Below, in pieces: positions 1 to 64,000 of a stretch of DNA of 64,000 nucleotides. Under the pieces are notes generated by a model, which did no database searches, was not told where the DNA came from, and saw nothing but the letters and a program-made list of their open reading frames with translations. The translations under genes were made by a program, and so were the position numbers. Within the stretch, counting starts at the first letter, position 1; the number at the start of each line of letters is the position of its first letter. This DNA comes from Patulibacter sp. (GTDB taxonomy: Bacteria > Actinomycetota > Thermoleophilia > Solirubrobacterales > Solirubrobacteraceae): NCBI RefSeq assembly GCF_030655195.1, contig NZ_JAURWA010000176.1, positions 1-64,000 on the forward strand. Reading direction: 5' to 3'.

Positions 1-1
1 C

Positions 2-2290
2 TCGGCGCTCCCGAGCGACGCCGAGCTGCGGCCGATCGACCGCGCCGGCGCCACCGGCGTCGCCCGGCTGCGGGCCGCCGAGCGCGAGGCCGCCCGCGCC
101 CGCGAGTCGAGCGAGCGCGACATCCACCAGGCGCTCCTGGCCGGCCTGCTCTCGCACGTCGGCCTGAAGGACGAGACCCAGAAGACCGACCAGAAGGGCC
201 GGATCCAGCGCAAGGGCCGCCCGCAGCGACCCGAGTTCCTGGGCGCCCGCGGCGCGCGCTTCCAGATCTTCCCCGGCTCGACGCTGGCCAAGAAGCCGCC
301 GACCTGGACGATGGTCGCCGAGCTCGTCGAGACCTCGCGCCTGTGGGGCCGCACCGCCGCGCGGATCGAGCCGGAGTGGATCGAGCCGCTCGCGGGGCAC
401 CTGCTGCGCCGCACCTACGCCGAGCCCCGGTGGTCGAAGAAGCGCGCCTCGGTCGTCGCCGACGAGCGGGCGACGCTCTACGGGCTCCCCGTCGTCGCGG
501 GCCGGCCGGTCCAGTACGCGCAGATCGACCCGGTCCTCTCGCGCGAGATCTTCCTGCGCCAGGCGCTCGTCGAGGGCGAGTGGCACGGCGGCAAGGCGGG
601 CGGCCGGCAGGTCCTCGAGCACAACGCCGCGATGATCGAGGAGGTCCGCGCGATGGAGGAGCGGGCCCGCCGGCGCGACCTGCTCGTCGACGACGAGGTC
701 CTCTTCTCGTTCTACGACGAGCGGATCCCCGAGGGCGTCGTCTCCGGTGCGCACTTCGACCGCTGGTGGCGCGACGAGAAGCGCAGGACGCCCGAGCTCC
801 TGCACTTCACCCGCGAGCTCCTCATCGACGAGCGCTCCCAGCTCTCCGTCGGCGTCGGCGAGGACCTGCAGCAGCGGCCCGAGGCCTGGAAGCAGGGCGA
901 GCTCGTCCTGGCGCTGTCCTACGCGTTCGAGCCGGGGACCGACCACGACGGCGTGACCGTCCACGTGCCGCTCGACCTGCTGCCCCAGGTCAAGGCCGTC
1001 GGCTTCGAGTGGCTCGTCCCCGGGCTGCGGCGTGAGCTGATCGAGGCGCTCCTGCGGGCCCTGCCCAAGGACGTCCGGCGCGAGCTCGTGCCGATCCCCG
1101 AGACGGTCGGCCGGGTCCTCGAGCGCATCGTGCCCCGCAGCGCGCCGCTCCCGGTCGCCCTGGCGCGCGAGCTGAACGAGCTGCCCGGCGTGCAGGTCAC
1201 CCCGGGACTGCTGCGCCTCGACGCGCTGCCCGCCCACCTGCGGATGACCTTCTCGATCGAGGAGGAGGACGGCACCGTCGTCGCGTCCGGCCACGACCTG
1301 GCGGCGCTCCGGGCCGAGCTGCGGCCCGTGCTGCGCAAGCGCCTCGACGACGCGACGCCCGACCTCGAGCGCAAGGGCCTGACGACCTGGTCGATCGGCA
1401 CGTTGCAGCGCGAGATCGGGCTGCCGGGCGGCGGCGAGCACGGCGTCCGGGTCTACCCCGCCCTCGTCGACGAGGGGACGACCGTCGGCGTCCGGGCGTT
1501 CGACGCCGCCGACGCCCAGGCCGCGTCGATGGTCCTCGGCACCCGCCGCCTGCTGCTCCTGACGGTGCCATCCCCCGCGCGCAAGGTCATCGGCAGCCTG
1601 CCGACCGCCGCGCAGCTCACCCTCGCCACGGCGCCGCACGGCTCCGTCGACCGGGTCATGGAGGACACGCTCGCCGCGACGATCGACGTGCTCGTGGAGG
1701 TCGCCGGCGGCCCCGCGTGGGACGAGGCCGGCTTCGCCGCCCTGCGCGCCTCCGTCGCCGAGCGGCTGGCGCCCTCCGCCAAGAAGGTCCTGCAGCAGGT
1801 GGTGCGCGTCCTCGACGCCGAGCGGGCCGTCCGCTCCCGCCTGGAGCGCTTCGCCGCCACGGTCCCCCACCCCGCGTTCGAGGCCGCCCAGCGCGACGTC
1901 ACCGCGCAGCTCGGTCGGCTCGTGCACCCCGGCTTCGTCACCGAGGCCGGCGCGCGGCGCCTGCCCGACGTCGTCCGGTACCTCGAGGCCGCGACGCAGC
2001 GCCTGGACCGCCTGCCCGACGCCCGGGCGACGGACACCGACCGGATGCAGGCCGTCCACGAGCTCGAGCGGGCCTACGTCGCCCGCCTGCAGGCGTGGCC
2101 CGCCGGCCGACCGGTGCCCGCCCGGCTGACCGAGGTCCGCTGGATGCTCGAGGAGCTCCGGATCGTCCAGTTCTCCGGCGGTCAGGGCGTCAAGGGCGTC
2201 CGCGACCCCGGCCGACCCGACCAGCCGGCCAAGCCGATCTCGAGCAAGCGGATCCGCAAGGTCCTCGACGAGTCGCCGGTGCCGGTCTAG
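2..2290 (+). CDS. hrpA: ATP-dependent RNA helicase HrpA, C-terminal part (5' end outside window)
   Basis: The frame is open from base 2, so the gene enters from outside the window; the first in-frame ATG at 311 is internal. The visible ~762 residues are the post-helicase part of the DEAH-box protein HrpA. An 'ALLAGLLSHVGLKD' block is followed by 'EFLGARGARFQIFPGS' and 'ELVETSRLWGRTAARIEPEWIE', which are hallmarks of the OB-fold/DUF3418 region of HrpA. The helicase motifs themselves lie upstream of the window. HrpA family members unwind RNA and act on stalled ribosomes or mRNA processing. The C-terminus ends with a basic 'SSKRIRKVLDES' stretch. The family call is secure; the exact role here is inferred. 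Confidence 0.93.
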   Translation, partial: SALPSDAELRPIDRAGATGVARLRAAEREAARARESSERDIHQALLAGLLSHVGLKDETQKTDQKGRIQRKGRPQRPEFLGARGARFQIFPGSTLAKKPPTWTMVAELVETSRLWGRTAARIEPEWIEPLAGHLLRRTYAEPRWSKKRASVVADERATLYGLPVVAGRPVQYAQIDPVLSREIFLRQALVEGEWHGGKAGGRQVLEHNAAMIEEVRAMEERARRRDLLVDDEVLFSFYDERIPEGVVSGAHFDRWWRDEKRRTPELLHFTRELLIDERSQLSVGVGEDLQQRPEAWKQGELVLALSYAFEPGTDHDGVTVHVPLDLLPQVKAVGFEWLVPGLRRELIEALLRALPKDVRRELVPIPETVGRVLERIVPRSAPLPVALARELNELPGVQVTPGLLRLDALPAHLRMTFSIEEEDGTVVASGHDLAALRAELRPVLRKRLDDATPDLERKGLTTWSIGTLQREIGLPGGGEHGVRVYPALVDEGTTVGVRAFDAADAQAASMVLGTRRLLLLTVPSPARKVIGSLPTAAQLTLATAPHGSVDRVMEDTLAATIDVLVEVAGGPAWDEAGFAALRASVAERLAPSAKKVLQQVVRVLDAERAVRSRLERFAATVPHPAFEAAQRDVTAQLGRLVHPGFVTEAGARRLPDVVRYLEAATQRLDRLPDARATDTDRMQAVHELERAYVARLQAWPAGRPVPARLTEVRWMLEELRIVQFSGGQGVKGVRDPGRPDQPAKPISSKRIRKVLDESPVPV

Positions 2291-2518
2291 CTGCGGACGG
2301 CGGCCCCGCCGGTCGCCGATCGTGGTCCGCGGGACCCGCGCCGTGTAGCGTGCGGGCCCTCGCGCAGTCGATGACGATCCGCTCGTCTGACACATCCGCG
2401 GAGGGGACCGGCCGGTCGGCCGGGACACGTCCGCGGTGGAGATTGCGCAGCCCGGTCCCACGGAGCCGGGTTGTGTTCACCCCTGCCGCTGACGCGGCGC
2501 GAGCGAAGGACGGACGAC

Positions 2519-2881
2519 ATGTCCACGAGCAAGCCCGACAAGTCGAAGCAGGACCTCGACGCGGTCCTCGAGAAGATCGCCGGATGGCCGGCCCCGTACG
2601 CCGAGATCGGCGCGCGGTTGCACGAGACCATCACCACCGCAGGCCCGAGGATGAAGCCGCGGATCTGGTACGGCGCACCGGGGTACGCCCGGAGCCGCAG
2701 CACCCCCGTGCTCATCTTCTTCCGGTGCGACGACGGCGTGATGTCGCTGGGGCTCTCCGCGAAGGGGGCGGTCGACCGGGAGCCGTCCACGACCCTGCGG
2801 CCCGCGGCGTGGTTCCTCGACGAGCTCGACGACGCGACGGTCGACAGGATCGCCGACCTCGTGCGCACCGCGTTCGGCTGA
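2519..2881 (+). CDS. DUF1801-like small protein (120 aa)
   Basis: The start is the ATG preceded by a GAAGGA Shine-Dalgarno about 9 bases upstream; the open frame reaches back to 2471 but that part is not protein-like. The protein is cytosolic, with a 'MKPRIWYGAPGYAR' segment followed by 'LIFFRCDDGVMSLGLSAKG', the layout of the DUF1801/YdhG-like fold (frataxin-like, Fra/YjbR neighbourhood). The function of the family is not well defined; some members are annotated as iron chaperones on weak grounds. It stands alone, 228 bases after hrpA, so it probably has its own promoter. A hexamer TAGCGT at 2346-2351 is one candidate -10. Confidence 0.7.
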   Translation: MSTSKPDKSKQDLDAVLEKIAGWPAPYAEIGARLHETITTAGPRMKPRIWYGAPGYARSRSTPVLIFFRCDDGVMSLGLSAKGAVDREPSTTLRPAAWFLDELDDATVDRIADLVRTAFG

Positions 2882-2914
2882 TCGGGTGTCGGGGTCGCCG
2901 GGGAGCGGTGCCGC

Positions 2915-3745
2915 TCAGACCTTCCGGTAGCGGGCGTCGGCGATGGAGTAGGCCGCGAAGCCGAGGAGGCCGACGGCCACGGCCCCCAGCAGCCACGGCC
3001 CGTACGACGCGGTCGAGAGCTGGGCGAGGGCCCCGTCGAGCCCGATCGCCTCGTCGGCGTCGTAGGAGACCGCCGCCTTGACGAGTCCGTAGCCCATGAG
3101 GGCGAAGACGACCGCGCGGGCGAGGTGGCCGAAGACCCCGAGCGCGGTGAAGGTCCGCGTCGCCCCGCGGCTCATCCGACCCGTCCTGGACTTCTTCAGG
3201 AACCGCCGGGCCAGGCCCTTGTGCGCCTCGTCGGCGGCGACGGCGATCAGGACGGCGCCGGCCACGGCGACGAGGATCGGTCCGCCCGTCCAGGCGAGCA
3301 CGCCGCCGGTCGTCTTCTCCGGGGAGCCCGATCCCGTGCTCGCACCGGAGACGATCTTGACGGCCGTCACGCAGAGGAACGCGTAGCCGATGCCGCTGGC
3401 CGCACCGCCGATGCGGGCCTTCGCGTCGTCGGACTCCTCCGTGCCGTGGCCGAGGGCCGCGCGCAGCAGGCGCCACAGCGCGTAGCCCCCCAGTCCCACC
3501 GCCATGAGCACGAGCAGCGTCTTGCCGAACGGCTGGCCGGCGATCTCCTTCAGCGCTCCCTGCTGGTCGGTTGTCTCACCGCCGTCCCTGAGGGCGAGCT
3601 TCACCGCGAGCACGCCGATGATGGCGTAGACGACCCCGCGGGCCACGAGGCCGGCCCGCGCGAGCCACTCGAACCCGGATGAACGGGCCACCCGCTCGCC
3701 GCCCTCCTGCGCCCCTTCGACCGGTCCCGTCGAACTGCTGCTCAT
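2915..3745 (-). CDS. DUF1206 integral membrane protein
   Basis: A 276-residue protein with six predicted membrane segments arranged as three repeats of a helix pair. Each repeat starts with an A/F-x-x-G-L-x-A-R-x-(V/A)-V-Y/F-A pattern (for example 'ARAGLVARGVVYAIIGVLAV' near residue 29 and 'FTALGVFGHLARAVVFALMG' near residue 196). This triple repeat defines DUF1206, a family common in actinobacteria and cyanobacteria and of unknown function. The start ATG at 3745 keeps a short hydrophilic lead. It is convergent with the preceding small gene and about 165 bases from the next minus-strand gene. No partner gene suggests a role. Confidence 0.85.
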   Translation of the reverse strand: MSSSSTGPVEGAQEGGERVARSSGFEWLARAGLVARGVVYAIIGVLAVKLALRDGGETTDQQGALKEIAGQPFGKTLLVLMAVGLGGYALWRLLRAALGHGTEESDDAKARIGGAASGIGYAFLCVTAVKIVSGASTGSGSPEKTTGGVLAWTGGPILVAVAGAVLIAVAADEAHKGLARRFLKKSRTGRMSRGATRTFTALGVFGHLARAVVFALMGYGLVKAAVSYDADEAIGLDGALAQLSTASYGPWLLGAVAVGLLGFAAYSIADARYRKV

Positions 3746-3909
3746 GGCCCTGGCTCTTCCTGTCGGTGCACGCCGTGCGTGGAACGCACGAAGCGTCGCG
3801 CGAGCCTCTCACCCGGAGGGGGTCTCGCGGCGACCGCCTCCGCGCATGTTCCGGACCGGGGAGGCAGGGAGGCGGCGGACGCCCCGCGTCGGCGACGCGT
3901 CGTCGCGCG

Positions 3910-4953
3910 TCAGATCGTCGTGGCCGGCCGGTGGCCATCGGCCCGATGGTCCAAGAGCGGCGCGATGGGCGATGCCCGGAACGCGTCGAGCAGGTCCCCG
4001 AGGTGCGCCACGTCGCCCGTGGTGCCCGGTGTCGTCGTCGCGCCCGTGGAAGCACGGATCGTGTGCCAGTCCGGGAGGGCGGCGATCTCGGCGGTCACGT
4101 CGAAGAGCAGGGTGCAGCCGATGCGCTCGGTCTCCTCGTCGCCGTCCGGACCGACGAGGTCGATCTCGCGTTCGAGGGTCAGCCGAGCACCGTCGTCGTC
4201 CTCGGCGCCGAAGGGCTGGTTGAAGTCGATGACCGCCTCGTCGCGCACGACCGTGAACGCACCGTGCTGCAGCGGTCGTGCGCAGAACTCGACCAGCAGC
4301 TCGACCGTCCGGGTCGTGTCCCAACTGCCGCGGCGACCGAGCCGACGCCCGCGGAACTGTCGGTCGAAGTCGTCCGGTGCGTAGCCGGCATCACGGCCAC
4401 CGTCGTCCCCGACGAGCCGCACGGGCTCGAGCGCCGGAGACGCGAGCGACGCCTCCGTTGGCGTCAGCGGCGCGTGCCCGTCGATCTTCATCCCGGTGGG
4501 CGGGTGCTCCAGCAGCCTCTCGAGCGATGCCAGGACGCTCTCCCGCGTCGCCTCGAGCGTCGGAAAGTCGTACTCGTCGTCGTCGCTCCCGGCGGGCCCT
4601 TGGAGATCGAGGTGCTCGTCGATGTCGGCGGCCGCCGAGGGGGCGAACACGATCTCGTAGAACGCCTGGGCCTCGTCGAGCTGGTCACCCTCGGCGTCCT
4701 CGATCCCGATCTCCCGCGAGACGCTCAGGAGCACGCTGCCCAGCTCGGGACGGGTGTCCTCGGGGTACCAGTGCGAGACGTCGTCGATCACCCCCGTGCC
4801 CACGACGACCATGTCCGTCGAGATCCCCCCGTCCTCGTAGCTCACCGGTTCGGCGGCGAAGGCGAAGAACGTCTCGACCGCCTCCCTCGCGCCTCCCGTC
4901 GACGTCGTCGCGCCGCGACGCCGGAGCTCGGTGACCACGTGCCCTGCGTCCAT
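3910..4953 (-). CDS. Unrecognised protein with two internal repeats (347 aa)
   Basis: I do not recognise the family. The protein is soluble and acidic, with no signal peptide or membrane segment. Residues about 22-105 and 213-288 look like copies of one domain: 'REAVETFFAFAAEP' parallels 'RTVELLVEFCARP', and 'LSVSREIGIEDAEGDQLDEA' parallels 'LTLEREIDLVGPDGDEE'. Each copy is followed by a region ending in a helix (LASLERLLEH; LGDLLDAFRAS). The ATG at 4953 lies 6 bases after a TAGACA hexamer, supporting this start. It lies in an accessory stretch with other orphan genes. Its role is unknown. Confidence 0.7.
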   Translation of the reverse strand: MDAGHVVTELRRRGATTSTGGAREAVETFFAFAAEPVSYEDGGISTDMVVVGTGVIDDVSHWYPEDTRPELGSVLLSVSREIGIEDAEGDQLDEAQAFYEIVFAPSAAADIDEHLDLQGPAGSDDDEYDFPTLEATRESVLASLERLLEHPPTGMKIDGHAPLTPTEASLASPALEPVRLVGDDGGRDAGYAPDDFDRQFRGRRLGRRGSWDTTRTVELLVEFCARPLQHGAFTVVRDEAVIDFNQPFGAEDDDGARLTLEREIDLVGPDGDEETERIGCTLLFDVTAEIAALPDWHTIRASTGATTTPGTTGDVAHLGDLLDAFRASPIAPLLDHRADGHRPATTI

Positions 4954-4959
4954 CGACGC

Positions 4960-4965
4960 TGTCTA
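4960..4965 (-). promoter_or_regulatory. Candidate -10 for the repeat-containing gene, leaderless spacing
   Basis: TAGACA on the minus strand ends 6 bases before the ATG at 4953. It fits TANNNT except for the last base, so it is a weak candidate. Confidence 0.35.
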
Positions 4966-5102
4966 GCAGGACGTCCCGCCCGCGGCCTGCTCTGGGCCCC
5001 GGGAGGGTGGCGACGACCGGAGCGGCGGTCGTCGGTGGGTCCGCCGACGCACGCATCCGTCGTCGCCGGGTGCGGCACACGAATCGAAGCCGGCCCACGT
5101 GT

Positions 5103-5108
5103 CAGGAT
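5103..5108 (+). promoter_or_regulatory. Candidate -10 for the 389-aa secreted protein
   Basis: CAGGAT sits 6 bases before the ATG at 5115, the same spacing seen at other leaderless genes here. The first base departs from TANNNT. Confidence 0.35.
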
Positions 5109-5114
5109 CCGCCG

Positions 5115-6284
5115 ATGCAGCTTGCGCGTGGCGATCGACGGACCGGGCGGACGGCCGGGCCGTCGGCACGGATCGTCCGCGTCGGGGGCGTCCTGGCGGC
5201 CGTCGTCGGGACGCTCGCCGTCGCCGCGCCCGCGGACGGTCGATCGGTGCACGACCGGGACATCGGCTGGCCGGCGGCGCTGCGGCAGTCCCTGGACCTG
5301 CCGGCTCTCGACGGCTCGCCGTGCCGCGAGCGGACGACCCGCGCGAAGATCCGCCTGCAGGGCCGGGTGTCCGACCGCGAGCCGCCGTTGCGTGGACTCC
5401 TGCGCTACGGCGAGGCGGACGTCTGGGGCTCCTCGTGGTACACGAACTGCGACGGCGGCCGTCTGCAGATCGGCGTCGCCGGTGGCGCCCCGGCCGCGGC
5501 GACCCGCCGCATCGTGCGCCGCCTGCGCGATCGGCTGGACGAGCGCGGGCTGACCGAGGACGTCCGGCTCGTCGCCGTGCGCTCGACCTACAAGCAGCTC
5601 GTGACGGAGGCCGACCGCATCGGCACGACCGTGGTCCCCGGCGCGCTCGAGGCGGAGCACGTCTCGACGGACATCGACACCACCCGCAACGCGGTGAACG
5701 TCGACGTCTACGACACGGCGACCCCGGCCGAGCTCACGGCCCTCAGAGCACTCGTCCGAGACTCGCCCGTCAACATCACGCTCCACGTCGAGGCCCCCGC
5801 CGACCCCGGTGCACCGATCCCGGAGTACGCCGGAGCGATCTCGCTCGAACGAGGCGCCGTCGATCGCAGCGGGCGCGACGTGCGGGTGCGCGTCGACGAC
5901 CAGAGCTGCGCGTCGGACGAGACCTTCGACAGCGCCGCCCGATTCGCGGGAGTCTCGGTCCGCCGGGGACGACACGCCTGGATCCTCTCCTCGCGGTTCC
6001 GCGTGAATCCGACGTGGCCCCGGGCATCGACCTGCGAGGGCGTCGACGATCCGCGTCTCGTGGTCCGGACGACGATCCGGCTGCCGGCTCGCCTCGGCCG
6101 GCGCGGCATCGTCGACGGCTCCGCGGGCGAGAGGGAGGCCCGCCCGATCCTGCTCGAGCCCGAGGGTGCGGACGCCATCCGATCGCTCGTCCCGCGCTTC
6201 CGCTACTCCGGAGCGCTCTGCGACGTGCCCGCCGTGGAGCGAGCCTTCAGCGGTCGTGCGAAGAGCGCCTGGTGCTCCGTCTGA
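5115..6284 (+). CDS. Secreted or membrane-anchored protein of unknown function (389 aa)
   Basis: The start is taken at ATG 5115; the frame is open upstream but composition there is not protein-like. Residues 15-40 form a hydrophobic segment ending near 'AAPADG', consistent with a signal peptide or anchor. The mature part has six to seven cysteines ('SPCRERTT', 'YTNCDGGR', 'DQSCASDE', 'ASTCEGVDD', 'GALCDVP', 'AWCSV'), suggesting disulfides outside the membrane. No catalytic motif is recognised. It is divergent from the repeat-containing gene at 3910-4953, with about 160 bases between. Orphan accessory gene; function unknown. Confidence 0.7.
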   Translation: MQLARGDRRTGRTAGPSARIVRVGGVLAAVVGTLAVAAPADGRSVHDRDIGWPAALRQSLDLPALDGSPCRERTTRAKIRLQGRVSDREPPLRGLLRYGEADVWGSSWYTNCDGGRLQIGVAGGAPAAATRRIVRRLRDRLDERGLTEDVRLVAVRSTYKQLVTEADRIGTTVVPGALEAEHVSTDIDTTRNAVNVDVYDTATPAELTALRALVRDSPVNITLHVEAPADPGAPIPEYAGAISLERGAVDRSGRDVRVRVDDQSCASDETFDSAARFAGVSVRRGRHAWILSSRFRVNPTWPRASTCEGVDDPRLVVRTTIRLPARLGRRGIVDGSAGEREARPILLEPEGADAIRSLVPRFRYSGALCDVPAVERAFSGRAKSAWCSV

Positions 6285-6363
6285 CCCACACCGTCGACCG
6301 TGGCCGTGCCACCGACGGTCGTTTCGGGTAGGTCGGCCAGGGCATCACCGATCCCGCCCCGGG

Positions 6364-6894
6364 ATGGCCATTCGTCGGTCCCTCTTTTCGCGGGGTGAAG
6401 AGGGTGTACGCTCCGCGCCAACGGCGCCGCGCCCGGTCGGCGTCTACCCCAGGAAGACCTACGCGTCCACCACCGCCTTCGGCAACCCAGCCCCCGACGC
6501 CCTGCCGATCCCTACCGAGCGCGCGGGATTCTGGATCCGCTTCGGAGCGTCCTTCGTCGACGGCATCATCGTCGGCGTCATCACGCTGGTGCTGCAGCTC
6601 GCGCTCGGCACCGCCGGACAGGTCATCGGCCTGGTGATCGGCATCGGGTACTACATCTATCTCGAGGGTCCCGGCGGCAACGGTCAGACCCTCGGCAAGC
6701 GCGTCGCCGGGATCCGGGTCGTGTCGTCCACGACCGGCGGGCCGATCGGCTACGGCGCCGCGACCGCCCGCTACTTCGGCCGCATCCTCTCCGCCATCGT
6801 CATCCTGCTCGGCTACTTCTGGATGCTCTGGGACTCGGAGAAGCAGACCTGGCACGACAAGCTCGCCGGCTCCTACGTCGTCCCCGCCAACTAG
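6364..6894 (+). CDS. RDD-family membrane protein (176 aa)
   Basis: The C-terminal ~125 residues match the RDD family. 'RAGFWIRFGASFVDGIIVG' carries the family's Arg and Asp at the start of helix 1; then come further hydrophobic helices and the conserved 'QTLGKRVAGIRVV' loop, ending in 'QTWHDKLAGSYVV'. RDD proteins are small polytopic membrane proteins of uncertain function; some are proposed Na+/Li+ antiporters. The N-terminal ~50 residues are polar and low in conservation, so the ATG at 6364 is uncertain; the open frame continues upstream to 6166, overlapping the preceding gene. No Shine-Dalgarno is clear. A GC-rich hairpin follows the stop. Confidence 0.82.
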   Translation: MAIRRSLFSRGEEGVRSAPTAPRPVGVYPRKTYASTTAFGNPAPDALPIPTERAGFWIRFGASFVDGIIVGVITLVLQLALGTAGQVIGLVIGIGYYIYLEGPGGNGQTLGKRVAGIRVVSSTTGGPIGYGAATARYFGRILSAIVILLGYFWMLWDSEKQTWHDKLAGSYVVPAN

Positions 6895-6906
6895 CCCGAC
6901 CGGCCG

Positions 6907-6933
6907 GCGCCGCCACCTCGTGACGGGCGGCGC
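6907..6933 (+). terminator. Hairpin after the RDD gene
   Basis: Eight-base perfect stem GCGCCGCC / GGCGGCGC with an 11-base loop, 12 bases past the stop codon. There is no U-tract, so termination is inferred from position and stem strength. Confidence 0.4.
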
Positions 6934-7164
6934 TGGCGGCGGGTCCCGGCGCCGGTCGCGAAGGACGCCGAGGATCGAGCCCGGAGCCTCCCGCCCGACG
7001 TGGACCTGGCGCTGAGGCCTCGTCCGCGGATGCAGACGTGCTGCCGCTCGGATCGCGGCAGCGACGGCCAAAGGCCCGACGTTCGTATCCCACCGCTCCG
7101 CAGCTCAGCGGCGCGGGTTTCGAACGCCGACGGCACCCCTCCCCCGTCAGGACCCTCGAGCTCG

Positions 7165-8601
7165 ATGCCCCACACCTCCCGGATTCGGTGCGCCGTCCGC
7201 GCGTGGGCGCCCGTCGGCGCGGCGCTCACGGCCTCTGTCGGCCTCGCCGCATCTGCACAGGCCGCCTCGGGCGCGTCCGTCTGCCGGTCGATCGCGCGCG
7301 ACGGCACCCCGGCAGGCGTCGCACTGCAGCGGTATCCATCCGCCGCGTCGCCGTGGACCGGCGACGCGAACCCCGGGCCCCTGGTCCTGATCCGTCGGGC
7401 CCGGACCCGCGTCGGCGTGCTCTGCGACACCGCCGGACGCTCGTGGCGCACCCCGATCGTCCTGCGGCAGGGCGAGCACCTCGGCACGCTCTCCCTCGCA
7501 GACCCCTGGATCGCCTGGACCGTGCACCGCGACGACCGACGGGCGACCGTCCGGACCGCGCGTCTGAACCGGACCCGCGCCACCGGAAGGACGACCATCC
7601 GCGGGATCGTCCGCAGCCTCGCCGTCACGGTCGACGGCAACGCCGCCGTCGCCGCGGGGACCGCGCCCACCCGCCGCGTCGTCCTCCTGCGCCGGAACGG
7701 CCACGCGACGGCTCTCCGGCTCGCAAGCCGCGTCCCTCGAGCCGCGATCTCCAAGCTCGGCGTCGGTCGCTGGGGCACCCACGGACTCGCATTGCGAGAC
7801 CAGAGCACCGGGCCGACGCGAGATCAGGCGTTCCCGTTCGACCCCCGCCGGAGCGACCTGCAGGCCCGATGCCGCCCGTCTGCCGCGACAGTCGTCACCG
7901 CCTCCACAAGCGCCCTGAGCGTGCAGCTCGCCAACTCCGCATCGTGGAGCACGCCCGACGCCAACCCGACCGAGAAGCACCTCGCGATCTGCGACCCCGC
8001 CGACCGACTGCTGCGCGCCTCCTTCCTCGCCGTCGCCGACGACGACTTCCTGCAGACCGACGGGCCCGAGGTCTTCTCCCGCGACCGCGCCACGATCGTC
8101 GTCGCCGGCCCCGTCGTCCTCGTCCGCGAGACGCAGTCGACGGGCACCTCAGGAACCGGCACCGACACCCGCGACGTGCGATCGGGCTTCGTCGTCCGCC
8201 CGACCGGCGACGTCGAAGCACTCCGTCCGGCGCTGGTCACCGGGACCCCGGCCGCTGCGGCCTACGTCGACGATGGCCGGCTCTGGCTCTCCGACGCCGA
8301 CGGCCTCCGTCCGGTGGCCACGGCGCGAGCGCTCACCGAGCGCAACACCGCACTCGTCCTGCAGAGCGCGAGCCTGCTCGTCCGAACCCCGGGGTTCGAC
8401 CAACGCATCCCCTTCCGGCCACTCCCGGCCGACGACACGGCCACGCTCTCGATCGAGCCCGCCAGACCCACCGATGCGTGGATCCCGGCCGATGACCTCT
8501 GCGGGAGCTCCTACAGCGGCGGGACGTACGGCTGCGACAAGGCGCCTGGATCCCCACCACAGCTCGCTGACCCGTCCTCCCCGCCGCCACCGGGCGAGTA
8601 G
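7165..8601 (+). CDS. Secreted protein of unknown function (478 aa)
   Basis: The start is ATG 7165, giving 'MPHTSRIRCAVRAWAPVG' then a hydrophobic run ending 'AASAQAASG', a clear Sec signal peptide with cleavage near residue 32. The mature chain is beta-rich with alternating short strands and Gly/Asp turns ('LGTLSLADPWIAWTVHRDD', 'VDDGRLWLSDADGL'), reminiscent of a degenerate beta-propeller. I see no NHL or PQQ signature. It ends in a Pro/Ser-rich tail with 'SPPPPGE'. Two cysteine pairs are near the ends. It resembles in style the secreted protein at 43685-45031, with the same length class and WD-like strands, but shared ancestry is not shown. Confidence 0.7.
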   Translation: MPHTSRIRCAVRAWAPVGAALTASVGLAASAQAASGASVCRSIARDGTPAGVALQRYPSAASPWTGDANPGPLVLIRRARTRVGVLCDTAGRSWRTPIVLRQGEHLGTLSLADPWIAWTVHRDDRRATVRTARLNRTRATGRTTIRGIVRSLAVTVDGNAAVAAGTAPTRRVVLLRRNGHATALRLASRVPRAAISKLGVGRWGTHGLALRDQSTGPTRDQAFPFDPRRSDLQARCRPSAATVVTASTSALSVQLANSASWSTPDANPTEKHLAICDPADRLLRASFLAVADDDFLQTDGPEVFSRDRATIVVAGPVVLVRETQSTGTSGTGTDTRDVRSGFVVRPTGDVEALRPALVTGTPAAAAYVDDGRLWLSDADGLRPVATARALTERNTALVLQSASLLVRTPGFDQRIPFRPLPADDTATLSIEPARPTDAWIPADDLCGSSYSGGTYGCDKAPGSPPQLADPSSPPPPGE

Positions 8602-8756
8602 CCGGTCCGCTCGACCATCACGCTCCGGCGCACCACCCGGCCCGCTGACCATCCGGGAGGGTCGATCGGACTCCGGTTTTGTACCTCTGGACTCGAACCT
8701 CCCCCGAGACCGATCGGATCGCTCCGGCCGACCATCGCGCCTGAGAAGGTCCTCGG

Positions 8757-9527
8757 ATGGACCCCACCATCGCGCTGATCGACGCACTCTTCGGCAACGA
8801 TCGCGACGCGATCGACCGGGCGATCCGAGCCGTGCCTGACGTCAACGCGGGACCAAAGGACCACCACGGACCTGCCCCGTTGCACTACGCCGCCCAGGAA
8901 CACTCGGCCGAAGGCACGCGGGCGCTGCTCGAGGCCGGCGCGCACGTCGACGTCCTCGACGAACACGGAAACACACCGCTGCACTACGCCAGCTTCGACC
9001 GCGTCGAACCCGACGAGACGATCGGGTTGCTGCTGCGCGCCGGTGCCGCCCCGGGGAGAGCGGCCAACCAGCACCCCGACGTCTTCTCGGGCCAGAGCGT
9101 GATCGCCCCGTACGACCAGCACGGCATCGTCCTGAGAGTCGACGAGTCCGGGCTGCTGTCGGCACTCCGCCGACCCTGGTCGGACACGTACCACCCCCAG
9201 AGCAACGACGACTGGGAACACGTCTTCAGCCACCTCCCCCACGACCTCCTGATCCCCGTCACCCTCGCCTGGCTCATCGGACGCCTCCCGACCGGGTCGG
9301 CGAACGAGCCGGTCCAGCTCTCGGCGATCAGGCTCGACGCCCTTCCCACACCCTTCCCGGCCCCGACCGACCCGGAGTACGAAGCTCGAGACCTCGACAC
9401 CCTCGGCCACGTCACCCGCCTGCCGACCAGCAACATCAACCGCGCCGTCCAGGACGGACAGATCGCAGACCCCGAGACCGTCGCGCTCGTCTACGCGATC
9501 CACCACGAGATCGACCACCCCTACTGA
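8757..9527 (+). CDS. Ankyrin-repeat protein (256 aa)
   Basis: The N-terminal half carries two readable ankyrin repeats: 'GPAPLHYAAQEHSAEGTRALLEAGAHVDV' style residues at about 41-70, and 'GNTPLHYASFDR...TIGLLLRAGA' at about 75-105, each with the TPLHYA turn and GA loop. Residues 110-256 are unrelated, soluble and unrecognised, ending in a helical 'DPETVALVYAIHHEIDH'. There is no signal peptide, so it is probably a cytosolic protein-protein interaction module fused to an unknown domain. The ATG at 8757 has a GAGAAGG element 8 to 10 bases upstream. It may take part in self/non-self or stress systems, but nothing here shows which. Confidence 0.75.
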   Translation: MDPTIALIDALFGNDRDAIDRAIRAVPDVNAGPKDHHGPAPLHYAAQEHSAEGTRALLEAGAHVDVLDEHGNTPLHYASFDRVEPDETIGLLLRAGAAPGRAANQHPDVFSGQSVIAPYDQHGIVLRVDESGLLSALRRPWSDTYHPQSNDDWEHVFSHLPHDLLIPVTLAWLIGRLPTGSANEPVQLSAIRLDALPTPFPAPTDPEYEARDLDTLGHVTRLPTSNINRAVQDGQIADPETVALVYAIHHEIDHPY

Positions 9528-9572
9528 GCCGAAGCCGGTCGTTTCTGCGACGCGGGCCCGCACCTGCCTTGT

Positions 9573-10070
9573 TCACCGTCTCGAAGGCGGCTCTGCGAGC
9601 ACCGCCGCAGCTCTCGCGCGGATCTCCCCTTCCAGCTCGATCCTCGCGACCGGGTCGCAGCCGAACCACGACGTGACCATCCGCGAGAACGCCGGCACCG
9701 TCGACGGCGTCGGGGACTCGTAGATGAGCCGATCGATCGATCGCGCTCCGCGCAGCGGCGTGGTCCGCTTGGTCACGATGCACCAGCACCAGTACCGAAG
9801 CACCCGGCCCGCCAACTCGCTACCGGGAGGTGGCGTCAGACCGAGCTCGTCCAGCGCCCGGACCAGGAGCTCGGCGAGATCTGCCGGGACCGCGGTGTTC
9901 GTCTCGCCCGCGAGCAGGACCAGGGACGGGGAGTCGATCCCTTCGAGCAGCGCGTCGCACGCGGCCGCCGGCAGGTCGGCCTCGACGCGGCGCCTCCGCA
10001 GCCAGACCGCCTCCGCCCCATAGAGGGACCATTGGGCCGGGGAGTTCGGCTGCCATCCCACGACAGGCAT
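9573..10070 (-). CDS. Unrecognised 165-aa protein
   Basis: Soluble, mixed-charge protein starting with 'MPVVGWQPNSPAQWSLYGAEAVWLRRRRVEADLP'-type sequence and ending in a helical 'ELEGEIRARAAAVLAEPP'. No family recognised and no membrane segment. It is convergent with the ankyrin gene (45 bases between stops) and upstream of the toxin-antitoxin pair. The ATG at 10070 is the only plausible start. Codon pattern is compatible with a real gene, but it could be a remnant of a larger accessory element. Confidence 0.55.
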   Translation of the reverse strand: MPVVGWQPNSPAQWSLYGAEAVWLRRRRVEADLPAAACDALLEGIDSPSLVLLAGETNTAVPADLAELLVRALDELGLTPPPGSELAGRVLRYWCWCIVTKRTTPLRGARSIDRLIYESPTPSTVPAFSRMVTSWFGCDPVARIELEGEIRARAAAVLAEPPSRR

Positions 10071-10142
10071 TACCCGATCATGACGCGCACACCTACGAGA
10101 GTCGTTTGCCGCACGCCGCCCGGCTGTCGGCGGACAGGACTC

Positions 10143-10556
10143 TCAGGGCGGCGTGACCTCGACGACCTCGAGGTCGTCGATGTAGCGGAAGTCGTCCGGA
10201 TTGCACGTGTAGAGGGGCAGCCCGGCGGCCAGGGCCGTTGCCGCGATCAGCAGGTCGACCGCACGACGACCTCGTGCCTTCCGGCCGGCGGCTCGGACCG
10301 ACGCGTAGATCCGGCCGTAGGCCCGAGCGGCCGCATCGTCGAACGGCAGCGGAGCGAACACCGCCTCCGCCCGCTGCAACCGCTCCTGCCGGCGCGCCCG
10401 CTCCGCCGGATCGTCCGTGGCATGCGGGCCGGCCGCGAGCTCCGCCATCGTGATCGCCGAGACCGCGAGCTCCTCGGGCAGCGCGGCCTCGTCAAGACGC
10501 CCGAGGTCGATCACCACCGACGTGTCGACGAGCCCGCGCCGCCGTTCCTCAGGCAC
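10143..10556 (-). CDS. vapC: VapC-type PIN-domain toxin (137 aa)
   Basis: The PIN-domain acidic residues are visible: 'GLVDTSVVIDL' (first Asp) near the start, 'ITMAELAAG' (Glu) near residue 55, and 'AVDLLIAATALAAGLPLYTCNPDDF' (Asp cluster and C-terminal N/D) near 105-125. VapC proteins are Mg2+-dependent RNases, often cutting tRNA or rRNA, held inactive by a partner antitoxin. The start is GTG 10556, which overlaps the antitoxin stop by 8 bases, as expected of a translationally coupled toxin-antitoxin operon; a longer open frame upstream would run through the antitoxin gene. The length is normal for the family. Confidence 0.88.
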   Translation of the reverse strand: MPEERRRGLVDTSVVIDLGRLDEAALPEELAVSAITMAELAAGPHATDDPAERARRQERLQRAEAVFAPLPFDDAAARAYGRIYASVRAAGRKARGRRAVDLLIAATALAAGLPLYTCNPDDFRYIDDLEVVEVTPP

Positions 10557-10803
10557 GCGGCTCAGCGTCGTGGTCGACCCCGTCGTCGAGGTCCGCCCGG
10601 AACCGCTCCCGTTCGACGACCGGGGCATTCACGAACGCCCGTAGCACGACGCCACGGTCCACGAACGGCCCCGGCGCAGACGGGCTCAGCTCTCCCACCG
10701 GCGTTCCGTTGCGCGTGACGACGAAGTGCTCACCGCGATCGAGCGCGCGCATGACCTCGCCGCTCCCGTTCCGCAATTCGCGCTGCGTGATCGTCCGTCG
10801 CAT
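10549..10803 (-). CDS. Phd/YefM-type antitoxin partner of VapC (84 aa)
   Basis: 'MRRTITQRELRNGSGEVMRALDRGEHFVVTRNG' (read in parts) is the N-terminal DNA-binding fold of Phd/YefM antitoxins; the C-terminal half is charged and Arg/Asp-rich, the part that normally wraps the toxin. It overlaps the vapC start. The ATG at 10803 is 7 bases after a TACGGT -10, and a 16-bp palindrome overlaps that -10, pointing to autorepression by the toxin-antitoxin complex. Upstream in-frame codons back to 10899 would read through the promoter and are rejected. Confidence 0.85.
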   Translation of the reverse strand: MRRTITQRELRNGSGEVMRALDRGEHFVVTRNGTPVGELSPSAPGPFVDRGVVLRAFVNAPVVERERFRADLDDGVDHDAEPRA

Positions 10804-10810
10804 GGGCTTC

Positions 10811-10829
10811 ACCGTAGCACCCGTGCTAC
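10811..10829 (-). promoter_or_regulatory. Promoter -10 and palindromic operator of the vapC operon
   Basis: Minus-strand TACGGT (10811-10816) is 7 bases from the antitoxin ATG. It overlaps the perfect inverted repeat GTAGCAC-cc-GTGCTAC (10814-10829), the expected site for autorepression. Confidence 0.6.
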
Positions 10830-11016
10830 GACCGCAACGGGGTATCACGGATGGCGACCGGTCCGCGACGAGCTCATCGACCGCAGCCGCGCGACTCACG
10901 GAAGAGCGGCCTCACGAGGGCGGCGAGCGCTCGAAGAGCCCGCGTACCGCCGGGGTGGCCCGTGCCGACTCGTTCGGCTCACCCTCGACGTCCTCCCACC
11001 GGACGTTGGGACCACC

Positions 11017-11211
11017 TTAGGATTCATCCACGCGGATCGCGGCCACGTCCTGCGCGTCCTCGAGCGCCTCCATCAACTCGTCGTAGCGCTCCGGACTGAT
11101 CAGGACCGCGACGCAGCGGTCCGGGTCCTCAATGAACACCGCCTCGGTGCGGGCGAGCTCTACCGCGTCGCGGAGGTTCTCGCGCACCGCGCTGAACGTC
11201 ATCGTCGCCAT
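11017..11211 (-). CDS. Orphan YefM/Phd-family antitoxin (64 aa)
   Basis: 'MTFSAVRENLRDAVELARTEAVFIED...CVAVLISPERYDELMEALED' is the compact YefM/Phd pattern: strand-helix DNA-binding start, then the 'AVLISPERYDEL' strand and helix. Either ATG 11211 or ATG 11202 could be used; 11202 gives the usual family start. Downstream on the same strand (10804-11016) I find no RelE, YoeB, Doc or PIN reading frame, so the toxin is missing. It may be an orphan antitoxin left after loss of the partner, or a stand-alone regulator. Confidence 0.7.
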   Translation of the reverse strand: MATMTFSAVRENLRDAVELARTEAVFIEDPDRCVAVLISPERYDELMEALEDAQDVAAIRVDES

Positions 11212-11281
11212 CGACGCATCGAACAACCCGTGGCCCAGCCGAGCAACCCTTCGCCCGCAGGACGTACGCGAGCCTCGCCGG

Positions 11282-11425
11282 ATGACTCCCACCGGATACC
11301 TCGTCGGCTACGCCCGCGTCTTTACCACCGACCAGAACCCCCAACTGCAACTCGATGCGCTCGAGACCGCCGGATGCGCCCGCGTCTTCGTCGAACGCGC
11401 CTCAGGCGCCAAGACCGTGTGCCCG
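11282..11425 (+). pseudogene. Serine resolvase N-terminal remnant lacking the catalytic serine
   Basis: From ATG 11282 the first ~45 codons read as the start of a Tn3-type serine resolvase: 'VGYARV-TTDQNPQLQLDALETAG' and 'VFVERASGAKT'. The position of the nucleophilic serine (YARVS in active enzymes) is Phe, codon TTT, one base from TCT. Homology stops near 11416, where the family would continue with 'R-P-x-L'; the frame runs on without resemblance into the antisense of the next gene. The enzyme would lack its nucleophile, the rest of the catalytic domain and the DNA-binding helix-turn-helix, so this is a dead fragment of a mobile element. Confidence 0.8.
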
Positions 11426-11475
11426 CTGGCGGCGGCTCGCCTGGGGCACGGCCGCCGCGGCGCAACCCGCTCCCC

Positions 11476-11982
11476 TCAGGGCGCGACCGACCGCCCCGCC
11501 GCGATGTCCGGTCCCGTGAAGTGCTCCCGCGGGACCGTCAGGAACAGCGCGCGGCCGATCGCGAGCACCGTGTCGCCGTCCAGGAGCCGCGAGACGATGC
11601 GGATCTTGCGGCCGTCGAAGGACTCCAGCCACGACTCGGCGACGAGCTCGTGGCCCAGGACCACCGGGGCGCTGAAGTCGACCTCGAGCCGGGCCGTGAC
11701 GGCCCGTTGTCCCAGGACGACGGGGACCGCGCCGCTCATATCGTCGAGGATCGCCGACACGATGCCGCCGTGGGCCAGACCCGGGGCGCCCTGGAACCGC
11801 AGGCCCAGGGTCGTCGTCGCCCGGATCACGTCGCCGGAGCGGACGAACGCCAGGCCCAGTCCGGCCTGCTGGTCCGGACCGCAGCCGAAGCATCCCGACC
11901 AGTGCGACCGCAACGGGCCGTCGCCGCCCGTGTGCTCCACGGGCAGCGGGGCGGGCGGGGGCGGCTCGGTCCTCGTGCTCAC
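11476..11982 (-). CDS. PaaI-family hotdog thioesterase (168 aa)
   Basis: The start is GTG 11982. The hotdog core is readable: 'GAPGLAHGGIVSAILDDMSGAV' carries the H-G-G helix of the 4HBT/PaaI superfamily near residues 66-88, followed by strands 'AVTARLEVDFSAPVVLGHELVAES' and 'KIRIVSRLLDGDTVLAIGRALFLTV'. An N-terminal 'CFGCGPDQQAGLGLAF' motif is typical of the branch that recognises acyl-CoA through a Cys-x-x-Cys loop. It likely hydrolyses a small or medium acyl-CoA in the cytosol. The longer open frame upstream belongs to the antisense of the NHL gene and is ignored. Confidence 0.85.
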   Translation of the reverse strand: MSTRTEPPPPAPLPVEHTGGDGPLRSHWSGCFGCGPDQQAGLGLAFVRSGDVIRATTTLGLRFQGAPGLAHGGIVSAILDDMSGAVPVVLGQRAVTARLEVDFSAPVVLGHELVAESWLESFDGRKIRIVSRLLDGDTVLAIGRALFLTVPREHFTGPDIAAGRSVAP

Positions 11983-12004
11983 CCGCCCAACCCAACCAGA
12001 CGGG

Positions 12005-12035
12005 CGGGCGGGGCGCCTTTGCGGCACCCCGCCCG
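12005..12035 (-). terminator. Terminator hairpin of the NHL-repeat gene
   Basis: Nine-base perfect stem CGGGCGGGG / CCCCGCCCG with an inner GCC/GGC pairing, located 10 bases past the stop of the minus-strand gene ending at 12045. Confidence 0.55.
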
Positions 12036-12044
12036 ACGGGTCCC

Positions 12045-14666
12045 TCACTTCGTGATGCGGAACCGCTTCGACGTGCGCTTGACGACGGTCTTCTGCGAGT
12101 CCGTCGCCGTCACGCGCAGGCGGTAGAGGCCCGGCGACAGCGTGCGGCCGGGGAACCGCGGGCCGACGTCGACCGTCGTGGTGCCCTCGATCAGCCGCAG
12201 CGTGCGCGACGTCGGCAGCAGCGCCCAGCGGGTGCACCGCGAGCCGGCCTTGACCTTCGCCCCGGTGCGGACCTTGGCGCACCGGCGGCTCGCGCCGTTG
12301 CCGACGACCTTGCCCGGACGGGACTGCTCGACCTGCAGACGCACACGAGCGGCCTGCGTCAGGCGGACCCGCAGTCGTGCCTTCGTGGCCGGCTGCGCCG
12401 GCTTGGCCTTGCGCTTGCCGCGCTTGCGCACGGCCTTGCGGGTCAGGTGCCAGCGGGTCGTCGACAGCGTCGCCGACGTCAGCCGGACCGGCGGCGGCGG
12501 GATCGCCCCGAAGCTCGCCGTGGCGGCCAGGGCGCGGGAGGCCTGCACCGTGCAGACGGTCCCGGTCGTCGCCGCCGCGCAGTCGCCGGTCCACCCGAGG
12601 AAGCGGGCGTTGGGCGCCGCGCGCGCGGTGAGGGTGATCAGGCGGTCCTGGCCGACGAGCTGCGAGCAGTCCGTGCCGCAGTCGATGCCGGGCGGGTCGC
12701 TCGTGATCGTGCCCTGCGTGGGCCCGCCGCCGACGGTCACCGAGACGCGCTGGCGGGCGGCCGGGGCGACACCGGGGGCGTCGAGGCGCAGGACGCGGCT
12801 GTTGCCGGCGTCGGCGACCAGCAGCGTGCGGCCGTCGGGGCTGAGCGCCAGGTTGGCGGGATCGCTGACCTGGTTGGTCGCGCGACCCTCGGCGAGGATC
12901 GTCTCCCAGTCGAAGCCGCCGCCCAGGCGCGGCGAGCCGCGCAGGACGCGTCCGCCGTTGGGGGTGGCCGGTCGCGCCTCGGAGACGTAGAGCGTGCCGT
13001 CCGGTCCGACGGCGAGGCCCTGCGCGCCGTCCCAGAACGCCGCGCCGTCGGGCGGGGTCACACGGGCGCCGGTCTCGTCGTCGATGATCAGCCGGGCGCC
13101 CGCGACGTACGCCTTGCCGCCCGGGCCGACGGCGACCGCGGACGGGCGGTTCAGGCCCGCGCGCTTCGTGGTGACGGAGCCGTCGGGCTCGACCCGCACG
13201 AGGCGGCCACCCCCGGAGTCGGTGGCGAGGACCGCGCCGTCGGGCAGCGCCGCGACGCCGCGCGGACGCGAGAGCGCGCCCTTCGGGGTCTCGGCGATGA
13301 CGCCACCCGCCCCGTCGTAGCGGACGAGACGGTTGTTGAAGGTGTCGGCCACCCACAGCGCGCCGGAGGTGTCGTACGCCAGGCCGCTGGGGAGCGTGAG
13401 CTGGTTGGCGGTGTCGCGGCCGGGCGCGGCGAAGCCGTTGAGCTTGCTGATGCGGCCGAACATGCCGATGTACGTGCCGTCGGCGGCCATCACCGCGGCG
13501 CGGTGGGCGAACGTGTCAGCGACCGCGATCTGACCGTCGGCCCGGTAGGCCACGCCGCGGGCGCGGGTGAAGTAGCCCGGGCCGCGGCCGGCGATGCCCC
13601 AGGCACCGGTGACCACGCCCGTCGACGACAGGCGCTGGATGCGGTTGTTGGCGGTGTCGGCGACCCAGACGCCGCCGGCCGGGTCCGCGGGGTTGGTCGC
13701 CACCGCGCGGACGATCGAGAAGCGCCCGACGCGGTAGCCCGTGCCGCCGAACGTGCCGACGAAGTTCAGGGCGTCCGCGGCGAAGACGTTGACGCGCCCG
13801 TTGATGTTGTCGCCGACGTAGGCCTGGTTGCGGGCGTCGACCGCCACGTCGTAGGGGAACTTGAACTCGCCGGGATCGGAGCCGAACGTGCCGGCGCTGC
13901 CGATCCGGGCCAGCGACGTGGCGTCGAGGACGAGCAGCCGGTGATTCTGGTTGTCGGGCACGTACAGCCGGTCGCCGGCCGGGTTGACGCCCACGCCCTG
14001 CGGCCGCTTGATGCCCAGACCGCTGGTGGCCTTCGGCCCACCGGCAGGCTGCAGCGACCCGGCGTCCAGCACGTACCGGAGGATGCGGTCCCCGCCGCTG
14101 TCGGCGATGAAGGCGACGACCGGGCTGCCGGGCCCCGCCTGGCTGACGGCGATGCCGCCGGAGGTGATGCCCGAGTCCTCGCGGTCCGAGCCCGACTTCA
14201 GGGTGAACGACGACGAGTTGCCGAAGCCCGTGATGTAGCGCCCGTCGTCGGCGGAGAAGACCTGGACGCGGTCGTTCTCGGCGTCGAGGACGAAGACGCG
14301 GCCCTGCTTGTCGACCGCCACGCCGCCGACGACGCCGAGCCGTCCGGCCTCGCCGCGCGTCGCGCGGCCGCCGAAGGTGAAGAGCGGCGCCCCGCCGCCG
14401 TCGAACGCCTGCACGACCCCGGAGTACTGGTCGGCGACGAAGACGTGGCCGTTGCGCGGGTCGACCCCCAGGCCCTGGGGGAACCGGAAGACGCCGCCGG
14501 CGAAGGGATCCTCGCCGACCACCGTGGGCGACAGCGGCGGACCGGCCGCCCGGGCGGTGGTGATCGGCAGGAGGGTCAGCAGCGCGGCGACGAGGACGGT
14601 GAGCAGGGCTGAGCCCGTGCGCACCGCTGGCCGGCCGCCCGTGCGGGGGAACGCGGGAGGGAACAT
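12045..14666 (-). CDS. Large secreted NHL-repeat protein (873 aa)
   Basis: Residues 15-41 are a signal peptide ('VLVAALLTLLPITTARAAG'). Residues ~55-640 hold many NHL-type blades, each with an F/L-P-x-G-(V/L)-A-V/D pattern and an 'L/V-YVADTxNxRV' strand, for example 'GHVFVADQYSGVVQAF', 'RLYVPDNQNHRLLVLD' and 'GGVWVADTANNRIQRL', forming one or two extracellular beta-propellers. Then follows a Cys-containing bacterial-repeat domain ('SDPPGIDCGTDCSQLV', 'FLGWTGDCAA'), and a basic C-terminal beta domain rich in Arg/Lys ending 'KRFRITK'. It probably binds a ligand or cell-surface polymer; no active site is seen. Start ATG 14666; a single-gene unit with hairpins at both ends. Confidence 0.88.
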   Translation of the reverse strand: MFPPAFPRTGGRPAVRTGSALLTVLVAALLTLLPITTARAAGPPLSPTVVGEDPFAGGVFRFPQGLGVDPRNGHVFVADQYSGVVQAFDGGGAPLFTFGGRATRGEAGRLGVVGGVAVDKQGRVFVLDAENDRVQVFSADDGRYITGFGNSSSFTLKSGSDREDSGITSGGIAVSQAGPGSPVVAFIADSGGDRILRYVLDAGSLQPAGGPKATSGLGIKRPQGVGVNPAGDRLYVPDNQNHRLLVLDATSLARIGSAGTFGSDPGEFKFPYDVAVDARNQAYVGDNINGRVNVFAADALNFVGTFGGTGYRVGRFSIVRAVATNPADPAGGVWVADTANNRIQRLSSTGVVTGAWGIAGRGPGYFTRARGVAYRADGQIAVADTFAHRAAVMAADGTYIGMFGRISKLNGFAAPGRDTANQLTLPSGLAYDTSGALWVADTFNNRLVRYDGAGGVIAETPKGALSRPRGVAALPDGAVLATDSGGGRLVRVEPDGSVTTKRAGLNRPSAVAVGPGGKAYVAGARLIIDDETGARVTPPDGAAFWDGAQGLAVGPDGTLYVSEARPATPNGGRVLRGSPRLGGGFDWETILAEGRATNQVSDPANLALSPDGRTLLVADAGNSRVLRLDAPGVAPAARQRVSVTVGGGPTQGTITSDPPGIDCGTDCSQLVGQDRLITLTARAAPNARFLGWTGDCAAATTGTVCTVQASRALAATASFGAIPPPPVRLTSATLSTTRWHLTRKAVRKRGKRKAKPAQPATKARLRVRLTQAARVRLQVEQSRPGKVVGNGASRRCAKVRTGAKVKAGSRCTRWALLPTSRTLRLIEGTTTVDVGPRFPGRTLSPGLYRLRVTATDSQKTVVKRTSKRFRITK

Positions 14667-14703
14667 CGCCGACCATGGTGTCGGGTCCGACCGGGCCGCG
14701 CGC

Positions 14704-14727
14704 CGGTCGCACGACGTCGTGCGACCG
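14704..14727 (-). terminator. 24-bp perfect palindrome ending the 128-aa gene
   Basis: CGGTCGCACGAC followed directly by its reverse complement, with no loop bases beyond the centre. It begins 17 bases past the stop at 14745 and precedes the NHL gene start, so it is probably a terminator that also insulates the NHL gene. Confidence 0.5.
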
Positions 14728-14744
14728 CGGAGCGGCTCGCTGCC

Positions 14745-15131
14745 TCAGATGCGGGGCCGGCGCTTCTGGCGCTCCTCGTGGTCCTCGTCGTTGGGGTCCG
14801 TCGGCGCCTCGGGGTCCGTCGGACCGCCGGGGAGCGGGTCGCCGCGGTACTTCTCGGGGTCGTCGACCTCCTCGCCCTTGATCGTCACGGAGCCGTCGTC
14901 GTGGTAGCGCAGGTCGGACGGCCCGAGCTTGGCCGTCGGCCCCTCGTCGTAGGACGCGGTGCCCTCGGTGCCGCCGAGGGTCTGGTACTTCGTGCGATCC
15001 GACGGCCAGTCCTCGAGGTTCTTCGGCGGGTCCTTCTCGAGCTCCTCGAGCTTCGCCTTGGCCTCCTCGTCGGTGCGGGCGACGTCGTCGTCCTCCGGGC
15101 GCTCGGAGCCTTCGGTGGGGTCCTGGGTCAT
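14745..15131 (-). CDS. Small acidic hydrophilic protein (128 aa)
   Basis: The ATG at 15131 has an AGGAGG Shine-Dalgarno 7 bases upstream, which is strong evidence that it is translated. The protein is almost entirely polar (Asp, Glu, Pro, Lys), with an early helix 'ARTDEEAKAKLEELEKDPP', a middle 'DRTKYQTLGGTEGTASYDEG', and a disordered tail ending 'ERQKRRPRI'. No family recognised and no membrane segment. It is divergent from the metal-transport operon across about 180 bases. Confidence 0.65.
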   Translation of the reverse strand: MTQDPTEGSERPEDDDVARTDEEAKAKLEELEKDPPKNLEDWPSDRTKYQTLGGTEGTASYDEGPTAKLGPSDLRYHDDGSVTIKGEEVDDPEKYRGDPLPGGPTDPEAPTDPNDEDHEERQKRRPRI

Positions 15132-15247
15132 CGCGTGCCTCCTGGGGGTGGCGGGCCGGGACGGCCCACGGGCCGCCTACCCCTGCGTGCCGGTGCGCAC
15201 ACAACGGTGCTCCGCGGCCGAGGGCGCGGAGCGCGCCTCACGAAACT

Positions 15248-15262
15248 TGGGAATCGTTCCCA
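15248..15262 (+). promoter_or_regulatory. Zur-like operator of the metal ABC transporter operon
   Basis: TGGGAATCGTTCCCA, a 15-bp 7-1-7 inverted repeat. It has the length and T..A ends of actinobacterial Zur boxes and lies 2 bases upstream of the -10 TAAAGT. The same geometry is found before the CobW gene. Zur as regulator is inferred. Confidence 0.6.
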
Positions 15263-15264
15263 TG

Positions 15265-15270
15265 TAAAGT
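15265..15270 (+). promoter_or_regulatory. -10 of the metal ABC transporter operon
   Basis: TAAAGT preceded by TG, 42 bases before the first start codon. The expected transcript begins near 15277, so the leader is about 36 bases and contains a palindrome. Confidence 0.5.
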
Positions 15271-15281
15271 CCGACGGCCGA

Positions 15282-15299
15282 CCGGAGCACGTGCTCCGG
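15282..15299 (+). repeat. 18-bp perfect palindrome in the transporter leader
   Basis: CCGGAGCAC joined to GTGCTCCGG, 13 bases before the first start codon. It could be a second operator or a leader hairpin covering the ribosome-binding region. Confidence 0.5.
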
Positions 15300-15312
15300 C
15301 CGCCCGCCCCGG

Positions 15313-16188
15313 ATGCTCGAGCCGTTCTCCCTCCCCTTCGTGCAGCGCGGCCTCTGGGAGGTCCTGCTGCTCTCCGGCGGCGCCGGGGTCCTGGGCGTCT
15401 GGATCGTCCTGCGCGGCCTGGCCTTCTACGCCCACGGCGTCGCGGCCGCCACGTTCCCGGGCCTCGTGCTCGCCGCCGGGCTGGGCTTCGCCGGCCCGCT
15501 CGGCGCGCTCGCGGTCGCCCTGGTCTTCGCGCTGACGGTCGGCCGGCTCGCCGCACGCGACGACGCCGGCGACCACAGCACGCTCACCGCGATGGTCCTC
15601 GTCGGCGCCCTGGCGGCGGGCGTGCTCCTCGCCAGCGACGTCTTCCCGCGTGCGACGAACGTCAACTCGCTGCTGTTCGGCAGCCTGCTCGTGATCTCGG
15701 AGCGCGACCTCGTGATCGCCGGCTGCGTCTCCGTCGCCGTCGTCGTGGCGTCCCTGCTGCTCGGCCCCCGCTGGCTGGCCGTCGGCTTCGACCGCACCGG
15801 CTCGCGCACCCTGGGCGTCCGCGCCGGAGGTCCGGACGCCCTGCTCCTGCTGCTCGTCGCCCTCGTCGCGGTCTCCACGCTCAGCGCCGTCGGGTCGCTC
15901 CTGGCCGCCGCCGTCATGGTCATCCCGGCGGCGACCGTCCGGCCGTGGATCACGCGCCTGCGGACGTGGCAGCTCGCGACGGTCGCGCTCACGGCGCTCC
16001 AGGGCGTCGGCGGGCTCTGGCTGTCGGCGGAGACCAACGCCCCGCCCGGCGCCACCATCGCCGTCCTCGCCGGCGCCGTCTTCGCCGCGTCCGTCCTCGC
16101 CCGGGCGGTCCACGACCGTCAGCGCACCCGTGGGTCCCGCCCGCGGACGGCGGCCCTGACCCCCGCGGTCCGCGGAGGAGCCCGATGA
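15313..16188 (+). CDS. Metal ABC transporter permease, ABC-3 family (291 aa)
   Basis: A polytopic protein with seven to nine hydrophobic helices, matching the ZnuB/MntB (ABC-3) permease family. The typical 'RGLAFYAHGVAAATFPGL' segment (family: H/S-A-L-P-G) is near residue 35 and 'VGSLLAAAVMVIPAATVRP' near residue 200. It would form the channel for Zn2+ or Mn2+ with the second permease. The ATG at 15313 has no clear Shine-Dalgarno. The stop overlaps the ATPase start by 4 bases (ATGA), so the two are translationally coupled. The C-terminus is Arg-rich. A Zur-like box upstream suggests zinc control. Confidence 0.85.
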   Translation: MLEPFSLPFVQRGLWEVLLLSGGAGVLGVWIVLRGLAFYAHGVAAATFPGLVLAAGLGFAGPLGALAVALVFALTVGRLAARDDAGDHSTLTAMVLVGALAAGVLLASDVFPRATNVNSLLFGSLLVISERDLVIAGCVSVAVVVASLLLGPRWLAVGFDRTGSRTLGVRAGGPDALLLLLVALVAVSTLSAVGSLLAAAVMVIPAATVRPWITRLRTWQLATVALTALQGVGGLWLSAETNAPPGATIAVLAGAVFAASVLARAVHDRQRTRGSRPRTAALTPAVRGGAR

Positions 16189-16928
16189 CCGACGTCCTGC
16201 TCGACCTCGACGGCGTCGGCGCCGGCTACGACGAGACCCTCGCCCTGCGCGACGTCTCCTTCCGGGCCGCTGCCGGCGACCGGATCGCCGTGCTCGGCCC
16301 CAACGGCGGCGGCAAGACGACGCTGTTCCGCGTCGTCCTCGGCGAGCTCACGGCACGCACGGGCACCCTGCGCGTCGAGGGCGACGTCGCGATCGTCCCG
16401 CAGACGGAGCGCTCGCGCCTGGACTTCCCCGTGTCGGCCCAGGACGTCGTCCTGATGGGCACGATCGCCGGCCGTCCGTGGTGGCGCGGTCCCCGCCGTG
16501 CGGACCGCGATGCCGCCCGCGAGGCGCTGGCGGCCGTCGGCCTGGCCGACCGGGCCGACGCCACGTTCGGCGAGCTCTCCGGCGGCCAGCGCCAGCGCGT
16601 CCTGGTCGCCCGCGCCCTGGTCCGGCGGGCTCGCGTGCTGCTGCTCGACGAGCCCTACCGCGGGCTGGACACGACGAGCGCCGGCCGCCTCGACGAGCTG
16701 ATCGCCGAGCTCGCCGGGGAGGGCCGGACGCTGCTGATCGCCACCCACGACGTCGGCCAGGCCCGCGCGTGGGACCAGGTCCTGTGCCTCAACGGCCGCC
16801 AGGTCGCGTTCGGACCGCCCGCCACGACGCTGACCGCCGAGACCCTCGCGGGCACCTACGGCGGCGAGCTGCTGCGCGTCGGGCACGACGGCGAGCTCGC
16901 GGTCGTCGCCGAACACCACTGCGGATGA
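16185..16928 (+). CDS. Metal ABC transporter ATP-binding protein (247 aa)
   Basis: Complete ATPase: Walker A 'GPNGGGKTT' near residues 43-51, Q-loop 'VPQTERSRLDFPVSAQDVVLMG' (the family's 'vpQ...d.dfP.tv.dvV..G'), signature 'LSGGQRQRV' near 133, Walker B 'VLLLDEP', and H-loop 'IATHD'. The Q-loop neighbourhood is that of the ZnuC/MntA metal transporter group. It starts inside the stop of the first permease (ATGA) and ends inside the start of the second permease (ATGA), so all three are one transcript. It energises metal uptake at the membrane. Confidence 0.9.
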   Translation: MTDVLLDLDGVGAGYDETLALRDVSFRAAAGDRIAVLGPNGGGKTTLFRVVLGELTARTGTLRVEGDVAIVPQTERSRLDFPVSAQDVVLMGTIAGRPWWRGPRRADRDAAREALAAVGLADRADATFGELSGGQRQRVLVARALVRRARVLLLDEPYRGLDTTSAGRLDELIAELAGEGRTLLIATHDVGQARAWDQVLCLNGRQVAFGPPATTLTAETLAGTYGGELLRVGHDGELAVVAEHHCG

Positions 16929-17809
16929 CCGACGCCGTCCTCGTCGCGTCCGTCCTCGACGGCCTGATCGACCCGTGGCGCAGCGGCATCATGCAGCGCG
17001 CGCTCCTCGAGGTCGTCCTGCTCGGCGCCACCGGCGGGCTCCTCGGGTGCTGGATCGTTTGGGGCGGCCTCTCCTACAGCGCCGAGGCCCTGCCCCACGC
17101 GATGTTCCCGGGCCTCGTCGGCGCGGCGCTCCTGGGGCTGCCCCTCGTCCTGGGCGGTGCGGTGGGGCTGCTGGTCGCTGCGCTCCTGATCGCCGCGGTC
17201 GCCCGGGTCCCGAGCCTGGACCGCGACACGTCGATCTCGGTCGTCTTCACGTCGATGTTCGGCCTCGGGACCCTGATGGCGCTCTCCCCCGACACCCCGA
17301 CCGGCGTGTCGGAGCTCCTCTTCGGCGACGTCCTGGGCCTGACGAACGGCGACGTCGCCGTCGCCGCGGCGCTGACCGCCGTCGTCCTCCTGGCGCTGAG
17401 GCTCCTGCACCCCCGGCTGCTGGCCACGACGTTCGACCGCGACGGCGCCCGGTCCGCGGGCCTGCGCCCCGGCGTCACGGACGTCGCGCTGATCGTCCTG
17501 ATCGCCGTCGCGACCCTCGTCTGCGTTCAGGCGCTGGGCAACCTCTTCGTCGCCGCGACCCTCGTCGCCCCCGCGGCCACCGCGCGGCTCCTGGGCCGCC
17601 GCCTCGGCCCGTCGATGGCGCTGGCGGTCGGCATCGCGCTGCTCTCGGGCGTCGGCGGCCTGCTCCTCAGCTACCACGCGGGAACGGCCACGGGCGCCTC
17701 GATCGCGGGGGTCACGGTGGCGGTCTACCTGGTGGTGGCGGCCGCGGCGGGCGTGCGCGGGACGCTGACCGGCCGGGCACGCGGACCGCGGCGGACGCGG
17801 ACGGGCTGA
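16925..17809 (+). CDS. Second metal ABC transporter permease, ABC-3 family (294 aa)
   Basis: Same family as the first permease. 'LSYSAEALPHAMFPGLVGAAL' is the conserved ALPHA-x-x-PG segment near residue 50, then 'SELLFGDVLGL' near 135 and 'ALGNLFVAATLVAPAATARLL' near 205. Two different permeases with one ATPase suggest a heterodimeric channel. No ZnuA/TroA-type solute-binding protein follows; the next gene is convergent. The metal is most likely zinc by operator and neighbour context, but Mn2+ cannot be excluded from the sequence alone. Confidence 0.87.
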   Translation: MTDAVLVASVLDGLIDPWRSGIMQRALLEVVLLGATGGLLGCWIVWGGLSYSAEALPHAMFPGLVGAALLGLPLVLGGAVGLLVAALLIAAVARVPSLDRDTSISVVFTSMFGLGTLMALSPDTPTGVSELLFGDVLGLTNGDVAVAAALTAVVLLALRLLHPRLLATTFDRDGARSAGLRPGVTDVALIVLIAVATLVCVQALGNLFVAATLVAPAATARLLGRRLGPSMALAVGIALLSGVGGLLLSYHAGTATGASIAGVTVAVYLVVAAAAGVRGTLTGRARGPRRTRTG

Positions 17810-17823
17810 AGGTCCGGCGGGGC

Positions 17824-19089
<1,266 letters not shown>

Positions 19090-19096
19090 GCGCTCG

Positions 19097-19102
19097 ATCC
19101 TA
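19097..19102 (-). promoter_or_regulatory. -10 of the CobW gene, leaderless spacing
   Basis: Minus-strand TAGGAT, 7 bases before ATG 19089. Confidence 0.55.
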
Positions 19103-19104
19103 CA

Positions 19105-19119
19105 TAAGACTGAGTCTCA
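19105..19119 (-). promoter_or_regulatory. Zur-like operator of the CobW gene
   Basis: TGAGACTCAGTCTTA on the minus strand, a 7-1-7 inverted repeat with one mismatch. It lies 2 bases upstream of the -10, exactly as at the transporter operon; 9 of 15 positions agree between the two boxes. Confidence 0.6.
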
Positions 19120-19178
19120 TACCCGTTTGCGGGATGCGCAGCTGGCGCGGCACCACCCTGGCGCCAGGGGCCGGACAC

Positions 19179-19357
19179 GGGTGATGCAGGGACGTGTCGC
19201 CCTACGACACCGATCCGCATCGGCCGACCCACGCCGACGGGTGATGCACGGACGTGTCGCCCCACGACACCGATCCGCATCGGCCAGCCCACGCGGGCGG
19301 GTGATGCACGAACGTGTCGGCTTACGACACCGATCCGCATCGGCCGACCCACGCGGG
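19179..19357. repeat. Three tandem copies of a 60-bp unit
   Basis: The period is exactly 60 bases with only a few differences per copy. Each copy contains two short inverted repeats, GTGTCG...CGACAC and CCGAT-ccgc-ATCGG, so each can form two hairpins. The array lies upstream of the CobW operator and downstream of the small gene ending at 19369. Because 60 is a multiple of 3, all frames stay open, giving a spurious 20-residue repeat on either strand. Confidence 0.85.
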
Positions 19358-19368
19358 CCCGGCGGCCC

Positions 19369-19626
19369 TCAGCGCCCGGCGGGCTGCGACAGCGCCGGCG
19401 GCGCGGCGGCCGCGGCGGGTGAGACGCCCGACCCGGTGCCCGCCGACGGCCCGAGCACCCCGGCGGCCAGGACGCCGAGGCCCATGATCGTGCGGTGGAC
19501 GATCTTCCTCGTCCGGGGGTGCGCCAGGGCGGGGACGCGGGCCTGCAGCCAGATCCGGCCGCCCGAGGCCCCCGCCACCGCCGTCATCGCGCCCGCCGCG
19601 CACTGGATGCACATGCCGCCATCCAA
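19369..19626 (-). CDS. Small probable membrane protein (85 aa)
   Basis: Starts 'MDGGMCIQCAAGAMTAVAGASG', with a C-x-x-C pair (Cys6, Cys9) and Ala/Gly-rich hydrophobic stretches at about 10-25 and 45-60, then an Ala/Pro-rich tail. ATG 19614, giving 'MCIQC', is an equally plausible start. Short proteins with an N-terminal MCIxC motif occur in actinobacteria, but I know no function. It ends just before the tandem repeats and lies 24 bases after the acyl-CoA dehydrogenase stop on the same strand, so it may be the last gene of that operon. Confidence 0.5.
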   Translation of the reverse strand: MDGGMCIQCAAGAMTAVAGASGGRIWLQARVPALAHPRTRKIVHRTIMGLGVLAAGVLGPSAGTGSGVSPAAAAAPPALSQPAGR

Positions 19627-19650
19627 GCACGCGGACCTGAAGACGCCGCG

Positions 19651-20862
19651 CTACTTCAGCTCGGCCGAGCTCTTCTTCAGCAGCTGCCGGGCGATGATCA
19701 GCAGCTGGATCTGCTGGGTGCCCTCGAAGATGTCGAGGATCTTCGCGTCACGGGACCACTTCTCCAGCAGGTCGGCCTCGCTCAGGCCGATCGAGCCGCA
19801 GAGCGCGACGCAGCGCAGCGCCACGTCGGTGCCCGTGCGCCCCGCCTTGGCCTTCGAGTACGAGGCGTGCAGCGAGTTCGGCTTGCGGTTGTCGGCCATC
19901 CACGCGGCCTGCATCGTCAGCAGGCGCGCGGCCTCGACGTCGCTCTCCAGCTCGAGGAACGTCTGGGCCGCACCGGTCTGCAGGGCCGCGGGGCGGTCGT
20001 AGTCGACGACGACGCCGGCCTCGGCCAGCTGCTCGCGGGTGAAGTCCAGCGCGGCCTGCGCGACGCCGACGGCCATCGCCGACACGAGCGGGCGGGTGTT
20101 GTCGAACGTCTGCATCGCGCCGGCGAACGACTTCTTCGCGTCGATGTCGGGCGTGCCGAGCAGGTTGTTGGCCGGGACCCGGCAGTCGACGAGCTCGAAC
20201 TGCGCGGTGTCGGACGCCCGGATGCCGAGCTTGTGCTCCAGGCGGATGAGCTCCATACCCGGGTTGCTGCGCTCGACGACGAACGACTTGATCGCCGCGC
20301 GGCCCTTCGAGAGGTCCAGCGACGCCCAGACCACCACGAGGTCGGCGCGCTCGCCGGACGTCACGTAGATCTTCGTGCCGTTGAGGACGTACTCGTCCGT
20401 GGCCTCGTCGTAGCGGGCCGTCGTGCGGATGTTCGCCGAGTCCGAGCCGACGGAGGGCTCGGTGATGGCCATCGCGGCCCACTTGCCCTCGAAGCGCTTC
20501 AGCTGCTCGTCGTCGGCGACCGACGCGATGGCAGAGTTGCCGAGGCCCTGGCGCGGCATCGTCAGCGTCAGGCCGACGTCGCCCCAGCAGGTCTCCATGA
20601 TCGACAGCGCGGTCGACAGGTTCGTGCCGTTGCGATTGCCCTCGCCGGTGTCCTTCGACGCACGCACGCCGGTGGCGCCCGCCCCGCCGGAGCCGGAGTC
20701 GTTGAGCCCGTCGATGAGCGCGGCCAGCATGTCGAGCTCCTTCGGGTACTCGTGCTCGGCCTGGTCGTACTTGCGGGAGTTCGGGCGCAGCACCTCGCGG
20801 GCGACCTGCTTGGCCTGCCCGATCAGCGGCGCGAACTTCTTGGGGGACTCGAGATTGATCAT
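19651..20862 (-). CDS. Acyl-CoA dehydrogenase (403 aa)
   Basis: Family signatures are visible: 'WAAMAITEPSVGSDSANIRTTA' (flavin/substrate loop, residues ~127-149), 'YVLNGTKIYVTSG', 'SFVVERSNPGM', and the C-terminal 'ILDIFEGTQQIQLLIIARQLL', the region that closes the FAD site. An FAD flavoenzyme of beta-oxidation or related acyl oxidation. The SD is AGGAGAA before ATG 20862. It lies 24 bases downstream of a second acyl-CoA dehydrogenase on the same strand, suggesting a two-subunit enzyme or paired pathway, as seen for actinobacterial FadE pairs that form heteromeric steroid dehydrogenases. The substrate cannot be told from sequence. Confidence 0.9.
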   Translation of the reverse strand: MINLESPKKFAPLIGQAKQVAREVLRPNSRKYDQAEHEYPKELDMLAALIDGLNDSGSGGAGATGVRASKDTGEGNRNGTNLSTALSIMETCWGDVGLTLTMPRQGLGNSAIASVADDEQLKRFEGKWAAMAITEPSVGSDSANIRTTARYDEATDEYVLNGTKIYVTSGERADLVVVWASLDLSKGRAAIKSFVVERSNPGMELIRLEHKLGIRASDTAQFELVDCRVPANNLLGTPDIDAKKSFAGAMQTFDNTRPLVSAMAVGVAQAALDFTREQLAEAGVVVDYDRPAALQTGAAQTFLELESDVEAARLLTMQAAWMADNRKPNSLHASYSKAKAGRTGTDVALRCVALCGSIGLSEADLLEKWSRDAKILDIFEGTQQIQLLIIARQLLKKSSAELK

Positions 20863-20886
20863 CAGTTCTCCTAGATCGTCCGCCCG

Positions 20887-22203
20887 CTAAACGAGCAGGG
20901 CGCCTTCCATGGTTCCGGCGGCCCGCAGATCGCGGTACCAGCGCTCGACCGGGTGGTCCTTGACGTAGCCGGCGCCGCCGAGCATCTGCACGGCCTGCGA
21001 GCCGATGTCCATGCCCTTCTGCGTCGTCAGCTGACGGGCGAGCTGCGACTCGCGGGCGAAGTCCTTGCCGAGGTCCACGCGGCTGGCGGCCCGGTAGGTC
21101 GTCAGGCGCAGGCTCTCGAGGTCGATCGCCATGTTGGAGACCGAGAACGCGACGCCCTGACGGTGCGAGACGGGCTCGCCGAACGCCTCGCGCTCGTTCA
21201 CGTAGGGGATCACGTGGTCCAGCGCGGCCTGCGCGGTGCCCGTGGCCAGCGCGGCCCAGGCGATGCGACCCAGGCGGATCGCCTCGGCGTAGACGTCGGG
21301 GTCGCCGCCGCCGAGCAGGGCGGAGGCGGGGACGCGGACGTCCTGCAGGATCAGCCGGCCGGTCGCCGCGGCGCGCAGGCCGATGGCGGGCTCGGGCTCG
21401 GTCAGGACACCGGCGGTCTTCGACTCGACGAGGAACAGCGCGGGCCGGTCGGCCAGGTCGGCGGCGACCACGAACAGCTCGCCGGTGCCGACGTGGGGAA
21501 CGAGCGACTTGACGCCCGAGAGGACGTAGTCGTCGCCGTCGCGGGTGGCCGTCGTGCGCAGCGCGAACGGGTCGAACAGGGGACGCGGCTCCTGGACCGC
21601 CAGCGCCGCGGTCGGGACGTTCTCGCCGACGAACTCGGGCAGGTAGGTGGCCTGCTGGTCCGCGTCGCCCCACAGCCCGAGGGCGGTGGAGACGGCGGCC
21701 GGGGCGAGGACCGCGTAGGCCAGCCCCAGGTCGCCGTGCGCGAGCGCCTCGGCCAGCAGGACGGACGTCACGGCCGAGCGCTCCTGGACGGCGCCGCCCT
21801 GCTCCTCGGGCACGCCGAGCATCGTCGTGCCGATCTCGGTGCTCTTCTCGAGCAGGCCCTCAGGCATCGCACAGGCGGTGTCGGCGGCCTCGGCGGCGGG
21901 CCGCAGCTCGGTCGCGGCGAAGTCGCGCGCGGCCGACTGGATCATCTCCTGCTCGTCGTCGGGCGACAGGTCGAACAGGCCTTTGCCGGAGCTCGCGGGC
22001 TTCAGGCGCGACGCGGAGCCGCCGCCGGAGCGCTTGGCGAACGTCCGCCCCACGGTGCCGGCGGCCTGGAAGCCGCGCTGCGCGCCGATCCGCACGACGC
22101 GCTCGCTGATCTGGCGGGCCCCCACGCGGTCGACGAGCTCGGAGCCCGCGAAGCGGTTGAGGGCGCGGAGGCCCAGGGCCATTCCTCGGTCGGTCAGGTT
22201 CAT
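20887..22203 (-). CDS. Acyl-CoA dehydrogenase, divergent paralogue (438 aa)
   Basis: The start is set at ATG 22203 ('MNLTDRGMALGLRALNRF'); the open frame extends 73 codons upstream through the promoter. An unusual ~90-residue N-terminal Gly/Arg region precedes the dehydrogenase fold (from 'SPDDEQEMIQSAARDFAATELRP'). Core blocks 'MLGVPEEQGGA', 'YVLSGVKSLVPHVGTGELFVVAA' and 'QAVQMLGGAGYVKDHPVERWYRDLRAAGTMEGA' are present, the last being the family C-terminal signature. The usual ITEP block is replaced by 'LAVQEPRP'. It is the first gene of an operon with the dehydrogenase at 19651-20862. A palindrome overlapping its -10 suggests repressor control. Confidence 0.87.
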   Translation of the reverse strand: MNLTDRGMALGLRALNRFAGSELVDRVGARQISERVVRIGAQRGFQAAGTVGRTFAKRSGGGSASRLKPASSGKGLFDLSPDDEQEMIQSAARDFAATELRPAAEAADTACAMPEGLLEKSTEIGTTMLGVPEEQGGAVQERSAVTSVLLAEALAHGDLGLAYAVLAPAAVSTALGLWGDADQQATYLPEFVGENVPTAALAVQEPRPLFDPFALRTTATRDGDDYVLSGVKSLVPHVGTGELFVVAADLADRPALFLVESKTAGVLTEPEPAIGLRAAATGRLILQDVRVPASALLGGGDPDVYAEAIRLGRIAWAALATGTAQAALDHVIPYVNEREAFGEPVSHRQGVAFSVSNMAIDLESLRLTTYRAASRVDLGKDFARESQLARQLTTQKGMDIGSQAVQMLGGAGYVKDHPVERWYRDLRAAGTMEGALLV

Positions 22204-22271
22204 CTCGTGGCGTTCCGGGTCGGTGTGCAGGAGGGTGCGACGAGCCGCTGGCGGCGGGTGACGCAACTTTC

Positions 22272-22284
22272 CTACCCAGGGTAG
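22272..22284 (-). promoter_or_regulatory. Palindromic operator over the acyl-CoA dehydrogenase -10
   Basis: CTACCC-A-GGGTAG, a 13-bp perfect inverted repeat. The minus-strand TACCCT within it (22278-22283) reads as the -10, about 75 bases before ATG 22203, so a bound repressor would block the promoter. Confidence 0.5.
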
Positions 22285-22399
22285 CAGTTCGGTGCACACC
22301 CGTTCGTCGGGTCGGTGGGGGCCGCTTGGCGCGTCGCCACTCGGGAGGCGATCGGCAGGTCGCCCGGCGGTCGATCGGATGGTCGGTGCCGTGCCGGGG

Positions 22400-22405
22400 T
22401 AGCGT
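22400..22405 (+). promoter_or_regulatory. -10 of the monooxygenase gene, leaderless spacing
   Basis: TAGCGT, 7 bases before GTG 22413. Confidence 0.5.
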
Positions 22406-22412
22406 GGGCCCC

Positions 22413-23912
22413 GTGAGCGCACCAGCCGGCACGGACCACCACGACGTCGTCGTCATCGGCACCGGGTTCGCCGGCCTGGCGATGGCCGTCGCCCTCGAGC
22501 GCGACGGCCACGAGGACTTCCTCGTCCTGGAGCGCGCCGCGAGCGTCGGCGGCACCTGGCGCGACAACCGCTACCCCGGCTGCGGCTGCGACGTCCCGAC
22601 GCCCCTCTACTCGTTCTCGTTCGCCCCGAAGCCGGACTGGTCGCACCTCTACGCCCGCCAGCCCGAGATCCGTGCGTACATGGAGGAGACCGCCGACCGC
22701 TTCGGCGTCACCCGGCACGTCCGCTTCGGCGCCGACGTCGCGTCGCTGACGTGGGAGGAGGACGACCAGCGCTGGCGGATCGGCCTGCACGGCGGCGACG
22801 AGCTGACGGCGCGGGTGGTGGTCGGCGGCTTCGGCGGGCTGACGGAGCCCAACTGGCCCGCGTTCGAGGGGCTCGACGACTTCGAGGGCACCCTCGTCCA
22901 CACCGCCAAGTGGGACGACGACCTGGACCTGACCGGTCGGCGCGTCGCGGTCATCGGCACGGGCGCCAGCGCCATCCAGCTGGTCCCCGAGGTCGCGCCG
23001 ATCGCCGAGCGCGTCACCGTCTTCCAGCGCACTCCCCCGTGGATCGCCCCGAAGCTCGACCGGGAGATCGGGGCGCGGGAGGCGCGGCTCTACCGACGCG
23101 TCCCCGCCGCCCAGCGCGCGGTCCGCGGCACGGTCTTCGGCCTGACGGAGTTCCTCGCGATGCAGCTGACCAAGAGGCCCGCGCTGCTGGCCGGGCTGGA
23201 GCGCGTCAGCCGACGGCTGCTGCGCAGCCAGGTGCCCGACCCCGCGCTGCGGGCGAAGCTCTCCCCCGACTACCGCATGGGCTGCAAGCGGATCCTCTTC
23301 TCCAACGCCTGGTACCCGGCGATCGCGCGCGACGACGTGGACCTGGTGACGGACGGGATCGCCCGCGTCACCCCGAAGGGCGTCGTCGACGGCGCCGGCG
23401 TCGAGCACGCCGCCGACGTCCTGGTCTGCGGCACCGGCTTCGGCGTCGCCGACGTCTTCTCGCGGATGACCGTGACCGGGCGGGAGGGCGTGACCCTGAC
23501 CGAGGCGTGGAAGGACGGCATGGAGGCCCACCGCGGCACGTCCGTGGCCGGCTTCCCGAACCTGCTGCTGCTGTCGGGACCCAACACCGGCACGGGCAGC
23601 ACCTCGCAGGTCTTCATGATCGAGAGCCAGGTCCACTACGTGTCCGAGGCCCTGCGGACGATGCGCGAGCGCGACGTGGCGACGATCGAGGTGACGCGGG
23701 AGGCCCAACGCGCCTGGAACGACGACCTGCAGGCCCGGATGCAGGAGACGGTCTGGATCGTCGGCGGCTGCAACAGCTGGTACCTGGACGAGCACGGCCG
23801 CAACCGCACGCTCTACCCCGGCCTGGCCGCGGAGTTCCGCCGCGAGACGCGCACCTTCCGGCCCGACGAGCACGTCGTCGAGCTGCGCCGGTCGGCGCCG
23901 ACGCCGGCCTGA
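22413..23912 (+). CDS. Flavin-containing Baeyer-Villiger-type monooxygenase (499 aa)
   Basis: Two Rossmann motifs are visible: 'VVVIGTGFAGLAMA' for FAD at the N-terminus and 'VAVIGTGASAIQLVPEVA' for NADPH near residue 180. Between them is the Baeyer-Villiger fingerprint F-x-G-x-x-x-H-T-x-x-W-D ('FEGTLVHTAKWD', near residue 160). 'GGTWRDNRYPGCGCDVP' is also typical. The enzyme inserts oxygen into ketones to give esters or lactones. The start is GTG 22413, just after a TAGCGT -10; the longer open frame upstream is promoter. It is divergent from the acyl-CoA dehydrogenase operon, and together they could degrade a cyclic ketone or lipid. Confidence 0.9.
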   Translation: MSAPAGTDHHDVVVIGTGFAGLAMAVALERDGHEDFLVLERAASVGGTWRDNRYPGCGCDVPTPLYSFSFAPKPDWSHLYARQPEIRAYMEETADRFGVTRHVRFGADVASLTWEEDDQRWRIGLHGGDELTARVVVGGFGGLTEPNWPAFEGLDDFEGTLVHTAKWDDDLDLTGRRVAVIGTGASAIQLVPEVAPIAERVTVFQRTPPWIAPKLDREIGAREARLYRRVPAAQRAVRGTVFGLTEFLAMQLTKRPALLAGLERVSRRLLRSQVPDPALRAKLSPDYRMGCKRILFSNAWYPAIARDDVDLVTDGIARVTPKGVVDGAGVEHAADVLVCGTGFGVADVFSRMTVTGREGVTLTEAWKDGMEAHRGTSVAGFPNLLLLSGPNTGTGSTSQVFMIESQVHYVSEALRTMRERDVATIEVTREAQRAWNDDLQARMQETVWIVGGCNSWYLDEHGRNRTLYPGLAAEFRRETRTFRPDEHVVELRRSAPTPA

Positions 23913-23928
23913 GCCGAGCGGGGTGTGG

Positions 23929-23934
23929 CACGCT
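23929..23934 (+). promoter_or_regulatory. Candidate -10 of pepT, leaderless spacing
   Basis: CACGCT, 6 bases before ATG 23941. The first base departs from TANNNT. Readthrough from the monooxygenase 28 bases upstream is also possible. Confidence 0.35.
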
Positions 23935-23940
23935 GCGTCG

Positions 23941-25275
23941 ATGGCCGTCACCCCCGTCCCCCGCGCGCCGTTCACCTCCCCGCTGGCCGAGCGGCTCTCC
24001 CCCGGGCTGCTCGACCGCTTCACCCGGTACGTCCGCGTCTCCACCCAGTCCGACCGCGAGGCCGAGGGCAGCCCCAGCACCGCCCGGCAGCTCGATCTCT
24101 CCAGGATGCTCGTCGGCGAGCTGCAGGAGATCGGGCTGTCCGACGTCGCGCTGGACGACGACGGCTACGTCTACGCGACGCTGCCCGCGACCACGCCCGC
24201 CGCGCCGGACGGGACGCCCTGGCCGGTCGTCGGCCTGATCGCCCACGTCGACACGAGCCCGGACGCCCCGGGCGAGGGCGTCGAGCCGCTGGTGCACGAG
24301 AGCTACGACGGAGGCGAGATCCGGCTCCCGAAGGGTGGCACCGTGCTCGACCCGGCACGCATGCCCGAACTGACCGCCCGGGTCGGCCACGACCTCGTGA
24401 CCTCGAGCGGCGACACGCTCCTGGGCGCCGACGACAAGGCCGGCGTCGCCGAGATCGTCACCGCGCTCGCCCACCTGGCCGCGCACCCCGAGCTGCCCCG
24501 CCCGACGCTGCGGGTCTGCTTCACGCCGGACGAGGAGATCGGCCGCGGGGCGCACCGCTTCGACGTCGAGGGCTTCGGTGCCGTCTGCGCCTACACGGTC
24601 GACGGCTCGGAGCCTGGCGAGCTGCAGGACGAGACCTTCACCGCCGCCGGCGCCCTGGTGTCGATCGACGGCCACGACGTGCACCCCGGCTTCGCGACCG
24701 GCAAGCTCGTCAACGCCGCGCGGCTGGCGGCCCGGATCGTCGCCGCCCTGCCGCCGGAGCTGACCCCCGAGGCGACGTCCGGCCGCCAGGGCTTCATCCA
24801 CGTCTTCGAGACGAGCGGCACCGCGGCGCACGCCGAGGTCCACGCGATCATCCGCGACTTCGACGACGACCTCCTCGCGGGTCACGCCGACCTCCTGCGG
24901 TCGATCGTGGCCGAGGTCGCCGCCGACGCGCCGGGCGCGGAGCTGCGGGTCACGATCGAGCCGCAGTACCCGAACATGCGCGAGCACATCGCGCGCTTCC
25001 CGGCCGTCGTGACCGCCGCCGAGCGGGCCATCGAGGGCGAGGGCCTGACCCTGGTCCGCACCGCGATCCGCGGCGGGACGGACGGCTCGCAGCTCAGCGC
25101 CATGGGCCTGCCGACCCCGAACGTCTTCACCGGCGGCCACGAGTACCACTCCGTCCGCGAGTGGGCCTCCCTGCAGGAGATGTCCGCGGCGGCCGCCACC
25201 GTGGTGCGGATCGCCGAGGCGTGGACCGCGCCGGACCTCGTCGCCGCCGCCGCGGCCGGGCACCTGCCGGCCTGA
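23941..25275 (+). CDS. pepT: Peptidase T, tripeptide aminopeptidase (444 aa)
   Basis: An M20 metallopeptidase of the PepT group. 'FTRYVRVSTQSD' is near the N-terminus; 'VGLIAHVDTSPDAPG' carries the first zinc His and catalytic Asp (near 103-107); 'LLGADDKAGVAEI' the bridging Asp; 'FTPDEEIGRGAHRFD' the catalytic Glu pair; 'IDGHDVHPGFATGKLVNA' the PepT-specific segment; and 'FTGGHEYHSVREW' the last zinc His. All ligands appear intact. It removes the N-terminal residue from tripeptides in the cytosol. The length is slightly above the usual ~410, with an N-terminal extension before residue 18. ATG 23941 is chosen over codons further upstream. Confidence 0.93.
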   Translation: MAVTPVPRAPFTSPLAERLSPGLLDRFTRYVRVSTQSDREAEGSPSTARQLDLSRMLVGELQEIGLSDVALDDDGYVYATLPATTPAAPDGTPWPVVGLIAHVDTSPDAPGEGVEPLVHESYDGGEIRLPKGGTVLDPARMPELTARVGHDLVTSSGDTLLGADDKAGVAEIVTALAHLAAHPELPRPTLRVCFTPDEEIGRGAHRFDVEGFGAVCAYTVDGSEPGELQDETFTAAGALVSIDGHDVHPGFATGKLVNAARLAARIVAALPPELTPEATSGRQGFIHVFETSGTAAHAEVHAIIRDFDDDLLAGHADLLRSIVAEVAADAPGAELRVTIEPQYPNMREHIARFPAVVTAAERAIEGEGLTLVRTAIRGGTDGSQLSAMGLPTPNVFTGGHEYHSVREWASLQEMSAAAATVVRIAEAWTAPDLVAAAAAGHLPA

Positions 25276-25288
25276 GCGCCCGCGCGGG

Positions 25289-25576
25289 TCAGTCGCCCAC
25301 CCCGGAGATCTGCAGGGCCATGTAGGCCAGACCGGCGGCGCCGAGGACCCGACGCACCGCGTTGTCGCCCGCGGTCAGCTCGAGCCAGGCCCAGACGACG
25401 ACGCCCATCCGCGAGACCGCCGTGGCGACCGCGGAGGCGTCGCCCGACAGCGCGCGCGCCGCGAGCGATCCGGCGACGGCGACGAGCAGGGGCGCGTTGG
25501 GGAACTGGACGAGCGGATAGGCGGCGGGCCAGCCGCGCTGCAGGCGTCGCCAGAGGGCACGGCGGTCGTCGGGCAC
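25289..25576 (-). CDS. Small membrane protein (95 aa)
   Basis: Begins 'MPDDRRALWRRLQRGWPAAYPLVQFPNAPLLVAVAGSLAAR' (read in parts) and has two to three hydrophobic helices. The first is amphipathic and Arg/Trp-rich, followed by 'FPNAPLLVAVAG' and a final 'VRRVLGAAGLAYMALQISGVGD'. Start GTG 25576 lies 6 bases after a TAGGCT -10, supporting translation. Function unknown; no family name recalled. It is convergent with pepT (13 bases between stops). Confidence 0.65.
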   Translation of the reverse strand: MPDDRRALWRRLQRGWPAAYPLVQFPNAPLLVAVAGSLAARALSGDASAVATAVSRMGVVVWAWLELTAGDNAVRRVLGAAGLAYMALQISGVGD

Positions 25577-25582
25577 GGGGCC

Positions 25583-25588
25583 AGCCTA
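25583..25588 (-). promoter_or_regulatory. -10 of the 95-aa membrane protein gene, leaderless spacing
   Basis: Minus-strand TAGGCT, 6 bases before GTG 25576. Confidence 0.5.
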
Positions 25589-25690
25589 GGGCTCCGGCCC
25601 GCACGGCCGGCGAGACACGTGGCGATCGCCGGACGGTTCGCCTGGCGCACCGGCGTCGCCCCCGCGGGGAGGGCGACGCCGGCCGGCGGC

Positions 25691-27391
25691 TCAGCGCCTC
25701 CCGAGCCGCGCGACCTCGAGCGCGTTGACCACGCCGTCCCCGTAGAACGAGTTGTGGCTCGTCGTGCCGGTGCACCGGGCGGTGTAGAGCGCCGGGTCCA
25801 GGTCGGGATCGGGGTAGGTCTGCACGCCGCCGGCCGGGCAGGGCGTCGGCGTCGCGGTGCCGCTCAGCAGGCGCTCCGTCTTCTTCGGATCCAGCGTCAG
25901 GCCACCGGCCCGCTTGTCGCGCTTGCCCTCCGCGGCCACGACGAGCGCCGCGACGCCCGCGGCGTGCGGACTGGCCATCGAGGTGCCCTGCAGGTACTGG
26001 TAGTACGACGCCCGACCGCCCGAGGTGTCCTTGACCACGAACGGCGTGGTCGGCTCACCAGCGGCGTCGATGTCCCCCGCCGCACGGCCGATGGCCTCGG
26101 GGTACGGCGCGAGCACGCCGTTCTGCGGCGAGCGGTACTGCGGCGTCCCGAACAGGTCGCGCGTGTCGCCACCGGGGGCGGCGACCTGCGTCTGCTCGAG
26201 GCTCCAGTTGGAGTAGTACGCCTTGCGGCCGCTGCGCCCGGTCGCCGAGACCCCGACGACGCCGTCGGTCTCGGTCGGCACGCTCAGGCAGCCGTTGTCG
26301 ATGGTGCGCTGGTAGGCGGCGTCCGGCGGGTAGTCCGGCGAGACCCCGTCGACCTTCGGGTCGTCGATGTCGGTGTTCTCGTTGCCCAGCGCGGCGACGG
26401 GCAGGACGCCCTTCTTCCGCGCGTAGTCCACGGCACGCTGGACGGCGACGATGGTGGTCTGCTGCTGCGCCTGGGCGGCCGGGGAGTCCGCCGCGTTGCT
26501 GCGGCAGTTGTAGAGCCACGGGTCGATGTAGAAGCTCATGTTCACCACGTCGACGCCGTTGTCGGCCGCGTAGGTGAGCGCGTCGACGGTGGCCTGGGCG
26601 AAGAAGTAGCCGGAGTCCTGACCGGCGCGCAGGTTGACGATCGAGGCCTTCGGTGCGACGCCGGCGATGCCGGTGCCGTTCAGCGGCGAGGCGATCGTGC
26701 CGGCCACGTGGGTGCCGTGGCCGTCCTCGTCGACGTCCGCGGGATCGGTGCAGGACCCGTCGGGGTCCTCGGCGCACGGGCCGTCGATGAGCGGGTCGTC
26801 CGTAGTGAAGTTGCGCGACAGGCCGCGGTCGAAGTTCGGGGCGATGTCGGGGTGCGAGCCGTCGACGCCGGTGTCCATGATGCCGACGCGGACGCCCTCG
26901 CCCTGGTCGAAGCGGTAGCTCCCGGCGGAGCTCGCGCCGATCGCGGCCATGTCCCACTGCAGCGGCGCGAGCGGCTCGACGCCGGTCGCCGGCGGGTTGG
27001 GCGCGGGACGCTGGCCGCGGAGCTGGTCGCGGAGCGGCTGGTCCCGCTCGATGCGGCGCTGCCGCTGGACCCGCTTGGCGGCGGCCCGCGTCCGGGCCTG
27101 CGGCACGCTGCCGATGACCCGTCGCTCGGACGCGGCGGTGATCGCACGGGTCGCGACGGCGCGGCCGGCGAAGCCCTTCGGCCCGCGCACCTCGCCGACC
27201 GCGACGGCCCGGTTGTACTCGGAGACGGTGCCTCCGGCGGTCTTCACGGCGGCGCGGAAGGCCGCCGCCGAAGTGCCGTCCTTCGCGACGACGGTGTAGT
27301 CCCGCGCACTGGGCGCGGCGGACGCTGGGGCGGCACAGACGGCGCACGCGGCCGTCGCCACCCCGAGCGCGAATGCTCGGTGGAGCTGCAT
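25691..27391 (-). CDS. Secreted subtilisin-like serine protease, S8 family (566 aa)
   Basis: Signal peptide residues 1-26 ('ATAACAVCAAPASAAPSA'), then an I9-type propeptide at about 31-95. Catalytic triad: Asp173 in 'GIMDTGVDGSHPD', His225 in 'DGHGTHVAGT', Ser471 in 'GTSMASPHAAG'; oxyanion Asn338 in 'ALGNENTD'. Inserts with Cys pairs ('PCAEDPDGSCTDP', 'YNCRSN') suggest disulfides and Ca2+ loops. The mature enzyme would be exported and self-processed. The ATG at 27391 has an AGGAGG Shine-Dalgarno. A tail of about 60 residues after the core carries 'TPCPAGGVQTYPDPDLDP', reminiscent of calcium-binding repeats. Confidence 0.93.
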   Translation of the reverse strand: MQLHRAFALGVATAACAVCAAPASAAPSARDYTVVAKDGTSAAAFRAAVKTAGGTVSEYNRAVAVGEVRGPKGFAGRAVATRAITAASERRVIGSVPQARTRAAAKRVQRQRRIERDQPLRDQLRGQRPAPNPPATGVEPLAPLQWDMAAIGASSAGSYRFDQGEGVRVGIMDTGVDGSHPDIAPNFDRGLSRNFTTDDPLIDGPCAEDPDGSCTDPADVDEDGHGTHVAGTIASPLNGTGIAGVAPKASIVNLRAGQDSGYFFAQATVDALTYAADNGVDVVNMSFYIDPWLYNCRSNAADSPAAQAQQQTTIVAVQRAVDYARKKGVLPVAALGNENTDIDDPKVDGVSPDYPPDAAYQRTIDNGCLSVPTETDGVVGVSATGRSGRKAYYSNWSLEQTQVAAPGGDTRDLFGTPQYRSPQNGVLAPYPEAIGRAAGDIDAAGEPTTPFVVKDTSGGRASYYQYLQGTSMASPHAAGVAALVVAAEGKRDKRAGGLTLDPKKTERLLSGTATPTPCPAGGVQTYPDPDLDPALYTARCTGTTSHNSFYGDGVVNALEVARLGRR

Positions 27392-27578
27392 GAGGGGGGA
27401 TCCTCCTGGTCACGTCCGGCGGGGGATCCGGACTGCGATCAACCCTCCCACAGCTCGCGGACCGCCTGCAACCGTCGCGGTGGCGGACCCGGAGCCCGAC
27501 GTCTTCGCCACCGGGACAGATCCGCCCGCCGATCCGGTAGACCGCGTGCCCGACCGCCGGCGGCTCCCGCCGGGGACC

Positions 27579-28151
27579 TCAGGGGGCGTCGCGGTCGGGT
27601 CCGCCGGCCCGGTGCTCGTCGGCCAGGATCGCCCAGCGCTCGTGGTCGCGCCACAGGCCGTCGACCCGCAGGTAGTTGCGCGAGAGGCCCTCCCGGCGGA
27701 AGCCGAGACGCCGCACCAGGGCCAGCGACGGCACGTTGCCCGGCTGGACGTTGGCCTCGACGCGGTGCAGCCCCAGGGCACCGAACGCGTGGTCCAGCGC
27801 GAGCCCCACGCCCTCGGTCAGGTGCCCGCGCCGCTCGTGACCGGCGAAGGCCTCGTAGCCCACGTAGGCGTTCTGGAAGTCGCCCCGGAAGATCTGCGAG
27901 AGCGTCACCCGGCCGACGAGCGCGTCGTCCTCGCCGCGGACGACGAGGAAGCCCTCGACCGCGGGCGTGCGGAGCCGGGCGAGGTAGGCGGCGAACGCCT
28001 CGGGGGTGTCGGGCGCCGTCGCCCACCCGCGGTGCAGGTCGGCGCTGGCACGGACCGCGACGACGAACGCGTCGGCGTCGTGCGCGGTCGGTGGGCGCAG
28101 CCGCACCCGCGGGCCGACGAGCGTCGGGGCATCGTCGGTCCCGGTCCCCAT
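27579..28151 (-). CDS. GNAT N-acetyltransferase, RimJ/RimL-like (190 aa)
   Basis: Fold blocks: 'VGPRVRLRPPTAHDADAFV' at the start, 'GRVTLSQIFRGDFQNAYVGYEAFAGHERRGHLTEGVGLALDHAF' (acetyl-CoA loop R/H-RRGHLTEG, residues ~107-130), then 'LHRVEANVQPGNVPSLALVRRLGFRREGLSRNY', typical of RimJ/RimL protein N-acetyltransferases. It probably acetylates an N-terminal amino group of a ribosomal or other small protein; the substrate is unknown. Start ATG 28151 is 6 bases after a TACGAT -10; the longer open frame is rejected. Divergent from the glycosidase-like gene. Confidence 0.88.
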   Translation of the reverse strand: MGTGTDDAPTLVGPRVRLRPPTAHDADAFVVAVRASADLHRGWATAPDTPEAFAAYLARLRTPAVEGFLVVRGEDDALVGRVTLSQIFRGDFQNAYVGYEAFAGHERRGHLTEGVGLALDHAFGALGLHRVEANVQPGNVPSLALVRRLGFRREGLSRNYLRVDGLWRDHERWAILADEHRAGGPDRDAP

Positions 28152-28157
28152 CGCCCC

Positions 28158-28163
28158 ATCGTA
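28158..28163 (-). promoter_or_regulatory. -10 of the GNAT gene, leaderless spacing
   Basis: Minus-strand TACGAT, 6 bases before ATG 28151. Confidence 0.6.
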
Positions 28164-28302
28164 GGGCGACGCGGGACGCCCGAGGCCGCCCCCTCGGCGG
28201 ACCCCGTGGCGGAGCGACGGCGACAGGGGCACGGCCGAGGGCGGGACGCGTGCCGCGGCCCGGGACGCGTCACGTGCGGCGCGACGACGGGCGCCGTCCC
28301 CC

Positions 28303-28308
28303 TACGAT
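28303..28308 (+). promoter_or_regulatory. -10 of the glycosidase-like gene, leaderless spacing
   Basis: TACGAT, 6 bases before ATG 28315; the same hexamer and spacing as the divergent GNAT gene. Confidence 0.6.
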
Positions 28309-28314
28309 CCGCCG

Positions 28315-29403
28315 ATGCCGTACCCACTGCGCCGCACCCGCGGCGTGCTCCTCCTCGTCCTCGTCGCCCTGCTCCTGCTCCTCGCGGGCGCCCGCGAGGC
28401 CTCCGCCCGCGCCCCGATGGTCAAGGGCCTGCAGGACACGCGACTGGTCATGTCGGACGTCCAGGCGGACCGCGACCTGTTCTGGAAGAAGGCCCGGCAG
28501 GCACGCGTCGGGCGGGTGCGCGTGCTCGTGTCGTGGGACGGCCGGGCCACGAAGCTCGCGCCCGACGTCGCGTTCCGCGTCCGTCGCGCGGCCGACGACG
28601 CCGCCGGCGCGGATGCCCGGCTCGTCGTCGGGATCTACGCCGCGGTCAACCGGGGCCGGGCCGTCCCCCGGCGGATCACCGGCACGCTGATCTCCCGCTT
28701 CTCGCGCTTCACCGCCTCGATGGGCAGCGAGTTCTCCGATCTGTCGCTCGGCGCGTACCTGACCTGGAACGAGCCGAACTTCCGCTCCATGTGGCCGCTG
28801 AACCAGCCCCGCACCTGGGTCCGGATGTCCAACGCGGCGTACCGGTCGTTCAAGCGCACCGACCCGGACACGAAGGTCTACGTCGGCGAGCCCGCCCCGA
28901 ACGCCCGGACGAGCAACGCCGTCGAGCCCGGCACCTTCTTCCGGCGCGCGCTCTGCCTCGACTCGCGCTACCGCTCGCTGAACCGCTCCAAGTCGTGCCG
29001 CACCAAGCTGCTCGGCGACGGCTTCGCGATCCACACCCACGACTTCTTCAAGGGTCCGACGACGCGGCGGACGCCCGCGGACGCGTGGACGATGGGCAAC
29101 CTGGCCGGGGCGATGCGGCAGATCCGCGCGCTCGGCCGCGCCGGCCGGATCACGAAGAAGGCCTCGCGCAACGTCCACATCACCGAGTTCGCGTACCGCA
29201 CCCACGGGTCGGCACGCACCCCCGACGCGCGTGCGGCGCGCTGGCTGCGCCAGGCGTGGAACTTCGCCCGTCGCGAAGGCGTGGCCTCGATGACCTGGTA
29301 CCAGCTGCAGGACCCGGGGCCGTCAGAGGAGTGGCGCTCCGGCATGCTCACCGGGTCGGGCCGCGAGCTGCGCACCTGGAGGACGTTCCGCTCGCTGCGG
29401 TAG
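28315..29403 (+). CDS. Secreted glycosidase-like TIM-barrel protein (362 aa)
   Basis: Signal peptide 'VLLLVLVALLLLLAGAREASA' (residues 11-31). The mature chain fits a clan GH-A TIM barrel: 'YLTWNEPNF' places a candidate acid/base Glu153 on strand 4 (the NEP motif), and 'HITEFAYRTH' places a candidate nucleophile Glu291 on strand 7, followed by 'MTWYQLQDPG' on strand 8. The closest style is GH39/GH5-like proteins of Thermoleophilia. The polysaccharide substrate is unknown. The first residue follows a TACGAT promoter. It may act on the cell's own envelope polymer or on plant material. Confidence 0.75.
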   Translation: MPYPLRRTRGVLLLVLVALLLLLAGAREASARAPMVKGLQDTRLVMSDVQADRDLFWKKARQARVGRVRVLVSWDGRATKLAPDVAFRVRRAADDAAGADARLVVGIYAAVNRGRAVPRRITGTLISRFSRFTASMGSEFSDLSLGAYLTWNEPNFRSMWPLNQPRTWVRMSNAAYRSFKRTDPDTKVYVGEPAPNARTSNAVEPGTFFRRALCLDSRYRSLNRSKSCRTKLLGDGFAIHTHDFFKGPTTRRTPADAWTMGNLAGAMRQIRALGRAGRITKKASRNVHITEFAYRTHGSARTPDARAARWLRQAWNFARREGVASMTWYQLQDPGPSEEWRSGMLTGSGRELRTWRTFRSLR

Positions 29404-29488
29404 GGCGGTCCGCTCGCTGCGGCGGATGGTGCCGTTCGCCGCGACGGCCGCCCTGCGACCCCCGACGACGCCCCGCAGGAGGACGGGC

Positions 29489-29503
29489 GGCCGACGGTCG
29501 GCC
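29489..29503. terminator. Inverted repeat between convergent genes
   Basis: GGCCGAC-G-GTCGGCC, a perfect 15-bp inverted repeat between the ends of the glycosidase-like gene and aat. A weak bidirectional terminator candidate. Two direct copies of CCGCTCGCTGCGG flank the glycosidase stop (near 29390 and 29409). Confidence 0.35.
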
Positions 29504-29515
29504 CGCCGGTCGTGC

Positions 29516-30199
29516 TCAGGCGCGGACGAGCGCCGCGCCGTCGGCCGGCCCGCCACGCAGGTCGAGCGGGCGCAGACCACCGGTCAACGCCCCGCGCAGC
29601 CGCTGCTGGAACGCCGACTCGGGCACGTCGACGACGCCGAGGCGGGCGGTGTGGTCCGTCCGTTGCTGGACGTCGAGGACCGCGAAGCCCGCGTCGCGGA
29701 TCCGCACGGCCGCCGAAAGCACCGCGGCGGTGCCGGCGTCGGGGGCGACGTGGAACATCGACTCGAGGGTGTGGGCGCGGCCCAGCGTCACGCCGAAGGT
29801 GCCGCCGACGAGGTCGTCGCCGTCCCAGACCTCGAAGCTGCGCGCGTGGCCCCAGCGGTGCAGGGCGCGGTAGGCCTCGACCAGGCGCGGCGTCAGCCAC
29901 TGCTCGCGACGCCCGAGGCCCGGCCGTGCCGCGCAGGCCTCGACGACCCGTCCGAAGGCGCGGTCCACCGTGAGGCGGTACCCGCGCCGGGGCAGGGTCC
30001 GCCGGAACGTCCGGGGCATCCGCACGGCGTCCAGCGGGAGGACCGCCCGCGGGTCCGCGCGGTAGGCGGCGACGCGGAACCGGCCGTCCTCGTCGAGCGT
30101 GTCCATCGGGAACGCCCCCTGCTCGTAGACGAACAGCATCCCGGGCGGGTCGAGGATCCAGGCCCCGTCGTCCGTATCGGCCCCGGGGCGTCCGTCCAC
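29516..30199 (-). CDS. aat: Leucyl/phenylalanyl-tRNA-protein transferase (227 aa)
   Basis: Aat signatures: 'YEQGAFPM' near residue 31 (family Y-x-x-G-x-F-P-M), 'MPRTFRRTLPRRGYRLTVDRAF' near 62-83, 'WLTPRLVEAYRALHRWGHARSFEVWDGDDLVGGTFGV' (family Y-x-x-L-H-x-x-G-x-A-H-S-x-E), and 'LESMFHV'. The enzyme attaches Leu or Phe from aminoacyl-tRNA to N-terminal Arg/Lys, marking proteins for ClpS-ClpAP. Start GTG 30199 is chosen because a TACGGT -10 lies 6 bases upstream; an in-frame GTG at 30217 would be upstream of that promoter. Last of a run of minus-strand genes from dinB. Confidence 0.9.
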   Translation of the reverse strand: MDGRPGADTDDGAWILDPPGMLFVYEQGAFPMDTLDEDGRFRVAAYRADPRAVLPLDAVRMPRTFRRTLPRRGYRLTVDRAFGRVVEACAARPGLGRREQWLTPRLVEAYRALHRWGHARSFEVWDGDDLVGGTFGVTLGRAHTLESMFHVAPDAGTAAVLSAAVRIRDAGFAVLDVQQRTDHTARLGVVDVPESAFQQRLRGALTGGLRPLDLRGGPADGAALVRA

Positions 30200-30205
30200 G
30201 TCCCG

Positions 30206-30211
30206 ACCGTA
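30206..30211 (-). promoter_or_regulatory. -10 of aat, leaderless spacing
   Basis: Minus-strand TACGGT, 6 bases before GTG 30199. Confidence 0.55.
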
Positions 30212-30247
30212 GCGCACGCCGCCCGGGACCCCGCCGGGTCCCGGCGC

Positions 30248-31069
30248 TCAGCGGGTGTCGACGAACAGGGTCTGCGTCGCGGTCCCGAAGCGACCGGCGG
30301 CGTCGTGCAGCTCGGTGGTCGTCAGGCCGGTGCCGGCGCGGTCCAGCTCGGTCCTGGACCGCACCCCGATCCACTCCCCGGCGGGGTCCCGGTGGACCGC
30401 GACGTGCAGGTCGCAGTTGACGAAGAGGTAGCCGTCGAAGCCGACCGGCGTCGACAGGCCGTTGCCGAAGTCGGCGGCGGCCGCGGCGCGCTGGGCGCCG
30501 CTGGGCGCCTCGCCCTCGACGACCGGCAGTCGCAGTCGCAGCCAGGCGCTCCGGCCGTCGGGTGCGGGCTCGTCGAGCGATCCGCCGAACACGCGGATCT
30601 CCATCGCCGTGGGGTGGAACGCGACCTCGCCCTCGGGCAGGAACCAGCTCGGGGTGGGCTCGAGGCCCTCGGGCGGCGGCAGCTCGGGCCACGGGGCGCC
30701 GATGCCCGCCGGCAGCGCCACCCGCCCGCGGCGCAGCAGCACGGCGCGCAGCTCCATCGCGGTGCGGCCGCCCGCCCGGAGGCTCGCCTCGACGACCTGG
30801 AACCGGCGTCCGCCCTTCGTCACCCGCGTCTCGATCTCGACCTCGCCGATCGGCACGGGCCCGAGGAACGTGTAGGACAGCGAGCTGATCCGCTGCCCGT
30901 CGACGGCCAGCGCCTCGACGGCCCGCGCCAGCAGGGCGGCCGGGGCCCCGCCGTGGGCGCTCGCCGCGTCCCAGGGTCCGCGGGCGACGGGGTGCAGCGT
31001 CCACGTGCTCGTGCCCTCGCCGCCGGCGGCGACCGGTCCGGGCGTCGCGATGACGTCCGGGGCGCTCAT
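30248..31069 (-). CDS. Acyl-CoA thioesterase, TesB-like double hotdog (273 aa)
   Basis: The N-terminal half 'HPVARGPWDAASAHGGAPAALLARAVEAL' (residues ~26-54) followed by 'ISSLSYTFLGPVPIGEVEIETRV' is the first hotdog of the 4HBT_3/TesB-like group. The second hotdog, 'TPVGFDGYLFVNCDLHVAVHRDPAGEWIGV' and 'GRFGTATQTLFVDTR', ends the protein. It hydrolyses an acyl-CoA. Start ATG 31069 overlaps the stop of the hydrolase upstream (ATGA), so the two are coupled and probably act on related acyl substrates. The longer open frame to 31132 lies inside the hydrolase gene. Confidence 0.85.
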   Translation of the reverse strand: MSAPDVIATPGPVAAGGEGTSTWTLHPVARGPWDAASAHGGAPAALLARAVEALAVDGQRISSLSYTFLGPVPIGEVEIETRVTKGGRRFQVVEASLRAGGRTAMELRAVLLRRGRVALPAGIGAPWPELPPPEGLEPTPSWFLPEGEVAFHPTAMEIRVFGGSLDEPAPDGRSAWLRLRLPVVEGEAPSGAQRAAAAADFGNGLSTPVGFDGYLFVNCDLHVAVHRDPAGEWIGVRSRTELDRAGTGLTTTELHDAAGRFGTATQTLFVDTR

Positions 31070-31866
31070 CCGACCGCGTCCGTGCGGGCGACGAGCCCCT
31101 CGATGACACGCGAGAGCTGTCCGCCCTGCCACGCGATCGGGGACTTCCCCTCGTCCTCGACGACGAGCGTCGCGTCGCCGAGCGCCTCGGCGTAGCGCTC
31201 CGCCACGGCGAGCGGGTGCCCCGGGTCCGCCGCGTCGCGGTCGCCCACGACGACGGCGGGCACCGTGATCGCCGCCAGCTCGTCCAGCGACCCGTACGGC
31301 GCGCTGCGGGAGACGGCCCGGATCGCGTCGGCGACGGCGTCGGGGTGCTCGTGCACCGACAGGCGCTGGTGCATCACCTTCTGCACCGTCGGGCGCCAGT
31401 CCTCGGGGATGCGGTCGAAGTCGTACGCGTCGACGAACCCGTCCGCTCCCCCGGCCACCAGGCCGTCGGCGAGCCGGTCCCAGCCGGCGAGATTGCGCTC
31501 GTCCGTCTCCTTGCCGGGCTCGTAGGCCGGGGTGACGACGACGAGGCCCGCCACGAGCTCGGGACGGCGCAGGGCCACCCGCACCGCGGTGTGCGCCCCC
31601 ATCGACGCGCCGACGAGGACCGCCCGGTGCACGTCGTGCTCGGCGAGGACGGCGACGAGGTCGTCGGCCAGCACGTCGTAGCCGTAGGCCTCCGGCGTCG
31701 CCGCCGGATCCGACGCCCCGTGGCCGCGCGCGTCGTAGGTCAGGACGCGGTGGCCGGCCCGCTCGAGGTGCCGACTCCCCATCACGACGTAGCGGTGGCT
31801 CGCGGTGAGCCCGTGGAGCAGGACGACGGGCGGTCCGTCCCCGGCGACTTCGACGTGCAGCGGCAT
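31066..31866 (-). CDS. Alpha/beta-hydrolase (266 aa)
   Basis: Classic alpha/beta-hydrolase layout: 'VVLLHGLTASHRYVV' oxyanion loop near residue 15, 'YDARGHGASD' near 44-53, nucleophile elbow 'VGASMGAHTA' with Ser88, an acid near 'VVVGDRDAADP' (residue ~210), but the expected histidine near residue 240 reads 'EDEGKSPIAW' with no His. Instead 'DPGHPL' offers His217. The missing His at the usual place is odd and may mean altered chemistry. It overlaps the thioesterase gene by 4 bases. ATG 31866 gives 'MPLHVEVAGDGPP', a standard family start. Confidence 0.87.
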   Translation of the reverse strand: MPLHVEVAGDGPPVVLLHGLTASHRYVVMGSRHLERAGHRVLTYDARGHGASDPAATPEAYGYDVLADDLVAVLAEHDVHRAVLVGASMGAHTAVRVALRRPELVAGLVVVTPAYEPGKETDERNLAGWDRLADGLVAGGADGFVDAYDFDRIPEDWRPTVQKVMHQRLSVHEHPDAVADAIRAVSRSAPYGSLDELAAITVPAVVVGDRDAADPGHPLAVAERYAEALGDATLVVEDEGKSPIAWQGGQLSRVIEGLVARTDAVG

Positions 31867-31874
31867 CGTCCTGA

Positions 31875-31880
31875 GTCCTA
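31875..31880 (-). promoter_or_regulatory. Weak -10 candidate of the hydrolase-thioesterase operon
   Basis: Minus-strand TAGGAC, 8 bases before ATG 31866; the last base departs from consensus. Confidence 0.3.
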
Positions 31881-31952
31881 CCAGCCCGCGGCCGGAGGCC
31901 CGCGTCCGCCGGTGCGACGCGCGCGCCGGGCAGGCGGCCCGCGGCCGGTCGG

Positions 31953-33032
31953 TCACCCGGTCGAGAGCGGCAGCGCCAGCTGGACGCCGGGGCCGTCCTC
32001 GAGCTCGAGCGACGCCATGCGGACGCCGAGCAGACGGACGGGCTGCGGCGGGTCGTACTCGCGGAGCATCCCGACGGCGGTGTCGGCGAGCGCCTCCTCG
32101 TCGACCACGGGATGCGGGAAGGTCCGCGAACGGGTGATCGTCGTGAAGTCCTTCAGGCGGACCTTGATCCCGACGGTCCGGCCCCGGCGGCCCTGCTTCT
32201 CGAGCGCCTCGAAGAGCTTGATCGACAGGCGACGCAGCTCCGCCTCCTGCTCGTCGCGGTCTGCGAGGTCGATCGAGAAGGTGTTCTCCCGGCTCTCGGA
32301 CACGGGCTCGCGGACGGGCACGACGGGCGTGTCGTCGTCGAAGCGGCAGCGCCGCCAGAGCCAGGGGCCGTTGCGCGCGCCGTACCACTCCGACAACGTC
32401 GCCTCGTCGACCTTCGACAGCTCGCGGATCGTGGTGACGCCGCGACGGGCCAGGTCGTCCGTCGTCTTGGGTCCGATGCCGCCGAGGAGCCCCGGGGACT
32501 CGCCGGCCCAGCGGCGCCAGGCGTCGCGGCGGTCCAGCACGCAGAAGCCGCGCGGCTTCTCGGCGTCGGAGGCGAGCTTCGCGACGAGCTTGTTCGGGCC
32601 GATGCCGAGCGACACGTGCAGCTCGGTCTCCCTGAGGATCCGGGCCTGCAGACGGCGCATGGCGCTCTTGGGCATGGCCATCGCGGTGAGGTCCATGTAG
32701 GCCTCGTCGACGCTGACCTGCTCGACGATCTCGACCTCGTCGCGGACGATGCCCATGACCTCGGCCGAGGCCTCGCGGTAGGCGTCGTGGTCGGGTGGGA
32801 CGACGATCGCCTGCGGGCAGCGGTGCTTCGCCGTGGCCAGCGGCATGGCGGAGCCGACGCCGAACTTCCGGGCCTCGTAGGTCGCCGTCGTGACGACGGA
32901 CCTGGGCCCGTCGTGGGCCACGATGACGGGCTTGCCGCGCAGCTCCGGGCGGCGCAGCAGCTCGACGGAGGCGAAGAACGCGTCGCAGTCCAGGTGCCCG
33001 ATGCACCGAACGGGTGTTCCCTCGGACCCCAC
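31953..33032 (-). CDS. dinB: DNA polymerase IV, Y family (359 aa)
   Basis: Palm catalytic residues: 'IGHLDCDAFFASVE' (Asp15 and steric-gate Phe-Phe neighbourhood) and 'VSVDEAYMDL' (Asp-Glu near residue 106). 'KFGVGSAMPLATAKHRCP' finger and 'IGPNKLVAKLASDAEKPRGF' helix-hairpin regions follow, plus the little-finger domain with 'FPHPVVDEEAL'. The C-terminus 'VQLALPLSTG' contains QLALPL, a beta-clamp binding motif. Translesion synthesis in the cytosol. GTG 33032 follows a TACCCT -10 by 6 bases. No LexA box was noticed at the promoter. Confidence 0.94.
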   Translation of the reverse strand: MGSEGTPVRCIGHLDCDAFFASVELLRRPELRGKPVIVAHDGPRSVVTTATYEARKFGVGSAMPLATAKHRCPQAIVVPPDHDAYREASAEVMGIVRDEVEIVEQVSVDEAYMDLTAMAMPKSAMRRLQARILRETELHVSLGIGPNKLVAKLASDAEKPRGFCVLDRRDAWRRWAGESPGLLGGIGPKTTDDLARRGVTTIRELSKVDEATLSEWYGARNGPWLWRRCRFDDDTPVVPVREPVSESRENTFSIDLADRDEQEAELRRLSIKLFEALEKQGRRGRTVGIKVRLKDFTTITRSRTFPHPVVDEEALADTAVGMLREYDPPQPVRLLGVRMASLELEDGPGVQLALPLSTG

Positions 33033-33038
33033 CGCTCC

Positions 33039-33044
33039 AGGGTA
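33039..33044 (-). promoter_or_regulatory. -10 of dinB, leaderless spacing
   Basis: Minus-strand TACCCT, 6 bases before GTG 33032. Confidence 0.6.
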
Positions 33045-33069
33045 CGCCCGGGCCCGGCGGGACGGGCCA

Positions 33070-33086
33070 CCCCGAGACGCTCGGGG
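33070..33086 (-). terminator. Terminator hairpin of the RlpA-like gene
   Basis: Perfect stem CCCCGAG / CTCGGGG with a 3-base loop, 17 bases past the stop at 33103. The region between stop and stem is also GC-rich. Confidence 0.55.
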
Positions 33087-33102
33087 GGCCCGGGGCCGTT
33101 TT

Positions 33103-33870
33103 CTAGCGGTCGACCTGGACCGTGCCGGTGGAGCCGAAGCCCAGGCGGTACTTCGTCGCCGCGGTGAGGTCGAACTCGCGGCCGGCGATGTAGGGGCCGC
33201 GGTCGACGACGCGGGCCTGGACCTGGCGGTTGCCCTTGCGGAGCGTGAGCTTCGTGCCGCACGGCAGCGTCTTGTGCGCGACGCCGATCGTGCCCGGGCT
33301 CAGGGTGCCGCCGCAGGCCAGCGCGCCGCCGTACAGGCCGGGGCCGTAGTACGAGGCGTACGCCGAGCGGAACCCGTGGATGCGCTCGACGCGTTCGATG
33401 TCGCCCTTGCCGCGCGAGTTGGAGACGATCCGCAGACGTGCGGACCGGTCGCCGATCTTGGCGATCTCGGTGCTGACGCGGAACCGGCCGTTCTTCGCCA
33501 CCACGTCGCGGTCGATCGCGCGCCAGGCGGAGCCGCGGCGCACCTCGAGCCGGACGCGCTGACCGGCGGTGTGGTTGCGGACGCGGCCGCCGTAGACGGC
33601 GGTGCGGCCGACGAGCCCCGAGCCGCGCTCGGTCGTCGGGCGGATGTCGGGCGTCCGGTTGCGCTTCTTCGCCGCAGCCGGTGCGGCCGCGGTCGTGCCC
33701 GGTACCGGGGCGGCGGCGGGCGTCAGCGACGCGGCCGGCACGGCGCCGGACGGGGACTCGCTCGCGCCGGCGGGCGCGGAGGCGAGGGCGGGGACTGCAG
33801 CGGTCAGGGCCAGCGCCAGCCCGGCCGCGAACGCGGCCCGGGTCGGCGTGACGACGACGTCACGGTTCAC
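33103..33870 (-). CDS. Secreted RlpA-like double-psi beta-barrel protein (255 aa)
   Basis: Signal peptide residues 12-37 ('AAFAAGLALALTAAVPALASAPAGA'), an Ala/Pro-rich linker to ~75, a beta domain at ~85-150 ('GRVRNHTAGQRVRLEVRRG'), and a C-terminal RlpA/DPBB barrel at ~170-252. The barrel contains 'YASYYGPGLYGG', 'LPCGTKLTL' and 'ARVVDRGPYIAGREFDLT', the last holding the conserved D-R-G-P and D-L of lytic-transglycosylase-type RlpA. It probably cuts or binds peptidoglycan outside the membrane. Start GTG 33870 has a GAGGAGAG Shine-Dalgarno. The leader reads as a c-di-AMP riboswitch, a known control of cell-wall hydrolases in actinobacteria. Confidence 0.9.
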   Translation of the reverse strand: MNRDVVVTPTRAAFAAGLALALTAAVPALASAPAGASESPSGAVPAASLTPAAAPVPGTTAAAPAAAKKRNRTPDIRPTTERGSGLVGRTAVYGGRVRNHTAGQRVRLEVRRGSAWRAIDRDVVAKNGRFRVSTEIAKIGDRSARLRIVSNSRGKGDIERVERIHGFRSAYASYYGPGLYGGALACGGTLSPGTIGVAHKTLPCGTKLTLRKGNRQVQARVVDRGPYIAGREFDLTAATKYRLGFGSTGTVQVDR

Positions 33871-33890
33871 GATGGATCTCTCCTCTTCGG

Positions 33891-34000
33891 GGAGACGCCT
33901 ACGGAGTTAGCTGACGGGCTCGCAGCCTGCGGTCGGGCCGCACATGGGTGCGGATCGGCCCCAGGACGCTACGGACGAGCCGGATCCGTCACGACGGGTG
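33891..34000 (-). ncRNA. Probable c-di-AMP (ydaO/yuaA-type) riboswitch before the RlpA-like gene
   Basis: Minus strand. The 3' part reads 'GTCAGCTAAC' then 'CCGTAGGCG' (33895-33915), the most conserved block of the ydaO/yuaA class. Upstream is 'GGGGCCGATC' then a short hairpin CGCAC-ccat-GTGCG, matching the class's GGGGUnAAUC-hairpin section, and a 5' 'GACGGATCC' that can pair with the closing GCGTC. Directly after it, TCTCC can pair with GGAGA of the Shine-Dalgarno GAGGAGAG (near 33879-33895), which would let the switch control translation. Known family context (cell-wall hydrolases such as RlpA and Rpf) agrees. The 5' boundary is approximate. Confidence 0.72.
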
Positions 34001-34253
34001 TCGTGGACGTGATCGTCGCGTCCGATTCGCCCCGTGCCGCGCCACCCGAGGGAGGGTGCTGCGGCGGTGGGTCCCCCGTTCGGAACGTGCGGGCACGTCC
34101 CGACTCGGCGTCGGTGAAGGTCTCGTGAACAGTAGGGGCCCGAGGCGGGGGTGCCCCGTGCGATGTCGCACACCCGCCAGGAGGGTGCCGGTACGCCGAT
34201 GGAGCGCCGTCACGCCACCGGCGTTCCGCGCCGGCGGTCGGGGTCCGGCGGGA
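34001..34253. other. Gene-free region upstream of the riboswitch
   Basis: The gap between the RlpA-like gene and the ECF sigma gene totals 383 bases. Outside the riboswitch I see no gene. It holds a hairpin CCGGCG-ttccg-CGCCGG (34218-34234) just past the sigma gene stop, probably its terminator, and two small palindromes, ACGTGC-gg-GCACGT (34085-34098) and GTGCGA-tg-TCGCAC (34158-34171), which may be operators for the RlpA-like promoter. Confidence 0.5.
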
Positions 34254-34820
34254 TCAGAGCAGCGTCGAGATCATCGTCATGACCGTCGCCGCGGCCATCT
34301 CGGAGCCCTCGAGCTCTGCGCGCATCCGCGCCAGACCGAGCCGGAGGCGCCCCTTCACGGTGCCCAGCGGCAGACCGGACCGGTCCGCGATCTGGTTGGC
34401 GGTCAGGTCGCCCCAGCAGGCGAGGGCGATGGCCTCGCGCTGGGGCACCGGGAGCGCCGACATGGCGCGCAGGAGGGCGGCGCGCGCCTCGTTGCGCTCG
34501 GCCTCGGAGACGACCACGTCGCGCGGCTGCGGGAGCGGCGCGGCGGCGAGGCGATCGCTCGCCCGACCGGCGGCCTGCCCCGAGCGGAGCACGTCGAGGG
34601 CGCGCGACCGCGCGACCATCCGGACGTAGGCGCCGAGCGGACCGCGGGCGGGGTCGAAGCACCGGGGGTCCCGCCAGAGCCGGATGAAGACGTCGTGGAC
34701 GACGTCCTCGACGTCCGAGCGCCGCCCTGAGGGCGCGAGGATGCCGGCGGCCACGTGGGCCGCACCGGGCGCGTGCTCGGCGTAGGCGCGCGCGAAGTCG
34801 TCGGGATCTCGGAGGTTCAT
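34254..34820 (-). CDS. RNA polymerase ECF-type sigma factor (188 aa)
   Basis: Sigma region 2: 'AYAEHAPGAAHVAAGIL' and 'DVEDVVHDVFIRLWRDPRCFDPARGPLGAYVRMVARSRALDVLRS' (residues ~37-80), with the -10-recognition helix. Region 4: '[48 protein letters not shown]' (~123-170), a full helix-turn-helix. There is no region 1.1 or 3, so group 4 (ECF). It resembles SigK-type factors. No zinc-dependent anti-sigma gene lies beside it; the membrane regulator at 35519-36766, two genes away, is the only candidate partner. Start ATG 34820; a TACTCT hexamer about 28 bases upstream may be its -10. Confidence 0.9.
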   Translation of the reverse strand: MNLRDPDDFARAYAEHAPGAAHVAAGILAPSGRRSDVEDVVHDVFIRLWRDPRCFDPARGPLGAYVRMVARSRALDVLRSGQAAGRASDRLAAAPLPQPRDVVVSEAERNEARAALLRAMSALPVPQREAIALACWGDLTANQIADRSGLPLGTVKGRLRLGLARMRAELEGSEMAAATVMTMISTLL

Positions 34821-35014
34821 CGGGCTCGACGCGGACGGCGTCCCGTCAAGAGTAGCGGCCCGCCAAGCCATCGTTGACGCGCCATCCGTCGAGTCGGGCC
34901 GCCCCGTCGCCTCCACGATGGGCGGGGCCGCCGGCTCCCGGCCCCCATCCCGGCGTCCGCCCGGCGGTCCCGCGGACCCCGGGGTGCTGCCCCGACGAGC
35001 CATCCGGACGGTGC

Positions 35015-35416
35015 TCAGCCGATGGGCCGCACCGCGATCACCATGCGGGTGACTGCGCACGCACGCCCCTGGTCGTCGGTCATCCGCACGTCCCAGACCC
35101 AGGTCGTGCGGCCCTTGTGCAGACGCTCCGCGCGCGCGTGGACGGTTCCGTCGAAGCACGGCCGCAGGAAGTTCGTGGTGTTCGAGAGGCCCTGCGCCAT
35201 CGACCCCTCGGGCACGACCGCCCGGGCGGTGGCCATCGACGTCAGCGACTCGGCGATCGCCGCGTAGACGCCGCCGTGCACGAGACCCATGGGCTGACGC
35301 ACGTGGTCGCCCACGGGGAGCGTGGCCTCGGCCCAGTCCTCGCCGAAGTCCCCGACCTGCAGGCCGATCAGGCCGTCGAGGGTCTTCTCCGGGGCGATCT
35401 TCGGCTCGAACTCCAT
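35015..35416 (-). CDS. PaaI-family hotdog thioesterase (133 aa)
   Basis: A 4HBT hotdog protein: 'GDHVRQPMGLVHGGVYAAIAESLTSMATARAVV' holds the conserved G-L-V-H-G-G helix with the catalytic-type Glu (A-E-S), and 'GLSNTTNFLRPCFDGTVHARAERLHKGRTTWVWDVRMTDDQG' the following strands. This is the pattern of 1,4-dihydroxy-2-naphthoyl-CoA or phenylacetyl-CoA thioesterases; substrate not assignable. ATG 35416 is preferred over GTG 35443 because a TACGAT -10 sits 6 bases before it. Confidence 0.87.
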   Translation of the reverse strand: MEFEPKIAPEKTLDGLIGLQVGDFGEDWAEATLPVGDHVRQPMGLVHGGVYAAIAESLTSMATARAVVPEGSMAQGLSNTTNFLRPCFDGTVHARAERLHKGRTTWVWDVRMTDDQGRACAVTRMVIAVRPIG

Positions 35417-35422
35417 GGCGCG

Positions 35423-35428
35423 ATCGTA
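35423..35428 (-). promoter_or_regulatory. -10 of the PaaI-type thioesterase gene, leaderless spacing
   Basis: Minus-strand TACGAT, 6 bases before ATG 35416. Confidence 0.6.
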
Positions 35429-35504
35429 CGCGGCCGCGGACACGGGCCACGGTCCGGTCGCCGGAGCTTCGCCCCCTCTTACCTCCCGCGAAGGTGGGCC
35501 TCTA

Positions 35505-35510
35505 TAGGCT
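35505..35510 (+). promoter_or_regulatory. -10 of the HTH-membrane regulator gene, leaderless spacing
   Basis: TAGGCT, 8 bases before ATG 35519; an overlapping TATAGG at 35503-35508 is an alternative. Confidence 0.5.
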
Positions 35511-35518
35511 CAGGTCCG

Positions 35519-36766
35519 ATGTCCCGTTTGCAGGAGCTTCACCCGGACCAGCAGGCCGTCCTCCAGCTCGTGCTGCGGCGGCGTATGCCCTACGCCGACC
35601 TCGCCGGTCTGCTCGACCTGACGCCCGAGGGCGTCCGGGAGCGTGCCCTGGACGCGATCGACGGCCTCGCGCCCGAGGACGTCGAGGGACTGGCCCTCGA
35701 GGACCGCGACCGGATCGCCGACCACCTGCTGGGGCAGGATGCGGGCGCCGACCGCGAGGCGACCGCCGCCCTGATCGCCGAGCACGTGCCGGCCACGACC
35801 TGGGCGACCACCGTCGCCGTCGAGCTGGAGCCGCTCGGCGGCCCGGCCGCCGAGCTCGGCGCCGCCGTCGCAGGCACGCCCGGCGCGATCGAGCCCGGGA
35901 CCCCCGGGTCCGCCGTCGCCGGCGGGGCCGCCGCGGCGATCGCGGGGGACGCGACCGCGGCCCCCGACACCGGTGCGACCGGTGACGGCGCACCCGTGGC
36001 CGGTGCCGCCCCGGAGGCGGTCGGTGCCGACGCCGCGCCCGCCTACCAGGCCCCCGCCACGGGCCGACCGGTCCACGGTGCCCCGACGAGCACGCCCGCG
36101 GCGACCGCCGACGCGGCACCCCGCACCCCGCGCCGCGGCGCCGCAGGCGGCCGTCGCACTTCGCTCGCCGGTCGGCCCCCGAAGGTGCTGGCCGGTGCCG
36201 GCGCGGCCGCGCTGGTCGTCCTGCTCCTCGTCCTCTGGATCGCCGGCGCGTTCGGCGGCGGCTCGGGCGACGACGGAGACACGCAGGCGAGCGCCCCGCC
36301 CGCCACGACGACCGCCGCCGCCGACGCGACGCCGACCGCCGCCCAGCGGGCCGCGGCCGCGCAGTTCGTCGCCGCCCTCCCGCAGAGCATCAGCTTCCGT
36401 CCCACGTCGAGCACGCCGGCGGCGTACCGGCGCGTGACGGGGACGGCCAAGCCGGCGATCAGCCAGGCCAACGCCGCCAGCCCCGTCCTGGCCCTCACGA
36501 TCCGCGGCCTGCCCGCGCCGACGAGCTCGCGGAGCTACTTCGCGTGGGCCGACAAGAACGGCGCCGACCCGATCTTCCTCGGTCAGCTGACCGACCGCAG
36601 CGGCGCCGAGCTGCCGTTCCAGGGCCTGGACCTGAAGACCCGTCAGGCCGCCGTCGTCGATCCGACGACGTACTCCCGCGTGCGGATCACGCTCGAGACG
36701 AAGCCGCAGCCGAGCCGCCCGGGCCCGACGATCATCGTCGGCACGATCACCCCCCGCGCCAGCTAG
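35519..36766 (+). CDS. Membrane regulator: cytoplasmic HTH, one TM helix, extracytoplasmic RskA-like domain (415 aa)
   Basis: The N-terminus 'LHPDQQAVLQLVLRRRMPYADLAGLLDLTPEGVRERALDAI' (residues 5-45) is a sigma-region-4-like helix-turn-helix. A long Ala/Gly/Pro/Thr linker follows (~100-215), then one membrane helix ('VLAGAGAAALVVLLLVLWIAGAF', ~222-245). The outer C-terminal domain (~285-415), with 'SYFAWADKNGADPIFLGQ' and 'SRVRITLETKPQPSRPGPTIIVGTI', resembles the extracytoplasmic half of RskA-type anti-sigma factors. The usual zinc anti-sigma motif (H-x3-C-x2-C) is absent. It would sense outside conditions and act directly on DNA or RNA polymerase. Start ATG 35519 is supported by its -10. 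Confidence 0.75.
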   Translation: MSRLQELHPDQQAVLQLVLRRRMPYADLAGLLDLTPEGVRERALDAIDGLAPEDVEGLALEDRDRIADHLLGQDAGADREATAALIAEHVPATTWATTVAVELEPLGGPAAELGAAVAGTPGAIEPGTPGSAVAGGAAAAIAGDATAAPDTGATGDGAPVAGAAPEAVGADAAPAYQAPATGRPVHGAPTSTPAATADAAPRTPRRGAAGGRRTSLAGRPPKVLAGAGAAALVVLLLVLWIAGAFGGGSGDDGDTQASAPPATTTAAADATPTAAQRAAAAQFVAALPQSISFRPTSSTPAAYRRVTGTAKPAISQANAASPVLALTIRGLPAPTSSRSYFAWADKNGADPIFLGQLTDRSGAELPFQGLDLKTRQAAVVDPTTYSRVRITLETKPQPSRPGPTIIVGTITPRAS

Positions 36767-36777
36767 CGACGGGGAGC

Positions 36778-36800
36778 GGCGGCCGGCGACACCGGCCGCC
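36778..36800. terminator. Bidirectional hairpin between convergent genes
   Basis: Nine-base perfect stem GGCGGCCGG / CCGGCCGCC with loop CGACA. It lies between the stop of the membrane regulator (plus) and the SRPBCC gene (minus). Confidence 0.6.
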
Positions 36801-36804
36801 GGTC

Positions 36805-37254
36805 TCAGGCCTCGACGAGCTCGATCAGGCCCTTCAGGGCCAGCGCGGCGTGCTCCTTCGAGGCCTTCGTGCCGAGCCGCCCGGCGAAGAAGCCCTTCTG
36901 CTTCAGCTCGCGCTCGACCACGACCGTGACGCGCGTCCCGGCGTCGCCGTCGGGCTCGAGGCGCACCTCGACGAAGCTCTTCACGAGCGCCTTCGCGAAC
37001 GGGGTGTTGGCGAGCTGCTGCTCCCAGCGCTGCAGCTCGGGCCGCCTCGACGTGCGGACCTGCCAGTCCGTCCGCACCGCGACGCCGCGGGAGGATCGCA
37101 GCACGAGCGTGAAGACCCCGCCCTGGACGTCCTCGGCGCGCTCGGCGTTGGGCCACCACGGAGCCAGCCGCGAACCGTCGGACACGTGGTGCCAGACCCA
37201 CTCCGGGTCCGCCGTCGTCGTCCTGCTGGCCGAACCGGTGGCGAGGGCGCCCAT
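36805..37254 (-). CDS. SRPBCC (polyketide cyclase/START-like) protein (149 aa)
   Basis: A START-like helix-grip fold: 'TTADPEWVWHHVSDGSRLAPWWPNAERAED' at the start, beta strands through 'GGVFTLVLRSSRGVAVRTDWQVRTS', 'TRVTVVVERELKQKGFF', and a C-terminal helix 'HAALALKGLIELVEA'. Such proteins bind lipids or hydrophobic ligands in the cytosol; several are annotated as polyketide cyclases without evidence. It starts only 3 bases after the apt stop, so it is the last gene of the rsiG-like/FHA/ftsR-like/apt operon. Confidence 0.82.
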   Translation of the reverse strand: MGALATGSASRTTTADPEWVWHHVSDGSRLAPWWPNAERAEDVQGGVFTLVLRSSRGVAVRTDWQVRTSRRPELQRWEQQLANTPFAKALVKSFVEVRLEPDGDAGTRVTVVVERELKQKGFFAGRLGTKASKEHAALALKGLIELVEA

Positions 37255-37257
37255 GCG

Positions 37258-37800
37258 TCAGTCCTCGTAGGAGATCAGGGAGAACACGTCGTGCGGCGCC
37301 AGCGCGGCGCGGCCGCCGAGGAACGCCAGCTCCGCGAGGAACGAGCAGCCGACGACCTGTCCGCCCAGACGTTCCACGAGCGCGCAGAGCGCGACCGCCG
37401 TGCCGCCGGTGGCGAGCAGGTCGTCGTGCACGAGGACCCGCGTGCCCGAGGGCAGCAGGTCCGCGTGGACGTGCAGCTCGTCCGTCCCGTACTCCAGCTC
37501 GTAGGTCACCGAGAGCGTCGCCCGCGGCAGCTTGTCGGGCTTGCGCGCCAGGAGGAACCCGGCACCCAGCTCGCGCGCGACCGCGGGCCCGAGCAGGAAG
37601 CCGCGGGCCTCCGCGCCGATGACGGCCTGCACGCCGAGCTCCCGTGCGGCGGCCGTGAGGCGGTCCACGGCGGCGGCGAGGGCCTCGGGATGCGCCAGCA
37701 CGGGCGAGATGTCCCGGAACGTGATCCCGGGCTGAGGATGGTCCGGGATGTCGACGACGTGGGACTTCAGGTCGACGTGGTCCGTGGCGGCGCGGGTCAC
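37258..37800 (-). CDS. apt: Adenine phosphoribosyltransferase (180 aa)
   Basis: The PRPP-binding motif 'VLVHDDLLATGGTAVAL' (residues ~120-136) and the N-terminal 'DIPDHPQPGITFRDISPVL' hallmark of Apt are present; 'VIGAEARGFLLGPAVARELGAGFLLARKPDKLP' is the flexible loop region. It converts adenine and PRPP to AMP. GTG 37800 overlaps the MerR stop by 4 bases (GTGA). In many actinobacteria apt lies beside relA and secD/secF; here it sits in a regulatory operon instead. Confidence 0.92.
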   Translation of the reverse strand: MTRAATDHVDLKSHVVDIPDHPQPGITFRDISPVLAHPEALAAAVDRLTAAARELGVQAVIGAEARGFLLGPAVARELGAGFLLARKPDKLPRATLSVTYELEYGTDELHVHADLLPSGTRVLVHDDLLATGGTAVALCALVERLGGQVVGCSFLAELAFLGGRAALAPHDVFSLISYED

Positions 37801-38645
37801 GGGACCAAGCGTCGCAGGTCGCGCACGAGCAGCAGGTGCTTGAGCCGCATCGTCGTCGCCGCCAGGGTCTCGAGCGCCTCGACCGCCTCGGACCGGCGCT
37901 CGGCGCTGCGCGAGCGCAGGGAGGGCCCGAGCAGCTGCTCGAGGAGCGCCCCCTCGCGGTCGGCGGAGCTGCGCAGCACCCGCAGGTGCCGGCCGCCGAC
38001 CCCGTAGTGGGAGAGCTCGACGGCGGCGCGCACGATCTCGCGCTCGTCGTCGTCGAAGACGATCGCGCCGTCCCGCGTGGTCCCCTGCACGACGCCGAAG
38101 TCGCGCAGCTCCTTGACCAGCGCCGGCGTGGCGCGCGTGTCGTCGCAGAGCTGCTCGAGCGTGTGCAGCGCGGTCCCGCCGCCGCGGAGGGCGATCGGGC
38201 CGGTGCGGTGCACGGCGTGGTCGTGGTCGGGCTCGTCGGGCTCCCCCGGTCCGGCGACGCGCGGCGCGTCCTGCCCGCGACCGGCGGCGAGCTCCTGACG
38301 GATCACCCGCAGCGGCAGGAACTCGTCGCGCTGGAGCCGCAGGATCGTGCGCAGCCGGTCGACGTCGTCCGTGCTGAACAGGCGGTAGCCGCCCGACGTG
38401 CGTCGCGGTTGGAGGAGCTTCTGCTCCTCGAGGTAGCGGATCTTCGAGATCGAGATGTCCGGGAACTCGCCGACCAGGAGCTTGCAGACCTGGCCGATCG
38501 TCAGCGGGCGGCCCGTGCGGACGGGCGGCGGCGCGGCGGCCGGCGCAGGCACCGCCGCCGGCGGCGCGACGGGCACCGCAGCGGATTCCGGCGGCGGACC
38601 GGCCGGCGGGTCCCCCGCGCGCTCCGTCCCCGGCCCGTCGCTCAC
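37797..38645 (-). CDS. FtsR-like MerR-family regulator (282 aa)
   Basis: MerR-type winged helix at residues ~47-105: 'LTIGQVCKLLVGEFPDISISKIRYLEEQKLLQPRRTSGGYRLFSTDDVDRLRTILRLQRD' (read in parts), followed by 'FLPLRVIRQEL'. The longer C-terminal region (~150-282) has no metal Cys. The layout and position beside an FHA gene match Rv1828 of Mycobacterium and FtsR of Corynebacterium, which control ftsZ. Direct ftsZ control here is inferred. GTG 38645 lies 7 bases after the FHA stop; the protein ends inside the apt start. The Pro/Ala-rich N-terminal ~45 residues are variable. Confidence 0.87.
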   Translation of the reverse strand: MSDGPGTERAGDPPAGPPPESAAVPVAPPAAVPAPAAAPPPVRTGRPLTIGQVCKLLVGEFPDISISKIRYLEEQKLLQPRRTSGGYRLFSTDDVDRLRTILRLQRDEFLPLRVIRQELAAGRGQDAPRVAGPGEPDEPDHDHAVHRTGPIALRGGGTALHTLEQLCDDTRATPALVKELRDFGVVQGTTRDGAIVFDDDEREIVRAAVELSHYGVGGRHLRVLRSSADREGALLEQLLGPSLRSRSAERRSEAVEALETLAATTMRLKHLLLVRDLRRLVP

Positions 38646-38652
38646 CCGGTCC

Positions 38653-39123
38653 TCAGCGACCGAGGAACGTGAGCTTGAACTTGCCGACCTGGACCTCGTC
38701 GCCGTCGTGCAGCAGCGCGCTGTCGATCCGGCCCCGGTTGACGTACGTGCCGTTGAGCGAGCCGAGGTCGTCGATGTGCCAGCCGTCGCCCCGGGCGACG
38801 ACGAGCGCGTGGTCGCGGGAGACGGTGACGTCGTCGAGGAACATGTCGCTCTCGGGACGGCGGCCGATCGTGATGCGGTCGCCCTGGAGCGGCACGCTCT
38901 CGCCCTCGCGGCCCCCACCGGCACGGACGACCAGCGCGGCGACGCCCTGCTCCTGCAGCGCGCCGATGTCGACCGCGGCGATCTCGCCGGAGTCCTGCAG
39001 GTGGTAGGTGGCCGTGGTCGGCTCGTTGACGCCGGCGACGTCCGCCAGGTAGGCCCCGCACTTGGGACAGAAGTTCGCCGCGGTCCCCGCGACGAACCCG
39101 CACTCGGGGCAGTGGACCGCCAT
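38653..39123 (-). CDS. Zinc-ribbon plus FHA domain protein, GarA-like (156 aa)
   Basis: An N-terminal zinc ribbon 'CPECG...CPKCG' (Cys5, 8, 19, 22) and a C-terminal FHA domain at ~75-150 with 'ITIGRRPESDMFLDDVTVSRDHALVV' and 'LGSLNGTYVNRGRI', the phosphothreonine-binding Arg, Ser and Asn intact. Two adjacent threonines (Thr36, Thr37) in 'NEPTTATY' resemble the kinase site of mycobacterial GarA (E-T-T-S). GarA-type proteins switch carbon metabolism when phosphorylated. Here it lies between the RsiG-like gene (TGATG overlap) and the FtsR-like gene, so it may report serine/threonine kinase state to division or development. Confidence 0.9.
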   Translation of the reverse strand: MAVHCPECGFVAGTAANFCPKCGAYLADVAGVNEPTTATYHLQDSGEIAAVDIGALQEQGVAALVVRAGGGREGESVPLQGDRITIGRRPESDMFLDDVTVSRDHALVVARGDGWHIDDLGSLNGTYVNRGRIDSALLHDGDEVQVGKFKLTFLGR

Positions 39124-39437
39124 CAGGCCGGCGCGTCCCCGCCCTCGTCCTCGTCGCGGGCGACGACGGGTGCCTCGTCGGGCACGGGACGCAGGCCGCC
39201 GACGCGGCCGGAGAGGATCTCGGTGAGGCGGTCGACGTCCGACCCGTGGATGACGGTGCCGCCCTCGTCGTGGCGCAGCCGCAGGCGGCTGACGAGCTCG
39301 GCGCGGAGGATGTCGATCTGGCCGTGGAGGATCCGCCGGCGATAGCTGACCTCGGTCTCCTCGGCCGTCAGGCGGTCGATGATCGCCTTGAGCTCTTCGT
39401 CCGGGAGGCTGCCGAGATCGGGAAAGGTGTCGTCCAT
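39123..39437 (-). CDS. RsiG-like c-di-GMP-responsive anti-sigma factor, single-motif type (104 aa)
   Basis: After 'LPDEELKAIIDRL', the helix 'EETEVSYRRRILHGQIDIL' carries the c-di-GMP motif of RsiG, E-x3-S-x2-R-x3-Q-x3-D, as Glu27, Ser31, Arg34, His38 and Asp42, with His in place of Gln. Streptomyces RsiG has two copies on two helices and holds WhiG when c-di-GMP is bound; Rubrobacter RsiG has one copy and works as a homodimer, as this protein would. No WhiG-type sigma gene is in the window. Start ATG 39437 is preceded by a -10 TATGCT and a hairpin GGCGCCC/GGGCGCC. First gene of the FHA-ftsR-like-apt operon. Confidence 0.78.
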   Translation of the reverse strand: MDDTFPDLGSLPDEELKAIIDRLTAEETEVSYRRRILHGQIDILRAELVSRLRLRHDEGGTVIHGSDVDRLTEILSGRVGGLRPVPDEAPVVARDEDEGGDAPA

Positions 39438-39473
39438 GGTGTGGGGCGCCCGCGGGAAGAGGGCGCCGCGGCG

Positions 39474-39479
39474 AGCATA
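39474..39479 (-). promoter_or_regulatory. -10 of the RsiG-like operon
   Basis: Minus-strand TATGCT, 36 bases before ATG 39437. A perfect 7-base stem with a 9-base loop (39445-39467) lies in the short leader and could affect translation. Confidence 0.45.
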
Positions 39480-39535
39480 CCAGCGGTCCCGACGGAGATC
39501 TGGACCTCCGGTTGAGGGTGCACCTCGGGGAGCCT

Positions 39536-40378
39536 TCAGGCGCCGGCGGCGGGACCCGGAGCCGGACCGTCGCCGGCCCCCGCGTCGGCGGCTGCGGCCG
39601 CGCGCTCTCGCAGCTGGCGACGGCCGTCGCGCTCGTACCTGATGGTCGCCATGATCGCCATCCCCACCCCGACCACCAGCGCGACCTTCGCGGGCCAGCC
39701 GACCCCGACCAGCGCCGCGAAGAGGCCCGCCATCAGCGGCCAGACGGCCAGGCGGCCCCACCAGTTGACCCCGAGCCGGACGTCCTTCTTCAGCGCGCGT
39801 CGCGCGGCGTCCGTCGTGTACAGCTCGCGGACGACGAGGACCGCGAGCGCCTCGCGGGGCAACAGGTCGAAGTGCCAGCAGACGATGCCGCCGGCCACCA
39901 CCAGCGCCCGGTCGGTGATCGGGTCCAGCAGCGTGCCGAACCGGCTGTACTGGCCCGTCAGCCGGGCGAGGAAGCCGTCGAGGTAGTCCGACGCGGCGAT
40001 CAGGGCGAACAGCAGCGCCGGTCCGAGCCGCGTGCCGTCGTCGCTCGACAGCGCGAGCACGAGGAAGACGGGAATCAGGGCCAGCCGGAGCAGCCCGACG
40101 ACGTTGGGGATCGTCCAGACCCGCAGGGGCTGGCCCGCCAGGGTCTCGATCGGCGGCGGCCCCGACCGGTCGATGCCGAAGAGCCGGTAGACGGTCATGC
40201 GGGCGGGCTCGGTGAGCTCGCGGGTGCGCTCGCGGACGTGCTCCGTCCGCTCCATCGCCCGATCGCGCACCTGGTCGGTGCGCTCGCGGACCTGCTCCGT
40301 CCGCTCCCGCGTGCGCTCCCGAACCTGGTCGCGGCGCTCGCGGCCCTTTGCGCGGGCGCGGTCGGCCCGCTGCCGCAT
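39536..40378 (-). CDS. CDP-alcohol phosphatidyltransferase with a coiled-coil N-terminus (280 aa)
   Basis: The catalytic motif D-G-x2-A-R-x8-G-x3-D-x3-D is complete in 'DYLDGFLARLTGQYSRFGTLLDPITDR' (read in parts). Five to six membrane helices follow 'WTIPNVVGLLRLALIPVFLVL', so it makes a phospholipid such as phosphatidylglycerophosphate from CDP-diacylglycerol. Ahead of it sits a charged repeat of R-E-R-T-x-Q-V heptads (residues ~8-60), unusual for this family. The open frame continues to GTG 40696, and base composition supports coding up to ~40600, so the start is uncertain; ATG 40378 is the first firm Met. It lies next to the RsiG-FHA-ftsR-like operon, as pgsA2 does near garA in Mycobacterium. 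Confidence 0.8.
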   Translation of the reverse strand: MRQRADRARAKGRERRDQVRERTRERTEQVRERTDQVRDRAMERTEHVRERTRELTEPARMTVYRLFGIDRSGPPPIETLAGQPLRVWTIPNVVGLLRLALIPVFLVLALSSDDGTRLGPALLFALIAASDYLDGFLARLTGQYSRFGTLLDPITDRALVVAGGIVCWHFDLLPREALAVLVVRELYTTDAARRALKKDVRLGVNWWGRLAVWPLMAGLFAALVGVGWPAKVALVVGVGMAIMATIRYERDGRRQLRERAAAAADAGAGDGPAPGPAAGA

Positions 40379-40755
40379 GCGGTCGGACGGGCGGTCGACG
40401 GGATCGCCGCCGGGGCCGTCGACGCCGTCGTCCGCCGGCGTGGTCCCGTCGTCCGGCCGGCCGCCGGTCGAGGGGCTCAGGACGCCCGCTCCGCCGCTGC
40501 GGCCGAGGCCGTCCGCGCGGACGGCGCGGGACCGCGGCGACCCGTCGGCGACCGCGGGGCGGTCGGGCGACCGGAGCCCGGCGCGATCTTGGGCGGCGAC
40601 GTCATCGACCGGGAATCTACGGGACGGCGGGACGCCGGGCGTCCGGGTGAGGCCCGTCGCGCAGGCCCGGGAGGCGGCCTCTGTAGGTTGGATCACAGCG
40701 GGCTTGCCGCACGGCGGCCCGCGCCACCGTTCCGCCCCCTTCCGAGGAGCCCCCT

Positions 40756-41355
40756 ATGGCGTTCTCCGTTCCCCCGCTGCCCTACGCGTTCGACGCGCTG
40801 GAGCCTCACATCGACGCCAAGACGATGGAGATCCACCACGACAAGCACCACCAGGCGTACGTCGACAAGACGAACGCGGCGCTCGAGGGCACCGAGTTCG
40901 CCGACAAGCCGATCGAGGAGATCGTCGCGAACCTCGGCGCGCTCCCCGCCGACAAGCAGGGCCCCGTCCGCAACAACGGCGGCGGCCACTACAACCACAC
41001 CCTGTTCTGGGAGGCCCTCCAGGGCGGCGGCGTGCAGACGCCCTCCGGCGACCTGGCCTCCGCGATCGACGAGGCCTTCGGCTCCTTCGACGAGTTCAAG
41101 ACGAAGTTCCAGGACGCCGGCGTCGCGCGCTTCGGCTCCGGCTGGGTCTGGCTCGTCAAGGGCGACGCCGGCCTCGAGATCATCTCGACGCCCAACCAGG
41201 ACACGCCGCTGGCCGAGGGCAAGACGCCGCTCCTGGGCAACGACGTGTGGGAGCACGCCTACTACCTGACGTACCAGAACAAGCGCCCCGCGTACCTCGA
41301 GGCCTTCTGGAACGTCGTCGACTGGAACAAGGTCGCGGAGCGCTTCGCCGCCTGA
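40756..41355 (+). CDS. sodA: Superoxide dismutase, Mn/Fe family (199 aa)
   Basis: Metal ligands His27, His81, Asp163 and His167 are visible in '[13 protein letters not shown]', '[13 protein letters not shown]' and '[23 protein letters not shown]'. The GGGHYNH stretch and downstream Gln148 favour Mn over Fe. Length and sequence are standard. It removes cytosolic superoxide. ATG 40756 has a GAGGAGC Shine-Dalgarno. A -10-like TAGGTT lies near 40684, giving a leader of about 60 bases. Divergent from the phosphatidyltransferase gene. Confidence 0.95.
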
Positions 41356-41370
41356 GTGAGTCTGGACGCC

Positions 41371-41399
41371 GCCGGGCCGGGACATCGTCCGGGCCCGGC
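41371..41399. terminator. Bidirectional terminator between sodA and ispG
   Basis: Stem GCCGGGCC / GGCCCGGC, one mismatch, then GGAC / GTCC closing an ATC loop. It lies 15 bases past the sodA stop and between two convergent genes. Confidence 0.65.
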
Positions 41400-41483
41400 C
41401 GAGCGTCCGGCGGCCGCGCCGTCCGGGCCACGCCGATGTTCGGCACCGGCCCGACGGCTCGAGGCCTTTCCTCCGCTCCCGCC

Positions 41484-42773
41484 TCAGCTCGAGCGGGTGA
41501 AGCGGCGACCGGCGGTCGGCGAGGACGTCTCGTCCGCGAACGCCTTCGCCGCCTCGACGGGCGTCGTGCCGGCCTCGGCGAGCGCGTCCTGCTCCGCGCG
41601 CTGCGCGTCCTTCTCCATCTGCGCGAGGCGCTCCGGCGTCATCGCCGAGAGATCCTCGTTCTCCGACAGCCACTTCGTGGCCTCGGCGGCCTCGTGGTGG
41701 TCGATGACGACCTGCTTGCCCGAGGCGTAGTAGCGGTCGATCTCCTTGAACAGCTCGTCGACCAGGTCGCCGGTCTTGACCTTCTTGAGCGGCTCGCCCT
41801 TCGAGAAGATCATCCCCGAGTCCTTGGCGCCGGTGATGCCGAAGTCCGCGTGGCGGGCCTCGCCGATGCCGTTGACCGCGCACCCGAGGACCGAGACCTC
41901 GATCGGGTCGTCGTAGGCGGTGAGGCGCTGCTCGACCTCCTGCACGACGGAGTCCATGTCGAACTGCAGGCGGCCGCAGGTCGGGCACGCGATCAGGACC
42001 GGGCCCTTCTCGCGCAGCTTCAAGGCCTTGAGGATCTCGAACGCGACCTTGACCTCCTCCTCCGCGTGGAAGGTCGAGAGGCTGATCCGGACGGTGTCGC
42101 CGATGCCGTCGGCCAGCAGCGTGCCGAGGCCGACGGCGCTCTTCAGCGATCCGGTCCACTTCGTCCCGGCCTCGGTCACGCCGAGGTGCAGCGGGTAGTC
42201 GATGCGCTGCGCGAGCAGGCGGTTCGAGGCGATCGTGTTGGGCACCGACGTCGACTTCATCGAGACCTTGAAGTCCCCGAAGTCCAGCGACTCCATCAGC
42301 GCGACGGTCTCCTCGGCCGCGGCGACCAGCGCGCCGACCGGGTCGGTGAACTCGAGCTCGCGCAGGTGCTTGGGCAGCGAGCCCGAGTTGACGCCCACGC
42401 GGATCGGCACCTCGTACTGCTTGGCGGTCGCCACGACCTCGGCGACCTTCTCCGGTCCACCGATGTTGCCGGGGTTCAGGCGGATGCAGTGGGCGCCCGC
42501 CTCGATCGCCTTGATCGCCAGCGTGTGGTTGAAGTGGATGTCGGCGATGATCGGGATCGGCGACCGCTTCACGATCGTCTTCAGCGCCTCGACGTCCTCG
42601 TTGCGCGGCACCGCGACGCGGACGAGGTCGGCCCCCGCCTCGGCGACCCGGTGGATCTGGGCCATCGTCTCGGGCAGGTTGGCCGTCTCCGTCTTCGTCA
42701 TCGTCTGGACGGCGACGGGCGCACCTCCGCCGATGAGGACGTCGCCGACACGGATCTGGCGCTTCGAGGACAC
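41484..42773 (-). CDS. ispG: 4-hydroxy-3-methylbut-2-en-1-yl diphosphate synthase (429 aa)
   Basis: GcpE family: 'RQIRVGDVLIGGGAPVAVQTMTKTETANL' at the start, TIM barrel through 'ADIHFNHTLAIKAIEAGAHCIRLNPGNIGG', and the C-terminal [4Fe-4S] Cys residues in 'ACPTCGRLQFD' and 'VLGCAVNGIGEARHADFGITG'. It carries out the penultimate MEP-pathway step, making HMBPP. Residues after ~370 form a charged extension ('TPERLAQMEKDAQRAEQDALAEAG') not found in most homologues. Start GTG 42773 follows a TACAAT -10 by 6 bases, so the mRNA is probably leaderless; the longer open frame is rejected. dxr of the same pathway is at 50037-51212. Confidence 0.94.
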   Translation of the reverse strand: MSSKRQIRVGDVLIGGGAPVAVQTMTKTETANLPETMAQIHRVAEAGADLVRVAVPRNEDVEALKTIVKRSPIPIIADIHFNHTLAIKAIEAGAHCIRLNPGNIGGPEKVAEVVATAKQYEVPIRVGVNSGSLPKHLRELEFTDPVGALVAAAEETVALMESLDFGDFKVSMKSTSVPNTIASNRLLAQRIDYPLHLGVTEAGTKWTGSLKSAVGLGTLLADGIGDTVRISLSTFHAEEEVKVAFEILKALKLREKGPVLIACPTCGRLQFDMDSVVQEVEQRLTAYDDPIEVSVLGCAVNGIGEARHADFGITGAKDSGMIFSKGEPLKKVKTGDLVDELFKEIDRYYASGKQVVIDHHEAAEATKWLSENEDLSAMTPERLAQMEKDAQRAEQDALAEAGTTPVEAAKAFADETSSPTAGRRFTRSS

Positions 42774-42779
42774 ACCTGG

Positions 42780-42785
42780 ATTGTA
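42780..42785 (-). promoter_or_regulatory. -10 of ispG, leaderless spacing
   Basis: Minus-strand TACAAT, 6 bases before GTG 42773; one of the best-matching -10 elements in the window. Confidence 0.65.
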
Positions 42786-42911
42786 CGCTGGTGCGCCGCC
42801 CGGCCGGTGAACCACCCGTGCGCGTGTCGGGAGGCGCCCGCGAGCCCCTCCGCCGACCCCCGGCGACGCCCGCGGCGGGACCGGCCGCACGCCGTCCCGG
42901 CGTCCGACGGC

Positions 42912-42917
42912 TAGCCT
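42912..42917 (+). promoter_or_regulatory. -10 of the methyltransferase gene, leaderless spacing
   Basis: TAGCCT, 8 bases before GTG 42926. Confidence 0.5.
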
Positions 42918-42925
42918 CCCGGACC

Positions 42926-43543
42926 GTGCCGAGCACCGACGTCTACGCGACCGCCCGGGGCCCCGTCGCCCGTCTCGCCAGCCCCGTCGCGGCGCGGCTG
43001 CGCGCCCGCAGGCACGGGCTCCTGGCCGAGCTGACCGGCGTCCTTCCCGGGGACCGCGTCCTGGACGTCGGCTGCGGCACCCTCGGGCTGCGCGCCCAGC
43101 AGGTCGACCTGGACATCACCGGCACCGACCTCGTCGACCGGCCGACGTACCCGGGACCGTTCGTGCGCGCCGACGCGACGGTGCACCTGCCCTTCGACGA
43201 CGGCGCGTTCGACCTCGTCCACGCGTCGTCGGTGATCGAGCACATCCCCCCGCACCACCGCCAGGCGTTCGCGCGGGAGCTCCTGCGGGTCGGGCGCGGC
43301 GTCTACGTCCAGACGCCGGCCTTCTCGTTCCCGATCGAGCCGCACGCCCTGCTGCCCGTCGCCCACTGGCTCCCCCCGGTGGTCCGCCGGCCGTACTGGC
43401 GCCTCGGGGCGCAGGGGCACTGGGAGGACGTCCGTCTGCTGCGCCGTGCGGAGCTCGCCGGGCTCTTCCCGTCGGCCGTGGTCCACGCCGAGGCCCTCGG
43501 GCTGCTGACGAAGAGCTGGATGGCCGTCCGCCCGGTGCGCTGA
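42926..43543 (+). CDS. SAM-dependent methyltransferase, class I (205 aa)
   Basis: SAM motif I 'RVLDVGCGTLGL' near residue 44, motif II-like 'ADATVHLPFDDGAFDLVHASSVIEHIPPHHRQAFARELLRV' (residues ~75-115), and 'VQTPAFSFPIEPHALLP'. This is the Methyltransf_11 type. The substrate is unknown; the 'QTPAFSFPIEPH' stretch is typical of methyltransferases near cell-envelope sugar genes. GTG 42926 is chosen with its -10 TAGCCT; earlier in-frame codons to 42791 are rejected. Divergent from ispG. Confidence 0.85.
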   Translation: MPSTDVYATARGPVARLASPVAARLRARRHGLLAELTGVLPGDRVLDVGCGTLGLRAQQVDLDITGTDLVDRPTYPGPFVRADATVHLPFDDGAFDLVHASSVIEHIPPHHRQAFARELLRVGRGVYVQTPAFSFPIEPHALLPVAHWLPPVVRRPYWRLGAQGHWEDVRLLRRAELAGLFPSAVVHAEALGLLTKSWMAVRPVR

Positions 43544-43672
43544 GCGCCCTGCACCCCGCGCCGGCCGGCCCGCACCTGCTGCGGGCCGTCGAGTCAGGGG
43601 GCCCCGGTCCCGGGCGCCCGGAACGCGTCGCGGGTCCCGGACGCCGCCCGGGTCCGGCGTCAAGGGGTCGTC

Positions 43673-43678
43673 TAGGGT
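43673..43678 (+). promoter_or_regulatory. -10 of the 448-aa secreted protein gene, leaderless spacing
   Basis: TAGGGT, 6 bases before GTG 43685. Confidence 0.55.
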
Positions 43679-43684
43679 CGCGGC

Positions 43685-45031
43685 GTGCGTGGAATCCCAG
43701 GACGGTTCACCAGACGAGGCATGACGACGGCGGTGATCGTCGCCGCGACGGGCGGTATAGCCACGGTCGCCGTGGCGGCGGGTCCGGTCGTCTATTCGGA
43801 GTACACGACCGGGGGTGACCGCGAGAACCGGGTCGTCCAGGAGGACGGCCGCGGAGACGTCGCGCTCCCCCTCGACGTGGCCGGGGCGGCCGTCTCCCCC
43901 GACGGCCGACGGATCGCCCAGACCACCGTCACGACCTCGGCGGGCGGCGGGTCGCGGTTCTCGACGGCGCTGCGCGTCACCGCCGGTGACGGCACCGGCG
44001 CCGTGCAGGTGCTCGAGGCGGGGTCCGACGGCAGGCTGGCGATCACCGGCACGCCGGTCTGGTCGCCCGACAGCCGCCAGGTGCTCGTGCAGCGCACGAC
44101 GCTGGACGACGGCGACCCCGTCGAGACGACGCGCGTCGTCTGCGTGGTCGACACCAAGGCGTGCCGGGATGCCGGGACGGTCCCGCTGACCGGCCCGTCG
44201 CGCACCACCGGCCTGCTCGGGGACGTCGTCGCGTGGCAGGCGACCGACGGCCCGATCGTCCGCGACGGGGTGCGCGCGACCGCGCTGTCCCAGAACGTGC
44301 GCTGCGGCGCGCGGGCGCGCACGGTGAAGGGCCCGACGGTGCGGCTCCGGGGCCTCACCGGCTCGACGTTCGGTGGCCCGCTCGCCCTGCGCGGGCTCCC
44401 CGGGTCGGACGACGACGGCGACACCGTGGACCCGTCGACGATCGGGGCGCTCGCCGTGGCCGGCGGGACGCTGGTGGTCGACGCGCCGGCCGCCGACATC
44501 CGGCGTGGAGCGCTGCGTTGCGGCACGCGTGGCGGCTCGTCGATCAGCCTGCGCACCAGCCTCGGCCTCTCCCGGGTCCGCCTGCGGGCCGGCGGCCGGA
44601 CCACCTCGTTGCCGACGCCCCCCGGCCTACGCCGCGGGACTGCGCTGCGCCTCGTCGGGACCGACACCGGCGGAGCGGTGCTCATCAGTGCCGGCGCGCC
44701 CGGCACGAGCACGGACGGGTACTGCTCCGGCCCACGGAAGAGCCGGGTGCGCAACTGCTTCTCCCCCCTCGGGTCAGGCCGGACGGGCGAGGCCCCCGTC
44801 CTGCGGGTGTGGCGCTACGTCGACTCCCCCACGCCGCGCTTCGAGCGCGTGACGACCGCTCGGCGCAGCGCGCTGCGGACCCTCGAGGCGGCATCGGAGT
44901 TCACGGTCGCGTCGGGCGACGCGGTCCTCGCGGTCTCCGACGGGGCCATCGAGCGGGTCCCGCTCGACGGCGGCGCGCCGACCACGATCGCGCGCGGCCG
45001 CGGGCTGTCGCTGAACGTCGGCGCCTGGTGA
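43685..45031 (+). CDS. Secreted propeller-like protein of unknown function (448 aa)
   Basis: Start GTG 43685 gives 'MRGIPGRFTRRGMTTAVIVAATGGIATVAVAAGP' (read in parts), a signal peptide or N-terminal anchor to residue ~33. The early part has TolB/WD-like strands ('AAVSPDGRRIAQTTV', 'TGTPVWSPDSRQVLVQRT'), so at least part is a beta-propeller. The middle has Cys residues ('VVCVVDTKACRD', 'NVRCGAR', 'LRCGTR', 'YCSGPRKSRVRNCF'). Function unknown; likely a surface sensor or binding protein. Its last codons lie in the first unit of a 34-bp repeat. Confidence 0.7.
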   Translation: MRGIPGRFTRRGMTTAVIVAATGGIATVAVAAGPVVYSEYTTGGDRENRVVQEDGRGDVALPLDVAGAAVSPDGRRIAQTTVTTSAGGGSRFSTALRVTAGDGTGAVQVLEAGSDGRLAITGTPVWSPDSRQVLVQRTTLDDGDPVETTRVVCVVDTKACRDAGTVPLTGPSRTTGLLGDVVAWQATDGPIVRDGVRATALSQNVRCGARARTVKGPTVRLRGLTGSTFGGPLALRGLPGSDDDGDTVDPSTIGALAVAGGTLVVDAPAADIRRGALRCGTRGGSSISLRTSLGLSRVRLRAGGRTTSLPTPPGLRRGTALRLVGTDTGGAVLISAGAPGTSTDGYCSGPRKSRVRNCFSPLGSGRTGEAPVLRVWRYVDSPTPRFERVTTARRSALRTLEAASEFTVASGDAVLAVSDGAIERVPLDGGAPTTIARGRGLSLNVGAW

Positions 45032-45110
45032 GGGCCGGCGCCCGCTGAACGTCGGCGACCGGTGAGGGCCGGTGCCCGCTGAGCGGCTGCCGCCGGTGAG
45101 CGACGGTGCG
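45011..45110. repeat. Imperfect 34-bp tandem repeats at the end of the secreted protein gene
   Basis: Two near-identical 34-base units begin at 45011 and 45045, and a third, degenerate unit begins at 45079. The first includes the stop codon. They may have arisen by slippage duplication and could extend the reading frame in relatives. Confidence 0.6.
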
Positions 45111-45131
45111 GGGCCCTCGGGTCCCGCACCG
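45104..45131. terminator. Bidirectional terminator between convergent genes
   Basis: Stem CGGTGCGGG / CCCGCACCG with an inner GCCC/GGGT pairing. It lies between the secreted protein gene (plus) and the permease gene (minus). Confidence 0.6.
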
Positions 45132-45187
45132 CTCGGCCGGGAGCGGGCACCCGGTCCTCGCCGGATGCCCGCCCGGCTCCCCGCGGC

Positions 45188-46618
45188 TCAGTCGTCCTTG
45201 TGCCGGTCGGGGTGCTCGATCATCTCGATCATCCCGGTGTCGAACTCCTCGCCCTGATTGCGCGTGGCGACGTAGTTCGCGAGCCAGAAGATCAGCCCCA
45301 GGCCCAGCAGCAGCAGGGCGCGGGTGATCTGCTCCGTGTCGTTGGCGACGCGGTGGATCAGCAGGCCGAGCGCGGCGACCGCGCCGACCGCGGGCATGAA
45401 CGTCGGCGCGATGAAGTGCCGGTGCTGCACCGGGTCGCGGCGCAGGACCAGCACGCTGATGTTCACCGTGATGAAGACGATCAGCAGCAGCGTCGTGGTG
45501 GTCGACGCCAGGTCCGAGACGTCGCCCGTCGCGGTGAGGATCACCGCGAGCCCCGTCGTGAACAGGATCGCCGTCAGCGGCGTCTGGCGCGTCTTGTGGA
45601 CCTTGCCGAAGAACGCCGGGATGATCCGCTGCTTCGACATGCCGTAGGTCAGGCGCGAAGCCATGATCATGTTGATCAGCGCGCCGTTGATCAGGGCGAG
45701 CACGCCGATGGCCGCGAAGATCTTCACGTCGACGGCCAGCGGTCCGAGCTGCGCGATCTCGAGGAGCGGCGTGGTGTCCTCGTCGACGAGCGTCGTGTAG
45801 GACAGGACCGCCGGGGCGATGATCCCGATGACGATGTAGAGCGTGCCGGCGATCGCCAGACCGCCGAAGAGCGCCCGCGGGAAGTCCCGGACCGGGTCCT
45901 TGGCCTCCTCGGCGACGTTGACGGAGTCCTCGAAGCCGATCAGCGCGTAGAACGCGAGCGCCGTGCCGGCCAGGGCCGCCGGAATCAGGCTGACGTCGTT
46001 GCCGGCCGCCTTGGCGTCGGAGGTCGAGAACGCGTTCCCGATGTCGCCCACGCCGTCCAGCAGGGCGCCGAGGCCGATCACGATGATCAGGATCAGTCCG
46101 CCGAACTCGATCAGCGTCAGGACGACGTTGATCTTCACGGACTCGCTGATGCCGCGGAAGTTGACGGCCGCGACGATCAGCAGGAAGCCCAGTGCGATCA
46201 GGACGGTCTGCGTCTCGGTCAGCGTCCAGTCGAAGAGGCTGGGCAGGTAGGTCTCGGCGACGCCGCGCGAGAGCGTCGACGCGGACGCGATGCCGGAGCA
46301 CATGACCGCGAAGGCGATCATGAAGGTGAAGAACGGCTTGCGGAACGCCTTGTTGACGTAGAGCGCCGCGCCCGCCGCCTGCGGGTACTTCGTCACGAGC
46401 TCGGCGTAGGCGGTCGCGGTCAGGACCGCGAGCGCGAGGGCGAGCGCGAACGGCAGCCAGACGAGGCCGCCGACCTCGCCGCCGATGACGCCGACGAGGG
46501 TGTAGATGCCACCACCGACGACGTCGCCGATGACGAACAGGAGGAGCATGTTGCGCGAGATCGCGCGCTTCAGCGGTGGATCCGACGCGGGCGTCGGCTG
46601 CACTGGTGAGGTGGCCAT
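45188..46618 (-). CDS. APC-family amino acid permease (476 aa)
   Basis: Twelve predicted membrane helices. 'LLLFVIGDVVGGGIYTLVGVIGGEVGG' near residue 24 is the substrate-binding G-x-G-I-Y loop of the APC superfamily, and 'ALAFYALIGFEDSVNVAEEAKDPVRDFPRAL' near residue 215 is the signature before helix 6-7. 'SRLTYGMSKQRIIPAFFGKVHKTRQTP' follows. It probably imports an amino acid or amine; cationic or neutral specificity is not clear. ATG 46618 has an AGGAAG Shine-Dalgarno about 8 bases upstream; the open frame further upstream is leader. Confidence 0.9.
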   Translation of the reverse strand: MATSPVQPTPASDPPLKRAISRNMLLLFVIGDVVGGGIYTLVGVIGGEVGGLVWLPFALALALAVLTATAYAELVTKYPQAAGAALYVNKAFRKPFFTFMIAFAVMCSGIASASTLSRGVAETYLPSLFDWTLTETQTVLIALGFLLIVAAVNFRGISESVKINVVLTLIEFGGLILIIVIGLGALLDGVGDIGNAFSTSDAKAAGNDVSLIPAALAGTALAFYALIGFEDSVNVAEEAKDPVRDFPRALFGGLAIAGTLYIVIGIIAPAVLSYTTLVDEDTTPLLEIAQLGPLAVDVKIFAAIGVLALINGALINMIMASRLTYGMSKQRIIPAFFGKVHKTRQTPLTAILFTTGLAVILTATGDVSDLASTTTTLLLIVFITVNISVLVLRRDPVQHRHFIAPTFMPAVGAVAALGLLIHRVANDTEQITRALLLLGLGLIFWLANYVATRNQGEEFDTGMIEMIEHPDRHKDD

Positions 46619-46753
46619 GGGGGGACTTCCTGGAGGCGGGCGCCGGACGCCCCGGGGTGGGACGACCGGGCGCACCGGTGTGTGAGGGCCAAGCTCTCAT
46701 ACGCGCCGGATGCGCGCCAGTGCGCCACGTCCCGCCCAGGGTGCCACTCCTTC

Positions 46754-46780
46754 ATCCGTCCGGACAACACCCGGACGGAT
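46754..46780 (-). terminator. Terminator hairpin of fadD
   Basis: Ten-base perfect stem ATCCGTCCGG / CCGGACGGAT with a 7-base loop, 19 bases past the fadD stop and 136 bases upstream of the permease start. Confidence 0.65.
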
Positions 46781-46799
46781 CCGCCGTGAGCAGTGACGC

Positions 46800-48590
46800 T
46801 CAGCCGTAGAGCGCCTCGATCTCCGAGGCGTACTTCTCGCCGATCGGCTTGCGCTTGAGCTTCATCGTCGGGGTCAGCTCGTCGCCACCGGGCGCCCAGT
46901 CGCCGCGGACCAGCTCGAACCGCTTGACGCCCTCGACCCGGGAGAGCTTCTCGTTGGCCGCCTCGACGCCGCGTTCGACCTCCGCGACGACGTCGGGGTG
47001 GACGGCGAGCGCCGCCAGGTCGGTGTCCTCGATGCCGTGCTGGGCCGCCCAGGCGGGGGCGAGGTCGGCGTCGAGCACGATCAGGGCGGTGTTGAACGGG
47101 CGGGCGTCGCCGATCACGCAGACCTGGCCGATCAGCGGGTGCGCGCTCTTGACCGTCGCCTCGATGTTCGCCGGGGACATGTTCTTGCCGCCGGCGCTGA
47201 TGATCAGCTCCTTCTTGCGGTCGACGATCCAGAGGTAGCCGTCCTCGTCGATGCGGCCGACGTCGCCCGTGCGGTACCACCCGTCGTCCTCGAGGACCTC
47301 GGCGGTCTTCTCGGGCAGATTGCGGTAGCCGCGCATGACGGCCTCCCCCCGGAGCAGCACCTCGCCGTCCTCGTCCAGGCGCATCTCCATGCCGGGGACG
47401 ACCGGGCCGACGCTGCCGATCCTGATCGCGTCGGGCGGGTTCAGCGTGCCGCAGGCGCAGGTCTCGGACATGCCCCAGATCTCGGCGACGGGGATCCCCA
47501 GGGCGTGGAAGAACTCGATGACCGGTGCGGGCGTGGGCGCCGCCCCGACGTTGACCGCCGCGGCGTCGTCGAGGCCCAGGCGCTGGCGGAGCGGCGCGAA
47601 GATGCGCTCGTCCGCGGCGGCGAAGGCGGCCTCGAGCTCGTCAGGGACGGGCTCGCCGGCCTGCTGCAGCCGGACGCGCTGCAGCGACGCCTCGATCGCG
47701 CCCTGGACCGCCGTCCGCTGCTCCTCGGGCTGCGCGCCCGTCATCGCCTCCAGGCCCGACTTCAGCTTCTCCCAGATCCGCGGCACGGCGAAGAACCACG
47801 TCGGCCGCACCGCCGCCAGGTACGCGGCGATCTGCTTGGGGTCGGGGCAGACCGTGATCTCGAGGCCGAAGACCAGGGGCGCGTAGTAGTGCGCGCCACG
47901 CTCGGCGATGTGAGCGGCGGGCAGCCACGAGATGACGCGGCCGCCGGGCTGCAGCCGCGCGACCTGGCCGATCTGGCGGATGGCGGCGAGCTGGTTGCGG
48001 TGCGTCAGCTCGACGCCCTTGGGCGGCCCCGTGGTGCCCGACGTGTAGATCAGCGTGAGCAGGTCGTCCGGTCCGGCCAGTGCCGCCTCGGCGACGGCGT
48101 CGAAGTCGTCAGGGGCGGCGGCCTCGACGTCGGCGATCGACAGGACGTCCTCCGCGTCGCCGGCGTCGTCGACGCAGACGACGTGGCGCAGACCGGGGAG
48201 CGACGGCCGGGCCGCGAGGACGCGGTCGAGGTACATCGCCTCCGTCACGACGACGCCGAGCTCGGCGTCCTGCCCGATGTAGGCGATCTGGTCCGGGGAC
48301 GACGTCTGGTAGACCGAGACGGGCACGCCGCCGGCCGTGAGGGTCGCGAGGTCGGCGACGAGGAACTCGGGCCGGTTGTTCAGGAGCAGCCCGACGGTGT
48401 CGCCCCGCTCGACGCCCAGCCCGCGCAGACCCGCGGCGAGGCGTGCGACGCGGTCTCCGACCTCGCGCCAGGTCCACGAGACCTCGTCGTCCTTCGTCCG
48501 GACCAGCACCTGGTCCGGACGGTCCCGCAGTCCGTCGCGGAAGACCTCCAAGATCGTCCCGACCGCAGTCGTGGCGTCCGTCGTACCCAT
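46800..48590 (-). CDS. Long-chain acyl-CoA synthetase, AMP-dependent (596 aa)
   Basis: ANL superfamily: P-loop 'TLIYTSGTTGPPKGVELTHRNQ' (residues ~173-193), 'RPTWFFAVPRIWEKLKSGLEAM', 'EIWGMSETCACGTLNPPD' (motif A5 region), 'WYRTGDVGRIDEDGYLWIVDRKKELIISAGGKNMSPANIE' (A7/A8), and a catalytic Lys in 'PTMKLKRKPIGEKYASEIEALYG' (A10). It activates fatty acids as acyl-AMP then acyl-CoA, at the membrane. Similar to FadD15/long-chain synthetases. An SD GGGAG precedes ATG 48590. It stands alone between rseP and the permease and may feed the acyl-CoA dehydrogenases and thioesterases of this window. Confidence 0.92.
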   Translation of the reverse strand: MGTTDATTAVGTILEVFRDGLRDRPDQVLVRTKDDEVSWTWREVGDRVARLAAGLRGLGVERGDTVGLLLNNRPEFLVADLATLTAGGVPVSVYQTSSPDQIAYIGQDAELGVVVTEAMYLDRVLAARPSLPGLRHVVCVDDAGDAEDVLSIADVEAAAPDDFDAVAEAALAGPDDLLTLIYTSGTTGPPKGVELTHRNQLAAIRQIGQVARLQPGGRVISWLPAAHIAERGAHYYAPLVFGLEITVCPDPKQIAAYLAAVRPTWFFAVPRIWEKLKSGLEAMTGAQPEEQRTAVQGAIEASLQRVRLQQAGEPVPDELEAAFAAADERIFAPLRQRLGLDDAAAVNVGAAPTPAPVIEFFHALGIPVAEIWGMSETCACGTLNPPDAIRIGSVGPVVPGMEMRLDEDGEVLLRGEAVMRGYRNLPEKTAEVLEDDGWYRTGDVGRIDEDGYLWIVDRKKELIISAGGKNMSPANIEATVKSAHPLIGQVCVIGDARPFNTALIVLDADLAPAWAAQHGIEDTDLAALAVHPDVVAEVERGVEAANEKLSRVEGVKRFELVRGDWAPGGDELTPTMKLKRKPIGEKYASEIEALYG

Positions 48591-48731
48591 CGTCGCTCCC
48601 TCGTCGTCCGTCGGCCGTACGGTGCTCGGCCTCCGCCATTCCTACCACCGCGAGCGTCGGTGCGCCACACCGGTTGGCCAGCCAGCCAGGAAGGCGTCGG
48701 AGGCTGCGCCCCGTGGGGCACGGCCGGGCCG

Positions 48732-49889
48732 CTAGGGGCCCTGCACCTGTCTGGCCGCGGTGCCGTCCGCGAAGCGACCGATGTCGTTGTAGAGGCCCAG
48801 GCCGAACAGCATGATCACGAGCACGAAGCCCACCACGCTGGCCCGTTCGAGCCACGTGAACGGGATCGGCCTCCCCCGGACCTTCTCGGCGATCGCCCAG
48901 AAGATGTGGCCACCGTCGAGCGGCAGGAACGGTGCGAGGTTGATGATCGCCAGCGACAGGCTCACGACGCCGAGCAGGATGAGCGCCCGCGGGGTGCTGA
49001 ACTCGATCGTCCGCCGGGTGGCGTCGTAGGCGCCGGCGACCGAACCGATCTCCCGTCGGGCCTCGGCCGAGTAGAAGAGCCGCGTGATCGCCTTCGCGGT
49101 CTCCGACGTGACGAACCAGACGTAGTCCGGCGTCTCCTTGGCCGCGTCCCCGACGCTCGCGGGGAGGAAGTCGAGTCCCCCGTACGTGATGCCCAGGAGC
49201 TGGCGGTCCTCCTTGCGGCCGGTGGCCGGGTTCTCGACCGTCGTCTTGCGCGGGGCGACGGAGACCGTCCGACGCTCCCCGTCGCGCTCCACGACGACAC
49301 GTGCCGGGGTCGCCGCCGAGCAGCCGACGGCGTCGCTCCCGGGCGCGCAGCGGTGCGAGGAGATCTGGCGGGTCAGCGCGGTGCGCCGCTCGACGGTGTT
49401 CTTGTAGGTCAGGGTGTCGTTGAACCCCTGGACGCCGTCGACGGAGACGATCCGGTCGCCCGGCTCGAGCTTGCCCGCGGCGGCGCTGTTCTTGGCGACG
49501 GAGTTGACGACGGGCGCGTTGGGCGTCGGCACCCCGGCCGTCGCGTAGACCGCGAAGATCAGGACGAACGCGATGACGATGTTGACCAGCGGGCCGGCGG
49601 CGATGACGACGATCCGCTTCCAGGTCGGCTGCCGGTAGTAGGCGCGCGGGAGGACGTCCTCGGGGAGCTCCTCCCGCGGGTCCATCCCGGTGATCTTCAC
49701 GAAGCCGCCGGCGGGGATCCAGCCGATCCCGTACTCCGTCTCGCCGCGCCGGACGCTCCAGATCGGCTTGCCGAAGAAGAGGTAGAACTTCTCGACCCGC
49801 ATCCCGACGGCCTTGGCCGCGGCGAAGTGCCCGGCCTCGTGCAGGATGATGAGCACGGCGAAGCCGACGAAGGCGAGGACCCATGACAC
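48732..49889 (-). CDS. rseP: RseP-type site-2 intramembrane metalloprotease (385 aa)
   Basis: Zinc-binding 'ILHEAGHFAAAK' (H17-E18-x2-H21) in the first helix and the third ligand in 'LPLDGGHIFW' near residue 322. A PDZ region lies between (~140-240, with 'GDRIVSVDGVQGFND'). Membrane helices are at 1-20, ~85-110, ~290-310 and ~360-378. It cleaves membrane-bound anti-sigma factors within the bilayer, so it could process the RskA-like regulator seen elsewhere in the window. GTG 49889 follows a GACCCT hexamer by 7 bases. Last of the rpsB-to-dxr cluster. Confidence 0.92.
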   Translation of the reverse strand: MSWVLAFVGFAVLIILHEAGHFAAAKAVGMRVEKFYLFFGKPIWSVRRGETEYGIGWIPAGGFVKITGMDPREELPEDVLPRAYYRQPTWKRIVVIAAGPLVNIVIAFVLIFAVYATAGVPTPNAPVVNSVAKNSAAAGKLEPGDRIVSVDGVQGFNDTLTYKNTVERRTALTRQISSHRCAPGSDAVGCSAATPARVVVERDGERRTVSVAPRKTTVENPATGRKEDRQLLGITYGGLDFLPASVGDAAKETPDYVWFVTSETAKAITRLFYSAEARREIGSVAGAYDATRRTIEFSTPRALILLGVVSLSLAIINLAPFLPLDGGHIFWAIAEKVRGRPIPFTWLERASVVGFVLVIMLFGLGLYNDIGRFADGTAARQVQGP

Positions 49890-50036
49890 GCCGGACAGGG
49901 TCCCACAGGCGCCTTGTCCCCGCGTAAGGGCGGGGAGCCGGGTCGCGGGCCCGGCGCCACGTGTCCCGGGTCGGCACCCGGGCGGACCCCGCCAGGGCCG
50001 GCGGCCCTGCGGCGCGCCACGAGGCCCGCGCGGAGG

Positions 50037-51212
50037 TCAGCCGAGGCGGGCGACCTGCTCGGCGGCGGCGTCACGGGCGGCGCGGTCCGCCGCGTAGAGC
50101 GTCTCGAAGGCGTGGACGGCCTTGGGCTGCACCGCGTCGAGCGTCGCCTCGACGACCTCCGCGATCTGCAGGAACCCGAGGTCGCCCTGGAGGAACGCGT
50201 GGACGGCCACCTCGTTGGCGGCGTTCAGGATGCAGGGGGCGGTGCCACCCTCGCGTCCGGCCTCGCGGGCGAGGTGCAGGCAGCGGAACGTCTCCTCGTC
50301 GGCCCGCTCGAAGGTCAGCTGCCCGACGTCGGCGAGGTCCAGCGGCCGCATCGGGATCGGGCGGCGCTCGGGGTGGTGCAGCGCGAAGGCGATCGGTGCC
50401 TTCATGTCCGGGTACCCCAGGTGGGCGAGCGCGGCCCCGTCGACCAGGGTGACGTAGGAGTGGACGATCGACTGCGGGTGGACGACGACGTCGATGCGGT
50501 CGTACGAGGTGCCGAACAGGTGGTGGGCCTCGATGACCTCGAGCCCCTTGTTCATCAGCGTGGCGGAGTCGATGGTGATCTTCCCGCCCATCGCCCATGT
50601 GGGGTGCTTCAGCGCCTGCTCGACGCCGACGTCGGCGAGCTCGTCGCGGGAGCGGCCACGGAACGGCCCGCCCGACGCCGTGAGCACGAGCCGCTCGATG
50701 CTCGCCTGGGGGGACTCCCCCGCGCGGGACTCGGCGGTGACGAGCTGCCAGAGGGCGGAGTGCTCGCTGTCGACCGGCAGGACCTGGGCACCGGTGGCCT
50801 CGGCGAGCTGCATCACGAGCTCGCCGCCGACGACGAGCGACTCCTTGTTGGCCAGCGCCAGGTCGATCCCCTCGCCGAGCGTCGCCACGGTGGGTCCCAG
50901 CCCAGCGGCGCCGACGAGGGCGTTGAGGACGAGGTCCGCCCCGGACTCCAGGACGAGGTGGACGAGTCCCTCGGGACCCTGCAGCACCCGGCCGTCGGGC
51001 CACTCGCGCTCGGCCCGCGCGGCGGCCTCGGGGTCCGAGAGCCCGACGAGCCCGACGCCGAACTCGCGGGCCTGCTCCAGCAGCGGCTCCCACTGACGGC
51101 CGGCCGCGAGACCGACGATCTCGAACGTCCCCTCGGGGGCCGCGCGGACGACGTCGAGCGCCTGCGTCCCGATCGAGCCGGTGGATCCGAGGATGAGGAG
51201 GCGGCGCGGCAT
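50037..51212 (-). CDS. dxr: 1-deoxy-D-xylulose 5-phosphate reductoisomerase (391 aa)
   Basis: 'MPRRLLILGSTGSIGTQALDVV' holds the NADPH loop (G-S-T-G-S-I-G); 'VDSEHSALWQLV' the catalytic Asp-Ser-Glu; 'TASGGPFRGRSRDEL' and 'HPTWAMGGKITIDSATLMNKGLEVIEAHHLF' the flexible loop and metal region. First committed MEP-pathway step. ATG 51212 is preferred to GTG 51224 because it matches the family start. A short palindrome CTGCCA-ga-TGGCAG lies at 51226-51239, between cdsA and dxr. Confidence 0.95.
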   Translation of the reverse strand: MPRRLLILGSTGSIGTQALDVVRAAPEGTFEIVGLAAGRQWEPLLEQAREFGVGLVGLSDPEAAARAEREWPDGRVLQGPEGLVHLVLESGADLVLNALVGAAGLGPTVATLGEGIDLALANKESLVVGGELVMQLAEATGAQVLPVDSEHSALWQLVTAESRAGESPQASIERLVLTASGGPFRGRSRDELADVGVEQALKHPTWAMGGKITIDSATLMNKGLEVIEAHHLFGTSYDRIDVVVHPQSIVHSYVTLVDGAALAHLGYPDMKAPIAFALHHPERRPIPMRPLDLADVGQLTFERADEETFRCLHLAREAGREGGTAPCILNAANEVAVHAFLQGDLGFLQIAEVVEATLDAVQPKAVHAFETLYAADRAARDAAAEQVARLG

Positions 51213-51260
51213 GACGCGGATCACCCTGCCAGATGGCAGACGGGTCGGTCCCCTCCCCCG

Positions 51261-52532
51261 TTATGCCATGCCCATCGCGAGCCACACGTAGTAGCCCGCG
51301 ACGACGGCGAACATCGCGGCGTCGAGGCGGTCGAGCACCCCGCCGTGGACGCCGAAGAGGCCTCCCGCGTCCTTCGTGCCGGCGTCGCGCTTGAGGAAGC
51401 TCTCGAAGAGGTCGCCGAGCGGGGCGACGACGGCGACGGCCAGACCCAGCAGGAGGGCGTCCGTGCCGCTCAGCCAGTCCTGGTAGAGCCCGGCGAACCA
51501 CGTCGCGGCGACGGCGACGACGACGCCGATGAGGAGGCCCTCGACGGTCTTGTTCGGCGAGATCCTCGGCCACAGCTTGCGGTTGCCGAACATGCGGCCG
51601 CCCAGGTACGCCCCGGTATCGCCGAGGAACGTGCCGATCAGGACGTCGACGACGATGCCCGCGCCGTGCTCGCTGTCGCGCAGCAGCACGACGTGCCCCA
51701 GCGCCAGACCGATCCAGGCGATGCCGAGCATCGTCACCGCGACCCCGGGCATGCTGCCCTTCGGGTGCGACAGCGCGACGGAGAGGAAGACGATGGGCAC
51801 CGTGGCGACCAGCGCCGTGAGCATGCCCTCGCGGTCCCAGAGCGCGGCGGAGACGATCACCGCCAGGACGCCGACCCCGCCGGCGAACAGCGACGGGCGC
51901 GTCTTCTCGAACATCCGGGTGAGCTCCCAGACGCCGACGAGCCCGAAGGCGACGATGCCGGCGACGAAGACCGGGCCGCCCGCGGCGACGAGGAGGATCG
52001 CGACGATCGCGGCCGGGATGGCCACGAGGACGCGGGCGCCGAGGTCGCTGCCGCCGCCGCGGTCCGACGGTGAGCGGACGCTCTCGATCGCGTCCTCGAA
52101 GCGCTCGAGGGCCTCGATCTCGGTCTCGACCGCGTCGCGGGAGGACCGTGCCGCCGGTGCGGCCTCGACCTCGGCGACCCGCCGGCGGGTGCGCCGGTCG
52201 CGGTCCTCGAGCCGCACGTCGTAGGTGCCGGACTCGTCGGCGAGGAGGTCGCGGTCGCGCGGCCGCCGGCTGCGGGGCAGTGGGTCGACCGGGTCGTAGG
52301 TGCCGCTGACGGTCCCGCGCGTGCGGTCGCCCGTGCGGGTCCGGTCGTCGCGGGACCCGCCCGTGCGGGTGCGGTCGGGCCGCTCGGCGGGCTCGAAGTC
52401 GCCGAACTCGAGCTCGAAGCGCGCCTCGCGCTGCCGGCCGCGGGGGGGCATGCGCCGCGGGGCGCGCTCCCGGTCGTCCCGGTCGTCGAAGTCGTCGACG
52501 TCGTCGCCCGTGGGGCGGCGCGGGGCGGGCAT
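51261..52532 (-). CDS. cdsA: Phosphatidate cytidylyltransferase with a long acidic N-terminus (423 aa)
   Basis: The C-terminal ~230 residues hold eight membrane helices and the CdsA signature 'SPNKTVEGLLIGVVVA' to 'LGDLFESFLKRDAGTKDAGGLFGVHGGVLDRLDA' (residues ~310-400). It makes CDP-diacylglycerol, precursor for the phosphatidyltransferase at 39536. The first ~170 residues are polar and disordered (Asp/Arg/Thr repeats such as 'GDDVDDFDDRDDRERAPRR'), an extension not seen in most CdsA proteins. ATG 52532 overlaps the uppS stop by one base (TGATG). Confidence 0.92.
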   Translation of the reverse strand: MPAPRRPTGDDVDDFDDRDDRERAPRRMPPRGRQREARFELEFGDFEPAERPDRTRTGGSRDDRTRTGDRTRGTVSGTYDPVDPLPRSRRPRDRDLLADESGTYDVRLEDRDRRTRRRVAEVEAAPAARSSRDAVETEIEALERFEDAIESVRSPSDRGGGSDLGARVLVAIPAAIVAILLVAAGGPVFVAGIVAFGLVGVWELTRMFEKTRPSLFAGGVGVLAVIVSAALWDREGMLTALVATVPIVFLSVALSHPKGSMPGVAVTMLGIAWIGLALGHVVLLRDSEHGAGIVVDVLIGTFLGDTGAYLGGRMFGNRKLWPRISPNKTVEGLLIGVVVAVAATWFAGLYQDWLSGTDALLLGLAVAVVAPLGDLFESFLKRDAGTKDAGGLFGVHGGVLDRLDAAMFAVVAGYYVWLAMGMA

Positions 52533-53260
52533 CAGCCGACCCGCCCGCCGAAGCGCCGGTCGCGGGTGGCGTAGGCGTCGAGGCAGCGCTCGAACGCCGG
52601 GCGGTCGAAGTCGGGCCACAGCTCGGGCGCGAAGACGATCTCGCTGTAGGCGCACTGCCACAGCAGGTAGTTGCTGACCCGCTGCTCACCGGAGGTCCGG
52701 ATCAGCAGGTCGGGGTCGCGCAGGTCGGGGCCGTAGAGGAGCGCCCGGAAGGCGTCCTCGCCCCCGCCCTCGTACCGCGCGGCGGCATCGAGGATCTCGG
52801 CGCGCCCGCCGTAGTTGAACGCCACGACCAGGGTGATGCTCTCGCCGCCGGCGGTCTGCTGCTCCGCCCAGTCCATCTTCTCGACGAGCGCGGGATCGAC
52901 GCCCTCGCGTCGGCCGATGAAGCGCATGCGCGCGCCCTCCTCGATCAGCTCGGGCGTCTCGCGGTCGATCCGCTCGCCGAACATCGCCATCAGCGCCTGC
53001 ACCTCTGCGGGCGGGCGGCTCCAGTTCTCGGTGGAGAACGAGAAGACCGTCAGCTCCTCGATCCCGAGCTCGGCGGCGTCGCGCAGGCGGGCCCGGACGA
53101 CGTCCGCCCCGGCGCGGTGGCCCTCGGCGACCGAGACGCCGCGACCCTGGGCCCAGCGCCCGTTGCCGTCGGTGATGATCGCCACGGACCGTGGACGCTC
53201 CGCGGCGTCCGTGTCCGCGGGGCCGGGCGTCGGCTCGGCGGTGGGAGGGCGACCGGGCAT
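52532..53260 (-). CDS. uppS: Isoprenyl diphosphate synthase, UppS type (242 aa)
   Basis: 'SVAIITDGNGRWAQGRG' holds the catalytic Asp and the D-G-N-x-R-W motif; 'ELTVFSFSTENWSRP', 'LVVAFNYGGRAEI' and 'DLLIRTSGEQRVSNYLLWQCAYSEIVF' complete the cis-prenyltransferase family. It makes undecaprenyl diphosphate, the lipid carrier for peptidoglycan. The N-terminal ~25 residues are a Pro/Asp-rich extension. It overlaps frr (TGATG) and cdsA (TGATG). Confidence 0.93.
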   Translation of the reverse strand: MPGRPPTAEPTPGPADTDAAERPRSVAIITDGNGRWAQGRGVSVAEGHRAGADVVRARLRDAAELGIEELTVFSFSTENWSRPPAEVQALMAMFGERIDRETPELIEEGARMRFIGRREGVDPALVEKMDWAEQQTAGGESITLVVAFNYGGRAEILDAAARYEGGGEDAFRALLYGPDLRDPDLLIRTSGEQRVSNYLLWQCAYSEIVFAPELWPDFDRPAFERCLDAYATRDRRFGGRVG

Positions 53261-53832
53261 CAGACCTCGAGGACGTCGGCTTCCTTGGCCTTCAGCTGCG
53301 CGTCGAGCCCGGCGATGGCCTCGTCGGTGACCTTCTGCAGCTCGGCCTCGGCGCGGTGCTCGTCGTCGGCGCCGATGTCCCCGTCGGTCTTGTAGGTGCG
53401 CAGGTCCGACAGCACGTCGCGGCGGACGTTGCGGACGCGGATGCGCCCCTCCTCGCCGATCTTGCGGGCCGTCTTGACCATCTCCTTGCGACGCTCCTCG
53501 GTCATCTCCGGGATGCCGAGGCGGATGACCTTGCCGTCGTTGGACGGAGTGACGCCGAGGTCGCCGTCGGAGATCGCCTTCTCGATCTGCTTGATCGAGG
53601 ACGGGTCGTACGGCTGGACCGTCAGCAGACGGGCCTCCGGTGCGCCGATCTGCGCGAGCTGGCGGAGGGCCGTGGGGACGCCGTGGTAGTCCACGACGAC
53701 GCGGTCCAGCAGGTTCGGGCTCGCCCGGCCGGTGCGGACGGTGGCGAGCTCCCCGCTGGTCTGCTCGACGGCCTTCTTCATGCGCTCCGCGGCGTCCGCG
53801 AGCAGCTCGTCGATGATGGAGTCGTCGGGCAT
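53260..53832 (-). CDS. frr: Ribosome recycling factor (190 aa)
   Basis: Full RRF: 'DAAERMKKAVEQTSGELATVRTGRASPNLLDRVVVDYHG' (three-helix and RTGRA motif), 'LTVQPYDPSSIKQIEKAISDGDLGVTPSNDGKVIRLGIPEMTEERRKEMVK', then a helical end 'LDAQLKAKEADVLEV'. With EF-G it splits ribosomes after termination. Standard length. Follows pyrH by 61 bases in the conserved rpsB-tsf-pyrH-frr order. Confidence 0.95.
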   Translation of the reverse strand: MPDDSIIDELLADAAERMKKAVEQTSGELATVRTGRASPNLLDRVVVDYHGVPTALRQLAQIGAPEARLLTVQPYDPSSIKQIEKAISDGDLGVTPSNDGKVIRLGIPEMTEERRKEMVKTARKIGEEGRIRVRNVRRDVLSDLRTYKTDGDIGADDEHRAEAELQKVTDEAIAGLDAQLKAKEADVLEV

Positions 53833-53893
53833 CAGGGGACCTCTTCGGTGGTGAACGACGGATGGGCGACGACGGGCCGGCCGGAGCCGGGGA

Positions 53894-55529
<1,636 letters not shown>

Positions 55530-55541
55530 GCGGTCTCCTGC

Positions 55542-56486
55542 TTACTCGGCGGCGGGCGCCGGGGCGTCGGTGGTCGGTGCGGCCTCCGCGGGTGCGGCGG
55601 CGGCCTGCTGCTCCGCTGCGGCCTGCGCGGCGGACTCGTCGGCGGCGGCCTGGGCGGCCTCCTGCGCGGAGGCGGCGGCGGCGCTCTGCTCCTCGGCCTC
55701 GAGGCGGCGGGCGTCCTCGGCCTCGCGGTTGGCGGCGTCCTCGGCCTGGCGCTGCTCCTTCTCGGCGGCCTCGCGGGTGCGGCGGGCCTCCTCGGCCTCC
55801 CACCAGGCGGCGGCACCGCCGGCGGCGGCGTCACCGATGGCGCCGGCGATCGCGGCACAGGCGCGGATCGAGTCGTCGTTGCCCGGGACCGGGAAGTCGA
55901 CGCCGTCGGGGTTCACGTTCGTGTCGACGAGCGCGATGACGGGGATCCGGAGCTTCGAGGCCTCCTCGACCGCGATCTTCTCCGAGTTCACGTCGACGAC
56001 GAAGACGGCGTCGGGGGCGCGACGGAGGTCCTTCACGCCGCCGAGGTTGATCTGGAGCTTGGCGAGCTCCTTGCGGCGCGTGATGCGCTCCTGCGACGGC
56101 AGCAGCTCGAGCTGGCCCTCGGCCTCGAGGCGCTCGAGGTCGTTCAGCGTCTTGATGCGCTTGCTCGACGTCTGGAAGTTGGTCAGCAGACCCGGCGACC
56201 AGCGCTGGTTGACGTACGGCATGCGGGCGGCCTCGGCCGACTCGCGCACGGCGTCCTGGGCCTGGCGCTTGGTGCCGACGAAGAGGACCGTGCCGCCGCG
56301 CTGGGCGATGTCGGACACGAAGGCCTGCGCCTGGGCGAGCAGATCGACCGTCTGCAGCAGGTCGATGACGTGGATGCCGGAGTGCTCGCCGTGGATGAAC
56401 CGCGCCATGCGCGGGTTCCAACGGCGGGTCTGGTGCCCGAAGTGGACGCCAGCCTCGAGCAGATCCTTGATGCCGATCTCGGACAT
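55542..56486 (-). CDS. rpsB: 30S ribosomal protein S2 with a C-terminal coiled-coil extension (314 aa)
   Basis: The S2 core covers residues 1-~222: 'IKDLLEAGVHFGHQTRRWNPRMARFIHGEHSGIHVIDLLQT', 'VLFVGTKRQAQDAV', 'YVNQRWSPGLLTNF' and 'IPVIALVDTNVNPDGVDFPVPGNDD'. Beyond it lies a ~90-residue Ala/Glu/Gln-rich extension ('AEEARRTREAAEKEQRQAED...'), predicted coiled coil with an Ala/Pro tail. ATG 56486 is preceded by about 139 bases of leader from a TAGAGT -10, room for autogenous control. S2 sits on the small-subunit head-platform junction; the extension would reach the ribosome surface. Confidence 0.95.
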   Translation of the reverse strand: MSEIGIKDLLEAGVHFGHQTRRWNPRMARFIHGEHSGIHVIDLLQTVDLLAQAQAFVSDIAQRGGTVLFVGTKRQAQDAVRESAEAARMPYVNQRWSPGLLTNFQTSSKRIKTLNDLERLEAEGQLELLPSQERITRRKELAKLQINLGGVKDLRRAPDAVFVVDVNSEKIAVEEASKLRIPVIALVDTNVNPDGVDFPVPGNDDSIRACAAIAGAIGDAAAGGAAAWWEAEEARRTREAAEKEQRQAEDAANREAEDARRLEAEEQSAAAASAQEAAQAAADESAAQAAAEQQAAAAPAEAAPTTDAPAPAAE

Positions 56487-56631
56487 GGGTACTTCCCTTG
56501 GAATGCGGAGAAACAGGATCCCGCTGGACCGGAACGCGTTCCCGACGGGTCGGGCAGGGACGTTCCGGGGGAACCCGGCGGGGTAGGAATGGACGTTCAG
56601 GTGCGGGTCCGGACGGACGCGCGTGATCAGA

Positions 56632-56637
56632 ACTCTA
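56632..56637 (-). promoter_or_regulatory. -10 of the rpsB operon, long leader
   Basis: Minus-strand TAGAGT, 146 bases before ATG 56486. A perfect 12-bp palindrome GGAACGCGTTCC lies in the leader at 56531-56542. No clear -35 was found. Confidence 0.4.
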
Positions 56638-56685
56638 GCCGGTGGCGCCGTTTCCGGCGGTCACGCCGAGGCCGCCGGGCGGAGC

Positions 56686-57642
56686 TCAGGCGCCGCCGCG
56701 GGCGAGCTGGAGCGCGCCCGCCAGGTCGGCCGGGAGCGGCGAGCGCACCTCGACCGGCTCCCCCGTGAAGGGGTGCGTGAACGACAGGCGCGCGGCGTGG
56801 AGGAACTGGCGCTCCAGGCCGAGCGGGTGGGCGCCCGCGGGCCCCGCGGCGCCGCCGCCGGAGCGGCCGTACTCCGGGTCGCCGGCGACCGGCAGCCCGA
56901 TCGCCTTGAGGTGCACGCGGATCTGGTGGGTGCGCCCGGTCTCCAGGGTCACCCGCAGGAGCGAGGTGCGCGGCAGCGCCTCCTCCAGCACGAAGTGCGT
57001 GACGGCCCGGCGCGGGGTGTCCGTGTCGAGCGAGTGCTTCGTGCGCACGTGGCGGTCGCGGCCGATCGGCGCGTCGATGGTGCCCGTGCGGGCGTCGGGA
57101 CGACCGTCCACGAGGGCGAGGTACTCCCGGGTGACCTCGCGCTCCCGGATCGCCTCCTGCAGCGCGCGGTGGGCGGCCTCCTGGCGCGCGACGATCAAGA
57201 GCCCCGAGGTCTCGCGGTCCAGGCGATGGACGATGCCCGGGCGCTCCGCGTCGCCACCCGGCGGCAGGTCCGCGGTGATCCGCCCGGCGATCGCGTCCAC
57301 CAGCGTCGCCTCGTGGTGGCCGGCACCGGGGTGCACGAGGAGCCCGGCGGGCTTGTCGACGACGAGCAGGTGCTCGTCCTCCCACAGCACGTCGACGTCG
57401 GGCGCGTCGTGGCGGACGGGTCCGACGGTCTGGACCAGCGCCCCCAACTCGACCTCGAGCTCCTGTCCGGCGCGCACGGCATGGCGCTTCTGCGCCGGGT
57501 CGGCGGGCTCGCCGTCGATCCGCACGCCGCCCTCCGCGATGGCGCGCTGGGCGCGCGAGCGGGAGCCGCAGACCTCGGCGAGGACGACGTCGAGCCGCGC
57601 CCCGTCCTGGTCGACGGGGACGGTGATGCGTGTGGCGGTCAT
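56686..57642 (-). CDS. RluA/RluD-family pseudouridine synthase (318 aa)
   Basis: An S4-like N-terminus 'ARLDVVLAEVCGSRSRAQRAIAEGGVRIDGE' (residues ~15-45), then the catalytic block 'GIVHRLDRETSGLLIVAR' with Asp142, and 'TGRTHQIRVHLKAIGLPVAGDPEYG' near 235-260. It isomerises uridines in 23S rRNA. Identical in layout to RluD, which modifies helix 69; the exact target is inferred. ATG 57642 overlaps the lspA stop by 4 bases (ATGA). Last gene of the proC-yggT-lspA unit. Confidence 0.92.
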   Translation of the reverse strand: MTATRITVPVDQDGARLDVVLAEVCGSRSRAQRAIAEGGVRIDGEPADPAQKRHAVRAGQELEVELGALVQTVGPVRHDAPDVDVLWEDEHLLVVDKPAGLLVHPGAGHHEATLVDAIAGRITADLPPGGDAERPGIVHRLDRETSGLLIVARQEAAHRALQEAIREREVTREYLALVDGRPDARTGTIDAPIGRDRHVRTKHSLDTDTPRRAVTHFVLEEALPRTSLLRVTLETGRTHQIRVHLKAIGLPVAGDPEYGRSGGGAAGPAGAHPLGLERQFLHAARLSFTHPFTGEPVEVRSPLPADLAGALQLARGGA

Positions 57643-58178
57643 CCCCGCTGTGCGCGGGTCTCGGGTCGGCTCTCGGCCGCCGTGGTCCGGCGGTTCTCGA
57701 GCTCGACGACGATCACCAGCAGGATCATCCCGCCGACGATCGCCATGTCGGCCAGGTTGAACGCGGGCCAGTGCGGCGGCTTGAGGAAGTCGATGACCGC
57801 GCCCTCGACGACGCGGTCCAGCACGTTGCCGATGGCGCCGCCGGCGAGCATGCCCGCCGCGAGCCACGCCAGCTTGACCGTGCGGTTGCGCAGGAACCAG
57901 AACGTCAGGGCCGCGAGCGCCCCGAGCACGAGGAGCCCGACGATCCACGGCTGGCCGGCGAAGCTCGAGAACGCGACGCCCTCGTTGCGCACGTAGGTCA
58001 GGTCGAGGACCGGGAGGACCTCGATCCGCTCCCCGCGATCGATCGATCCGACGACGAGGCGCTTGGTCAGCTGGTCGACGATCAGGACCGTCGCGCCGAC
58101 CGCGAGGACGCGGCGGAGCGCGAGGCTGCCCGCGCGCTGCTCGTCCCGGGTCGGGGCGCGTCGCTCAGCCGCGGACAA
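57639..58178 (-). CDS. lspA: Lipoprotein signal peptidase II (179 aa)
   Basis: Four membrane helices; catalytic aspartates Asp130 in 'GNVLDRVVEGAVIDFL' and Asp144 in 'FNLADMAIVGG', and Asn65 in 'TYVRNEGVAFSSF'. It cleaves prolipoproteins after lipid attachment. The only suitable start is TTG 58178, 14 bases inside yggT's end; no ATG or GTG fits. TTG starts are rare in this window. Overlap with rluD is the ATGA type. Confidence 0.92.
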   Translation of the reverse strand: MSAAERRAPTRDEQRAGSLALRRVLAVGATVLIVDQLTKRLVVGSIDRGERIEVLPVLDLTYVRNEGVAFSSFAGQPWIVGLLVLGALAALTFWFLRNRTVKLAWLAAGMLAGGAIGNVLDRVVEGAVIDFLKPPHWPAFNLADMAIVGGMILLVIVVELENRRTTAAESRPETRAQRG

Positions 58179-58485
58179 GGGACACCACGATGCCGCCGAC
58201 GATCTGCAGGAGGAGGATCGCCACGATCGGCGAGAGGTCGAACGGCCCCAGCGGCGGGATGAACCGCCGGAAGAACGCGAGGAACGGCTCGACCGCGTCG
58301 TTGAAGAACTTGAAGATCGCGCTGGTGACGACGTTGTACGGCACGCGCATCCCGGCGCTCTGCACGAGCGACAGCAGGATGTAGGCGATGACGCACAGCG
58401 TGTAGACCTGGATCAGCGCCTCGAGGAACGAGGCGACCTCCGTCCGGGCGCTGGCGAGGGCGATGGTGGTGCTCACGGGGATCAC
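58165..58485 (-). CDS. YggT-family membrane protein (106 aa)
   Basis: Two hydrophobic segments and the YggT pattern 'FLEALIQVYTLCVIAYILLSLV...RVPYNVVTSAIFKFFNDAVEPFLAFFRRFIPPLGPFDLSPIVAILLLQIVG' (read in parts), with V-x-x-P-x-F/R-R-x-I-P-P-x-G-x-x-D-x-S-P. Gene context (SepF, ProC, LspA) is that of YlmG/YggT, a cell-division accessory protein in many bacteria. GTG 58485 overlaps proC's stop (GTGA); GTG 58476 is an alternative start. Confidence 0.9.
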   Translation of the reverse strand: MIPVSTTIALASARTEVASFLEALIQVYTLCVIAYILLSLVQSAGMRVPYNVVTSAIFKFFNDAVEPFLAFFRRFIPPLGPFDLSPIVAILLLQIVGGIVVSLVRG

Positions 58486-59246
58486 GAGACGTCGACCACG
58501 GCGTCGAAGGCGTCCTGGACGGCCTCGCGCAGCCCGCCGCGGTCCAGGGCGCGGAGCCCGCGGGCGGTCGAGCCGCCGGGCGAGGTCACGCCGCGGCGGA
58601 CGGCCAGCGTGTCGTGGTCCTGGGCGCGCAGCAGGGCCGCGGACCCCTCGATGCCGGCGGCGACCATGCGGCCGGCGTCGTCGGGGGTCATGCCGTGGCG
58701 GACGGCGGCGTCGACGGTGGCCTCGGCGAACAGGCTGACGTAGGCCGGCAGGACGCCGAAGACGGCGGTCGCCCCGGCCATCTGCGCCTCGGGCAGCTCG
58801 ACGACCGTGGCGCACCGGCGCAGCAGGTCGAGCAGCTCGGTCCGGATCGCCGTCTCCTCGTCCGTCGGCCGGGCGTCGGCCTCGATCGCGACGGCGACGA
58901 CGCCCTTGCCCACGCCCGCGGGCGTGTTGGGCATCAGGCGGACGACGGGGCGGTCGGGGTAGGCGTCGCGCAGCTGGGCGACGGTGACGCCGCCGAGGAT
59001 GGAGACGACGGCACGGGCGCCCGCGGCGTCTCGCGCGGCGCCGAGCAGCTGCCCGGGCTTGTGCCCGAGCACCACGACGTCGGCGCGCTCGGCGAGGGTC
59101 CTCGCGTCCGGCACCGCCTCGCCGCCGAGCTCCTCGGCGAGCGCCCGGGCGCGGTCGGCGACCGGGTCGAAGCAGAGCGCGGGCTCGCCGATGCCCCGCG
59201 CCAGCGCGGAGGCCATGTTGCCCGATCCGAGGAGTCCCAAGCGCAT
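58482..59246 (-). CDS. proC: Pyrroline-5-carboxylate reductase (254 aa)
   Basis: The NADPH loop 'LGLLGSGNMASALARGI' at the N-terminus, 'VVRLMPNTPAGVGKGVVAVA' (family R-x-M-P-N-x-P), and 'ATAVFGVLPAYVSLFAEATVDAAVRHGMTPDDAGRMVAAGIEGSAALL' with 'VRRGVTSPGGSTARGLRAL' (the proline-site loop). It makes proline from pyrroline-5-carboxylate. Slightly shorter than usual. A TACCGT hexamer 13 bases before ATG 59246 suggests its own promoter with a short leader. Confidence 0.92.
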   Translation of the reverse strand: MRLGLLGSGNMASALARGIGEPALCFDPVADRARALAEELGGEAVPDARTLAERADVVVLGHKPGQLLGAARDAAGARAVVSILGGVTVAQLRDAYPDRPVVRLMPNTPAGVGKGVVAVAIEADARPTDEETAIRTELLDLLRRCATVVELPEAQMAGATAVFGVLPAYVSLFAEATVDAAVRHGMTPDDAGRMVAAGIEGSAALLRAQDHDTLAVRRGVTSPGGSTARGLRALDRGGLREAVQDAFDAVVDVS

Positions 59247-59316
59247 GTGTCGCCTGGGAACGGTACCGGTCCGCGAGGGGCGACCTCCCGGACCCCCTCC
59301 GGGGCCCGGCCCCTGC

Positions 59317-59895
59317 TCAGCTCTGGTTGAAGAAGCCCTTCTCGATCAGCTGCGCGCGTTCCTCCGCGGAGATCGAGACGTTGGCGGGCGTGAGCATGAA
59401 GACCTTGTCGGCGATCCGCTGCATCCCGCCGTCCATGGCGTAGGTCAGGCCGGAGGCGAAGTCGATCAGCCGCTTCGAGAGCTCCGTGTCGGACGTCTGC
59501 AGGTTGATGACGACCGGGATGCCGTCCTTGAAGCGGTCCGCGATCTGCTGGGCGTCGTTGAACGACTTGGGCAGCACGAGGTGGACGCGGACGTCCCCGC
59601 CCGGACCGCCGTTGTTGGCCTGGGGGCGGGACGTGCCGCCGACGGGGCGCAGGTGCGCTCCGCCGGAGCGGGCGGGAGCGGCGTCCTCGTCGCTGAAGAT
59701 GTCGTCGAAGTCCTCGCGGCGCCTGCGGGCGCGGTCGATCCTGCGCACGGGCGTGGGTTCCCTCACGGGTTCGCGGACGCGTTCACGGCGATCGACGTCC
59801 TCCGGATCGTCGTCGTAGGCGTCACCGTAGGGATCGCGCTCCTCAGCGAGGGCGAACCACACGAGTACGTTGTGCCAAGTGTCGCGGAGGGCCAT
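59317..59895 (-). CDS. sepF: SepF cell-division protein (192 aa)
   Basis: 'MALRDTWHNVLVWFAL' forms the N-terminal membrane-targeting helix; an acidic Arg/Asp-rich linker (~20-80) follows; the C-terminal DUF552 domain (~105-190) reads 'RVHLVLPKSFNDAQQIADRFKDGIPVVINLQTSDTELSKRLIDFASGLTYAMDGGMQRIADKVFMLTPANVSI'. SepF tethers FtsZ to the membrane and is essential in actinobacteria. Start ATG 59895 is preferred; the upstream frame is not conserved. ftsZ itself is not in the window. Confidence 0.93.
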   Translation of the reverse strand: MALRDTWHNVLVWFALAEERDPYGDAYDDDPEDVDRRERVREPVREPTPVRRIDRARRRREDFDDIFSDEDAAPARSGGAHLRPVGGTSRPQANNGGPGGDVRVHLVLPKSFNDAQQIADRFKDGIPVVINLQTSDTELSKRLIDFASGLTYAMDGGMQRIADKVFMLTPANVSISAEERAQLIEKGFFNQS

Positions 59896-60046
59896 GACTG
59901 GCGGTTGATTCTCCCACGAAGCGCCGGTTCCTCCCCGCCACGTCGAAACCATTCGTCACACGACGGCCCCAGGACGGCGCGACGGGCGGGCGGAAGGGCG
60001 GGCGGGTCGGCCGGACCGCGGGACGCGGCGCACGTCGTCCGGGTGC

Positions 60047-60712
60047 TCAGCGGACGAGGACGCTGCCCAGGCGCACGACGGTCGCACCCTCCTCGACGGC
60101 GACCTCGAAGTCCTGGGTGGTGCCCATCGAGAGCACCCCGAGGCCGTGCTCGGCCGCAAGGTCCCGGAGCGCGGCGAACCACCGGCGGCTGTCCTCGGGC
60201 GAGTCCGCGTGCGGCGGCATCGTCATCAGGCCGGCGACCGGCACCGGGCACCGCTCGATGACGCCGGCCAGCTCGGAGGGGGCGATGCCCTCCTTCGCGT
60301 CGTCGCCGGCGACGTTGACCTCGATCAGGACGTCGAGTCCGGGCCGCGCGAGGTCGTGGTGCCGCTCGAGGCGGCCGAGCACGCTGTCGGTCGACACGGA
60401 GTGGATGCGGCTGACGTGCGGGAGCACGTCGGCGACCTTCCGCGACTGCAGGTGGCCGATGAACTCCCACCGCAGTCCCTCGGCACCGGGCCGGCCGACC
60501 TTCTCGGCGAGCGACTGCGCGCGGTTCTCGCCCGCGAGCACGATCCCGGCGGCGGCGAGCCTGCCGATCTGGTCGGCCGCAACGTACTTCGTGGCGGCCA
60601 GCACGTCCACGTCGTCGGGATCGCGGCCGGCACGGGCGCACGCGGCGGCGATCCGCTCGCGGACCTCCCCCAGCCGTCTCGCGACCGCGTCCGGGTCGAG
60701 GTCCTGGATCAC
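60047..60712 (-). CDS. YggS-family PLP-homeostasis protein (221 aa)
   Basis: 'VDVLAATKYVAADQIGRLAAAGIVLAGENRAQSLAEKV' holds the PLP Lys (in T-K) near residue 47 and the R-A-Q-x-L motif; 'EFIGHLQSRKVADVL', 'EVNVAGDDAKEGIAP', 'LMTMPPHADSPEDSRRWFAALRDL' and 'LSMGTTQDFEVAVEEGATVVRLGS' follow the family. It buffers pyridoxal phosphate. GTG 60712 overlaps the pgeF stop by 4 bases (GTGA); GTG 60721 is a close alternative. Confidence 0.92.
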   Translation of the reverse strand: MIQDLDPDAVARRLGEVRERIAAACARAGRDPDDVDVLAATKYVAADQIGRLAAAGIVLAGENRAQSLAEKVGRPGAEGLRWEFIGHLQSRKVADVLPHVSRIHSVSTDSVLGRLERHHDLARPGLDVLIEVNVAGDDAKEGIAPSELAGVIERCPVPVAGLMTMPPHADSPEDSRRWFAALRDLAAEHGLGVLSMGTTQDFEVAVEEGATVVRLGSVLVR

Positions 60713-61488
60713 GTCAACCACGCGGCACCTGCCTGTCGTCCGGTGTTCCCGGCGTCGCGCCGGTGGGAGAAGAAGCGCTCGGGAGCGCAGATCGTGCAGA
60801 TCCCGGCGACGACGACCCGGTCGACCCCGGCGGCGAGCAGCCGCAGCCGGGCCGCCTCGGGCAGGTCGGCGTTGCGGCCGGCGCGCACGGTCGGACCGAG
60901 CGGCGCCAGGGCGTCGTGGACCTCGTCACCGACCTCGTAGCAGCACGGACCCGCCCCCGGGCCGACCACGGCCGTCACCGCACCGCGCCCGCCGGCGGCC
61001 CGCAGGCCGCGGACGCCCTCCTCGAGCACCCCGCCGACGAGGCCGCGCCAGCCGGCGTGCACCATCGCCACGGCGCCGTCGGCCACGAGCGCCACGGGCA
61101 GGCAGTCGGCGCAGAGGACCACGCAGGGGACGCCGGGCAGTGCGGTGGCCACGCCGTCGGCGTCGCGGACGCGCTCCAGGTCGGGGCCGGGCAGGTCGTC
61201 GTCGCCGCGCACGACGAGCACGTCGGTGCCGTGGACCTGGTGCGGCTGGGCCAGCCGGTCGCGGCGGGTCGCGGCCAGCGCGGCCAGCCGGTCGCGGTTG
61301 GCGCGCACGTGGTCGGGGTCGTCCGTCGTCCACGAGCCGAGGTTCAGCGACGAGAACGCCCCGGCCGAGACCCCGCCGCGGCGCCCGGTGAAGTGGACGC
61401 GGGCCCCGGGCAGCTCGCACGCGAGCCCGCCGTCGGGGACGTCCCGCAGCACGGCGGCGAACGGCTCGTTGCGGGTGGGACCGGGCAC
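60709..61488 (-). CDS. pgeF: PgeF/YfiH-type (DUF152, LACC1-like) purine-nucleoside enzyme (259 aa)
   Basis: 'RGGVSAGAFSSLNLGSWTTDDPDHVRANRDRLAAL' (GxSxGxFxSLNLG), 'QPHQVHGTDVLVV' (metal His), 'VVLCADCLPVALV' (metal Cys), 'VAMVHAGWRGLVGGVL' (metal His). The family edits wrong L-Ser in place of L-Ala in muropeptide precursors (PgeF) or acts on purine nucleosides. Start GTG 61488 is set by its -10, TACGGT; the very long frame upstream runs antisense to the PQQ gene. Coupled to the YggS gene. Confidence 0.9.
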   Translation of the reverse strand: MPGPTRNEPFAAVLRDVPDGGLACELPGARVHFTGRRGGVSAGAFSSLNLGSWTTDDPDHVRANRDRLAALAATRRDRLAQPHQVHGTDVLVVRGDDDLPGPDLERVRDADGVATALPGVPCVVLCADCLPVALVADGAVAMVHAGWRGLVGGVLEEGVRGLRAAGGRGAVTAVVGPGAGPCCYEVGDEVHDALAPLGPTVRAGRNADLPEAARLRLLAAGVDRVVVAGICTICAPERFFSHRRDAGNTGRQAGAAWLT

Positions 61489-61496
61489 GACGAGGG

Positions 61497-61502
61497 ACCG
61501 TA
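61497..61502 (-). promoter_or_regulatory. -10 of pgeF, overlapping the divergent -10
   Basis: Minus-strand TACGGT, 8 bases before GTG 61488. It shares two base pairs with the plus-strand -10 at 61501-61506. Confidence 0.6.
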
Positions 61503-61506
61503 CCCT
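61501..61506 (+). promoter_or_regulatory. -10 of the PQQ-repeat gene, overlapping the divergent -10
   Basis: TACCCT, 6 bases before ATG 61513, so both genes appear leaderless and cannot be initiated at the same moment. Confidence 0.6.
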
Positions 61507-61512
61507 GTCCCG

Positions 61513-62859
61513 ATGGCCGGTTCGTCCTCCGATCCGCGCCGCCGCCGGCTCCGGATCGGCGGCGCCCTCCTCGCGCTGCTCGTCGTGCTCGGTGCCGCCG
61601 CCGCGTTCGTCGTCACCCGCGGCCCGGACGAGGTCTCGGACCCGTCGGTCGAGTTCGCCGGCGGGCAGGAGTCGGGGACGACGACGCAGCGGGCGCCGGA
61701 GGACGCGGAGGACCGCTACGACGACGGGGCGGACTGGCCCGTCTACGGTGGCAACCCGCAGCGCACGCGCTACCTGCCCTTCGCCGGACCCGAGCCGGTG
61801 CGTCCGCCGTTCACCGAGCGCTGGGGCGTCACCGGCAAGGTCCTCCTCGAGTTCCCGCCGGTTCTCTGCGGCCGACGCATCTACTCCCTGCGCAACGACG
61901 GCGTCCTGCGCGCCGTCGAGCGCCGGACGGGGAAGGTCGCGTGGACGAAGCGGATCGGCAGCCTCGCCGCGTCCGCCCCGGCCTGCGGCGCCGGCCGGGT
62001 CTACGCCACGGTCCTGCGCCGCAACCGCTTCGTGAAGGGCGGGGAGGCGGTCGCGCTGCGCAGCACCAACGGCCACCGGGTGTGGCGCGTCCGGCTGGCG
62101 GGGCGCACGGAGTCCTCCCCGCTCCTCACCCCGGACCGGATGATCTTCGGCACCGAGGACGGGGACGTCCTGGCGCTGCAGCGGAGCTCGGGTCGGGTGA
62201 TGTGGCGCTACCGCGCGGGCGCCCCCGTCAAGGCCGCCGTCGCGCTCGACGGTGACGCGCTCTACGTCGGCGACTACGCCGGGACGATGCACTCGATCTG
62301 GCTGCGCACGGGCCGCAGGCGGTGGACGACGGATCTCGGCGGACGGCTCTACAGCACCCCCGCCGTGGCCTACGGCCGGGTCTTCGTCGGCAACGTCGAC
62401 GGGTCGGTCGCCGCGGTCGGGGAGCGCTCCGGCCGGCTGGCGTGGCGACGGCGGACGAAGGGCTTCGTCTACTCGGCCCCGGCGGTCGCCCCGGTCGCCG
62501 GTCGCGGGCCGACGGTCTTCGTCGGCTCCTACGGCGGCAACCTCTACGCCTACGACGCCCGGACGGGGCGATCGCGGTGGACGAAGAGCCTCGGCGGCAG
62601 GGTCTCCGGCGGCATCACCGTCGTCGGCGACCTCGTCATGTACGCCAACCTCGGCCGTCGCACCCTCGGGATCCGCCGGGCGGCCGACGGGGCGCTGCTC
62701 TACAGCCACCGCAGCGGCGCGTTCGACCCGGGCATCTCCGACGGCCGCAGGCTCTACATCGACACGTACACCTCCGTCTACCACCTGGTCCCCGGCCGAC
62801 AGGTGCGTCGGGACGACGAGTCCTTCCGCACCGCGGCCCGGCGTCGCGGGACGGGCTGA
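61513..62859 (+). CDS. Membrane-anchored PQQ/BamB-like beta-propeller protein (448 aa)
   Basis: An N-terminal anchor 'IGGALLALLVVLGAAAAFVVTRG' (residues ~15-37) then at least six PQQ-type blades: 'WPVYGGNPQRTRYLPF', 'RAVERRTGKVAWTKRIGSL', 'ALQRSSGRVMWRYRAGAPV', 'IWLRTGRRRWTTDLGG', 'AVGERSGRLAWRRRTKG', 'AYDARTGRSRWTKSLGG'. No PQQ-coordinating catalytic residues were noted, so it is probably a binding propeller rather than a quinoprotein dehydrogenase. It is unlike BamB in role since the organism is likely monoderm. Divergent from pgeF with overlapping -10 elements. Confidence 0.85.
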   Translation: MAGSSSDPRRRRLRIGGALLALLVVLGAAAAFVVTRGPDEVSDPSVEFAGGQESGTTTQRAPEDAEDRYDDGADWPVYGGNPQRTRYLPFAGPEPVRPPFTERWGVTGKVLLEFPPVLCGRRIYSLRNDGVLRAVERRTGKVAWTKRIGSLAASAPACGAGRVYATVLRRNRFVKGGEAVALRSTNGHRVWRVRLAGRTESSPLLTPDRMIFGTEDGDVLALQRSSGRVMWRYRAGAPVKAAVALDGDALYVGDYAGTMHSIWLRTGRRRWTTDLGGRLYSTPAVAYGRVFVGNVDGSVAAVGERSGRLAWRRRTKGFVYSAPAVAPVAGRGPTVFVGSYGGNLYAYDARTGRSRWTKSLGGRVSGGITVVGDLVMYANLGRRTLGIRRAADGALLYSHRSGAFDPGISDGRRLYIDTYTSVYHLVPGRQVRRDDESFRTAARRRGTG

Positions 62860-62875
62860 GCGGCCCGGAGCCTGT

Positions 62876-62935
62876 CGGCGCCGCAGGGCCGGGCGGCGCC
62901 GCAGGACCGGGCGGCGCGGCAGGACCGGGCGGCGA
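62876..62935. repeat. 18-bp tandem repeats between convergent genes
   Basis: About three copies of an 18-base GC-rich unit (GGCGCCGCAGGACCGG core) with starts near 62881, 62899 and 62917, between the PQQ gene stop and the hisF stop. Probably slippage-prone filler; a terminator function cannot be shown. Confidence 0.6.
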
Positions 62936-63769
62936 CTAGAGCGTCGGCTCGCGGTACGGCCGGACGCCGATGCCCGCGGCGGCGATCCGCTCCTTGGCCT
63001 CGGCGATCGAGAACGTCCGGAAGTGGAAGATCGACGCGGCCAGCGCGGCGTCCGCGCCGGCCTCCAGCGCCTCGACGAGGTGGTCGAGCGTGCCGGCCCC
63101 GCCCGAGGCGATCACCGGGACCGGGACGGCCTGCGCGATCGCGCGGGTCAGCGGCAGGTCGTAGCCCGAGGTCGTCCCGTCGCCGTCCATCGAGGTCAGG
63201 AGGATCTCCCCCGCCCCGCGCTCGACCGCCTCGCGGGCCCACGCGACCGCCCCGCGGCCGGTCGGCTTCCGGCCGCCCGCCACGAAGACCTCCCACGGGT
63301 CGCCCTCGACGAGGTCCTCCTCCCGCAGGTCCGCCGTCGACCACGTCGCCCCGCGGGTCGTCCCCGGGACGCCCTTCGCGTCGATCGCCATGACGACGCA
63401 CTGCGAGCCGAAGCGGTCGGCCATCTCCGTCAGGAGCTCCGGGCGCGCGACCGCGGCGGAGTTCACCGCGACCTTGTCGGCCCCGGCGTCGAGGACCGCC
63501 TGCGCGTCCTCGACGGTGCGGATCCCACCACCGATCGTGAACGGCACGAAGACCTCGTCCGCGGCACGGCGCGCCAGGTCGACGATCGTGCCCCGCCCGT
63601 CGCTCGTCGCGGTGATGTCGAGGAAGACGAGCTCGTCGGCACCCTCGAGGTCGTAGCGGGCGGCCAGCTCGACCGGGTCCCCGGCGTCGCGCAGGCCGAC
63701 GAAGTTCGTCCCCTTCACGACGCGACCGGCGTCGACGTCCAGACAGGGGATGACGCGCTTGAGGTGCAC
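62936..63769 (-). CDS. hisF: Imidazole glycerol phosphate synthase cyclase subunit with an insertion (277 aa)
   Basis: Catalytic Asp11 in '[29 protein letters not shown]' and Asp130 in 'VVMAIDAK'. '[13 protein letters not shown]', '[11 protein letters not shown]', '[25 protein letters not shown]' and 'VIASGGAG' complete the barrel. Right after Asp130 there is an insertion of about 20 residues (134-157, '[20 protein letters not shown]'), absent from Thermotoga HisF, in a loop facing the active site or HisH. GTG 63769 is 4 bases after the hisA stop. It makes IGP and AICAR in histidine synthesis. Confidence 0.94.
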
Positions 63770-63773
63770 GCCC

Positions 63774-64000
63774 CTAGCGGTCCTGCAGGGCCGCGTGGCC
63801 CTCGGCGATCGTGAAGCGCTTCTCGTACAGCGCCTTGCCGGTGATGACGCCCCCGAGGTTGACCAGGCGTGCCTGCGCGAGCTCGCGCAGGTGGTCCGCG
63901 GTGCCGATGCCGCCCGAGAAGATCCACGAGCCGCGGACCGCCTGCGAGATCCGGCGGACCTCGTCCATGTCCGGGCCCTGCTCGAGGCCGTCGCGGTCGG
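63774..64000 (-). CDS. hisA: HisA, C-terminal part (5' end outside window)
   Basis: The frame runs off the right edge. The visible ~75 residues read '[18 protein letters not shown]' (the D-R-D-G-x-x-x-G-P phosphate loop with the second catalytic Asp), '[17 protein letters not shown]' and '[26 protein letters not shown]', the C-terminal half of phosphoribosylformimino-AICAR-phosphate isomerase or the bifunctional PriA. Whether it is HisA or PriA cannot be decided from this part. hisF follows after 4 bases. Confidence 0.9.

What the first reader, a model, noticed from the sequence alone, without database searches (positions are those of the whole stretch)
39123..39437. One-motif RsiG-like c-di-GMP anti-sigma factor at the head of an FHA-FtsR operon
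Seen: Glu27, Ser31, Arg34, His38 and Asp42 sit at the spacing of E-x3-S-x2-R-x3-Q-x3-D, with His for Gln; only one copy is present. Known: Streptomyces RsiG holds WhiG with c-di-GMP using two copies, and Rubrobacter RsiG uses one copy as a homodimer. Inference: this protein would dimerise around c-di-GMP and hold a sigma factor encoded elsewhere. Its position ahead of the FHA and FtsR-like genes ties c-di-GMP, kinase and division signals in one transcript.
Basis: partly seen in the sequence, partly recalled or inferred. Interest (0 to 1): 0.8.

Follow-up and report, generated by a model that had tools for sequence, protein, structure and literature searches.

The report
Single-motif RsiG beside FHA and FtsR
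The gene encodes a known type of small protein expected to hold a sigma factor inactive when the messenger c-di-GMP is plentiful; the new part is that such genes sit beside the same two regulator genes across many related bacteria.

Summary
39123-39437(-) encodes a 104-residue RsiG (PF22802, 72.4 bits, cut-off 27) with Glu27, Ser31, Arg34, His38 and Asp42 at the stated spacing, one copy. The main idea is published: Schumacher et al. 2021 (PMC8325347) described homodimeric single-motif RsiGs, including one from Patulibacter medicamentivorans, whose RsiG is 82% identical to this one, and a histidine form that binds c-di-GMP. A WhiG gene lies on another contig. The gene is a new member of a known kind.

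Three results go beyond the papers I found. (1) The FHA-FtsR neighbourhood is widespread: an FHA gene follows rsiG in 80 of 80 named loci and 53 of 54 single-motif loci outside the class, against 0 of 26 two-motif loci there. (2) In 8 of 8 class genomes without rsiG where an FtsR gene was found, FHA-FtsR remains and whiG is also missing; RsiG tracks WhiG, not its neighbours, which weakens the proposed obligatory link to kinase and division signals. (3) Two-motif RsiGs occur inside this class at the same locus, probably from separate duplications. Binding and transcription were not measured.

The parts
39123..39437 (-). rsiG: 104-residue single-motif anti-sigma factor
   Evidence: PF22802 E 2.4e-20; PDB RsiG matches; only PF22802 match in the genome
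39312..39359 (-). [quoted passage not shown]
   Evidence: translation; conservation; role of each residue taken from PMC8325347 section 10
38653..39123 (-). zinc-ribbon plus FHA protein, 156 aa, OdhI/GarA-like
   Evidence: PF00498 69.4 bits; NF041660 OdhI 111.8 bits, below its cut-off of 200
37797..38645 (-). ftsR, MerR-type regulator (GTG start at 38645 is my inference)
   Evidence: NF050798 211.2 bits, cut-off 150; junction sequence
39536..40696 (-). pgsA-type CDP-alcohol phosphatidyltransferase, the gene upstream
   Evidence: PF01066 88.5 bits; a Pgs match upstream in 77 of 80 named loci
37258..37800 (-). apt, adenine phosphoribosyltransferase; less constant downstream neighbour
   Evidence: NF002636 211.4 bits; found in 42 of 65 named loci with room

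Best explanation
It is a single-motif RsiG that works as an anti-sigma factor for WhiG. Two copies pair as an antiparallel coiled coil; each gives one E-x3-S-x2-R-x3-H-x3-D motif, and together with WhiG they hold a c-di-GMP dimer. When c-di-GMP is high, WhiG (encoded on another contig) is sequestered; when it falls, WhiG is released to transcribe its genes. Shown here: family, motif, solitary copy, WhiG gene, GGDEF genes, co-occurrence with WhiG, conserved neighbourhood. Inferred from published relatives: dimerisation, c-di-GMP binding, WhiG sequestration. Unknown: the genes that WhiG controls here. The FHA-FtsR neighbourhood is an old arrangement that may co-express the genes, but RsiG's partner is WhiG.
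For: PF22802 over cut-off and PDB RsiG matches. The P. medicamentivorans locus is 82% identical; the paper reports that RsiG of that species co-purified with WhiG and self-interacted, and that the His-form RsiG of C. woesei bound c-di-GMP (Kd 25 uM alone, 1.7 uM with WhiG). The genome has one RsiG, a WhiG over cut-off whose Lys38, Gly42 and Arg43 align with the c-di-GMP contacts Lys57, Gly61 and Arg62 of S. venezuelae WhiG, and 10 GGDEF matches over cut-off. Over 199 class genomes RsiG and WhiG occur together: 148 both, 36 neither, 8 and 7 with one only, Fisher p 7.6e-25, not corrected for kinship. The window model has one long helix, 13-57, mean pLDDT about 87-97 over residues 11-50. A model of a natural two-motif relative (L142) has S. 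venezuelae RsiG as its first two PDB matches.
Against: No binding, dimer or sigma sequestration was tested. The match of the two-motif model to RsiG is weak by E-value (0.26 and 0.70; none at or below 0.001; TM 0.45-0.53). Eight of 156 RsiG-bearing class genomes show no WhiG over cut-off. The flagellar-type promoter pattern gave 15 sites in the genome against 7 for the reversed control, none of them in the fetched stretches around the T2SSE-family ATPase genes on C111 and C65, and no flagellin was found, so no WhiG regulon was identified.
Confidence: 0.85

Rival explanations
1. RsiG works together with its neighbours: c-di-GMP, phosphorylation of the FHA protein and FtsR control of division form one circuit, and the genes stay together for that reason.
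For: FHA follows rsiG in 80 of 80 named loci and in 53 of 54 single-motif loci from 14 other families; the genes overlap or nearly touch in the window; the FHA proteins carry a zinc ribbon (79 of 79 found) and many an N-terminal Thr-Thr (48 of 79) like the phospho-acceptor region I recall for GarA/OdhI.
Against: In 8 of 8 RsiG-less class genomes with an FtsR gene found, pgsA-FHA-FtsR persists without rsiG, and whiG is missing too. Ten of 10 two-motif genomes also keep FHA-FtsR without rsiG beside it. Synteny can last by chance or shared expression alone.
Confidence: 0.12
2. RsiG is real but holds another sigma factor instead of, or as well as, WhiG.
For: The genome has other sigma-70-family genes (12 weaker matches). 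RsiG was called in 8 class genomes with no WhiG over cut-off.
Against: Co-occurrence with WhiG; c-di-GMP contact residues kept in WhiG; cognate WhiG binding reported for all five single-motif RsiGs tested in the paper.
Confidence: 0.06
3. The histidine makes this form unable to bind c-di-GMP; it is a fixed or decaying variant.
For: His replaces the Gln of the first-described motif.
Against: The paper measured c-di-GMP binding by a His-form RsiG and notes that His can make the same stacking contact. His is conserved.
Confidence: 0.02

Closest known systems
Single-motif RsiG of Patulibacter medicamentivorans and Conexibacter woesei (Thermoleophilia), PMC8325347
   Same: One motif, small protein; the paper reports a motif with His in C. 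woesei RsiG, self-interaction, and co-purification with WhiG. The P. medicamentivorans sequence fetched here is 82% identical.
   Different: Longer charged C-terminal tail in the window protein than in most relatives; otherwise nothing that sets it apart.
RsiG of Rubrobacter radiotolerans (7lq2, 7lq3, 7lq4)
   Same: Single motif; [quoted passage not shown]
   Different: Gln in place of His; the paper's main text does not mention its genomic neighbourhood (terms FHA, synteny, genomic context: 0 occurrences).
RsiG of Streptomyces venezuelae (6pfj, 6pfv)
   Same: Same motif and anti-WhiG role.
   Different: Two motifs in one chain, monomeric; two-motif genes of this kind are not beside FHA-FtsR (0 of 26 sampled loci outside the class).
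odhI/garA-ftsR cluster (PMC6683498)
   Same: FHA gene followed by ftsR, reported conserved in Actinobacteria.
   Different: That paper says the region upstream of odhI varies; its figure lists no Thermoleophilia or Rubrobacter. In single-motif lineages rsiG stands there.

Membership tests
RsiG (PF22802) | Family profile over its curated cut-off | tested here: met
   72.4 bits against 27
RsiG (PF22802) | E-x3-S-x2-R-x3-[Q/H]-x3-D motif | tested here: met
   Glu27, Ser31, Arg34, His38, Asp42
Single-motif RsiG | Only one motif in the chain | tested here: met
   One domain in the ORF; only PF22802 match in the genome
Single-motif RsiG | Cognate WhiG in the same genome | tested here: met
   TIGR02479 274.4 bits, cut-off 189.6; E 1.8e-81 to S. 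venezuelae WhiG
Single-motif RsiG | Antiparallel homodimer with motifs facing one groove | not testable with these tools
   Only single chains could be modelled; a natural two-motif relative gave RsiG as the first two, weak PDB matches
Single-motif RsiG | Specific c-di-GMP binding, tighter with WhiG | not testable with these tools
   Published for relatives only
OdhI/GarA (neighbouring FHA protein) | NCBIfam OdhI model over cut-off | tested here: not met
   111.8 bits against 200; OdhI-like, not filed as OdhI
FtsR (neighbouring MerR protein) | NF050798 over cut-off | tested here: met
   211.2 bits against 150

The most novel reading that the evidence does not exclude
Single-motif rsiG stands between pgsA-type and FHA-ftsR genes as an ancient part of one locus across deep-branching Actinomycetota. 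The two-motif form did not arise once: it was made again, in place, at least twice within Thermoleophilia by duplication or fusion of the local gene, apart from the Streptomyces-type duplication. In addition, RsiG-like domains are reused as a module fused to Clp N-domains and to RsbW-like ATPase domains, which would extend c-di-GMP control beyond WhiG.
Probability: 0.6. Interest if true: 0.62.

Novelty: new member of a known kind. Interest (0 to 1): 0.42.

Why it matters
The gene itself adds one more species to a characterised switch. The surroundings matter more. A constant rsiG-FHA-ftsR order gives an ancestral address for the only sigma/anti-sigma pair that the 2021 paper calls known to be targeted by c-di-GMP, and it separates in-place duplications from relocated two-motif genes. 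Parallel two-motif RsiGs, some in a state where the second copy still has its own start codon, would make the paper's model (homodimer first, fused monomer later) testable in several independent cases. The joint loss of rsiG and whiG from an otherwise intact locus shows which partner RsiG follows.

Tried and rejected
Considered and dropped: (a) that His38 is a special variant, since it is the common form here. (b) That the WhiG regulon is flagellar or type IV pili as in Rubrobacter: no flagellin; the promoter pattern at 2 mismatches gave 15 sites against 7 for the reversed control, and a scan with spacings 14-16 found none on the fetched C111 and C65 stretches or in the window and two on the C43 stretch, neither in a convincing place. 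T2SSE-family ATPases are present (the family is not specific to pili). Left open. (c) That twin-motif genes of family f10 (L241, L242) are a third in-class duplication: their second repeats fall with the Streptomyces-type ones (78/75) and are only 26-30% identical to the first, so I do not claim it.

Results against the reading of repeated duplication: with 54 columns many forks are unresolved. AU tests did not reject one clade for f4 second repeats with actinobacterial second repeats (p 0.588), nor f7 with them (0.536), and f4 with f7 gave 0.088. They did reject one clade for all first repeats (0.013) and for all repeats of f4, f7 and actinobacterial twins (0.001). Two further tests did not finish. 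The clades were named after seeing the loci. Tree rows were chosen by hand: 80 rows, with 10 of the 26 outside twins; duplicates of the same genome were left out.

Exceptions to synteny: in family f5, genus g67, L244 (G125) has no FHA-FtsR beside its RsiG-like gene, and L243 (G083) gave no row with my profile. Paralogues L257-L260 are not at the locus. My first tblastn count found FHA downstream in 74 of 79 named loci with room; the profile count found 80 of 80. Loci outside the class were picked by hand from the strongest rows of a cut list. The named loci are the best 80 of 571 confirmed, hence close relatives.

WhiG calls below cut-off were read off E-values (44, matching the tally), with two borderline genomes (G101, G102) placed above.

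Full report
What is there. The ORF at 39123-39437(-) starts with ATG and encodes 104 residues. Pfam RsiG matches residues 3-75 at 72.4 bits, cut-off 27. The closest solved sequences are S. venezuelae RsiG (6pfj/6pfv) and R. radiotolerans RsiG (7lq2, 7lq3, 7lq4). NCBIfam has no match at E 0.1. It is the only PF22802 match in the genome, which is about 95% complete in 198 contigs.

Who the host is. The nearest named locus is Patulibacter americanus (91% identity), then P. medicamentivorans (82% over residues 1-85). The window is therefore from Patulibacter or a very close relative (inference).

What is known. PMC8325347 (I saw the abstract, passages, part 1 of 4 of the Results, and sections 10, 14 and 15; no supplement) found five single-motif RsiGs among 135 homologues, including those of P. 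medicamentivorans and C. woesei. All five co-purified with their WhiG and self-interacted in a two-hybrid test. C. woesei RsiG, with His in the motif, bound c-di-GMP with Kd 25 uM, and 1.7 uM with WhiG. The R. radiotolerans structure gives each residue its role: Ser and Glu to the ribose, Gln stacking on guanine, Arg and Asp reading guanine.

The partner. TIGR02479 (FliA_WhiG) finds one match over cut-off in the genome, on contig C43 (274.4 bits), 263 aa, E 1.8e-81 to S. venezuelae WhiG. Its Lys38, Gly42 and Arg43 line up with Lys57, Gly61 and Arg62, named in the paper as c-di-GMP contacts. Ten GGDEF matches exceed the cut-off. Across 199 genomes of the class, 148 have both RsiG and WhiG, 36 neither, 8 only RsiG and 7 only WhiG (Fisher p 7.6e-25, not corrected for kinship).

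The neighbourhood. In the window the order on the minus strand is pgsA type, rsiG, zinc-ribbon/FHA, ftsR, apt. rsiG and FHA share one base (TGATG), the likely ftsR GTG lies 7 bases after the FHA stop, and ftsR and apt overlap by four bases. Profiles built here found, in 80 named loci, FHA downstream in 80 (within 93 bases of the RsiG domain), FtsR in 79 (the miss, L125, ends 160 bases after the domain) and a Pgs match upstream in 77. In 30 further class loci FHA follows in 30 and FtsR in 28, with short flanks. Outside the class I fetched 54 single-motif loci from 14 family codes: FHA follows in 53, FtsR in 52; L286 ends 210 bases and L261 462 bases after the domain. The 26 two-motif loci outside the class have neither on the same strand within 4 kb, 0 of 26; three of these have less than 5 kb on the 3' side.

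PMC6683498 (passages and section 6) reports odhI/garA-ftsR as conserved and says that the region upstream of odhI varies. In PMC8325347 the main text has no occurrence of FHA, synteny or genomic context. Searches for RsiG with FHA, Thermoleophilia or GarA, and for RsiG with duplication or related words, brought up no paper that reports the link (open-licence papers only). PMC13232838 (passages only) has no occurrence of FHA or Rubrobacter.

Does rsiG follow its neighbours or WhiG? Of ten RsiG-less class genomes examined, eight have an FtsR over cut-off; in all eight an FHA gene precedes it, a Pgs match precedes that, and no RsiG is found between them; the spaces between domain ends are 77-219 bases. 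All eight also lack WhiG over cut-off. The other two (G010, G121) have WhiG but no FtsR over cut-off, so the locus is absent from their assemblies. All ten two-motif genomes examined also keep FHA before FtsR. rsiG therefore comes and goes with whiG, while FHA-FtsR stays. That favours RsiG-WhiG as the working pair and makes the neighbourhood at most a matter of shared expression.

Two-motif RsiGs inside the class. The paper states that Rubrobacteria and Thermoleophilia are the only clades with single-motif RsiG, and lists only that form there. Here, three genomes of family f4 (L055, L056, L061; L142 is the named record of one) and five of family f7, genus g34 (L054, L057-L060), have two motifs in one frame, at the FHA locus (8 of 8 followed by FHA). 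The two repeats of f4 are 59-61% identical to each other, 69-83% to class single-motif proteins and at most 43% to repeats of 21 actinobacterial two-motif proteins, whose own repeats are 19-37% identical. In f7 the repeats are 44-54% identical to each other, and 52-69% to class singles. In L056 and L061 the second repeat begins with an in-frame ATG; in L055 that codon is not a start, so there the fusion is complete. A tree of 80 repeats puts f4 repeats among single-motif proteins of the same order and f7 repeats among those of f7. AU tests reject one clade for all first repeats (p 0.013) and for all twin repeats (p 0.001) but not for joined second repeats of f4 or f7 with the actinobacterial ones (0.588, 0.536). 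I take at least two separate in-class origins as likely, not proven.

Structure. The window protein model has one long helix (13-57) and a short one (65-75); pLDDT averages 94, 97 and 95 over residues 11-40. Residues 27, 31, 34, 38 and 42 lie 4, 3, 4 and 4 apart, so they fall on one face of that helix (inference). A homodimer could not be modelled. As a stand-in, the two-motif L142 protein was modelled (mean pLDDT 72.4, pTM 0.65): two long helices, 13-58 and 111-153, and its first two PDB matches of 130 are S. venezuelae RsiG chains (probability 0.87 and 0.69, E 0.26 and 0.70).

Verdict. A well-supported new member of a published family. The neighbourhood is the new part: conserved, not shown to be one circuit, and useful because it exposes repeated formation of two-motif RsiG.

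Noticed in passing
L259, L354 (G077), L352 (G175); also L353, L257: RsiG-like domains at the C-terminus of proteins with a Clp N-terminal domain: both Pfam domains over cut-off in L259, L354 and L352. L352 and L259 keep the full motif with His. L353 looks alike but is cut by a contig end, and L257 gave RsiG only.
   Followed up: partly
L258 (G122), L349 (G055), L350 (G073), L351 (G109): RsbW-like ATPase domain (HATPase_c_2) followed by an RsiG-like stretch in four genomes of family f5. RsiG is over cut-off in L258 (33.0) and L350 (27.1), just under in L349 (25.2), and unmatched in L351, whose tail is nearly the same as that of L350. L349, L350 and L351 lack the final Asp.
   Followed up: partly
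L358, L359, L360 (f7 g34), L357 (f7 g45): Compact proteins or tails with two closely spaced E-x3-S-x2-R-x3-H-x3-D-like repeats, weak RsiG matches; in L360 the repeats follow an acetoacetyl-CoA-synthetase-like frame without a stop between.
   Followed up: no
L241, L242 (family f10): Two-motif RsiGs at the FHA-FtsR locus whose second repeats resemble the Streptomyces-type second repeat; origin unresolved.
   Followed up: partly
L243, L244 (G083, G125; family f5 g67): RsiG matches with two stretches in one frame in G125 and a 191-aa frame in G083; the G125 gene is not beside FHA-FtsR, an exception within the class.
   Followed up: partly
window 35501-36763 (+): Open frame with a weak sigma-70 region 4 match at its N-terminal side and a weak RskA_C match at its C-terminal side (27.6 bits, cut-off 29.4): possibly a fused sigma/anti-sigma-like membrane protein.
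   Followed up: no
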